A DNA stretch of 64,000 bases from the NCBI RefSeq assembly GCF_964204645.1, contig NC_134031.1:4695001-4759000 (forward strand), written 5' to 3'. A model generated the notes under the pieces. That model did not search any database, was not told the origin of the DNA, and saw only the letters and a program-made list of their open reading frames with translations. The DNA is from Tubulanus polymorphus (Eukaryota; Nemertea; Palaeonemertea; Tubulaniformes; Tubulanidae). Shown here one piece after another: positions 1-64,000 of this stretch; position 1 is the first letter of the stretch; every line of letters starts with the position of its first letter. The position numbers and the translations under genes are program-made.

Positions 1-118
1 AAACGTTAACTTTGATGCTTATTTACAGTATGAAGGAGTTTTTTCATGTCGACAAACTTTTCATTTAAATGAACTAGATTAATTTCTTAATGAGACTAGC
101 ATTTCCACACATAGTTGA

Positions 119-140
119 TATACACACACACACACACACG
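119..140. repeat. (AC)n microsatellite
   Basis: Short run of AC dinucleotides ending in CGCG, in the region 3' of the ACAP stop codon. Confidence 0.8.
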
Positions 141-191
141 CGCATCGTAAAATGCCCTAATTCTATAGCGGTATTATGCCGAACAAGGTTT

Positions 192-3100
192 TTAGGTACC
201 AGCATTTTCCGGTTCCGGGGCAGACGTAAAGCTTTTCCGTCGCATCATCAATTTTTCGGGATCGTTCGAAGCCATATTCGTAAAATCGCGGAAGACATCG
301 TTGAACGTTGCATCGCCTGCGGTGAAAGTTTTGAAATACATAGACAGTGAAAATATCAAAATCTCGCAAAACTCATCGACCGATATTAGAGAACTTACCA
401 GGAGTTCCAAACAGACCTTCTGTTTCTTTCATTTCTTCGTTTAATTTTGCTAACCTTAGTCTTTGAAAATGAAGAATGAAATCGTTTTAAAAATTTCAAA
501 AGTGAAAGTTGTGAAACGCAACAATCAGGAGCCAGTTTTATACAGAAGAGCTCTCAATCAGTTTCTACTTGCTTGAACACTGTACTTACAGAGTGACTAT
601 ATCTGCATCTGCGGAATTCATCGCGATCGCCAATGGATCAAAACCCTCTCCATTCACTGCATGTTGATTGGCTCCGCGTTTTAGAAACTGACACACTTGC
701 CTACGATTATACAATAAAAAACGAAAATTTAGATTTTCCTTTCGCCGATTTCTATTTGGAGCAAATCTATGAAACTTACCCGGTATGTCCGAGCAGAGTC
801 GCGTGATGGAGCGGAGTTTGCCCTTGTTGATCTTTCACGTTCAGTTTAGCACCATTTAGAATGAGAAATTCACACGCCGACAGTGAACCCTAAATCAAAT
901 ATTGAAATATAAGTTTCAACTGGTTGTAGGGCAATTTTCGATAGCCGGAGATCAGCAATATTTGTCCAGAAAAACAACTGCATTTGTAATTTCCAATACG
1001 TAAAGAATATTTTCAGTTCTAACAGCGCGACCAAGTTCTATAGTTACGTATTCTATCTAAGTCCATAAAGTCAAAGTGAGTTAATTTTCAATGACTTATA
1101 AACTCTGTCATCAAATCTTAAACTGGCGAATTGGTTGCCAAAGTCTCATACGTATTTACATATCAATAACAATTGCGCCTATTGCTACATTATCCAGACT
1201 TTCACAAGATTAATTACAGTAGTTAGCAGTTCAAGTGCAACTGTAAAAAATTTTGAACATTTGATCCATTCTAACTCACACTTTTGACGGCTTGTACGAT
1301 AGAAGTGCGGTCTTCATCGGCCGGATTATTCCAGTTTGGAGAAGCGCTGTGAGCTAATGCTTCTAACATAACCGGTAGATTTCGAGCCTCCGCTGCGCGA
1401 TACAGTAACATGTTTGGATTGAGAGATGTGACGTCCTCCAAAGATGTCGTCGATTTTCTATCTACCTCCACATCTGAGGACACCGACTCCTCAGAACTTT
1501 CCAAATCCATGTCTGAAATTAATCTATGTATTTGAATTGCAGTTTTTGCATGATTCATAAGATTTCTCCAAAGAGAGATTTCAAATATGAAAATCAATTA
1601 AGTAATAAGGCCAGCTTTTTTCATATCTTGTTCCGGTGAACACCAAATTTCAACTGGTTTTGGGCAAGGCACGGAGTCTGGTCTGGAGGTTGGTATGCAA
1701 TTCTAGTGCATTAGATCAAGATCAGTACAGAGGATAAGAAGCCAAAATCAAAGTGGATTTTCAAAAGAAACTTGGTCAGGAACGGGGATTTGAACCCCTG
1801 TATCCACAGCTGAACAATATGCTTGCCATTTGGACCAACTAAATCTTTTACAGGGAGGTTTAATACAACAACAGGCGGAACAAAATAGATATCGAAATGA
1901 TATTGAAATCTTACTTATAATCTAATTCTAAATTTGAACAGACGCGGGGGTTCACCATGAACAAATAACAAAACTCTGGCCTTATGATAAGCAAAGGGAT
2001 AGATATCAATGTCTGATAGATTAAAACATACTTCTAGTGACACTTTCATCAGGTTTAGACGCTGAACCAAACACGATTACATCCTGAGTACTACCACCTA
2101 AACCACTGTCCTCACTTTCACCTAATAGTTACACATACGTTACACATAAATTAGCTATTAGAGAAATAGAACCAGACATGTAATCACCAGGATCCGGTTC
2201 CACAGTTGTGAGCTAACGAGCTAACTCTGAGTTAAAATTATTTCATTTTCAATGTTTCAACTCATAGTCAAATCTTAACTCGGAACTGTGGAACTGGATC
2301 CGGCGACCCATTTCCACAGTTGTGAGATAAGAGTTAGCTCTGTTCATTTTCAAAGAGTCAAATCTTAACTCACAACAGTGGAACTGGGACCAGTAAAACT
2401 GTAAAATACCTAGAGTTAACTGTAATGACGAAGGATCGGGTTTGTTGCTGCTGTGTATTTGAGACTCATCAGCCAACCTCGCGTCCTCGTCGTCGACCAC
2501 CGAACTCGCGTCTACGAATCTATCCGGCGATGTCTTTTCGTCTGGACTCTCCGAGCGGTTGTCCGTCGGAGTGAGCGTTTTCGCCGGAGACTGCTTGCTG
2601 CGACTGCCCGATCGTCGGCGTCGTTTATAAACGCTCCACTTGCGACCGGGTCGCGGCTGGTGCGATTGTTCTGGAGATTTTTCGGGTGTGCGCACGGGCA
2701 GTTTCTGCACGAATGATTTCTGTATGTATTTTGCGCGAATCCAAGCCTCACGAATTTCTCTGAAATGTACAGCCGAATGCAGGCTTCATCTTCACATTAT
2801 TTTTCTTTGTATTTTTTTTCAGGCTATCACTGGGGGATTTATAAGACTAAGCTATCTTTGGTTTTGGTGTATGGTATGATTTTTAAGGCAGGCTGAGGTC
2901 CGACTTGCGACTGCCAGTGACTTGATGTGTTTCTCTGCCAGCGACTATTCCAGTCACACATGTTCCACTCTCTGCGATGCAACATTACCGTCTGTCACAG
3001 TCGTATTCAATATATGCTGCTCTTGCAACTGACAAGAAAGCCACACAACACCATCACTGACTCTCACAATGCAGCCATTTGCAACCAGTTGCAGGTGCCT

Positions 3101-6100
3101 CACAAGCAGTCACAAGTCGACCTGCACAAGCCATTTAGTTTGTCTTACCTGCTGCTGTCACTGGCTGCGCGTTTCGCAATAGTTTCATCAACATTTGCTT
3201 CGTAAATGCGATTAACTACGGTATTACCCAACTCTGACATCACTTTCAACTGTTCTGGTTCCCAGGCGTCCAAGGTTAGTGAACGCACCTTCGACATATG
3301 TACACCGAAACTCCTACAATGTACAAGTTGATTTCGTTAAGCGAGCATCAGAAAAGGCAAAATAGATGACAAAAATGTTGAGGCAACATGTTGATCTCTT
3401 ATTTCTGATCAAAATTGGCACATTCTCTATTTGTTCTGATAGAAATGTCAATTAAGACTTATTTCACTGATTTTCCTTTGCCAGGGTGGCTACTTTCTAA
3501 TCCCTCGAGTTTTCCCTGATTTGTCCATGTTATTACAAAAAATCCCTTGACCGAAATTTCTAGGTTTAAAGTGTTACAATACATTCATTTTTTATTGAAT
3601 CACATAATGATAAAGAAATACATGGTCAATAGCATAATCCAAATTCTCCAGTTTTCCACGATTTTGGCAAAATTTGTTGAATTCCCTGATTTTTTTCTAG
3701 ATTTGTCTGAGTTTTCCAGGTCAGTGGTCAACCTGTTTACAGAAAGATTACTCTAACGGGTAGAAAACTGGATATATTTACCTGTGAATACCAGAACATT
3801 CTATACAAAGAGTTATTCCGAGATTCATACTCGACCACCGCGGATTTTCAGCCTGACAATCGCAGCACATCTCGTTACCGCCGATTTGTAATATCGACGC
3901 CAATCGACTGAAAAATTCATAAGATCAGAAATTTAAAACTAAAATCGAAAATCGAAAATACTTTTTCATCGAGAGATTTCGATCGTAACCTTTTCTTTCC
4001 GATTCTCATAGTAGCTTCGGTAGTAGGCGAATCGGAGGAGGTCGACGGTTCGTCCGCGGTAGAAACGCTCTGAGGTTCCTCGTGGTCCTCGTGATCGGAC
4101 ATGCTTCGCGAATGATCACGATACGCCTTCGACACGGCTGCCTGGATCGCGTTGATCCACATTTGACATTCCTTCTCGGAATCCGCCTGCAGCATGTGGT
4201 ACCTGACGCGAAATGGAAACGAGACTTCGCATGATTGAAAATGCTACCAAAATTTCATCAAATATTTATATCATACAAATTCAGGGGCGGATCCTGAGGC
4301 AGACTTTGACAGGAGCACAAAGAAATGAAAAGGGTATATATACTGATATACTGAAAAAAGGGCAAGTTAAGAGTATTCTGGAAAATCATGAAATTTCAGT
4401 ACATTTTCATATGAGTGACATTTAAGAGAATATAATCTGAATCATGTGCTGTGGACTGCCCTGTCATATTAGTTGTAGGTGAAAAAGTGCCCTGAAAAAA
4501 TTGCCATCGTATTTTTCAAAAGGGCATAGGAAAATTGGGACAGTTTCACGTGCTCCTTGTGCTCCCATCTGGATCCGCCCCTGAAATTGTAAGGAATAAC
4601 TGAAAAATACATTTTTTTCCAAATCTTCAATGAAAATACGAAACCAGAGCTTGATGCAGAGCTGCCATCTAGCATCCAACCCATTCATCTAAACGCAATT
4701 TGTAGTAAAGTTTTTTTACCTTCCAGGAGCGATAACCTCGAAGCAGTATCTACGATCAATCTCGTAAGCCGGTTTCACCGTGCACAAACGTAAATCTTCT
4801 TCCATTATCGTCAGATTGTCTTTACCTCGTTTACGATACACTAACTTGTTGTCTTGTATCATAAACCATCGTCTGAAATATCCATGGAAATCATACAATA
4901 TATTAATCGGGAACGATTTGGAAAAACTGACCGCATTTGTGCTTTTTCGTGTAGCTAACTGGCAGCCCAGATGGAGATATAGGAAATTTGCTTTATCGAA
5001 GCCTCTACAGGAGACAGTTCTATTGCGCAAGGTCTTTCTCTAGCCGCGATCAAACGGAGACGATTTGGCCCGGCTCAGACTAGGGCCAAATTTTGCCCGT
5101 GCCTAATTAGAGAGTGCGTTCACACGCAAACCATTCACTCGATACTAAACAATGCTCAAACAAAGCGAAGTGGATCATTTCCGGCGCCAGTTGCAATTCA
5201 AACGCAATCATTTGTCTGGTGCTAAAATTTGGCTCGGGCCTGGTCCGACGTTTTTGGTCGGGCCAAACAGGCTCGGGCCCATTTGGCACCCGTGTGAACA
5301 GTTGTTCCGGACCAAATTTGGCCCGGGCCAAGAATGCTCGTGTGATTGCGGCTTCTGTCTCTGAGCACAATGGGAATAGCTTGCCAAATGAAACCCGAAA
5401 TATTGATCCATTTTATCTTTTAAACTAAATCAATTAAAACACTTTTATCCAAAGAAGATTCAGTAATTGAAAAGCAATTTGTAATTTTTATGATATGATT
5501 TTTAATATTAAAAGAGATTTTATTGTGTAAAGCCCTTTTAAGCAATAAATTATTACTATTATTATTATCATTATCATTATTTTTATCATGTACTATGACT
5601 GAATGTTAAAATCCTCTAGAAAGCCAAAATACATACCTGACCCACGATTTAAAAGCATTCGTCGTCTTCTTGAAAAGGTAACCCTCCATTTTGATATCTC
5701 CATTTTTGTCGATTTCCGGAGACTGTATCGGTGCGCTGAGGGCTGCCTCCTGGAAAATACGACGAAATACGCGAAACATTAAACTAAGCATTGACAGCTT
5801 GAAATTCTTAATCGTATTATTACCGGTATTTTTTGAGGAATCGTCTCAAGCCGGTCATAAAATCGGCCTTTAATAAACCTACCCCAAAAGCGAGATAACA
5901 ATATTGGGGAGACATCAAATGGTTCGAATCGACAGAGCAACGCGCTCAGAGGTGAAATAAAAATATCTCCCCTTCAAAGAACATTAAACTGTAACATAAC
6001 TACGCGGCTAGGTATCGTAGAGGCGTTATAATCGTCATAATCTTCCAAGTTTCCGGATTAAAGAGAAAATAATTAACTGCATGTAATAGGGGCATAATCT

Positions 6101-9100
6101 ATACTCAGCCGACCGTGAAGCGAGGTAGTCTACAAACATATAAAACACGAAAATATAACCTATCTTTCTTAAAGATTAGATAGACGTGGCCTAGATTTAG
6201 GGAAATACCTTGACTATTTGTGGCAATTGAAAAAAAATTCAGTAGCTAACATATATACATGAAAAGGTACAATCATTAGTCTATCAAATATAAGTCCCAC
6301 AATCACAGGTTCAAAAAAGATTTTAAAACATCAAAACTACAAAAATTAATTAAAACCTCGTATTTCATTCGTCTCTCGCGATTTATTGCGTAGTTTTAAT
6401 ACATTAGTCCTATCAGTTTGCATTACTTTAGAAATGAGATCTACAAATCCTATTTCAAAGCGATAAGTACTGTTGTTCATAGGTCATTTAGTACCGTAAA
6501 TGCAATAGTTGATTCAAAAATTTGAATTCAATTAGGACGCGCATTTTCAAGTGATCGATCAATCTACTGAATGATTCGGTTTGTCAGTCTACTGGAGAGG
6601 ACGGTGGGGGGATGGTGATACATAAGTAGGCACATTAAAGATGTTGTTGGACCGCGTGGTACGTACATACACAGCAGAGACCCAGAAATCACAAGAGTAC
6701 GAGTAAAACACATTACTACACGAGAACGCTCTTCGTTTCTTGTTGCTCAAAGGAAAACGAGTTTATACAAGATTCAAATAAAAAGATCCGTTTATAACCA
6801 CTTTCAAACTGTAGCAAAGTTCATTGACTGACATGTTAATAACACGTTCCTGTTACAAATATTCTGAAAGAACTTTCTAAAACAAGAGCGCCAGGGATTC
6901 GTGTTGAGTCACTTCTGACTTTTTTTATTACATAGCTCATAATCCGTAGTCTGACGATAATTTTCATACTTTCACGTCGATCGGAATTCATTCCGACAAA
7001 TTAGTTAGTTACTTCTCGGCCGTATTCCTATGAAAGAATGACTAATTCGCAGTAATATTGGGACACTGCTGAGTTCCAGTCACTACAGCAGGTCTTCACT
7101 GGCCCACGAACTGTATAAAAGCCCAATCAATGTCAGACATGGCAGTATCTTTGAACCTGTGGAGCAGTGAACAGCTTCAACAGTTGGAACTGGAATTTCC
7201 CCTATTATCCGAGTCAGTTAACCAATTTGGATTCTCCTTTTTGTAGGAATCATCCCCCTTATCATTTGATTGGTAAACTCGATTAGATTTGGTGTCCCTT
7301 ACAAACCCATAACACCTGTCGGGAGCGAAATAGGGGGGTTTGATTTTGAAATCAGAAAATCGAAGTACGGATATGGCTAAATGGCTAGTTGAACGTACAG
7401 CAACAGATCTTCACTGTTTTCTTTTTAATCTTAACATAGGTAGTGATCCTGTTATTTATCTTATTGGTAGATTTCGTTTGATTTGTTCCGACTCGGTGTC
7501 CCTTACAGACCCACCACACCTGAGGGTTCGATTTTGAAATCAGAAATCGAAGTACAGAATGTGTGATCGGCGGTCCAATACAGCAATTTTGTTTAAATCT
7601 AAGTACATAATTGGAAATTTCTGTTCCATCAGCTTGAACTTGCAAGCGACTGATTGGGGTTGCTGCTGCCAAATTTAATATACTGAGATTTTGTAAGTAA
7701 CTGTACTACAAGATATTTACTGTTAGCACGTTTACTGTTATAGATATTTACTGTTAGTTTGATGACTTCATTTTCTAAGGGGTCGTCATAAATTAAGGAA
7801 TTTCGGTGCAAATCGATTGTATTTTAATAATGGTTCTTACAACGGAATCGTAAACAACTCGCGCCGATTGTTGTGCAATTAATATTTTTTAAGCGCTTGA
7901 ATAAACCCTGCGACTGTTAAATCTCATGGATCAAGTCGTCAAGTACGTGTATACACCCGACGAAAAACGTTAAATTCATCTCAATATTTACGTCTTCGCA
8001 TCTGAAATCTGTTTTCAAATGAGTTTGAAAATTAGTGCACAGCATGACAAAACCGCACCAGGGTGCGCAGCACTGATCGACATCTCCTGGTGCACAGAGA
8101 CCCGGGCTGCAAACCTCTGAAAAGTGCTATCAGCAACAAATTGAATTTTTTTCATTAACATTTCAGTGAAATATGAAAGAAAATGTTGAAATCAATCAGT
8201 AATAAACAGTAAGACCCTCAGTAACATCTTTCACATTACTGTACGCATCGAACAAATCAAATCAGTATTTTTCGCGACCAAAGGAACAAAATACTGAAAA
8301 TCAGGAGCAGTTGGCAGCTCCGCAAACTAGAAGACCACAATAGGCCACGATTAAAGAAGATTTTTGGACTTGAATTATGACTGCACAACTGGGTATGAGT
8401 TCAACAAAATATACGAATGAAATGACCTACTCGGAGATGCGAAAAGAGCATTTTTTCGCCAAAAAACCTAAGCTTCATATTCAAATAAACGTTTTTATCT
8501 AATCGAATAACAGCGGACAAAATGCGTCGCGTGAAATGAACTGCGTTTTTGTCGATTCTTGCGAAAAAATGACGACGTCTGCGATGTATGAGTAGAAGCA
8601 TTCTACGCGTCGGGAGTTATTATACATCGCACAAAAGCGCCGAGATCGTTGTATTTGTGAATCGGACCATTAATCGCAATGGTTAATAGTGCCATTGCGT
8701 AAACTCAGGAGTCGTGTATTGCTTTCAAAGTAACACAATATTCGCTTCTCAATTTGCTTCACAGCGGGGAAACATCGCGCTACCGGCAATAGTAGGCAAT
8801 GAGGTTTGATGTTTGTTCGGCGGTTCCCGAATCATCGTACGAGTAATTCCTCCACCGCGTGTCGCACGATGGCGCGATGCGGAATGAGGCGACGCGAAAA
8901 ACTTTCACATGCAAATCACGAAGATGTCGTCCTACTCGACTGAGACCGTGTCCCGCTCCATTCAAACGCGAAACTGACAATCATTCAAAACATTTTCAGA
9001 TCGATTTTCTAAAAAACGTTTTCAAGTTTGAACACTGTCCCCCCTGTTCACTAGCGATACTTGAACTCTTCTCGCCGAAAAATCCGTCGACTGACTTGAA

Positions 9101-12100
9101 TGTACCCACCAATGACTAGCGACTCTATTTTTGTAAGACTGCGTGTACGCGTTTTTTTTATATCATATCAACACGTTGTGCCACAGATGCTGAGAGCGCA
9201 AGCGTGCCTCTACATGCGCGAGTCAGTTCTCTTTCGTCTCAGCGGTTCGACGAGGTGAAGGCTACCTCTCTCTTAGCAGCCGCGATCTAGGATTTTATTC
9301 GATGAAAAAGAAGGTAAGACCCGACGAGTTGACAGTTGACTATCGAGGTTTAGATTCCAAAAGGCGTAGATTTTACACTTGTCCATTCATCTTTAAGTCA
9401 CTGTTGAGATAGAAAAATCATGACTGTGCAACTGAACCTAAAATTGAGATGGAGATCACCAGTGTTTTTAAACTAGGCCAAAAACTATCAATCCACATCT
9501 CCCATGACTATTTTTGATACACGGAATTAACATATAACTATATTCTCACGAATGAGATTGGAATCCACAAATCGAATTGAAGTTATTCTACCAATAGAAA
9601 TGACAGACCTTCATCGGCAGACTTTGAACATCAGAACTTTGATTCTAAACTAGGCTATCAATCCATATCTTCCATGACTACTTTTGATATTTGGTATTAA
9701 CATACAACTATATTCTCGTGAACGAGATTGAAATCCATATAAACTAAAAAAGATCCCCGACCTTCATCGGCAGACCTACAGTCAGAACTTTGATTCTAAA
9801 CTAGGCTAACAACTATCAATCCATATCTTACACGACCAGTTTTGATATTCCATATTAACATACAACACTGTTCTCATGGATTGAATGAAAAGATTGAAAT
9901 CTGATAAACCCGAAAAGTTTTTCTCCCGATAAAAATCACAGACCTTCATCGGCAGACGAAGTCTGACATCGTTTTTTTCCCCGCTGCTAATTGACTAGCC
10001 AATGACGATTATGACGTATCGTGGAAGTTTATGGGAAAGTTGTGTAAACCGTCGCTCGTAAAGTTCACCAATTACTGACGAAAGAAATGAGTTTCGATAA
10101 TTGTGCCGAGCACGGAACGGATTGTGAATGAAAGGAAATGGGCCCTCAGAAAATACCACCGGGTTCATATCATCGAGAGCACTTATAACTGAAGCCTATA
10201 GAGTTTATAATAGGACCGCGTGTGAGCAATATTGTAACGTCTCAAACTAGTGGGGCGGATCTATGATTTTTTGAAGGGATGGACCTGGAAATTTGAATGG
10301 ACACTTCATTTGAAAAAGGCCGATTTGGCAATGCGAGGGCTGGCGGCAAGCTCAAACATCGGTGGGGGTCCTGTGGCCCTACCACAGAAAACTAGGACAA
10401 AAATCTAGGCCCATTTCAAGGCCAATTTGGTTTCATTTCTCGCCTTTTTAAAATTTCTATTCCCAAAAAAAAGTTTGGAGGGCGCATTCGAATTTTGGAG
10501 GGTTTGGTGGACCAGTCTACCCCTAAATCCGCCCTTTCTATCCTTGCAGAAAAGGAAAAAAGAGGTTCAAAAATTGACAGGAATCGTAAAAAATAGGAAC
10601 AAAAATTGACAGGAATCGTGACATCGTCGGATAAATATTTTCGCCTACCCTACTGGGAATATTTGTTTTATTTGAGTGGGTCTGTTAAATTGGTTCTCTT
10701 AAAACAGATGCGGCCGGTTTCGAATAACAAAACGGATTATCAGCTTTTTTTCTTCTCACTCGCGGAAAAACGTCGGTCATTACAGAGCAGTTAAACGGCT
10801 GAAGAAATCTGAGAGAGTATGATTTATCGTTAATGATAACCGACCTCTTCACAGAAATCTAAGACTGCAAATAATCATAATTATGTTATCAATTTTTTAT
10901 GGTTGATTACTGGTAAAAGTACGGATCGAATTAGCTAGATCAGAAAAGTGTGGTTTCATTGAAATTCTAGGGAGGTATCTACTGTTGGTGTCTGGTAAAG
11001 CAATATGACCACACATTTATTTAGAAGGAAAACCGCAACAAGAGTTTTTTCTCTACGCAATTTAAGTTAACCACTAAAATGAACAACCTGCCATATTTTG
11101 TCATATTTCCGCCCAGAAAACCGGAAATTAACATTAAGGACCACCCAAAAATAGAATGAGTAAGGCTAAAGTTAAGGATTAGGAAAGCGTAGATGGCTTT
11201 GGTTAGTCTCCTTGGCCTGGTTTTATAGACTGGTATTATCTTTAACCCGGGGGGCTAACTTTATTTAGAATTGAGTTAGCCCCCAGGATAAAGACAATAC
11301 CGGTCTATAAAACTGGGCAAATTGCAACCTAAGACATCACAGCTATCAGATCTATGACTGATGCAAATTATGTATTTTTTCTATTTTTCAATACTTACTA
11401 TGGAATTTCCACTATTGAATTGTTACCTAGATACTTGTGAGTTGAGAAGCCTGAATAAAGTCAACTTAAAACAGATAATCTGGATTCGAAACGTTAAAGG
11501 CAGATTGTTTTGGGTTAATCTCCTAAACAACAAATTTCAACTTATGAAGTCTGGGTGTCCGGTTCCATAATTATGGCTTACACTTAACACCAGTCTAATA
11601 TGATCTCAGTACTAAAGCCAATCTAACAACATAAAGACTCAAGATTCAAGACCACTTTTAGACTTAAGCCTTGGCTAAGGTACCGTCCCCTGGGGCAAGT
11701 TCCATAGTCGAGACTTAAAACCAAAAGTGGTCTTAAACCTTAAGTCTGGTGTTAAGTTGTTAGATTGGCTATAGAACTAAGTTTGTCTTAGACCTGTCTT
11801 AAGTCTATGCCCTGACTAAGGAACCGGCCCCTGGGCCCTATCAGATCTTAAACTGATACAAATTGGGTATCTTAATTTCAATTTCCAATACTGATTTTGT
11901 CGATTCCACTATCAAATCTCAACCCGGATATACAAGCGCTGTAGTATAGGCTCGCTAAAACTGAATGAAGGTGACGTTAACGAGGAAATCTTCAAACATC
12001 TACTCACAGAATGATACCACGAATATGAGTTATTGTGTTGTTTTACGATGTTTTTACTATGAGTGATGTTATGTCTAATAAGTTCGCTATTAGTAAACAC

Positions 12101-12721
12101 CGAATATAAACCTGCTCTAATATAACGCAGCTGTACACATGAAAAGAACGCTTAAAATAACACTTTTTCCGACGCGGCCCAAAAAATTTTCAGTTTCCAT
12201 TTTGTTCGGTCCATAAAACCGCGAACCACGTACGAATCATTAATCATTATCGGTCAGGTTTTCTAAAAAGCTTACCGCACGATACTTATCCAGCATGATT
12301 AAAACGCGCGCAACATCGTAATTCGCGTTAACATTCTACGTTATCCAGCTCTAAAAATGTCTTATATTCTGCATAAGAATACGAGAGATCATCGAGTATA
12401 AGTTTTCAATAGTCAATGCCCTGTATAATACATACACATGTATACCGACGACGCGCTTACAAATAACCTGCCCCGAGATATTTATATAGGAATATTTTGT
12501 TAAGAATATCCACAGTCTATCCACACGTTACCAAACACGGAAATAAACTTTGTAGACGAGAGTCAAAAATATCAAATACGCACAATCGCGGATGCAGGGG
12601 TGCTTTGGGTGTCTAGAGCACATCCCCCACCCCCCATTTTGGAAAATTTCCTTCATACTATTCATTTTCAGCTATTCAGCGCTACTTTATAATATATATA
12701 ATTATATTATTCTAATTTCAA

Positions 12722-12768
<47 letters not shown>

Positions 12769-15700
12769 TAATTGAAATTAGAATAAGACTAATTTTAAAA
12801 ACTTCTTGAGGATGACCAGCAGAGCAAAACACTAGATCCACCCCTGGCATAGTAACAACGCACTACAAATCTCGCTTTTGCCGACTAAAAATATATTGAA
12901 CACCGAGGTATTTTCAAATATTTCGTTCGACCATGAAAAAATAGGAATTAAAAATAGAGTAATAAAGTTTTTTAAATCGAAAATGTCAGCGCCTTCGCGC
13001 CGGAAATAGATCTAAACACCCCTTCAGCAGCGTACGATCATTAAATCATTTCGTTGCCCCCATTTTTATCGGGAAGTTTCGTTTTTCATCATCGGAGAAT
13101 GCTACTTGAGAGTGGGCGAAGAGGTGATTAGCGCTTTTAACCACCACCTCATATACGTGGCTACCTGTATTAACCTCGTTCTTTTTTTCCTTCGAAAAAA
13201 TAAAGTACACCCGGGGAAAAAAATGCAAGCAAAAATCTAAGACAAAAACGTCATCGACTCAAACTGCGAGGATAGAAAAATACGTCCTGTTTTAGAAATA
13301 GCGCTCCGACCGCATAGTTACCGTATCTGTATCATTGGAAGCTCTTGCGTATTGTTGATAAAAGTTTCGTTCGAAATGTACTCGTTAAACCGCCGGAAAC
13401 TCTCAGCGGCCCTGGCCACCGCCGGCCATAATTTCAAGTACCAACTATATTATACGACTTTGACCGGAGAGCAACCCTTAAATCATAAACCTATACTATA
13501 AACAACATCGATGTAAAATCCCATAATTGTTGCAAGACTAAACAGTTTATTTAAATCACTAGAAATATTTCGGGTGGTTACCTGTCTAAAATTCAGGAGC
13601 CAGTAGCTTGAAAGTTGGTTAGACTTAACCAGTGGATAGTTGACATAGTGACAATTAAAAGTTCAATGTCACTATAGTATTTATCTGCTGGTTACCTTTA
13701 ACCAACTTTTAGCATTCGGCCCCTGGTAGTAAGCGGGTAGTAACCACCCTAAATATTTCTAGTATTTCAAATTAACTTTTTAGTCTTTTACAACAATTGC
13801 GGGATTTTACATGACTTAGTATCGTTTCATTACGGATTTTTTTAATCTTCCTGATTCATCAATATACATAGTCCTGACGAATAGAGCAAAATGGAAAAAA
13901 GATATCTAGCATTTTTATCAATGGCTGCTGCGTGGAGTTTGGAATAATTTTTTTCCAATTATCGAAGGTATCAGAGTTTGCATACTGAGTTGCAATACAA
14001 ATGGAACAGTTCGATTCTTAGCGAGGGCTGCGACCTGCTGTCTAAAATGATACATTTGATGAGACCGAAACTATTTCAAGTGCCTCCTCAACAAAACGAA
14101 CGAGAAAAACTGCTTTGTTAACTGCTCGTTATTATCTGTCAAAAACTGAGCAAAAACTGAACACAGCATGATCGATGCTTTTCCACGAAATAGATATAAC
14201 CCAGTGAGTTTGACATAGAAACTGTTATAATGAAATATTTTTAGAGTATAGAAGTTCTAGAAACCTAGTCCTACAAGAACAGCCGTGTATTAGACATCTA
14301 CACAGATAGCATGAGACATACCGGTATCGACTCTAATACCCAACCGGATTAAACAATGAAGAGATATAATGGGCGGATTTAGGGGTGGCGGACCGCGTAG
14401 ACTGGTCCATCCCCTTCAAAAAGTCTGGACAAATACTTTTTGCAAAGAAAATTTTAAAAGACGAAATACAAATCCAAATGGGCCCTGATAAGAAAAGCCC
14501 CTTTTTACCTCGAGTTTTAGTGGGACGGCCACCAAAACTCCCGCCAATGTTTCGCACTTGCAGCCCACGCATTGCCAAATCTGCCCTTTCCTAAGTAAAG
14601 CGCCAATTCCAATTTGAATCCGGGATCCACCCTTGGGTATACTGAAGTTATATGAACTTCTGATTAAGAAATATATCACTATGGGTATGGGTATCTATAG
14701 CAGTAGTGCTACGAAAGACACCTCTCTCTCTCTCTCGCACATTGATCCAAGGCAATTCCATATTTACCTCTTCGTCATTCTCCTCATCGGTATCCCAAAT
14801 GAACGGACTGTAACCACGACGACACGTATACGGAGCCAAACATATGAATATTTTCATCATCGTTTTTTTTTTTTGTCGCGACGTTTTTATCGACCTCGAC
14901 CGACGCGATATCGCGCCATGTATTTAGCAGTTACGAAATCAATGCGATTCTCACTCTCGCAGATGCGCGTCGTCGAATTCGCCCGTAAATCTACACCTGC
15001 CCGATATCGTATCATAACAGGGTCGGTCGATGATTCTGAATCCGATTAACCGTAACATCTAATCCATTTGAAGTGTCTTAAAAACGACGGCTAATTCATA
15101 TCAACAACTTCGATTCGAATCTAATCCAAACCAAGCGAAAACACCGGTCAAAGTCGAAGTATACTCATAACGGCGCTAGGCCCCGTAGTAGTAAACTAAA
15201 CGCGCGCGCGCGGTCAGGTCATATCAAACGTACTACTGAGATAAGTTATAAGAAATCCCCACCGACATATATATATACGCAAGAGTTCGATAGATAGATA
15301 GAAACATGGTTGATAATCTTTGGCATTGTTTTCCTATAAACTTTGGCCCGCGATGTACGACTTCTCCAGTTAAACTAATACGAACATTCGTTGCATATTT
15401 TTACATGTATAAATAAAACGAGGATGTACTGTCACAAACGATTGCCGCGATTAAAATCTGATGGCCAGACTTTCGTTATTCGCGTTTCACAAAGTTATCT
15501 CCCCGGTCGGTTTGTTGTATATCGAATAAATAAATTATCCGATGAATCATTTCTAAAACATCAAAGAGCACGAAATGGTTTTCTTTTCAACGAGAGGTGT
15601 TGATCCGATTTTGAAAATAATATACAAAATTTTCAATACATGTATTTTTATAGGCAGACACGTCAAGTTTTCAATTCAGGGACAAAAAAGACAATTTTCA

Positions 15701-18700
15701 GGGACATAATTAGGGAAAATGAAGAATTAGAATAATCTTTAGAGGAACTGTAGAAAATTGTTTCAGGAATGGCAATAGTTCTTTCAATAGCATCAAAAAT
15801 CACCTTCAGGATCCAGTTCCACAATTGTGAGTTAGAGTTAACTCTGAGTTAATGTTAGTTCCTTTTCAATGAGTTAACTCAGAGTTAAATCTTAACTCGG
15901 AACTGTGGAACTGGACCCAGGGTCCCGCCAATCAGGGACAGTTGCGGGAACTTTCCCCGACAATCAGGGACTGTCGGCCTCTCTGTCTAGGGCAGCAATC
16001 GCAGCGATCTAGAACTAGGGAATGGATTTTTTCAACGCGCTGAAGTGCGTCATTTTCTTTGAAAAGTCAATTACTAAAAAAGTACGGCGACATTTCCGAC
16101 GAACTTATAGTTTGTTTTATCGCGATCATTAACCGCTAATTAAACCGTAATCGCAGTGCGATGATATTCGATGATATTTTCTTTTCTCGTGTATATGTTT
16201 CAGATCTGTGACGTACTTTACGTGTGCATGCGCAAGGAATCGAACAACACCAAATATAGAACACTGCCTTATCAACGTTGACGAGTTATCAACTTCTAGA
16301 GGCAATAATCGTATAACATTTCAACAAACGCCGAGGGTTTATCAAGAGGCCATAATAATTAACGCGGGACAGAAGGCTCATTGTTGAAGTTGTTGTGTGG
16401 ATACTTTTATCATTACCGCTTCAGACGTTCGTTCAGATCGGATCAGACCTGCCGACTACTACTACGCGGTAAGCATTCACCGATCAATCCGGATCATCCG
16501 TTAATCCGGCTTTATATAAGAAGTCGACAACGCACAACGAAACCTAGCTTTATATAAGTTGTCGACAACGCAAAAGAAAATCTAGTTGGCGGGAGTTCAT
16601 CGTAAGCTAGGATCTGAAGCTGTTGGACTTACGCTAATGCTGCCGTTACTTTTGAGATTGCGTTAATTCAATCGCGGTATTTTCGCTGAATCATGTATTA
16701 TTTGCTATTGGCGTTGCTCGCGTTTTCGGCGGCGTCCGTGCCGAACGTCGCCGCCTACACGCACGAATTCAAGGACTACCGCGAATTTCTCAACGATCCC
16801 GAATTCAATTTCATCATGTGCCCGATGAAATGCTTTTGCGACGACGAAAAGGTCTACTGTCGCAACGCGAACTACACGCGTATCCCGCAGGAATTCAGCA
16901 AAGCGATCTCCGAACTGGCTCTGGACGGGAACCGACTACAGACCCTGACGCGCAACAGTCTGGACAGGTACCGGTACCTACGCACGCTGAATCTATACGA
17001 TAACCATCTAGATTACATCGAGCCGGGCACGTTTACGAATTTGAAATATCTGCGATACCTGAATCTAGGGCGTAATCGTTTGGAATACCTGGCTAGCAGT
17101 ATGTTTGACGGGCTGCACAAGCTGCGCACGATCAACCTTCAAGCGAACGGCCTACGCGTCGTTCCCGACGTCGTCAAATCGTTCGCGCGTCTCAACGATC
17201 TGAATCTCGGCGAAAACCGCATCGTCGAATTGCCGAAGGACACTTTCGTCAAAAATCCGAAAATCCGTCTGCTCAACGTGAGTCACAACGCGATCGCGAC
17301 GATGCACCGAGAAGTTCTGAAACCGCTGACGCATTTACGGTACTTTCTCATCAACGATAATCCGTTGGGCGACGCCGGCAGCGAGTTGGACTTGACCGCG
17401 AATCGGCGTCTGTACTTCATCGACATGTCCGATACGATGCTCCGCGCCGTCCCGAAGAATCTGCCGGCGACGCTGTTCGACTTGCGTCTGCCGCGCAATC
17501 TCATCGATTGGATCTACGTCGAAGACTTCAAAAACACGACCGCGTTGGACATTTTGATCTTGAACAACAACGCGATAACACACATCGACGACGCGGCGCT
17601 GGTCAACTCGACGAATCTACGCGAATTGTGGCTGAATCACAATAAACTACAGCGCATGCCGTCATTACCGTCTAGTCTGCGCTCGCTTTACGCCGACTTC
17701 AACGAAATCTACGAAATCCAACGCAAGACGTTCGCGTCGTGTCCGCGTTTGGAGTTCCTATCGATGCAAAAGAACAAGATTCGCGACATCGAAGCAGAGA
17801 GCTTCAAGAACTTGTCGCTGCGATCGGTCGACTTGAGCGCGAATCGAATTCTCGAGTTGAAAACGTTCACGTTCTGCGACCTGAAGAACCTCGAGAAACT
17901 CGACTTGTCGGTGAACCCGCTCGTCAAACTGGACGCGCAGAGCATGCACAACGTCGACAATCTACGCGTGCTTCAAATGGCGCGAACAAACGAGAAATCT
18001 CGACGCGAATTCGACGATGGCGGCTCCGATTTGGACATGTTGGAACGCATGGCCCATCTGACACACCTCGACTTGTTTAACAGTTCCGGAATCGCCAAAA
18101 AATGGATCGCCTCGAGAAAAGTTCTCCGAAAGGTAACGACACGAGAAATTTCCATCGATCGATTTTAGCCCCAATCACAGGGAGGTACCAACCGAAGCCT
18201 GTTTGACCAGGGCCATATTGGCCGGACCAAAAACGTCAGACCAGGCCCAGTCATGGGTCAAATTATAGCATGTGTATTGTAACTGGTTCCCAAAGTGATG
18301 CACTTTGCACTTAGTGGTTTACATGTGAACGTACTCTCTCATTAGTAGGCACGGACAGAATTCGACCTGGTCCCAATCCGTGCTAATTTGGCCCGGGGCA
18401 AATCATCTGTGATCGCGGCTTATATTGGCAGAATCATATAAAATTCAAGTGTCTCTCACATAACGCGCTACTGTTAACACTTGACACTGAGAGCCCAAAA
18501 GTTTGACCATTAAATTTATCTTTGAACTGATTATTGGAATCATAAAGTCAATCCTAGGAGGTCTATAAATTGAAACGAAACACAGGATTTCTATAAACGA
18601 TTTCTTAAAATGCACATACAATCAAACCCTCTGAATCAGCTTATCCCAGATTAAGATCTAATTGAGATATTATTGACAATCCACATATATATATATAAAT

Positions 18701-21700
18701 ATAGTGCATAAAATATGATGTTTAATCTGGTTTTTCTGACTTTCGTATATTAGCACCCATTACTGGCATAATTTCATTCAGAACTACTAGGAAACTAAAT
18801 GAATTTTGTCGGTCGCAACTAATCCAAATTAAGCGAGGTTTGCCTGTACTCATCATCTGGACTAATATAATATGCGCGGGTACGATAAACAAAATTTCAG
18901 TCATACCAATCCCTAGTTTAGGAATTGCTGATCCTTCCGATCGTCGGCAGTTTTCGGTTTCTATCACAATATTTTCATAGAACGAATATTATGTGGTTTA
19001 GTCTGGCGCGTTCTGCTAGGTACCGCCGCCGACAACGTCGTATTTTCATAACTTTTTCCTCTACGAACCTCGTATTTCATAATACATTTTTTTCCCCGAG
19101 CATCGACGAAAAAATACTACGCTATTTTGTCTACTATAACGAATCGGGTGCTGAAGTATTTCACCGTTTCCACGCCGCCATTCTAGTATATATCGAAGTA
19201 GTCAAACGATTTTACGTACTATGAACTTCTATTATGGGCAGGCAATCATTGAAATATGCACCGCGGCACTTAACACATCGGATTAATTACATTAATTTTC
19301 ATTAACCTCGTTATCTGATCGCGGTTATAAGGGCAGACTCTGATTCGCGTTTTAAAGAGACTCTCGACGAAAGTTTTATCACGGATGATGTTTATTTAAA
19401 AAGCAACTATTTCATTATTTCCGATGTGAATTCCCCTGCGTTACATATCGGCCTGAACCCAGGCGCACGTGCGTATGCAGCTACCAATAGATACTTTCAA
19501 CACACGTGAAAAAAACTTTTAAAACACTTAACGTATCCATATCAGTTTGCGGTAATGAAGATGTTAGATGAATTGAATTGAGGTTCAGTGAGACAGCCGG
19601 TGTCTTCTAATCAAACTAATTATGTGCAGTGGGTAAGCGATTAAGCCATCAACCTTATATTACAACTGGTAATCATCAATCCAAAGCTGCAATCACACGA
19701 GCATTTTTGGCACGGGTCAAATTTGCCCTGCGCCAAATTAGGCCGGAACAACCGTTCACGCCAATGCCAGAAACATCCGGGCAAGCCCGAGGCCAAATTT
19801 TGGAAAGGGTGAGAAAGTGTGAATTGCAACTGGTTCCCGAAGTGACTCATTTCGCTTTGTTTAAGTATTGTTTAGTATCGAGTGAGTGGTTTACATGTGA
19901 ACACGCACTCTAATTAAGCATGGACCAAATTTGGCTCGAGTCTGATCCGTGCCTCCATGTGATCGCGGCTAAGGATCATGGATAGAAACTCTGGCCTACA
20001 ACCTACAACATTGAGTGGGAATTCTAAAATGTATCATAAAAGCCAGTGTGTTATCTAGCTAAAATTATGAGATCCATATAGAATTTCAATAGGAACAATA
20101 TAGGAACAATATTTCGCACACTGACAAAAGCAATAATGAAACAAATCGTAATATCTTATCAGTTACATAATACAGCAATCATATCGAATATCCCAAAGTC
20201 CAGTATAAATCATGTTGCGAAATTTATACACGGAAATCTATGTTTCCAACATGAATATCTGTCAATCAGACCAGGGACATAAGGCTAAGATAAGATGATA
20301 CCGTGTTTTTCCTAATTGGCCGGGTCACTTTTGTAAACTGCACTTAAATTTGCAATCAATTCATTTCTACAATTGCTGTGTCTGTTATGGTTAACTTGAT
20401 CATGATTTTGATAAAAGTTATGTACACGGTAATAAAGGCAGCCAGGCCGAGTCAACTTTTAAGCTCAGCAGAAATGAGAAAGAAAATATCAAGGTTAATT
20501 TGCGCAAAGTGAAATAAATTTTGTCGTCGTTTCAGGTTCAAGATTTGAACTTGATGTTCAACGAACTGATAACTCTACCCCAAGACCTGCCGATGTACGT
20601 GCCTCAAATACGCAACATCAAACTCGCCGGCAACAACTGGCACTGCAACGCATCGTTAATCTGGTTCCACTATTGGATCAAACGTTTTCCGAACTTGTTC
20701 TTCGCGCGGCACCACATCGTCTGTTACACTCCGTTCAAGCTGCGTTACCGGCCGATATTCACTGTGCCCGTGCACGAATTCCGTCGCGTGAAAGGACCGC
20801 CGAGCGATAAGCCCCCATTCCCGAAATGTGACCAGTGCGACGACAACGCGGCCAAACCGGAGGAAGGTATTGATATTATCATTATAATTACCATTATTTT
20901 TTATTGTTATCATTATTATCATTATCATAGTTATAATTATCACAAATATCATGAAACTGTTATGACCATGCACGGATTGCACATGGGTCCAGTGCCTTAT
21001 AAGTTCAGCCCTCAAAGGCTTGCGCTATTCCGCATTGCAAAAATAACCTAATCTCGTAACGTAGTGACATAAAAATAAATTATCAATATCATTATTATTT
21101 CTGTAAGGATCACCGGAGAATGATGATGTTGAAGGTTCAACGACGACTGGTAAACACGGTGAGCCCGTTAAACACAGCGGTACGCGTCATGACGAGAACG
21201 AAGACATCGGCGGTCCGTTAGATCCGAGAGTCGTCGAACCGGCTACCGACCGCGACGACGGTCTCATCATCGAAACGCACACCACTAAACCGGACTCTAA
21301 ACCGGAAATCGTAAGTCGAACACGCACGAAAGATCCAGAAGAAGTTGAATCGGTGATCCATGAAAAACCAAAAGAAGATATTGAGGAAACGGCTGATATA
21401 CAAGTGGCACCCGAAGGTAACATCTCTTAATGGATTACAAATCAAACCAATAATGCTCCTGAATATGCCTAAAATGTCGAAATAAATTTCGATTTTTCAG
21501 ATGTTAAAACAACCGTACAGAGCGCACCTGAGAAACTACCCGAACAACAAACACCCGAACAAACAATTGAACTGAAGAAAACTGAAGCATCAATTGATAT
21601 AAAGGCTGATGAATCTGAAAGTAAAGCTAATATCGATGTCATAGATAAAACGAAACCGACTTCACATATAGATGTGGACAATGAAATAGCCGGCATCGAC

Positions 21701-24700
21701 GTAGATGTAAAAACTAGTGAAAATACTTCTGACGAAAAACAGAATGTAAACGTAGATATTGATGTTAAAGAAACCGTAGAGCTTAAGGGCAAAACAACGT
21801 TTAAACAGCTAGAACCCACTAAAGCGTCAATAATTAAACTCACTACTAAGATTTTAGAGGGTGATGATATGCCAAAGGTAACGAAACCTGTAAAACAACT
21901 AGAAATGGGTGAGATAACTAATGATAATGAAGTAGATGATGTAGTTAGTTCGATAGTTAATGGCCATATTATTGATGAGAAAGAAACTCCTGAAGACAAT
22001 TTGAAAGGGGAGGATGTGATAGAAAATGAGGGTGTAGAAGACAAAGACACAAAAGTAGAAAGTAAAGAAAAATCTGAAACTGAGGTGAAAAGTGATGTGT
22101 TGATTGATATCGGTAAATCTGATACTAGAGTTGATATAGATGTCATAGATGAAACTGCACCTACACCTCATACAGATATTGATATAGTGGATCAGAAACT
22201 AGAAAATGAGGGGGAAGAAGAGAAAGACACAAAAGAAGAAAGTAAGGAAAAATCGGAAACCGAGGTTAAAACTGAGGTATTGATTGATATCAATAAATCT
22301 GATACTAAAGTTGATATAGATGTTATAGATGAAACTGCACCTCAAACAGATATAGATAAAGCAGATTTAAATCTTACTGATACATCAGTAATAAATGAAG
22401 CATCGATTGATAACAATGTTGATAAATCAGATGTTACTATAGATGTTATAGATGAAATTGTACCAACATCACGTATAGATGTCGAAGATAAAATAGCTGG
22501 TATCAACGTAGATGTAAAGCCTAGTGAAATTACTTCTGGAGAAAGTCAGGGTGATAATCTAGATATAATTGAAATTGAAGGTAAAAGGAAAACAACATTT
22601 AAAGAACTAGAACCGACTAAAGCTACGATTACAAAGCTCACTACTAAGATTCTTGAGGGTAATGATTTGCCAAAGGTAACAAAACCATTAAAACAACTTG
22701 AAAAGGGTGATAAAGTAAATGAGGTGGTCGATGATAATGTAGTGAGTTCGATTGTAAAGAGTGATATCAATGAAAAAGATGAAACTTCCAAAGAAGACTT
22801 GAAAGGAGAGGATCTTATGGGTAAAGAGTTGACAAATGAGAAAGAATTCGTAGATACAAGAGAAGAGAGTAAGGTTAAATTAGAAACATATGAGAATGAC
22901 CAAGATGAGGGCAAAGTGAATGAATTTGGTGAATCTGGCTCAGGTATGGAGCCTTTAATCCATAAGGAAGAGGTTGAGATGGAAATTGATGATGGAGATG
23001 AAGAGAATAATTGGGGAGATGCAACAGAAGATACAGTTAAAGAAAAGCAATCCGAGTTCAGTAGTGGAACATTTGAAGAGAACAATAAACAGAAGCTCGA
23101 AGATAATAAAGAAAGTGAGAAAAGATTAACAACAATCGTAGAGGAGACACAGGAGAACAATCTGGAAGGTGGACAGGAAGAAAAATCAGATGAATTGTTA
23201 ACAGAGGGTACACCTATTGCCCATGTAGATTCAGATCAAGAAGAAAGCGGCGAGGCAATAACCGACGAAAGTAATGTAGCTAAGATGATTAATAAGGAAA
23301 ACGCAGTTACAGATGATGAAAACATGGACAGAAAGACCGGGTTACAGGCAATTAAAGAATTTAAAGTCGAAGATGAAAAGATAGAAGAAAAGGAACCGGC
23401 CAAAAAGACAGGATTACAGATAATCAAAGAATACAACGTTGACGAAAGTATTAGCAAGGAGAGCGAAAAACACACGCAATCATTGGAGGAAATAGAACCG
23501 GAAGAGAGAGAAACCGGACTGCAAGAAATCAAAGAATTTCAAGTAGACGAAAATATTGAGTCACCGACAGAAGGGAAAATTTCAACAACAGAAACGGGAA
23601 GTAAAACTGGAGATTTCAGAAATAAAGAAACCGGGTTGCAAACCATTCAGGAGTTCCACGTCGACGAAAACATCGACGAAACTCCTGATGACATCGACAT
23701 CATCCCAAAGAGAATGACGACGAAAACTTTGGAAAGTTCTCGAAATTTCACCACGAAAAAAGTGACGAAAGTCCTCGAAGGAAAGACATCGGTGAAACCA
23801 TCGTTCAAAACGACGAAATTCAAAACGCTCGAAGGAAAATCAACCGTTCACGGAAAGGATCATTCGACGAAGCACTTCTTGCGCACGGGAACAACAAAGA
23901 GTATCAAAAGATGGACGACGCGTAGACCAAATATGGATAGTTCACTTCATGCAATACTTAAAGGCCAAACGACACCTCCGAGGGATGATATCGAAACGCT
24001 AACTATACCTGACAAGTCGACTGTAGCCGATTCACCAGTCGATTCGAAAAACGTCGACTTGCACAAGTCCGAGGATGAGAATACTAATACAAAACAGGAT
24101 ACGACTTATCAAGAACAACTGAAGAAAGACGAACAGGTTTGGCAAATGATGGGCAAAATGTTCGGATTTTGATCGTGACGGAGTTTTAGACGAACGCGAT
24201 TGAATCATAAAATAATGAGGGTTTAACGCGTGCAAAACGACGTACTTTCAATCGATCAGTATTATATTCGTAACACCGGGGAAAATGAGATCGTCGGGAC
24301 ATTCCGAGGATGGAATTTGGTAATCGAAAATTGTATATATGAAATGCAGTTACGTAAGCGCGATATCGCTAATACCTTTCATTAACGACGCGAGATCATT
24401 CGAACAATAATACCGAGGTAACATTCTACTAAACAGACAAGCTTATATCGATATTATAGATCCTGTAATCTGGATATTATTAGTATAAGTGCTGAAATGA
24501 AACACAGTTTGTCATGCTTGTTTATTTCATATGTACATGTATTATATAGGTAGGCATATGGTTCGCATTTTTACCTTCGTACGAGATATTTCTACTAATT
24601 TCCATATGTATCTACGAAGCTGAACAGAATGTAGAATTGCTAGGTTGATTGAAAGATGAATGCTTTTAGCATAGTATATCAAAAATGACGGGGTCCGCCT

Positions 24701-27700
24701 CGTCATAATAATGTGAATTTTGCATAAAAACCTGTTTTGGGTAGTGTGTTTTCTCACAAAAAACCGCTATGATATAGTTTAATCATTTTTTGGTCATATT
24801 TCTCATGATACATTATATAAGTTTAATATTTGTGATTTTATATGTAAATACGACTTTATTATATTAAAGTTCAGAAGGTACTTACAATCTTATCTATGCA
24901 ACACTAATTAGAGCAACAAAATATCATACTTTATACACGAATGCATCAAATATATTTGCATAAAATAAAAGCTGATTTCTGTACAAAAATAAGAAAATAG
25001 TCATTTTTCTTTCATTAAAGTCCAGGCAGGGTCCCTGCAGATCAGTCATTCCTGGATATACCAGTAAGCAGTTTTAACAGGGTCCCTACAGATCAGTCAT
25101 TCCTGGATATAAGGAGTTTTAAAGGAGAAAGTTTGATATTTCAAGGAAGCATCTGCATCACTTTCATATCCCAATTACTGTAGACTCATCATAAATCAGT
25201 AACTGTTAATCTCGGAAAACCATTAATTTGATGTTTTTGTAAGTTAAGTTTTATCCGTTACCCTACCTAAACTTTATCTTATTCGGTAATCGCCTTATTG
25301 GGTTAAAAAATAATCCATGTCCCAACTATATCAATTTAGGGATAGTCTACTCACACAACTGTACAACTTCAAACTAGACCAAATTTACTATCTGCCTATT
25401 TCTCAAATTTCATGGAGTTTTAAAAGAGTTATCGGCATTTTATCTAAATTAAAGGAGTTTCAAGCAACTTTAAAAGCACTTTCCGTTTAGAAAAAGTATT
25501 TTAAGGAATCAAGGAGTCGTAGGGACCCTGTAGTCACACCTGCTCAATCTAGATTTCCTAGACTATCCGGATTGTGGTTGTGCTGGGTTCACACACACAA
25601 CTTTTTGAAGAGAAAATTGAGAAGTTGTCTCAACTTCTCGATTTCTCAACTTCTGACCCGGTTAGATAAATAAACAAAGTTGTGTCAAAATGTGTGTTCA
25701 CACACACAGCTTAATTCACACAACTCCAGCTGGGCGTAGATGCAGCAGTGCATAGAAGGCATAGAAGGATGAACAAGAAATTGCAATTTAAGCAGAAATC
25801 AAAAAGATAATTGTGATAAAACGACTTTGGCCTATCCAGCATCCATATGGATATATCATGCCCGGTGTTAGGGGATCCTGGTACCGCCTGACTCCAGAAA
25901 TTTTAAAGAGAATTCATGAGTCTCATATATCAATTATCTGATAGACATGCGATTGATGAGATTTTAAAGGTTTATTCTTTTATTGTAGAAATTGTAGAAA
26001 TATATTGCCCTCTCTTACCAGAAAGGAAGACTATTAAAATGCGCGCGAATATACTGCATGTTGATTGGTTAGATTTCTCTCAACTCCTCGACTGAGTTGA
26101 GAGAAATAGAACATGTTCTATTTCTCTCAACTAGTCGAGACTAGAGTTGTGTCGAGGAAAATCGAGCAACTTTTTCGTTCACACACATGACTCACTTCAA
26201 AATAGTTGTCCTCGACTGTGAGTTGCTTGATTCCTCGACGAAAAATCGTGTGTGTGAACCTAGCATAAAGTTATTTATCACAGGCCAACCTGAGCAGTGG
26301 ATGAATGACATCAAGGATAATAGAAAGATCATCATCTTCTATCTATCTAGTAAGAATGTGTGTCACATGAAAAAAAGATCAACCCCATTCTTCATTAGTG
26401 CAAATATTTTCGTTACATGTACCTAGAACAACACCACGCCACTGTCTGGTAATCTTTTAAACGATTTTAAATCTATCTTTACACACCCGGCTTATATCAT
26501 CACGACAAACGCCGCACACCAAAAGCTATAAATACCCATAACCTGGTTTCATAACCCTATTTCGCCGGAATCTAAAACTAACAATCTGAAAAGATAGTAT
26601 CCCATTTCGAATCCGACTCTAAATAAAGTCAGTAGGAATTTACGAAAATTCCTAAATGATTGTCCGAACTAATTATGCCAAAGTGTAGATCATTTTTCAA
26701 ATTTGTACGTATTTACATTTCTACAACGTGTTCGCGCTGCTGTAGTTCGCCATTCAAGGATTTTTTTCTTACGCGCTCATTCTGAGTTAACATGCATTTT
26801 AGTTTAGCCTACAGACGTAAGTTTACAAACACGAGTGACTGGCTTGTTTACGAAAATTTCTAAACCAAAAAGTCTATTAAATAGTAATTACTACGAGCAG
26901 GCTATGTTTGTTTTAATGAAACAATGCCACTAACAGACAAAAGAATCGTATGAAATTTGATATACATCCCATCGCACTAGCCGTCTACAAGGCCTCCCAC
27001 AAATACCGGTATCTTTCCGGAAAAACCTATCGCGATAACGTTCGAATATGAACTAAATCTGTCCATGGTTTAAATCACGTGAACCCGCAGGAATTTCATC
27101 CATACGAGGAAGTATTTTTGCCAGACGACAAATAAACAAACATCAAACGTAGAGAAGAACTGAGCGACGAAGTCAAGTCTCCGCTCTTTCAAAAAATGAT
27201 CAAACTTTTATAGCACGTTCATTTGATGACAGCATCGCTGATAGCAACACGCCATCGAAATCTACTATCAGTAAGCTTTGAAGTTTATTTTTCATTCCGG
27301 TCTATACACTTCAGTCCGTTCATAATTTTATAGACAAAACAATCTACAAAAGTAAAGATTGTGTACATAGTTCCACCCACTTGCGCTACAACTTCCCATG
27401 GAATCTTGCCGAGGAGAGTCTCTTTTTGTGTATTATTTGTTTTATCAGCGAACTTGACTGCACTGCAGAGAACAATTCGCATGGCTTCAGTCACGTTCAT
27501 CGAAACTTAAAAGCTGATCGTTTAAAATTTGATGGATGAGACGTATACTAGAGAGTAACAGGATTACTAGAGTGCATATTGTCAGGCTACAAAAACTGTA
27601 ACCAGCGTTTTCACTGGTGCTAAAACGTCATCTAATGACTGATAGGGCTTAGCAAGTTACCAGTAATGTTGTGGTTAACGGATAAATATTTCTACCCTAA

Positions 27701-30700
27701 GCTCAACTAATGGTTTGGACAGTTATTGCTGGGACTTGATAGCTTAATATACCTAAGACTTAATATTCTCTATAAGTTTCAACTAAGCGTAATGCTGTTC
27801 GTACCTAAACAGATATAAACACCTACGCCTATATATTATCCCAATGATAATTGCAGAATTGCCAAGACAAATTTTGCCGATAACCGTTCACCAATTGACA
27901 AATAAGAATCCACAATTGAAGGACTGTAAAACTGCAAAAGGATGTTAATTTTTCAACTCAATCTATGAACCCTTTTCAAAAACTTATTTTTTCAAAAACT
28001 GGTTTTTGATAATGGCTCATAGAATTGAGTTGAAACGTTTTTTTTCAAGTCTTACAGTTTTTCTTCAATTGTCGGTTTTATTCGTCAACTGAATAAGACT
28101 GCGAGTTGTCTACGAAAACCAACCGTTCTCCAAGTACGAAGAGCCTATGCCTAGATTTCAATGCACCAAAATAGAAATAAACATCGATATCTCAATGATA
28201 TATAGATGTAACAGTCCGCGTACAGACTGGCCCCTCTTGTTATCAATGTCAGGAAGGCTATTATAGATCATATCATACTAACAATACACACGTTGTGCGG
28301 TGGAAATGATTTATTACATAAATCAGACTCCCGTCTCCGGTTTAAAAATCATATCATCAAGATTAAAACCATAAAAGTCGTAGTGGTTAAAAACAGGAAG
28401 GAAACTCATGAACTGAAGCCCTGATGAATAGTTAATATTTCTCACACTAGATGTCAGCACATGACCGAACTCAGAACTATTTTCTCAAGTGAACTTACCT
28501 TTTTCTTGACTAACGTATGGCGGCCGTCCATCTGTTTTCTGTCATTGTTTGACTTGGTGACAAGTTCTTCGATCTACAAATAAAGTTCACCCATTCACAA
28601 ATTGCCTGAGTTTTTCATGTGATTACACAAAATTTTCCCCGTGAATCTGATAAATTTCTAGGTTTAAAATGTTACAATTCATTCATTTTTCATTGAATTA
28701 CGTATTGATTAAGACACATGTGGTCAATATAGCATTATCCGAATTCCCAGAGTCTTCCAGGTATTTTGCAAAATTTGTCGAATTCTCTTGAGTTTTACCC
28801 AATTTTCCAGATCATTGGCCACTACGTTCTACAAATTTCTTCAAAATCATCGTCTTATTAAGAATTGAGAAAAACTGACCTGCGAAGCAATGCCCTTCAT
28901 GTACGGCTCGAGATCGGTGAACAGGTCGTATCCTTGGTGAAAATACGTATTCTGCGCGTGCATGAACGATAACATCTGAAAATATCAAACAATATGATAG
29001 AAGCCGCGTTGTCGACATTGTTTCTTATACCCTGCTAATCCAGGAAGTTGATTTATAGTCCACGTTTTGTAAGATACTGAACTATAGATCAAATTTGATT
29101 CTAGAGTTAAGATAAGTTCATGATTTTAGTTGAAAGAAAATCCATAATAGCTAGAACAGTACAAATCTCATTTTCTAATGAGTGAATATATTTATCATTG
29201 CAATCGTTTTCGGGAGTTACATTTCCCCTGTTCAGGCATAGTGCAATATGCCTGGACAGGGGATCCCTGAATTTGGAACTCTCTACCCAAGATTTACTTC
29301 ATGAATTTAATTTCCAAACTAGGCAAACATTTATTCAATCTTTAATGAAAGACCAATGCTGGTCACATGTTGTGAATACTGATTAACTGATTGAGGGAAA
29401 CCCTAGTGCCAAAGTCTAACCGAGACGTTTTTTTGAATTGGGACTTGAGCTTTATCGCGAGATTGATAACGAAAATAATTAGTGAAAAATTTACTAAAAA
29501 CCTCCAGTTCCAAAGAAGATGTTTACATTCATTTGATATAAAATTGATTACAAAGATACTTACTGTACTTAGGATGTCAAATCTCTTTTTAGAATGCAGG
29601 ACATTCAACTGAAAATGACCAAATATTATGTATACTATATCAAATCGAATAAACAACTGTTTTCAATTAGAAATCGATTTTCAATCTGTTCAATATAGAA
29701 ATACGACGAAAGTTGCATTTTTCTATCACCTGAAAAACATAATCAAGTGAAGTATGCCAGAAACAAGATCTCATCGCCGTTAATATGTTGTTCGTTTCTT
29801 CGCATTCTTGCGTTTTACTCTTCGGCGCCTGCGAATGTTTGATTAAAGCTTGGTCCATGTCGTCGCTGATTTTCTCGAAGTGTTTCCTCGTCTCTTTCAC
29901 TTTTTTGATCTCGCTAAAAACGTCGAATAACGGGTAAGAACGAATGAAATGATTGAAATAGCTTTCGCGAGAAATTACGCCCGGGATTCGAATACGATTC
30001 GGTCAACACTTACACCTTAACGAAATCATTGATATTTCTACTAACAGACCGTTGTGCCTGGTCGAGAAGTATCTGAAAAAAAAATTAATTTACCATAAAA
30101 TTCTTATTCTTTTATCGACAATTAAGTATCAATTAACAGGATGGCCACTTTTGATCCAGTTACAAATCCTCCAAGTTTTCCCTGATTTTCCATGTGATTT
30201 CTACACAAAATTCCCTGAGCGAATCAGAAAAATGTCTAGGTTTAAAACGTCACAATTCATTCATTTTTCATTGAATCATGTACTGATAAAGAAAAACCTA
30301 GACAATAGCATTATCCGAATTCCCTGGAGATTTTCAGGTTCTTGGTAAAATTTGTCAAATTCCCTTAGTTTTCCCCCTTTTTCTAGATTTTTCTGATTCC
30401 CTGAGTTTTCCAAGTCAGCGGCCACCCTGTTCTAAGGCTGCGACAGACTAGATGGATTATTTCGCTACGAATTCGATCAAAAATTTCTCAAAAGTTTCGA
30501 TATCCTTGATACTTACATTATTATACTTCTGTATTTCGGACAAATCGTGCGTAAACCTCTTCAGAGCATCCTTTTAAATAAGATAAGAAAACAATAAAGC
30601 TAGTACTAACAATCAGTTCATATGATTGACATGGCTCAAGATAGGGAAACCAAATAATTACAGTGGAACCTCGTTAACAAAATATTCAATAATAAGAACA

Positions 30701-31708
30701 TATGATAGTTATAATCAATATTTCATTTCACCCATAATGATAAATGTAGTTGGGGTCAAAATATTTTTAAGTGTTATACATCCGAGTAAATTGTTATAAT
30801 AAGTTCCACCGCACCACTTATCATGCCACAATATTATCGAACATCAATAGCGAAATGAAAAAATTCTCGGTCTAATAAAATCAATAACCATATATAAGAC
30901 AGCCACCTATCTTTCAAGAAAGCTGAATTCTGAAAACAGCCATTAACGAGAGCTAAAAACACCGATTGAATGCAAATGAACCGAAACTGTATACGTAACT
31001 CTAAAAAAACGAACGAACCAAGATCCCTGTACCTTTCACCATTGAATAACATAACAGAATATATGAGTTTCATGTCAAAAATGCTAAATTGAATAATTAC
31101 GATAGGGAGTTTATTTAGGTGTTGGCATTGGCTTTATTGAATTGGGTAGTGTGTTGTTGATGCATCATGCCAAGTGCTTCGGTGCTTAATACTTTTACAT
31201 GATGTGATATCTTTTTCAAAAGTAATTCTTGTATATTTGATTCGATAACAGGAAAGTGCAAAGAGGTATTTCACATTCAGGGGAGGGACCGGAGCAAAAC
31301 TATTGTCAACGCCAGACCACCCTGTATACATGGGGAGATTTCAGAAATCATCCTGAAATAAGTCGGACGATAAGAATATACATATGACAGAGTAACCACC
31401 ACTGAATTCGGGAATGGTCAACCTGAGTTTTACATACACACATTCATTGATGCAGGTACATGAATCCTTTACTTACTCCAATCATCTGATCTTCCTATGA
31501 ACGGAAAAGACACATTTTACCCAGTGCATTACGATGTTTCTTATACAGTATATGTATATTGTGTCTTTCAGCAGTTGAAACCCTGGGCCCAATTGCACAG
31601 CTCGAGTTGGCTGTCAAAGCCATAACAAAATCACAACAATATGAACACAATTACGAGAGAAATCCCACAATAAATTACGCCAAAAAATGAAAAGTTCTTA
31701 AGTAAAAT

Positions 31709-31803
<95 letters not shown>

Positions 31804-33676
31804 CGAGCAACGTTTCGGCTAAATACTATTAGCCATCATCAGACGTACCGATGATAATAGTATTTGGCCGAAGCGGTTGCTCGAAATATATATATCATTT
31901 TACTTTAGAACTTTTCATTTTTTGGCGTAATTTATTGTGGGATTTCTCTCGTTATTCATCTTACAATTGGATATTGTGTATCTTCTCGTCCCATAACACA
32001 ATTCATTTTTAGATACCTAAGTATATCCCAAATGCACGATCGATTTCGATGATTCATTTCAGCCTCATCAGGTATCGTGAACTATGTCTTATAAGCCCAC
32101 AGAAATATACAACTACTTAGCATATAAGTACAGGATTTACACAGAATTTGCACAAATCAATGTATTTATACATGCCAAATAGTTGTTTACTTCTGTGGGC
32201 TTATATGACCTCAGCACACAGTTCACTATACCGGATGAGGCTGTAATGAATCAGCTGCAATCGATAGAGCTGTTGGAATATACTTATCAAAAAATGAATT
32301 GTGTTAATATTGTTGTTATTTTGTTATGGTTTTATCGCTCATTCGACTCTCTACCTAAAGCTGGCTGTTGAACTAGTCTTAAATGTAAGCCTTGACTGTG
32401 CAACTGGCCGCTGTACAAAGTGTATTAAGCGAAATTATGCGCTTTCGTGAAAACTGGTGAATCCGATGAAAATTATCATTATTTCATGCTGGATTAGGCA
32501 AGAGACTTAAAATCATATGAATCGTCAATTGTTCGGTAAAATATCATTTACTTACAGTCACGAATCCATCCCCTTTGAAATATTCAGAAACCTCTTTTAC
32601 GCCTTTGACAAAATTCCTAAAACAGAAAAAACGAGAAATATCTAAGAAAATGGTAAACAGGCTATCAATGGCCTAAAAAGATAAATGTGAATTGTACAGA
32701 AGGCAGAACGACCAAAATATGGCTACACATCATTCGAAACTAGAAAGGTTTAAAAAGATTATGAAAACATATTCTAAGATGATAGAATTCAAGCTAATAA
32801 AAGTTCTTATAAGTTCTTATATCATAGTAATACATACCCATTAGCAGTGTTGTAGGCTCGGCCTGTATCCACCATCACATTGCACAGTTTTACCAACTAA
32901 AACAAAACAGCAAATTTAACAATTAAGATTCATTTATGCTTGTATTTATTCAGATAGGCCTATGGTAGCCCTTAACAGAACCCAGCTTCAAACACGTATT
33001 TGAAGGAAACGACTGAATTCAGGAAATGGAATAACTTTAACTTTTAACATTCAAATTGAGCCCAGAGTCACTAAAAGGATTCAAACTCTTATATCAATTT
33101 AGATCAACAGAGTTAATGGGTAAATTAGTCAGGAACCTGTCTGTGGTTTAGTTTCACGATCGGATGTTTTCACAAACCCATCCGATTAGCTCACCACCAA
33201 CGATTAGGTAACTAACTATGAGTAAATCAAATCGATTTTTGACGGCTAAAACTTTTAGTGAAACTGCACTCATTAGAATTGCATTCGGAGTGTGGTAACT
33301 ACACATGTCACAGTTACCAAGACATACGAAACAGAAGTGCGTTGTACCTTATCCAGTTTCAGTTCTAGTTTGTCGACACTTTCTTCAGACTCTTCAAGGC
33401 TGGACCTGAAATGGAAATCAGTGAAAATGTTGAAATGATTTTTTAACAAAGGGTAGGCTTCAGCCTACTTATAACATCACAAGCCCCCCTAGTCTGTGAG
33501 TAAGCAGTCTGTGGTTTAGTTCTCACCATAGAAATTACAATACTTTCAATAAGCCTATCCAATAATCTTTTTAGAAGCTTACAACCATTGATAAGGAATC
33601 AATTAAAAATAGCAGCGCCATACCTGAATTTAGGAGAGTCCTTCAAGCATTCGTTGAAATCTATATTTGGATACAT
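192..33676 (-). CDS. ACAP2: Arf-GAP with coiled-coil (BAR), ankyrin repeat and PH domains, ACAP2-like; complete, 22 coding exons
   Basis: Family role: GTPase-activating protein for Arf6 that acts on curved endosomal and plasma membranes. Exons in transcript order: 33624-33676, 33348-33405, 32838-32896, 32556-32616, (optional 31477-31494), 30517-30570, 30014-30072, 29730-29913, 29564-29608, 28880-28975, 28499-28573, 5637-5749, 4720-4872, 3990-4202, 3782-3907, 3149-3313, 2410-2759, 2032-2121, 1280-1512, 780-889, 590-700, 399-460, 192-316. They sum to 2595 nt, giving 864 residues against about 780 for human ACAP2. Seen: the start MYPNIDFNECLKDSPKF resembles the ACAP N-terminus. BAR covers residues 1-248 and PH about 268-366 (MEGYLFKK...RRWF). 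The ArfGAP zinc finger CX2CX16CX2C lies near residues 422-445 with arginine-containing NPRWSSMNLG. Ankyrin repeats span about 690-800, and the C-terminus (DVFRDFTNMASNDPEKL) is ACAP-like. Extra length lies in a Ser/Pro/Arg-rich linker (about 505-650). The donor at 3989 (GTTACG) is weak but is the only one found that keeps frame. ACAP3 orthology is possible. Confidence 0.93.
1773..1849 (-). tRNA. tRNA-like sequence (tRNA pseudogene or head of a SINE)
   Basis: On the minus strand there is a good B-box (GGTTCAAATCC) inside a GGGGTTCAAATCCCC hairpin. About 45 nt earlier is an A-box-like AGTTGGTCCAAATGGCAAGC. The 3' side ends GTTCCTGACC, but the 5' side does not pair with it as an acceptor stem. 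It is therefore more likely a decayed tRNA or RNA polymerase III SINE promoter than a working tRNA. It lies in an ACAP intron. Confidence 0.35.
2187..2393. repeat. Double foldback element, GGATCCGGTTCCACAGTTGTGAG family
   Basis: Two hairpin units in a row. Each begins with CCACAGTTGTGAG and ends with the inverse (ACTCGGAACTGTGGAACTGG), with TTAACTC-rich arms meeting in the middle. A single unit of the same family lies at 15807-15921. It looks like a small MITE, here as two adjacent copies between ACAP exons. Confidence 0.7.
3481..3736. mobile_element. MITE-like element, CAGGGTGGCCACT family (copy 1)
   Basis: It starts CCAGGGTGGCTACTTT and runs through TTCCCTGATT, GGTTTAAA.TGTTACAAT.CATTCATTTTT.ATTGAATCA and TTTTCCAGGTCAGTGGTCAACCTG. 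The same succession is seen at 28590-28830 and 30139-30432. Ends are inverted copies of (A)CAGGGTGGCCA. No coding capacity. Confidence 0.7.
4281..4584. mobile_element. MITE with 14-bp perfect terminal inverted repeats (TCAGGGGCGGATCC)
   Basis: The left end TCAGGGGCGGATCC and the right end GGATCCGCCCCTGA are exact inverses about 300 bp apart, in an ACAP intron. Similar GGGCGGAT ends bound repeats at 10252-10535 and 14371-14634, pointing to one superfamily. Confidence 0.75.
5042..5353. mobile_element. MITE, AGCCGCGATCACACGAGC family (copy 1)
   Basis: The left end AGCCGCGATCAAACGGAG and right end GCTCGTGTGATTGCGGCT are inverted repeats. The inside holds GGGCCAAATTT.GCCCG and ACACGCAAACCATTCACTCGATACTAAACAATG, which recur in inverse at 19685-19971. 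A third, partial copy is at 18196-18422. Confidence 0.75.
7282..7560. repeat. Direct duplication of a dispersed repeat
   Basis: Two related segments, 7282-7370 and 7478-7558, share GGTGTCCCTTACA.ACCCA, CACCTG and TTTGATTTTGAAATCAGAAA.TCGAAGTAC. The spacing is about 200 bp. Origin unclear (SINE or partial duplication). Confidence 0.5.
8100..8345. repeat. Dispersed repeat, also seen inverted at about 49180-49350
   Basis: It contains GGCTGCAAACCTCTGAAAAGTGCTATCAG, AATTGAATTTTTTTCA, GTTGAAATCAATCAGTAATAAACAGTAA and CCCTCAGTAACATCTTTCA. The inverse of the same series occurs in the PIK3R4 intron at about 49180-49350. Confidence 0.55.
9195..9313 (+). promoter_or_regulatory. CpG-rich exon-like block with a strong donor inside the ACAP intron
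   Basis: An isolated block, richer in G+C and CpG than its surroundings, ends with ATGAAAAAGAAG directly before a consensus GTAAGA donor at 9314. It could be a 5' non-coding or short coding first exon of a plus-strand transcript, for example an alternative start for the LRR gene downstream. A second CpG-rich block lies at about 8770-8990. No coding homology is seen in either. Confidence 0.25.
9450..9975. repeat. Imperfect tandem repeat, about three units of 155-180 bp
   Basis: The phrase GACCTTCATCGGCAGAC occurs at about 9605, 9759 and 9941. Each is preceded by CTATCAATCCA.ATCT, TTTTGATA, ATTAACATA.AACTAT.TTCTC and GAGATTGGAATCCA. Units differ by indels and substitutions, so the array is old. 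It lies in the large ACAP intron. Confidence 0.7.
10252..10535. mobile_element. MITE-like element with GGGGCGGAT ends
   Basis: It begins GGGGCGGATCTATGATTTTTTGAAGG and ends GTGGACCAGTCTACCCCTAAATCCGCCC. It contains the block GGCAATGCGAGGGCTGGCGGCAAGC, whose inverse is recognisable in the element at 14371-14634. Confidence 0.65.
11215..11319. repeat. Foldback element (GGTTTTATAGACTGGTATT arms)
   Basis: The left arm CTGGTTTTATAGACTGGTATTATCTTTAACCCGGGGGGCTAACT is mirrored by AGTTAGCCCCCAGGATAAAGACAATACCGGTCTATAAAACTGGG, with a 13-nt loop. Confidence 0.75.
11630..11838. mobile_element. MITE-like element, GGCCGGTTGCATAGTC / CTTAAGTCT family
   Basis: It is rich in repeated AAGACTTAAG.CC and CTTAAGTCTGG units in both orientations, with CCCTGGGGC and GACTAAGGAACCGGCCCCTGGG ends. 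Relatives at 40070-40205 and bounding 31587-32412 share the GGCCGGTTGCA(T/C)AGTC end. Confidence 0.6.
12708..12784. repeat. (TA)n hairpin with unique palindromic arms
   Basis: Arms ATTCTAATTTCAATTAATT and AATTAATTGAAATTAGAAT are exact inverses surrounding a run of about 20 TA units. The whole is a near-perfect 77-bp palindrome. Confidence 0.85.
13557..13767. repeat. Foldback MITE (CTAGAAATATTTCGGGTGGTTAC arms)
   Basis: The left terminus ACTAGAAATATTTCGGGTGGTTAC is mirrored by GTAACCACCCTAAATATTTCTAGT. Inner arms GAAAGTTGGTTA and TAACCAACTTTTAG also pair, around a GACATAGTGACA / TGTCACTATAGT centre. Confidence 0.75.
14371..14634. mobile_element. MITE-like element with GGGCGGATTTAGGGGT end
   Basis: It begins GGGCGGATTTAGGGGTGGCGGACC and runs through a CAGCCCACGCATTGCCAAAT block to CCGGGATCCACCC. 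It is related in inverse orientation to 10252-10535. Confidence 0.6.
14768..14860 (-). CDS. Possible alternative first coding exon of ACAP (BAR-less isoform)
   Basis: Inside the giant ACAP intron, an ATG at 14860 opens 31 codons that end exactly at a GTAAAT donor (GAC GAA GAG then GTAAAT). The peptide begins MMKIFICLAPYTCRRGYSPF and ends in an acidic run (DTDEENDEE). The donor is phase 0, and the next ACAP exon downstream (5749-5637, beginning EAALSAPIQ) also starts in phase 0. Splicing them would give a protein starting just before the PH domain with no BAR domain. Upstream (14861-15060) the DNA turns CpG-rich, unlike the surrounding intron, as expected of a promoter or 5' UTR. I know of no homologue for this peptide, so this is a hypothesis. 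Confidence 0.35.
15807..15921. repeat. Foldback MITE, same family as 2187-2393
   Basis: The left arm CAGGATCCAGTTCCACAATTGTGAG is repeated in inverse at the right end (CGGAACTGTGGAACTGGACCC), with GAGTTAACTCTGAGTTAA / TTAACTCAGAGTTAA in between. Confidence 0.7.
16510..16586 (+). promoter_or_regulatory. Duplicated TATA-containing promoter segment upstream of the LRR gene
   Basis: A 38-bp segment beginning CTTTATATAAG is directly repeated at 16510 and 16548. Each copy has a TATATAA core followed by GTCGACAACGCA. The pair lies about 110-180 bp upstream of the LRR start codon on the same strand, in sequence richer in CpG than the flanking intron. It fits a core promoter with two TATA boxes. An alternative is that the 5' UTR is spliced: a good acceptor (TGTTTCAG) ends at 16203 and a donor (GCG/GTAAGC) lies near 16468. 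Confidence 0.5.
16693..24172 (+). CDS. Secreted leucine-rich-repeat protein with a long acidic, repeat-containing tail; four exons, nested in the ACAP intron
   Basis: Exons 16693-18132, 20536-20866, 21108-21416 and 21501-24172 (4752 nt, 1583 residues), all with GT-AG borders and matching phase. The first ATG is followed by a signal-peptide-like segment (MYYLLLALLAFSAASVP). A cysteine cap CX3CXCX6C (Cys43, 47, 49, 56) is typical of LRRNT. About 14-16 LRRs of the LxxLxLxxN type fill residues 65-500. Exon 2 finishes the LRR run and has an LRRCT-like cap (NNWHCNASLIWFHYW...), but the usual CxC is reduced to one cysteine, followed by KCDQC. From about residue 590 the protein is a disordered Glu/Asp/Lys/Thr-rich tail of nearly 1000 residues with internal repeats. 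No transmembrane segment or GPI signal is visible at the C-terminus (QMMGKMFGF), so secretion is likely. Role unknown; extracellular matrix or biomineral-associated protein is a guess. It lies wholly within an intron of the opposite-strand ACAP gene. Confidence 0.85.
18196..18422. mobile_element. MITE, AGCCGCGATCACACGAGC family (partial copy)
   Basis: It shares TTGACCAGGGCCA, TGTAACTGGTTCCCAAAGTGA, GGTTTACATGTGAACG and ends GGGCAAATCATCTGTGATCGCGGCT. The left terminus is missing. It lies in the first intron of the LRR gene. Confidence 0.65.
19685..19971. mobile_element. MITE, AGCCGCGATCACACGAGC family (copy 2)
   Basis: Left end AGCTGCAATCACACGAGCA, right end CCTCCATGTGATCGCGGCT. It has GGTTTACATGTGAACACGCAC and TCGAGTGAGT motifs in common with the other copies. 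It lies in the first LRR-gene intron. Confidence 0.72.
20870..20950. repeat. Low-complexity ATT/ATC-rich tract
   Basis: Degenerate (ATTATC)n run beginning a few bases after the exon 2 donor of the LRR gene. A similar (ATT)n tract is at about 5550-5590. Confidence 0.7.
21798..22870 (+). repeat. Tandem in-protein module of the LRR protein tail, two diverged copies
   Basis: Two in-frame copies of a long module lie within exon 4. Copy one starts near 21798 (KTTFKQLEPTKAS...) and copy two near 22588 (KTTFKELEPTKAT...). Each runs through KLTTKILEG, PKVTKP and KQLE, then VVSSIV and a KGED segment. Between and around them, shorter units with VLIDI.KSDT.VDIDVIDETAP recur (about 22095-22160 and 22275-22340). 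The copies differ by many substitutions, so the duplication is old and the sequence pattern appears maintained at protein level. Confidence 0.75.
23334..23680 (+). repeat. Four short KTGLQ-type repeats in the LRR protein tail
   Basis: Four in-frame units start near 23334, 23405, 23510 and 23627. Consensus: (K/E)TGLQ, one residue, I(K/Q)E(F/Y), one residue, V, then an acidic stretch (VDENI or VEDEK). Spacing is irregular (about 71, 105 and 117 nt), so these are conserved linear motifs separated by variable acidic linkers rather than a DNA-level satellite. They could be repeated binding or modification sites; no function is known to me. Confidence 0.75.
24964..24969 (+). terminator. Candidate polyadenylation signal AATAAA of the LRR gene
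   Basis: AATAAA about 790 bp after the LRR stop codon, in AT-rich sequence just before the start of a repeat element at 25028. It is the best signal seen on this strand before the next repeat. It would give a long 3' UTR. Confidence 0.35.
25028..25532. mobile_element. MITE, CAGGGTCCCTAC family (copy 1)
   Basis: It begins CAGGGTCCCTGCAGATCAGTCATTCC (the first 50 bp are directly duplicated at 25078) and ends AAGGAATCAAGGAGTCGTAGGGACCCTG. The ends are inverted repeats. Inside are GAGTTTTAAAGGAG, CCCAATTACTGTAGACTC and TTTAGG.ATAGTCTAC. Other copies at 51660-52095, 62290-62655 (inverse) and 63635-63725. Confidence 0.75.
25580..26269. mobile_element. 690-bp element with TGCTGGGTTCACACACA inverted ends
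   Basis: The left end TGCTGGGTTCACACACACAACTTT and right end CGTGTGTGTGAACCTAGCA are imperfect inverted repeats. Inside are several short palindromes built from GAGAAGTTG, TCTCAACT and CTCGACT. No open reading frame. It lies in the large ACAP intron, downstream of the LRR gene. Confidence 0.6.
27285..27500 (-). CDS. Unrecognised 71-codon open frame in the ACAP intron, doubtful gene
   Basis: ATG-to-stop frame of 71 codons. It starts MNVTEAMRIVLCSAVKFADK and holds a hydrophobic stretch (VGGTMYTIFTFVDCFVY), then a basic tail ending CIDRNEK. I do not recognise it. It has no clear splice signals at its ends and no matching exon nearby, so it could be chance, an isolated fragment of a membrane-protein gene, or a small single-exon gene. 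Codon use is not distinctive. Confidence 0.15.
   Translation of the reverse strand: MNVTEAMRIVLCSAVKFADKTNNTQKETLLGKIPWEVVAQVGGTMYTIFTFVDCFVYKIMNGLKCIDRNEK
28590..28830. mobile_element. MITE-like element, CAGGGTGGCCACT family (copy 2, left end degraded)
   Basis: It shares the TTTAAAATGTTACAATTCATTCATTTTTCATTGAATTA core, the CATTATCCGAATTCCC segment and the TTTTCCAGATCATTGGCCACTACG end with copies 1 and 3. It sits in an ACAP intron between exons of the BAR domain. Confidence 0.65.
30139..30432. mobile_element. MITE-like element, CAGGGTGGCCACT family (copy 3, most complete)
   Basis: Both ends are visible: AACAGGATGGCCACTTTTG at the left and CAAGTCAGCGGCCACCCTGTT at the right, inverted repeats of each other. 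The internal sequence matches the copies at 3481 and 28590. Related ends are also seen near 50150-50325. Confidence 0.7.
31477..31494 (-). CDS. ACAP2: Probable 18-nt microexon of the ACAP gene (adds EDQMIG)
   Basis: Between the fourth exon (32556-32616) and the next clear exon (30517-30570) is an 18-nt block on the minus strand. It is preceded by a pyrimidine-rich tract ending in CATAG and followed by a consensus GTAAGT donor. Both neighbouring exons are phase 0, so including it adds six residues (EDQMIG) without changing frame. The human ACAP2 BAR domain aligns across this point with no insertion, so inclusion is probably optional. The insertion would fall in the first part of the BAR helical bundle. 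Inference from splice signals and phase only. Confidence 0.55.
31587..32412. mobile_element. Nested set of palindromic elements around a long (TA)n tract
   Basis: The outer ends GGGCCCAATTGCACAGC and GACTGTGCAACTGGCC are inverted repeats of the 11630/40070 family. Inside, GAGAGAAATCCCACAATAAATTACGCC (about 31661) is mirrored at about 31924-31947. Within that is a foldback with CGAGCAACGTTTCGGCTAAATACTATTAGCC. Further right, CATAACACAATTCATTTTT and GAAATATACAACTACTTAGC also pair with inverse copies up to about 32310. Confidence 0.6.
31711..31801. repeat. (TA)n microsatellite, about 45 units
   Basis: An uninterrupted TA run inside the nested palindromic element. Length is likely variable between individuals and is hard to assemble exactly. 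Confidence 0.9.
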
Positions 33677-34315
33677 TTTTCAGATCGATTTGCGGAAGCA
33701 CCAGCAACAGCGATGCACCAGAGCGAAAAGAGAACGCCACGGAGGAGTGAAGCCACTGAAGAGAGGGAGGGCAAGTGATTCGATGTGAATTTTGTGTGCG
33801 TATCCGTGTGCTCTACTAAACTGTGTATAACATCATTTGCAATTGGGCGCGGCTTTATTTATCGGGGGCCTAAGTATCATCAGATCATATCGTTTCGATT
33901 GAGGAGCTCGAAAATCCACTGAAAAACTGTCCCGGGAATCAAGTCAAATCCGAATGGGAAAACCAATAGTAGTGTGCAGTCAATCGTGAATCATCGATCT
34001 CGAGTACTCGAGGATCGCTTCTCGGTGGATTCGTGCCGCAATCGCGGTCCGGACTTTTGGACTTTAGTTCGAAAAAATATAGAATTTATTTTTTTTCCAT
34101 TCGTTTCATTTTAATAACATAATAAACTGTCAAAATCTGATACATTTACAAATATTAGTAATTTTGATAAATATTATGGTAATCATATTAAATCCGAATA
34201 CGCGTTTTACCGTGTACCTGACATGTTTTGGTTTTGCACCTCTCGCGAACGAAACTCGTTCATCTCCAGAATAAACCCGGAAGTAACTCGACTAACCCGG
34301 AAATGAAACATTTAG
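33677..34315. other. ACAP upstream region
   Basis: Sequence immediately 5' of the ACAP start. It contains GC-richer stretches (about 33690-34040) that fit a promoter and 5' UTR on the minus strand, then AT-rich DNA up to the inverted-repeat element. No TATA box was convincing. PIK3R4 needs an upstream non-coding exon, which may also lie here, making this a shared promoter; not demonstrated. Confidence 0.4.
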
Positions 34316-37300
34316 GTCTGTCTGCAGAGTTTCCAGAACCTGTCATGTCAGGGCCCAAGACCTGACATGACAGGTGGGACCTCAGGTGACAGGTCGATTC
34401 GCTAAAATGAAAATCGTTATGACTGAACCGATGATAGGCGATTAGAAGATATGATAGGCGCGCATTTAGAACAAATGATAGCCGATAAGAAACAAAAAGA
34501 ACATATCTTAGTGCTTTCTGAATATATCATTCAAAAACAAAAAACAAACTATGATGTGTTACGAATTCACTTAAGAATTTATGTTTGTCCGTTTATAAAA
34601 AAGTTGTTGAACTATATCGCCTTGTATATAATAAAGATGCAATGATGGTGAATGATTTGAGAACATTGTAAGAATTGTTTACAATTTATTTATTTTTTTT
34701 GTAACATGAAACATGAAAATATCAAGATCAGGCAATGATACCAGTACCGGTAGTGCCTTATGTACTCATAATCAGTATTAATAACAATCATTATACTCAT
34801 TATGATTAGGCCCTATATATTTACATATTATTATTAATTACTCGCAATATAATTAATTCACCAAGTGCACATACAATTTAAAAACATTTCAGTCCAAGCT
34901 TATAAGTTGACATAGGATAAATTAGACATAACACTGATTAATTAGTGAGACCTCACACGGCAGCTCGCGCCATTTTGCAGAGCTTCGGGACCTGTGGTGA
35001 CAGGTCTGCTTGAAAACTGATGAAATAAAGGAAAACTTTAATTTTTATGGTCTCTTTATAGTAATGAATATAATGAAGATTGCTTACCATGGATAGAGTT
35101 AATCTTAAGTTACTATAAAACCATAATTTTGAAGCGAGACCTCACACGGCAGCTCGCGCCATTTTGCAGAGCTTCTCGGGACCTGTGGTGACAGGTCTGC
35201 TTGAAAACTGATGAAATAAAGGAAAACTTTAATTTTTATGGTCTCTTTACAGTAATGAATATAATGAAGATTGCTTACCATGGATAGAGTTAATCTTAAG
35301 TTACTATAAAACCATAATTTTGAAGCGAGACCTCACACGGCAGCTCGCGCCATTTTGCAGAGCTTCTCGGGACCTGTGGTGACAGGTCTGCTTGAAAACT
35401 GATGAAATGAAGGAAAACTTTAATTTTTATGGTCTCTTTATAGTAATGAATATAATAAAGATTGCTTACCATGGATAGAATTAATCTTAAGTTACTATAA
35501 AACAATAATTTTGAAGCGAGACCTCACACGGCAGCTCGCGCCATTTTGCAGAGCTTCTCTGGACCTGTGGTGACAGGTCTGCATTAAAACTGATGAAATG
35601 AAGGAAAACTTTAATTTTTATGGTCTCTTTATAGTAATGAATATAATAAAGATTGGTAACCATGGATATAATTAATTTTAAGTTACTATAAAACAATAAT
35701 TTTGAAGCTAGACCTCACACGGCAGCTCGCGCCATTTTGCAGAGCTTCTCGAGACCTGTGGTGACAGGTCTGCATTAAAACTGATGAAATGAAGGAAAAC
35801 TTTAATTTTTATGGTCTCTTTATAGTAATGAATATAATAAAGATTGCTTACCATGGATAGAATTAATCTTAAGTTACTATAAAACAATAATTTTGAAGCG
35901 AGACCTCACACGGCAGCTCGCGCCATTTTGCAGAGCTTCTCGAGACCTGTGGTGACAGGTCTGCATTAAAACTGATGAAATGAAGGAAAACTTTAATTTT
36001 TATGGTCTCTTTATAGTAATGAGTATAATATCAATTGCTAACCATAGATAGAGTTAATCTTAAGTTACTATAAAACAATAATTATGAAGCGAGACCTCAC
36101 ACGGCAGCTCGCGCCATTTTGCAGAGCTTCTCGAGACCTGTGGTGACAGGTCTGCATTAAAACTGATGAAATGAAGGAAAACATTAACTTTTATGGTCTC
36201 TTTATAGCAATGAGTATAATATCAATTGCTAACCATAGATAGAGTTAATCTTAAGTTACTATAAAACAATAATCATGAAGCGAGACCTCACACGGCAGCT
36301 CACGCCATTTTGCAGAGCTTCTCGGGACCTGTGGTGACAGGTCTGCATTAAAACTGATGAAATGGAAAAAACTTCACTTTTTATGGTATCTTTATAGTAA
36401 TGAATATAATATAGATTGCTAACCATGGATATAGTTAATCTTAAGTTACTATAAAACAATAATTATGAAGCGAGACCTCACACGGCAGCTCGCGCCATTT
36501 TGCAGAGCTTCTCGAGACCTGTGGTGACAGGTCTGCATTAAAACTGATGAAATGAAGGAAAACTTTAATTTTTATGGTCTCTTTATAGTAATGAGTATAA
36601 TATCAATTGCTAACCATAGATAGAGTTAATCTTAAGTTACTATAAAACAATAATTATGAAGCGAGACCTCACACGGCAGTTCGCGCCATTTTGCAGAGCT
36701 TCTCGAGACCTGTGGTGACAGGTCTGCATTAAAACTGATGAATGAAGGAAAACATTAACTTTTATGGTCTCTTTATAGTAATGAGTATAATATCAATTGC
36801 TAACCATAGATAGAGTTAATCTTAAGTTACCATAAAACAATAATTTTGAAGCGAGACCTCACACGGCAGCTCGCGCCATTTTGCAGAGCTTCTCGAGACC
36901 TGTGGTGACAGGTCTGCATTAAAACTGATGAAATGAAGGAAAACTTTAATTTTTATGGTCTCTTTATAGTAATGAGTATAATATCAATTGCTAACCATAG
37001 ATAGAGTTAATCTTAAGTTACTATAAAACAATAATTATGAAGCGAGACCTCACACGGCAGCTCGCGCCATTTTGCAGAGCTTCTCGAGACCTGTGGTGAC
37101 AGGTCTGCATTAAAACTGATGAAATGAAGGAAAACATTAACTTTTATGGTCTCTTTATAGTAATGAGTATAATATCAATTGCTAACCATAGATAGAGTTA
37201 ATCTTAAGTTACTATAAAACAATAATTATGAAGCGAGACCTCACACGGCAGCTCGCGCCATTTTACAGAGCTTCTCGGGACCTGTGGCGACAGGTCTGCA

Positions 37301-37914
37301 TTAAAACTGATATAGATAGAAAAAAAACTTCATGCTTTAAATTGATGAGTTGATTTAAAATCAGTCTCAATAAAATCAGTCTCTATATTGCATTCGGCTC
37401 TTTTACATGTACATCATAAAGACAATGAATAAAAATAGTGAGACTTCAGGACAGTGAGGAGTGTTGTCGAACTGTGATAGTGAGCAGATAATTTTCAGTG
37501 TCTTATTGCGGAAACGAAATATCAAGACCTCGATTCATCTAGCGAAAATATTCTCTTACTTCTACATTAATTAATTCATCTAGGCCTGAAACTTATTTTT
37601 CCCTTTAATACAGACATAAGTCATAGTTTACACATAAATATTTTCTTCTTATAAATCAACCTTTCAAATGAATTATTTGTCAGAACATTTTCCTTATCGT
37701 TATTGTTGAATCATTTTCGATATTAACGACGGGTCAGAATGTTCATTCAACTCAAAATGTTCTTCCATTCGTCTAGCACATGCCTAGATATTTCGCCGTT
37801 TCGTCAAATATTGTCATGAGTTTGGGTTTTTTTGGGACCTGACATGACAGGTCAGACCTGTCATGTCAGGTCTTGGGCCCTGACATGACAGGTTCTGGAA
37901 ACTCTGCAGACAGA
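34316..37914. mobile_element. 3.6-kb non-coding element with about 60-bp terminal inverted repeats and a satellite core
   Basis: The left end starts GTCTGTCTGCAGAGTTTCCA at 34316. The right end finishes with the exact inverse at 37914. The match continues for about 60 bp through ACCTGTCATGTCAGGGCCC and AGACCTGACATGACAGGT. Between them are AT-rich arms (about 34390-34940 and 37315-37825) and the 191-bp satellite array. No target-site duplication is obvious and there is no transposase frame, so it would be non-autonomous. It occupies most of the gap between the ACAP and PIK3R4 starts. Confidence 0.75.
34947..37313. repeat. Satellite array, 13 units of about 191 bp
   Basis: Unit starts (GAGACCTCACACGGCAG) at 34947, 35136, 35327, 35518, 35709, 35900, 36091, 36282, 36472, 36663, 36853, 37044 and 37235; the last is partial. 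Spacing is 189-191. Each unit carries the hairpin AGACCTGTGGTGACAGGTCT, an inverted repeat resembling the element termini. Units 1-3 differ from the rest (CTTGAAAACTG against CATTAAAACTG). In the right half two subtypes alternate. Confidence 0.95.
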
Positions 37915-38508
37915 CATCAATCAAATGAAAGATAAAAATACAATATAATAGGAAGAAAACTATAGAAAACTGTGAGGAACTCAAAATATGGATGGATGAT
38001 GCTGAGAAACTATTGTCAACGTTCATGATTTGATGCTTTCATTCGGTCTTACAAAACTAAAACCAATTCATTGCAAAACGATAAACGAAAGTAAGTTTGA
38101 TGATAACAACAAACAAGTTGAATGAATTTCACCTGTTCCTCCAGATAATCATAATTTCACCCGGCAGCAGTAGTCCAGGAAGTTGTTCTATCGATAGTGA
38201 TTGACAGCACTGAGCGTCCGTGTTGTGTCAATATAGAGAGTATCCCACTCCAATAACAAGAAAGATTAAGTCCAATATTCTAAATGTTTCCTTAAGCTAA
38301 TAGTCATCTTCATGATTCAGTATTGCTGAAGATGAGTATTAGGTTGTAGTCAAAACGTTGGATTAATGAATTATTAGCTTACAGAATACTTTTCAGACTT
38401 CATCTTTCTTGGTGCGCAATAGTTGTGGGATTTGTTCTGCTGAGTAAATGTCGTTTCAACCATTTTATAGCATTTATATACTGAGAAATTTCATTATTTC
38501 ATTTATAG
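37915..38508. other. PIK3R4 5' flank, non-coding
   Basis: AT-rich sequence with no coding signal. At 38300-38450 it carries a diverged relative of the foldback family: GTCATCTTCATGATTCAGTATTGCTGAAGATGAGTATTAGGTTGTAGTCAAAACGTTG read as arms and core. The ATTTATAG acceptor of the first coding exon ends at 38508. Confidence 0.5.
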
Positions 38509-38509
38509 A

Positions 38510-49768
<11,259 letters not shown>

Positions 49769-50048
49769 ATATTTATGGATTATTTTAGTTTTAATGTGCT
49801 TAATTCACCTTCATCGCTGTATCTAGGGATGATTTCAATCAATTTTCAATTATTCTGACTCTCGATATCCTCGAGTTTTAATAGGCATTATGGCTTTTTC
49901 ATTTATTGTACTGGAAATGAATTTAATTTCAATTGAACTGTTCTGAGAATTGTTATCAGCATTTGTTAGATACGCTGAAATGATCAAAGTTGATTTCCTT
50001 TCTTTTGTGAACATTAATGAATTTGATGTACATAACCTATATATTATC

Positions 50049-50054
50049 AATAAA
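50049..50054 (+). terminator. PIK3R4: Polyadenylation signal AATAAA of PIK3R4
   Basis: AATAAA 280 bp after the PIK3R4 stop codon, in an AT-rich 3' UTR before the convergent UBAC1 gene. Position and strand fit; cleavage would follow at about 50070-50085. Confidence 0.6.
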
Positions 50055-50594
50055 TCATATTTTATTTCTGTTACATAAATGTACAGTTGATTTTCATTTG
50101 GTCTATAAAGGAGTCTAGTGTAGTAATATTATATACAAGGTGGTCACTTACCTGGAAATCGAGGAAAAGTTGGAGAAATTTCTTTTCTTTAAAAAAGTTG
50201 AGAAATTTTACTAGATTGCGCATAAAATTTCCATTTATGTCATATGTATTTCACTGTCTTAATTGATTGAATTCTTAGCAGATCAAGTCAGGGAAAAGCA
50301 AGAAATAAAAGTGGCCACCCTGATAAAGCATTGCTGCTGGTCCTGGATTATTATCTTCACCGAAGTCAACCATCTAGAGGTGGTATCTGAAGACTAGTCA
50401 TCGCATGTATCATAATGAACTTGGTTATTGGTTTTAAGGTAACTAATCTATGGCATTTCTGTCCTGACTAAGGGACCAATCTCGGCTAAGTCTGGTCATT
50501 TGTGAAACCAGTGCTTTGAAAGCGATATATAAATCTTGAGAATCAGCAAAAATAAACTATAAAATTATTCTATGTACAAAAGCTAATAAGCTCA

Positions 50595-50600
50595 TTTATT
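50595..50600 (-). terminator. UBAC1: Candidate polyadenylation signal of UBAC1
   Basis: AATAAA read on the minus strand about 176 bp past the UBAC1 stop codon. With the PIK3R4 signal at 50049 it leaves roughly 500 bp between the two convergent transcript ends. Confidence 0.45.
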
Positions 50601-50775
50601 ACAGCTAATATTTGTTAGCATATTACAATAAAATAGAACAAGATCATTGAACTGTATTTCATAGAAATAATTTACAAGTAAAACGTCGAATAAATTGTAT
50701 TTACACACAATTATTTATAGTTGAATTAACAATTCTATCACAATGACAACTGATCAAACCCAGCTACAGAATGTC

Positions 50776-53700
50776 TCAATTCGACTGTGTCCCAGAATTT
50801 GCACTTTCCGCGAGGCTGGCATTTTTTTCAGCGTGGTATATCCGCGAAATTTGAATAAGCATCGGTCCAGTTTCGGGATCGTTAAGCCAGTCGGTTGTAA
50901 GTGCTGGATTATCCAACATACTCAAAAACGCTGCAACAAGAACGAAAATTCGGTACAATTCAGTTACCCTGGAAAGCGCGTTAAAACACCGTAAATCGTA
51001 TCAAACTCACCTAAAAGACTTCTAGGATTGTTCAGGCCCAGTTGAACAGTAGGATTAGACATGATAGCTTTATAAATAGGGCCATCGGTATCTAACCCCT
51101 CTCCAATAGGATCCGACGTGGTTGCTTTCTTATCACTAAGTAGCCACTCACACTAAAACAAAATGCGGTCGATGATGACCATAATTTTATTATAGCAAAT
51201 GCATCGATCTTCTTTCAGACAATTCTATTTCTTGCAGACTTATGTGTTAAGATCATAGTTTGAAATCTTTCATGATATAGATCTTTACATGAACAATAAT
51301 CATAAATTCAGACAGCTTATAACTTACAGCTGCATCCTCGTCATTTCCCGTCGCCATTAAAGCTTGTCGAACATCTGGTTCTTCAAAACCCATCTCAATC
51401 AGATTCCTCATAGCCTAAATATTGATACACATATTGAGATGTTTGATACACGAAAGAGGTAACAATACTTAAGTAAGAAAAAACATGAAATTCATTGAAT
51501 GTTTGTTCATTAATTCAAATCGGTATTATTACCCTTTGATTGGCTCGGAAATCTCTTTTCTTGTAAGCTTTGAATGATTTTAGAACTGTTGAAAGACTTT
51601 TCTCCTCCGGGTCACCGCCGGTAGCGCCACCGCATGCCTATGAAAGTTATATCGAAACTCTGATATATCAGGGTCCTTACAGGTCATTCGTGATAAAGAG
51701 TTTTAAAGGAGTAGGTTTCAAATTTCGAGGAAGCGTCTGCATCATTTTCCTATCCCAATTACTGTAGACTCGTCCAAAATCAGTACTGATTATCTGAGTA
51801 AATCCATTAATTTGGTGGTTTTGTAAGCAAATTTTTATCCATAAGACTACCTAATTAAACTCAGATTCTAATTAAGCAACTGCCTTATTGAGTAAAAACA
51901 AATCTGTATCGATTTAGGCTTAGTCTACTTTACAACTACAAACTAGACAAAAATTTCCAATTGCCTATTACAAAAGATTGAAGGGGTTTCAGGCATTTTG
52001 CGCATATTAAAGGAGTTTCAAGCACCTTTAGAAGAATTTTCCATTTTGAAGGAGTTGTTAAGGAATCAAGGAGTCGTACAAGGGACCCTTGTACAATGGC
52101 GATAATGAATTTTCTGTTATTTTTTCTACCTGGTCAGATTCATCGCTTTCTTCGGTGACAGCTTCATACGGTTCATCGATATCTGAATCGCCCTCGTGTT
52201 CGAGCAACCATTCCATCGCGTCTACCGTCGACATTCTAATGAAATCATCGATTTAAAGAAACACTGATGTGATGAAGATCGATTGAATTAATTAAATCAG
52301 ACTTCGATTTTTTACGCTTGATAGGGATCCAACCAGAAATATATGGTCTCTATGAGAAAGGTGTCATTTTGATTTCAATTATAGTGAGTTTGTTACATCA
52401 TATTTAATACCACTTTAACGAAAAAGAACAAATTTCCTCAATCTAACTCAAATTCAAAGTACCATTCTTTGTAACACTTCATGGGTTGTAACGTAATTTT
52501 CATCGGCCCCAACATTGGCGTCATATCAAAGGAATTTTAGTGTATAAATGTGTATGTACATGTAGCGGATTTGTCCAACCATCTATTTTTAGTACCATTT
52601 TCAAATATTTCATGTACTCGGCAGAATTTTCTCAATAGTCCACTTACTTGTTCATGAGAAGAGCTTTCTTAGCCCTCGCAGCCGGAAAACCCATGTCCGT
52701 TAGTTGTTTCAATGAACGCTCATCCACACTGGGATTTTCTTGTTCTTTCATAACCTCTGAAATAAAATCAAAGATACAGATGTTATAAAACGGCCTCGTC
52801 ATAGAACGCTGTCCTGAAGGAAAATTTCCAAGTACTGATGGCTTAACATGATTTTGACACAATCATTTATTGAAAGGCTGAGAAGTCTACAACATTGAAA
52901 ACTACTAAACTAACAACTAATAATACTAATGCTGCTGCTGCTACTATTTCTAATGGTCATTATAATATTTCTGAAAATCAAAATCGAAAAAGCTTTTTTA
53001 CCTTCAGCCTTTTCAAACACTGCTACCGCATTCGGGTTGAGACACTGCAATTTCTGGGCAGCTTCGATTAACGAAATCAGTATCTTGCGCAACTCCACAT
53101 GAAACTGAAAATATACAGAAAACTGAAATACTGAACAGTAACACGTTTATGAATGTTCAAGGATGAATTTATTCGTAGAGTAGTCGTGTTAACCAGGTTT
53201 AAAATAAGGATGAATTTGTATCGGTACACACCACACTGATATCAGATGTACTGCTTATATCAGGAGCTGGATTTACGATTTCTTTCGGCGGTGGAAGATC
53301 GGCCGTGGCTGCCTTGATCGCTTCGCTAGTCGGACCTTCTTTTACTTTCTGAAGAAAAGATTTCAAGATATAAATCAAAACTACAGATACTATATCAAGC
53401 GGCGAGTTCGTCTCAATTTTTACCTTCGAACTTGATTCTCCGGTCATCGGCGGAGCCCTCTTTCTCAGCAGAAGTAGCTCGTCTGAAATAAAATACAGTC
53501 AAAGTTCATTACCTTATAACGCAGTCTTTTTAAATGCCACTGCTCGTTTGACGCCAACATTTTTCAATCTAACTCAAATTCAATGAAAATACTATTCTTT
53601 ATACATTTTTCAAATTCGTTATAACGCCATATTTTTCATCAGGCCCAACGGTGGCGTTATAAAGGGCTTTTGCTGTATACGCGTTGTGAAAGCAAAAAAC

Positions 53701-54251
53701 CGGTTTTACACAGGTAGTTTTGATGTTCAACAAAGTCTACTGCGTAAAATGAAACTAAGTATTTGGTCAACTCTCAGAATTTCTCCGGTCTCAACTTAAC
53801 CAAGTAAAGCAGAGTCTTTTCTCAACTCAGTTCGTCAAAGTACCAGATATTCTGACGGGCTAAACCCTAGACTTGGTATTTGGTCAAATTTGTCCAATTC
53901 TACAAGCCCCTTTGACTGAGTAATAATAAAGTAATTTGAAGTAATATAAAGAATCAATTGAATTACACGTCTTAAACTGGATATCTTACCATTTTCTTCC
54001 ACGTTAGCATCGCTGAGAGTTTGATTGTCATTCAGCGGGCGTCCGGTTTTCACATGCAACAGTCTGTGATAGACAGAGGCTTTTTGTCCGCCGCCCGGAT
54101 CGGGAACGTGACTGAGAGCCGTGATTTTCAATTTATCGACGATACAATCGGACGATACGTCGATACACAAGCACATCCCTTCCATGTTCACTACTTTCAC
54201 TTTCATACTTCGAGGCATGAATATACTAGTGGTGTTTTCAGACACAAACAT
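50776..54251 (-). CDS. UBAC1: UBAC1 (KPC2), ubiquitin-associated-domain cofactor of the KPC E3 ligase; complete, 10 exons
   Basis: Family role: adaptor of the KPC ubiquitin ligase (partner RNF123) that links substrates to the proteasome. Exons in transcript order: 53990-54251, 53424-53482, 53232-53348, 53002-53104, 52648-52756, 52130-52235, 51533-51637, 51328-51414, 51011-51152, 50776-50930. They sum to 1245 nt, 414 residues (human 405). Seen: ubiquitin-like N-terminus (about 1-105, ending [10 protein letters not shown]). Then the block [16 protein letters not shown], first UBA ([32 protein letters not shown], about 192-235), second UBA ([20 protein letters not shown]...CEWLLSDKK, about 288-325) and C-terminal STI1-type segment ([37 protein letters not shown]). 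Start chosen at MFVSENTT, which matches the family's MFV start. An intron holds a repeat at about 51660-52095. Confidence 0.95.
51660..52095. mobile_element. MITE, CAGGGTCCCTAC family (copy 2)
   Basis: It starts TATCAGGGTCCTTACAGGTCATTCGTG and ends TTAAGGAATCAAGGAGTCGTACAAGGGACCCTTGTA, matching copy 1 at 25028-25532 throughout. It lies in the UBAC1 intron upstream of the exon at 51533-51637. Confidence 0.72.
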
Positions 54252-55624
54252 TGGTAAATGTAGCGCTAGATGCAAACAATGTTTGGTTCAGGCATGGGAA
54301 ACGCTAAACCAGGAGAACGCCTTAGATTCTCACTGGAAGAAGTGCGTGTGATTGTAAATTTCGTGTACACCTAATAGTTTCGCAGTTCCAGGTGTTTCAA
54401 ACTTAAAGCAATCTCTAGAATCGCAATACACTCTCCAAGACCAAGTCCAAGTTATCTGAAAAGGAAAATTGACTTATTAAAAAATTTTCAATCAATCATT
54501 TATTATTTCTTAAAATGCAGCCTGACCCAACTATCGGTATGACTGCAGTTTAGGTGTCCCTAATGGTTATGTACCTAACCTTACCATAACACACTATTCT
54601 TTAATAAAGTTTAATAACATTAGCGCCACCCAGTGGATAGGTGACCCAAACTGCAGTGAGACCCAACTATCTGATCCCTGTATCACGGTATCACCAATTA
54701 CATGCGGTACCGTGACTGGGTAGAAAATACAACAGAACAGTGATTAAATGGCAATAAATTTTGAATTTGATTGATAGTTTGATGAACTTTTTTCAGCCTA
54801 ATTTTATCGAATTCGCCACACTATTTTATTTCAAACATAACTCTTGTAGTTTACCTTAGTTGTCATAACGTTAAATAAAACTTTTTTTACCTAGAACGTC
54901 AAAATTTCCTGCAAATCGACAAAATATTTGCAAATTTCTGCTATTTGGTCGATGTTACATGGGCTCCACACGCAAATTGTACCATGTCATAGGAAAATAT
55001 CTCAAACTCGGATCAATTCAATTCACTGAATTATCCTCGCATACCAGGGTATGCTTCGGATGAATAAATTTCATAACAACAAATTTGAATCTTAGCAGCA
55101 TCAGAAAAATTTTAATTTCAATGTCCGTGCAAGGTCAGATAGTTGTAGAAATTGTTTTTTCGTTAGAACTGTGATTGGAACAACCTCAACAACATCATGA
55201 CTGTCACAGCACCAACTGTTGAAGCCTTCAAGCAAGACTTTACTGCAACTAGATAGCAGTCGGCTTTCTCTTAACATGTCCATCTCATGCCAGAAGTGGT
55301 CACTGTCAATGTACCTCATCCAGATTGAGATAGGGTTCATAGGGGCATGTGGTGATAGCTGCCTGCGGTCCAAAACTAAACTATTTCTAGATGTCTCAAA
55401 GAAAATACTAACTAAAACGATTTTGTATAAACTGTTTACATATATTGAATCATTCAATCTTTTAATTTACATCAAACGGTGCTCAAAGCCACAATCTGGG
55501 CTTCTTAATTGGGCTACCGATGTCTTAAAGATGACAAGCAGCGGCATAGAGATTGATAATGTGGTATGTAAGTCTAAGTCCCAGTAGTGTCTTAAATAGA
55601 CACTAGAAACTACAGTTGAACTGT
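54252..55624. other. Intergenic region between UBAC1 and PSMB7
   Basis: It holds the UBAC1 upstream region (about 54252-54470) and a small repeat with TGCAGTTTAGGT / ACCCAAACTGCA ends (about 54545-54655). From 55100 to 55590 a stretch is open on both strands (118 and 122 codons) without recognisable homology. The PSMB7 3' UTR must end in the right part. No gene can be supported. Confidence 0.45.
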
Positions 55625-58583
55625 TTATGTTTCCATTGGCTCCGCTGCACGCACTTGTTCATTCACAACTTCGAATGGAATCTTTTTTACTTCTTTCTTC
55701 ACGACCGATGTAGTTCCTCTCTTATATCTGTACGAGCCAGCTCTGAAGAAACAAAGAAAATAGGCCACCTTGTGAAAAAAGTTTCAATTCACTTCAGATG
55801 TTAAGACCATCTTTGCCATTAAATCATGGTTAGTACGCCATCATCAGCTGACCCCACTAATTGCACATTTGATCCATTCTTTATTTTGATTATTTAGACA
55901 TCGCATGTATTCGGGACTTCATCACAGATATTTGAATCCAAAATAAAGAAACAAATAGACTAAAAATACTAAGCATTAGCTATCATTTTCATATCACACT
56001 TCACACTCTTTGAAAACGCTCTTTGGGTCCAAGGAGGACACTATGGCCACTCGGTGACATGCTAGACAATCTAACTATTTGAATGTTAATGAGCAAAACT
56101 AAATTCTAGTTCAGTCAAAACTTCGAATTTGCCAGAAAAAACTGTTATATCATCATCAGATGTGGGGTTTTTGCTGGCATTAACCCTGAAATCCCGAGAA
56201 TTAATATCAATCTACCAGTCATGACAATCTCAATATAATCTCAATATTATATAAGAATATAATCCGTAATTCAAAAATGCATATTCACTCACCGAACGCC
56301 TTTCTTGTTCGCTTCGTCGTATGTTCTCAAATATTCTACTTTATCCTTCGTGATAACGCACAAATCGATATTGCTACCGGAGCCGAGATCGTTGAAGATA
56401 CCGGCGGCGATCGCGTCGCGCACCAGTTTCATCGCTTCATCGCGTTCCATATCGATTTTATAACGAGCTTCGAACACCGACATCGCAGCCAACGAACCCG
56501 AACCTAGAAAGTAAAAAAACTTTTTGTTTAGTTCTCCTTAACGTTTTCATCGCAATTTTTCGGTAAAAAATAATATTCTTTTTTTGGTTTATGTCCATCT
56601 TGATTTTCAATCTAGTAATTCGTAAGAGTTATGTTTCATCTTAATTTTCGATCTTACAATTTGCGAAAAAAGTTCACACATCTCTTTTCCAAGGATAACT
56701 TGCCTGAAAATTTTGGCTTTGTTCTAATTGAATTAATACGATTTACAGCTTTTAGAGAATGTAAGACTTACCCATTGTTACGTATGGCAGGGTATCAGTC
56801 GAACCGTGTGGCCAAACACTGTATAAATGAGGCCCGGTACAGTCAACACCACCCAGTACTAACGCTGCACTGATGTATCCGCGATATCTACAAATCATTT
56901 TAATCAAAATTCTTATTTCGAATTCACACGGTTCATAGGAGACTTTAAGCAAATTTGTTTCCCATTTTTGGCGTACAACATTATTGGAATGTAGCAGGAA
57001 ATTATTTCATTCATCTTGACGGTGTATCAATTCAATTATCTATTACCTCTATTGAAGGCAGTATTATAGCAGTATGCCAATTAACACACTTGGGCGAGAT
57101 TTTTCAAACTTTTCAAACCCCCTCAACCGCTAATAAGGGTAACTACATGTCAGCACTGAAAGGGTTAATTAAGACTAGCAGCCCATCGAGTACATTTAGA
57201 TTTCAAGACTATCCAAGACCCCCTAGATAAAATTAACGAGACATACCGGTACTCACTGACCCAACTTCATTCAAGATTTCCACACAAATCCTGTATCTTA
57301 TTTCTTTTCAAATCGAAATTCATCTAATACCTGAATAATTTCTGTTTAAGCATTCTATTAGCCGTACACACTCGCGGTTTTCGTCCCGTGTCCAAACGAT
57401 GTAATTCAAGTTTCGACGATATCATTTGAGTGGTGAATTCTGTGTCGGCCGCAGTTCCTGCTCCGCAACAACTAAAAGTACAACAAGACAGTCAGTGTTA
57501 TTTGGATAAATTAAAGCTTATTTTTTCACAATTCCTCTGAGTGATGTAATGATTTACCCGAGGTTGACTTATAATCATGATTAACTTCTATGGACACCCA
57601 GAAAATTTCCAAGTATTTCAAACTAAGCCACAGAAATCTTTTACTTCAATCTAAGCCTAAAAACTTACTAAATATTGTCGGAAATATAATGAATTTTTTC
57701 GCAGTTTTTATCGGCAACGACTGTATCTTCAGTAGCTCGTGTGTCGGCCCCGAGAACGACGCCATCTTTGAATATAATACCGGCGATCGTTGTACCGGTT
57801 TTGTAAGCTGTCGGCGGCTTTAGACCTTTATCTTGAAGCAACGCATTTCTGAAACAAGAAAACCGACTTTATTGATGCCTCGAAAAATAACACAAATGTT
57901 ATAGCGATGACACATAGGCTATAGTGTTTAATATTGTTGACAAAAAATACCGGTATAAATTACATGATAAATCATGGATCAATGAAGTCATTTTGGATTT
58001 TAATATATCAATAACTGAATTGACTGGCAACCAGTAAAGCTCCGATATGTAGTGCACATCCTCTCAAAAATGATTTTCACAATTTATCAAATATGAAATA
58101 TGAGTCATGAAATATAGAGCTAAATTCACTTTATGTAATAATGCACTATCGACTATGTTGCCAAATGTATATAAACTTCGGCAGTTTTTACATACAGCGA
58201 CGACGCGTCAGGAAATCACACAATATTTTGTAATCTAATGAAAACAAATAGCAATTTCATGAAATTTTGATTTAAATCAAAAGGAAAACTACGTTTGTAG
58301 TTTATAAATTCAATGAGTGATATTTTGAATGAAAAGTACTAGACAATACATGATCATAAGGTTTTATTCGGTAATTAGAACGACTAGTGATTCAGCAATT
58401 TGATCTTTATTTCGTAAAATCTTCCGTTTACGACATTTGAAATTTATTTATCAGCAGTTTAAAATCGACCGGTAAATAATACGAGAGGATGCCGAGGTCG
58501 AAATATAAATCTAAACCGATCTACCTTTGACAATTTTCGAATGAAAAGCCAGAAATCGGATATTCGACGGCCGGCGCTGCCAT
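55625..58583 (-). CDS. PSMB7: Proteasome subunit beta type-7 (beta-2, trypsin-like activity); complete, 6 exons
   Basis: Catalytic subunit of the 20S proteasome core that cleaves after basic residues. Exons in transcript order: 58525-58583, 57669-57848, 57331-57471, 56772-56887, 56293-56503, 55625-55742, summing to 825 nt, 274 residues (human 277). Seen: propeptide [20 protein letters not shown]; processing site at YKTG/TTIAG, so the nucleophile is Thr39 (Thr1 of the mature form). Asp17 and Lys33 of the mature form are conserved (GADTRAT; NCEKI). [43 protein letters not shown] and the C-terminal tail ([10 protein letters not shown]..., PFEVV) that wraps beta-3 all match the family. The start is divergent from UBE4B about 1 kb away. 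Confidence 0.97.
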
Positions 58584-58639
58584 TTTCTTTCTTCGATAAT
58601 GCGGAGTGTAGCGCGCAAAGGAAAAAGGAGCCGCCTCAG

Positions 58640-58770
58640 TACGCCTGATGATGGCCTAACAGCATCTAGCCGAAACGTTGCTCGAAATATAATCATCTTG
58701 ATATAGAAATTTTCATTTTTGACTGTAATTATTGTGGGATTTCTCTCGTTATTCATGATACATCTTCTCG
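58640..58770. repeat. Half of a CGAAACGTT foldback element
   Basis: CCTGATGATGGCCTAACAGCATCTAGCCGAAACGTTGCTCGAAATATAATC, then ATTGTGGGATTTCTCTCGTTATTCATGA. The same series appears at 31806-31960. It starts about 60 bp from the PSMB7 start codon. Confidence 0.7.
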
Positions 58771-58956
58771 TCTCAGCCGCCTCCAATATTTAATGGATGC
58801 GAAATCAAAAAAAAAAATTCGAAATACGAAATAACTTGAGTTTATATTTTCATAGCATATTATCATCAGTTTTACATAGTTAAAATGGCAACACATACAT
58901 ATCAAGAAGTAAAGAAAGAATGCAATCTTTTAAGATTACAAGATTTTGAATAAATG

Positions 58957-59210
58957 AGGAGAGAATCCCACAATGATAATAAAAAGTCCGAAAATGAAAC
59001 TTCGAGATAGTAGTTTATTTCAACGTTTCGACTAATATTATTAGTTAATATTATATCCTAATAGTCATCTTCAGGAATAATGAATAAACATTATTCCTGA
59101 AGATGACTATTAGGATATAGTCGAAACGTTGAAATAAACTACTATCTCGAAGTTTCATTTTCGGACTTTTTATTTTCATTGTGGGATTCTCTCCTCATCG
59201 CGTCAACACG
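58957..59210. repeat. Near-perfect 250-bp foldback (CGAAACGTT family) in the PSMB7-UBE4B gap
   Basis: The left arm GAGAGAATCCCACAATGATAATAAAAAGTCCGAAAATGAAACTTCGAGATAGTAGTTTATTTCAACGTTTCGACTA is mirrored, nearly base for base, up to about 59200. An inner palindrome CCTAATAGTCATCTTCAGGAATAATG / CATTATTCCTGAAGATGACTATTAGG forms the centre. It could fold as a very long cruciform or, if transcribed, a double-stranded RNA. Confidence 0.9.
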
Positions 59211-59570
59211 CCGGGATATAGTGTTCTACCAATCGTGATTTTGAATAAACTTTTGCCCAAATATCAAGTGAAAATCTTTGGAATTACAGTTTGAATTTTC
59301 ACTAATTAACACTAAAAATATTTTGGATATTTCGAAGTCGTTATCTTAACTGGATTCAAAGCTATCGGGATCAAAGGACATAAAAGATGGAATAATTATG
59401 AGCACCAACACGGCGCGCACCAACACTCGCTTGCCGAATCTGCGCATACTCAATAACCCAGCTGATTAACAAAAATAAATTCCCATTTCGACATCGTATT
59501 CAAAAATTCGCGATACTTCGACGTCTTTCTTTGCTGGAATGCCACATAGGAGAAACTAAGCACCCTCACG

Positions 59571-62500
59571 ATGAGTGAGCTCACCCCGGACGAGGTAAAT
59601 TGGCTATGGACCAACTCGGATCGAATTAAAATACGCCCCGATTCTGTTGAGTTGTCACAGTCGTGCTAAGTATCGAATGAGGTCGCTTCGGAATTTTCGG
59701 GACTACAAAACGGGACAGTTATTAGAATAGACTGAATCTGAATATTATGAGAACACTTTGGTTTTGCCCGTTTTGTTTTGTTTTTACTTTTTATTGTTAG
59801 CCCATTTTTTGGAAGACATTTCTGAAAAATTAAAAAAGCCTTCCTTGAGTTGACAAGACTAATTTGTCGAATTAGTTAGTAAAATATTAGTAGACGGAGT
59901 TGCAAATATGTTGCCCTGTCATTCTCTGCCCTTCAATCTTTTTTTAGTGGGTAATAACGAATGATAGCGTTTAATGCTCAAATATATTTCTTTCTTCAGA
60001 TAAGAAGACGTAGGCTGGCACGCCTGGGAGGTGGAACTCCATCAACGCCTGCTAATACTAGTAATAACACTGCTGAATCTCCATCAATCAACAACGAAAC
60101 ACAGGCGCAAGCAACTCCAACTCGACCAAATACTCATGCCCAGCCACGGGGGCTGTGTCCGAACACCGAAGGTATCCTTTCTTTTCAATGGGTTATATAG
60201 AATATCATTAAAATTCCTATTCGTTTTATACTGTTTGAATATTTTGTTTTTCGTCACTTGTTGAGACCCGCCAGATCTTCAGAGAAACACAGCTATATAT
60301 AGCCCGATGATTAAAAAGTTTGTTAAAAATATTTGTTATGTTACCAAGACAACGTATTATACGTCATATGAAAGTTATATTATTAGCTGCAGCTAAAGAG
60401 TAGTTATTGCCCTGCTGGGAAAACATGTGGCTGAAATCTCAAAATCTAATTAACGCGTTCAACCAGTTTGTAGCCATAAGGTACATGCATGAATCACAGA
60501 TGCTTAAAGGAAGAAAAACTATTTCGGTTTTACTTAGAAATAATCGAGATTTTTCATTCACAAAAATTACGAATATCTTTTCAGCATTTATCACTATACC
60601 TTAACAACTACATGTATGCACATGCGCAGAACATCCTTCCAATTTTTGTTTCTCTTGTTTGGTTCTTTAAAAATGATAAGCTGGCTAATTAGAGAAAGTC
60701 TATTGTGAGTCAAAAAGGAATCTCGCAAGGAAATTGTACAAAATATGACGCAACTTAAACCGGCTGTGGTGTACTGATATAAATCTCAGTACTAGTAGTT
60801 CAGAGTTGATGAGCAAAACCCACAATTGATGATTCAAGAATTCATTCTCTCAGTTAGGAGTTTTGACTAACGTCATCATCAGAGTAACCGGAAAACGAAA
60901 GCATTTCTGTTATGATGAAACTCAGAATATATTGTGAAATCGTCAACTATGGATTTTGCTTAACAACTTGAACCCTTAGCCCTTCAGGATAAGGAACCAT
61001 ATAAAAACAGGTTTCAATGATACTTAGAAAGCTCGGGATAAGTAAAATAGTGTAGGCGTCCCCTGAGGTGATGATATTCATAGCCGCAACGTCAATTGGG
61101 CTTTCTTGTGATGTTACTGGTATAGTAGGGATTCTTTTATGCCATCGTTAATTGTTATATGTATTTATTTCAAACTAGATGAAAGTCAAGGAAGATCTGA
61201 AGAACAAAGCATGGAAACGTGTACCACCACGACCAGTGATATGTCTGAAAAGAGGTACGTGATGGGTTTATATCGTCAAATTTCCATTGCAAATATTCTT
61301 TAGTCCATGTAAATTAAAACTTGATCGTTTCCGTTTCAGCGTCCAGTCTCAAATGGATGTCGACTCCGGTATCGAAACAATGGAGGTCGACGAAATGGAA
61401 ACGAAACCGGAATCGAAAAGAAAGAGGGTGCGTTTTAATGATATTGGCCAATATTCAAATCTTAAAACCCTTTTAAAGAGTTTTAGATCTTTTAACTCTT
61501 AAAATATACCGCTTATAAAAATGCCTGAAAAATGTAGATTTCAGGATTCCCGGCATTAGCGTGTCGATAATATTTAAGTCCTGGAATCGGAGTCAAAAAG
61601 TCCTCGAAAGTCATTAAATGAGATTGATCATGGACACTATGAATCCTGGTCATGTACATGACATGAATATATTTTCATAATTGTATATTGTTGCACTTTT
61701 ATATTGTTTACCTGATATTAAAGAGATGTCTTCATTGATAACGAGTTAGCACCTTGGTGAAGGGGAATGTTCTCTAGTAAGAATCATTTGATTTTGTGCA
61801 ATTTTGATCGAAACCCTAGGATAACCTCCGAAAATAACTGAAAACCATAAAGGTGTATGTTTTTATTGTGGAATTCAGCTGATTTTCTAATAATTGCAGG
61901 AAACCAGCGTTGGTTCGGAAGCCACGGAAGAACAAGTTTTGAATACCGTTAGTCGCATTTTCCAAGTTTCGTGGAAAGAGCCGTCTTTAGATTGCGTTTA
62001 TCTTCCGCAGCTCGCTGAAGTTTTTCAAAGCTCAGAAGGTTCGTCTCGTGCTCTCGTTAGCTCAACAAACTGTAACTGATGCTCGCGACATCTTAATTAA
62101 CCTTTTCGATAAAATTTTCTAGGTCACAGAAATTATGGAGATCTACTTAGTCAAATACTGATGGAGGCGTTGCTGCAGATTCACTGCGGACAAAATCCAT
62201 TCACGAAAGTTAAAGAAAACAAAAAACTCAGCGCATCACCGATGAAATATGGATCAAGCCCGAGCAGGTAAATTGTTAATGGGCGGCCCAGGGATATTAT
62301 TTCAGGGCCCCTATGACTCCTTGATTTCATAAAAACTCCTAAGCAGAAAGTGCTTTTAAAGGTGCTTTGTATCTCCCTTGAGTTTTGAATTTGAGCGAAA
62401 TGTCCAAGACTCCTTCAGTTTTGAGGAATAGGCTACTGGAAATGTTTTTAGTTGTACAGTAGACTAACGCCTAATTCAGTACAGTTAGGACCAGGATTTT

Positions 62501-63909
62501 TCTTAACCCAATTATGCAGTTATTACCAAAATCTGAGTTCAGTAGTGTAAATGATAATAAATGCTCACAAAACTACCAGTTAACCAGATAAACGGTACCG
62601 ATTTAGGAGTCTACAGTAATTGGGATATAAAAGTGATGCAGATACTTTTTATCTTTCAGCGGATTTTTATCGGGAAACAATTCGCGACCGTTTAACGAAC
62701 ATTTCACTCCGGAGAAATGTTTAGAATCAGAGCTTCTGGCCTATCTGCTCGAATCATATGAGCGCGTTTACATCGAAGAACGAACTGCACCAAAGGTCAG
62801 TGAAATATTCTTACCGTTTGATAGGTTGTTTTTTGTTCAACGAGTCTTTGTTCATTGGCACATCAACTTCTACTTCTGCAGTCATTCTTATGTGTTAATT
62901 GATTGGATTCTTAGCAGATCAAGTCAGGGAAAATTGGCAGGGTTGAAAAATTGCAGTACTAACAATGATTTTATTAAATCTCTACGTTTTTAGAGAGCCA
63001 GTGCTCCACCTCTCAGTCAAGTGATGGCTGAAGCGAGATGTCAATGCGTTTCACACGCTACATTAGTTTTAAGAGGCTCATTTACACAACCGAGGTAAGA
63101 AACCAATTGAACATCGTATATTATGCAGTATAATTCATGAACGTTTAGTTTATATCTATGTCCTTTTTGTTCAGATCACCTGCTAAGCCGTCATTACTGC
63201 TGCCCTATATGCTAGCGCATAACTTGCCTAGAGGTTTCCTACAGGAACTTCTGAACTCTACTAGTCATGACCAGGAGGCATTTTCAGAGGTATTATTGCA
63301 CAACACATGTTTGTATTTTGATTCCTTTCAAATTGGGAGTATTCTGACCCAGAGACTTACAAAATGATTTTCTTTATACAAAAAAAAAGGATATTTAATC
63401 GTTTGATACGATTGAAAGCAGTAATAAGTGAGATGTTCTGTTGTAGGTGTTCACCCCTGTCATTCAGGGCCTCTTGCAACATATACGCCACCTGTCTTTC
63501 GATACCGATTCCTTCAAGCTGCCACTCGAAGTTCTGAGCGAGCTTTGTGAAATCAAATTGTGCGGAACGAACACGAGACCAATTTGTAATTTGGTAAGAA
63601 ATACCGATTTTGTAGCTCTACAACTTTGATTGTATCAGGGTCCCTGACTCCTTGATTCCCTAGAATTTGAAAATTTCTCCTTTAAAACTCCTTATATTTA
63701 GAAATTACTGGTTTATAGGAACCCTGATGACCCCTGTGACGGTGACGAATTTAAATCGATTTAACACTTGTTTCATGAAATATTTTGCACAGATTGTACA
63801 ACAGCCCAATTGGCTTCCTAAAGCTATGACGGCAGCTGAAGGAATGGAATTTGAAAAACTAACATTCCTAGGACCCTTCTTCAGCTTGTCTGTTTTCGCC
63901 GAAGATGAT
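59571..63909 (+). CDS. UBE4B: UBE4B, ubiquitin conjugation factor E4 B (UFD2 family), 5' part; runs off the window
   Basis: Family role: E3/E4 ligase that extends ubiquitin chains; the U-box is C-terminal, outside this window. Exons 59571-59594, 60000-60171, 61179-61254, 61340-61427, 61900-62038, 62123-62267, 62660-62795, 62994-63094, 63175-63289, 63447-63593, 63793-63909 give 1260 nt (420 residues) in continuous frame. Seen: MSELTPDE/IRRRRLARLGGG, matching the human start in both sequence and exon junction. Then a Ser/Thr-rich region, QMDVDSGIETMEVDE, VSRIFQVSWKEP, CQCVSHATLVLRGSFTQPR, LLPYMLAHNLPRGFLQEL and LGPFFSLSVFAEDD, the opening of the UFD2 core. The N-terminal linker (about 160-215) is much shorter than in human UBE4B, which has a long Ser/Pro-rich insert here. 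Last seen donor GTGAGT at 63910. Confidence 0.96.
60785..60905. repeat. Diverged foldback-family fragment in a UBE4B intron
   Basis: GAGCAAAACCCACAATTGATGATTC and AGGAGTTTTGACTAACGTCATCATCAG resemble the CCCACAAT and CGTTTCGACT...CATCTTCAG parts of the family. Confidence 0.4.
62290..62655. mobile_element. MITE, CAGGGTCCCTAC family (inverse copy)
   Basis: It starts CAGGGCCCCTATGACTCCTTGATTTC, the inverse of the family right end, and runs to CTACAGTAATTGGGATATAAAAGTGATGCAGATAC. It extends almost to the acceptor of the UBE4B exon at 62660 and may supply part of its upstream tract. Confidence 0.65.
63635..63725. mobile_element. Short internally deleted copy of the CAGGGTCCCTAC family
   Basis: It starts CAGGGTCCCTGACTCCTTGATTCCC and ends CTCCTTATATTTAGAAATTACTGGTTTATAGGAACCCTG. 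Both family ends are present with the middle missing, in a UBE4B intron. Confidence 0.6.
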
Positions 63910-64000
63910 GTGAGTAGATCCATTCGGAATAACAATCGGAAAATACTTTTGATCAGTTGAAACAATTGGTACTTCTTGAATTGTTATATTTGAATATCCT

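Follow-up and report, generated by a model that had tools for sequence, protein, structure and literature searches.

Does a single gene of Tubulanus polymorphus encode a leucine-rich repeat (LRR) protein that ends in a very long acidic tail, and what might such a protein do? Coordinates below refer to the window, the 64,000-nt stretch of DNA that was analysed (GCF_964204645.1, NC_134031.1, + strand). The exon coordinates and the in-frame joins leading to the tail, proposed by an earlier sequence-only reading, hold. Four exons join in frame into 1584 codons with the stop, giving a predicted product of 1583 residues. All three introns are GT-AG, and their phases are 0, 1, and 1.

16693..18132, + strand: exon 1, with the proposed signal peptide, the N-cap and most LRRs; ends in phase 0
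20536..20866, + strand: exon 2, with the final LRRs and a degenerate LRRCT-like cap; phase 0 start, phase 1 end
21108..21416, + strand: exon 3, where the acidic tail begins; symmetrical, phase 1-1
21501..24172, + strand: exon 4, with the bulk of the tail residues and the stop codon; read as an open frame

The join between the LRR part and the tail is indirectly supported by the tail frame, which lacks an early start of its own. Its first in-frame Met is found only at residue 817, and the frame of exon 3, closed just upstream, opens only at 21107, so that the tail requires an upstream exon. The join of exons 1 and 2 is supported by repeat spacing, as the LRR at residue 456 is followed after 25 residues by the first residue of exon 2 (481); the interval directly before this join, from residue 424 to 456, is irregular, at 32 residues. 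The open frame of exon 4 spans 889 codons, against a mean of 72 and a maximum of 141 for the longest run in 200 base shuffles, and is thus not a product of chance. GC3 is 0.72 over the LRR part but 0.32 over the tail (0.15-0.37 across the 100-residue blocks of residues 701 to 1400), which indicates that the two parts are unlike in history or constraint. The acceptor of intron 2 is AAG, and AAG splice acceptors are rarer than CAG. Candidate signals flank the coding region.

16511..16558, + strand: TATA-like TTTATATAAG, twice, at 16511 and 16549, 182 and 144 bases 5' of the ATG; possible promoter
24863..24969, + strand: candidate polyadenylation signals, AATAAA/ATTAAA at 24863 and 24964; consensus only

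The TTTATATAAG 10-mer, a consensus match only, has three exact matches on the + strand of the window. Four AATAAA/ATTAAA signals are present up to 25600, and the two given above are the first of them.

The N-terminal part has the following elements.

16693..16755, + strand: proposed signal peptide of 21 residues, cleaved after VAA; by eye
16819..16860, + strand: N-cap cysteines 43, 47, 49 and 56 (C-x3-C-x-C-x6-C); from the sequence, with Pfam LRRNT sub-threshold

Hydrophobicity over 19 residues is highest in the stretches of the protein that begin at residues 3 and 4, in agreement with the signal peptide proposed earlier, and the protein is likely secreted, the signal peptide being judged by eye. 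The cysteines of the claimed LRRNT cap are present, but the Pfam LRRNT match at this position stays below the cut-off (18.3 vs 25.8 bits, E 0.0018). Exon 1 matches LRR_8 at E 1.6e-51, and LRR_8, LRR_4, LRR_5, and LRR_1 are the only families above Pfam cut-offs. The number of LRRs, first put at about 15, has to be raised to 18-19, with 16 matches to a strict regular expression and three further units, at residues 424, 456, and 505, recognised by eye. Twelve of the 14 spacings between the pattern matches (residues 72-400) are 23-25, and the other two are short (21 and 20). The LRR part has a pI of 8.9. At its end, cysteines 517, 543, 578, and 581 were judged by eye to form a degenerate LRRCT-like cap, which carries WHCNAS; LRRCT caps usually hold their second cysteine at this position. 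This much of the earlier LRRCT-like assignment stands, but exon 2 matches no Pfam family (E <= 1 with the read-through into intron 2, E <= 0.1 alone), so the C-cap is LRRCT-like by eye only. All ten cysteines of the protein lie at or before residue 581. A single-sequence AlphaFold model of exon 1 was uninformative on the fold (pLDDT 31).

The tail is 993 residues long, which bears out the nearly 1000 Glu/Asp/Lys/Thr-rich residues originally described (E 14.7%, K 11.5%, D 10.8%, T 10.7%; proline 3.9%). It is cysteine-free, with a pI of 4.5 and a net charge of -119, although a lysine content of 11.5% makes it less anionic than would be wanted for a mineral binder. In a Uversky plot the tail falls on the disordered side and the LRR part on the folded side; the tail is probably disordered. 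No membrane-spanning stretch was found in it (best 19-residue Kyte-Doolittle mean 0.43). One segment close to the C-terminus is basic.

23699..23968, + strand: basic block, residues 1427-1516, net charge +17, with three TT[FK]..LE[GS] cassettes; from charge and motif counts

The charge of this 90-residue block compares with at most +13 in 500 shuffles. Over 40 residues, the highest positive charge in the tail (+10) lies inside the shuffle range (maximum 12). Segregation of charge along the whole tail was rejected, as 386 of 500 shuffled sequences score at least as high.

The tail repeats are confirmed at the DNA level, and the tail, as read from its sequence, grew by nested duplications.

21628..22047, + strand: large duplication, copy 1; ungapped blocks 21628-21759 and 21784-22047
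22435..22845, + strand: large duplication, copy 2; blocks 22435-22566 (77%) and 22582-22845 (73%)
22020..22358, + strand: second duplication, 159 bases at a spacing of 180 (22020-22178 and 22200-22358), 87% identical
23332..23676, + strand: four TGLQxI[KQ]E[FY] motifs, at 23332, 23404, 23509 and 23626

With its 87% identity, the second duplication is probably the younger. NG86 dN/dS is 0.44 and 0.31 for the two blocks of the large duplication and 0.35 for the second duplication; in the order 0.31, 0.35, and 0.44, the corresponding YN00 values are 0.22, 0.36, and 0.29, all from three short ungapped pairs and without a significance test. The NG86 range of 0.31-0.44 suggests constraint at the protein level between tail copies. 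Differences by codon position number 4, 7, and 10 in the 87% pair, with no strong third-position excess. Across the six pairs formed by the four TGLQ motifs, the number originally described, they are 21, 18, and 61, mostly third, and dS is saturated in 4 of the 6 pairs. The cassette TT[FK]...LE[GPS] occurs seven times, three of them in the basic block, whereas 2000 shuffles contain it 0.0115 times on average and never more than once; this pattern was defined post hoc from the same sequence, and two of the seven copies arose by duplication. The description of the tail as two unrelated repeat sets is therefore correct in that the repeats are real, but has to be amended by a third element, the basic C-terminal block, which carries three KTTFKxLEP cassettes of the long modules.

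Exon 4 and the C-cap exon (exon 2) are both single-copy in the genome. Exon 4 has no Pfam match, and exon 3, which supplies 102 of the 993 tail residues and was compared with Pfam, gave one match far below the cut-off (E 0.27). Exon 4 served for the genome and PDB searches with the tail; in PDB it gave a single chance match (E 0.34). Exon 4 was scanned against prokaryote genomes (52 pattern matches) and exon 1 against viral contigs (two pattern matches). None of these was confirmed, and the scans revealed no close bacterial relative for exon 4 and no close viral one for exon 1. The accessible text of the best-ranked matches listed from a chiefly open-access literature describes no invertebrate LRR protein with such a tail. 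Accripin11, a shell protein whose C-terminus is acidic, has, in the portion of its report available, a mature form of 103 residues (PMC9808598).

The locus might instead hold two transcription units or alternative isoforms, one giving an LRR-only secreted protein (e.g. by retention of intron 2) and the other a separate tail protein. The sharp contrast in GC3 and composition would fit this, as would the AAG acceptor of intron 2, past whose donor the frame stays open for 61 codons (including the split junction codon) to a stop at 21051. However, the first part of this read-through (20874-20942) is a simple repeat of the ATT/ATC type, the exons join in phase, and a separate tail protein would have to begin in a frame that opens only at 21107 and has no Met before residue 817; we regard this explanation as improbable. 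Another explanation takes the tail for a selectively loose, fast-evolving disordered extension of no specific role, with the LRR domain alone mattering. Repeat expansion, the low GC3 of residues 701 to 1400 and the single-copy state of exon 4 are compatible with it, but the dN/dS values between duplicates and the smaller differences of the TGLQ motifs at codon positions one and two argue against it, and we hold it to be very improbable. Should its orthologues prove to lack it, the tail would be one more such extension.

We favour, at about an even chance, one gene that gives a secreted extracellular-matrix protein, in which the LRR arc binds a partner and the tail serves as a polyanionic brush. 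The signal peptide would export the protein from the cell, and the LRR arc, with its basic pI, may bind a matrix or cell-surface partner. The long tail could hold cations and water, or bind basic or mineral surfaces, while multivalent contacts with the acidic tails of neighbours might come from the K/T cassettes, which are short and basic, and from the basic block near the C-terminus. It is from composition that we infer a matrix, calcium-binding, mineral-binding or scaffold role. The product may alternatively be a secreted epithelial LRR-only protein that organises an apical matrix, or a tube or mucus. Its tail is T-rich, highly charged, and hydrophilic, and LRR-only proteins are described in the available part of one report as belonging to the apical precuticle of the nematode C. 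elegans or regulating it (PMC11304992). Yet with so little proline the tail is not mucin-like, and LRR is the sole matrix-binding domain above Pfam cut-offs; such an organiser appears somewhat unlikely. For the favoured matrix protein, the tail repeats would supply concrete peptides for proteomics and binding work.

Among known proteins, GRL101-like receptors of the same genome are alike in the N-cap and the initial LRRs (33% over 189 residues, E 1.5e-19), but one of them, L011, has LDLa repeats and 7tm_1, and the similarity looks like that of generic LRRs. The ectodomains of IGFALS, LGR4, and LRRC32 share the N-cap and a long array of about 24-residue LRRs, and lack the tail. IGFALS is the best PDB sequence match (7wrq, E 4e-45), confined to four overlapping stretches within query residues 42-225; orthology was rejected, as there is no full-length co-linear match with caps. 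In none of the 60 matches listed for exons 1 and 2 against PDB does the best stretch extend past residue 432, which leaves the C-cap uncovered. SLRPs have a class-specific N-terminal cysteine spacing, a short-long-long LRR pattern, and a C-terminal ear repeat. Their N-terminal cysteine cluster is present here at residues 43-56, in a spacing that general LRRNT caps may share. SLRP membership was rejected, since the C-terminal cysteines and ear repeat are absent from the degenerate cap, as judged by eye, and the evenness of the LRR spacings shows no short-long-long pattern.

By its LRR-only domain content, the protein falls within the broad eLRRon class, with a predicted extracellular location. 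It has leucine-rich repeats (LRR_8), no other domain above Pfam cut-offs, and a hydrophobic start read by eye as a signal peptide. The LRR part is therefore of a described kind, and the undescribed protein type first suggested may or may not apply to the protein with its tail. The C. elegans eLRRon proteins LET-4, EGG-6, and SYM-1 likewise have extracellular LRRs and no further recognisable domain, but the available part of that report mentions no 993-residue charged repeat tail for them (PMC11304992). A close parallel in layout is osteoadherin (osteomodulin), a class II SLRP with a different C-cap, in which a secreted LRR domain precedes an acidic C-terminal extension, 12-51 residues long in tetrapods and suggested in the text available to be a mineral binder (PMC7310474). 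The tail here is about twenty times longer, and its mode of action may be similar. We offer more tentatively, as an unlikely but specific extension, that a lineage-specific family arose here, in which exon addition and the expansion of repeats gave an ordinary secreted LRR protein a polyelectrolyte tail of 1000 residues. Its basic cassettes and block would cross-link neighbouring molecules through their acidic tails, forming a gel or a layer that templates mineral, as an independent and much larger counterpart of the tetrapod osteoadherin extension. Provided that tail and LRR domain are translated together, the protein would stand beside vertebrate osteoadherin as an example of a standard LRR protein turned into a matrix polyelectrolyte.

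The four exons of the gene (16693–18132, 20536–20866, 21108–21416, and 21501–24172) join in frame into a spliced translation of 1583 residues and a stop, with compatible phases, which bears out the earlier sequence-only reading that an LRR part (residues 1–590) is spliced to a tail (residues 591–1583). All three introns have GT-AG borders, with AAG/GT donors throughout, acceptors CAG, AAG, and CAG, and phases 0, 1, and 1. An in-frame stop ends read-through into each intron: intron 1 stays open for 11 codons, and introns 2 and 3 do so for 61 and 4, counted with the split junction codon. The join of exons 1 and 2 is supported because regular LRR spacing crosses it: one LRR starts at residue 456 and the next at 481, where exon 2 begins, which is a usual spacing of 25. 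The preceding unit, from 424 to 456, is irregular (spacing 32). Support for the joins leading into the tail comes from the phase, which fits, from a first in-frame tail methionine that lies no earlier than residue 817, and from open frames of exons 3 and 4 that start only at 21107 and 21473. At the sequence level, the LRR part and the tail are encoded in one open splice chain. Features flanking the gene were as follows.

Features of the window outside the coding exons of this gene
16511 and 16549, + strand: TATA-like elements, possible promoter (consensus match only)
24863, 24964, 25014, and 25448, + strand: polyadenylation-type signals (consensus match only)
48669–49052, + strand: WD40-type exon of a neighboring gene, under the WD40 cut-off in Pfam, possibly resembling PIK3R4
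53838–54287, − strand: UBAC1 UBL-like domain (Pfam, 9.2e-11) in an exon of a neighboring gene

The TATA-like promoter element stands in tandem within 16511–16558, as two copies of TTTATATAAG 38 bases apart. Intron 1 holds two stretches that are alike by eye (18190–18425 and 19690–19975); both carry gtggtttacatgtgaac and, farther along, tgatcgcggc, and they seem to be copies of a single repetitive element. Intron 2 starts with an ATT/ATC-type simple repeat (20874–20942) and is open over 20867–21051, the 61 codons beyond exon 2. Were it retained, the product would be a short isoform with LRRs only, ending in a hydrophobic and then a Tyr/His-rich stretch.

The LRR part has a net charge of +10 and a pI of 8.9, and matches LRR_8 in Pfam at 1.6e-51. 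A long LRR array was correctly recognized from sequence, but the count of about 15 was too low: 16 units match a strict LxxLxLxxNxL-type pattern and further units at 424, 456, and 505 were found by eye, giving 18–19 in total. The N-cap is typical (cysteines 43, 47, 49, and 56). The C-cap starts with WHCNAS and lacks the second cysteine usual at that place in LRRCT-type caps. In Pfam, LRRNT was under the cut-off and LRRCT gave no match. At E ≤ 0.001, 362 distinct PDB sequences matched, the top one being IGFALS (7wrq, 4e-45). Orthology to IGFALS is not supported, exons 1 and 2 matching it only as four overlapping stretches within residues 42–225.

The genome searched comprises 267,791,593 bases in 77 contigs, the window being 4695001–4759000 of contig C7. 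Its intron-split genes and GRL101-like receptors are animal gene content. Exon 1 matched itself and at least 85 other places at E ≤ 1e-10, a lower bound since 89 of 439 candidates were scored; among these, the best other place reached 33% over 189 residues, and open frames of at least 1000 residues hold 75 of the 86 places. Exon 2 matched only itself at E ≤ 0.01. One place matched by exon 1 combines LDLa repeats, LRR, and 7tm_1 domains in a GRL101-like receptor.

GRL101-like receptors
L011:439–3564, on contig C12: identified by Pfam scan
L002:241–3156: read by eye

Such receptors, each in a single open frame, form large arrays on C12, C6, and other contigs, the Pfam basis for the arrays being L011 alone. 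A putative lectin-like N-terminal region was noted by eye only; in L011, Pfam reported no C-type lectin at E ≤ 0.1. An expansion of this size is notable because 12 such genes of the snail Biomphalaria sudanica cluster within a schistosome-resistance region (PMC12297450).

The tail lacks cysteine and, as had been read from the sequence, is acidic (pI 4.5, net charge −119) and rich in Glu (14.7%), Lys (11.5%), Asp (10.8%), and Thr (10.7%). The Uversky charge-hydropathy line places the tail on its disordered side and residues 23–590 on its folded side. GC3 is 0.72 in the LRR part but only 0.32 in the tail, where the lowest value is 0.15 and the value near the end 0.56. Exon 4, which encodes 889 of the 993 tail residues, had no Pfam match at E ≤ 1, a best PDB match of only E 0.34, and no second genome copy at E ≤ 0.01; the single Pfam match of exon 3 (E 0.27) was far under the cut-off.

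Two repeat sets in the tail, the long KTTFKxLEPTKA-type modules and the TGLQ motif (51 bases, four copies), do exist, but the account of two unrelated sets has to be extended by a basic region near the C-terminus that shares a cassette with the long modules. The long modules contain both TTFKxLEP and TTKILEG, and the cassette TT[FK], up to five residues, LE[GPS] recurs three more times in residues 1433–1472. The cassette thus totals 7, whereas 2000 shuffles averaged 0.0115 and none held more than 1; the total overstates independence because the pattern was defined after sequence inspection and the second module duplicates the first. Residues 1427–1516 are basic, with net +17 against at most +13 among 500 shuffles; the maximum in a 40-residue window, +10, was inside the shuffle range (up to 12). 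Across the whole tail, charge segregation did not exceed that of shuffles, 386 of 500 reaching the observed value.

The history of the tail is one of duplications. A large one, offset by ~800 bases, comprises ungapped blocks of 264 bases (73% identity) and 132 bases (77%), and a second covers 159 bases at a spacing of 180 (87%). For three duplicate pairs, dN/dS was 0.257/0.829 = 0.31, 0.112/0.321 = 0.35, and 0.235/0.534 = 0.44 by NG86, and 0.22, 0.36, and 0.29 by YN00. Differences at codon positions 1, 2, and 3 numbered 21, 11, and 40 in the first pair against 4, 7, and 10 and 8, 9, and 14 in the others, so that a third-position excess is clear in the first only. The TGLQ copies differ at 21, 18, and 61 such positions, totaled over six pairs, with dS saturated in four of the six. 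The tail copies thus appear to bear signs of protein-level constraint, and within this one genome dN/dS and codon-position differences tentatively point to selection on the tail protein.

The predicted translation is that of an LRR protein whose long tail is charged and free of cysteine. Such a protein would probably be secreted, its tail disordered, and it may serve in a matrix, the LRR arc binding a partner and the tail forming a polyanionic brush whose basic sites make contacts. Mineral binding by the tail would be only one option among others, and a role in a gel or cuticle is a serious rival. No invertebrate LRR protein with a comparable tail appeared in the literature searched, which comprised titles and abstract openings of the papers listed and little subscription literature; the evidence is weak, as texts seldom discuss such tails and few subscription papers were covered. 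A further precedent is given by LRR-only proteins of the C. elegans precuticle (PMC11304992). The nearest mechanistic precedent would be osteoadherin, whose acidic C-terminal extension is described as unique among SLRPs and restricted to tetrapods, with a suggested role in hydroxyapatite binding (PMC7310474), but that extension spans 12–51 residues, compared with 993 in the tail reported here.
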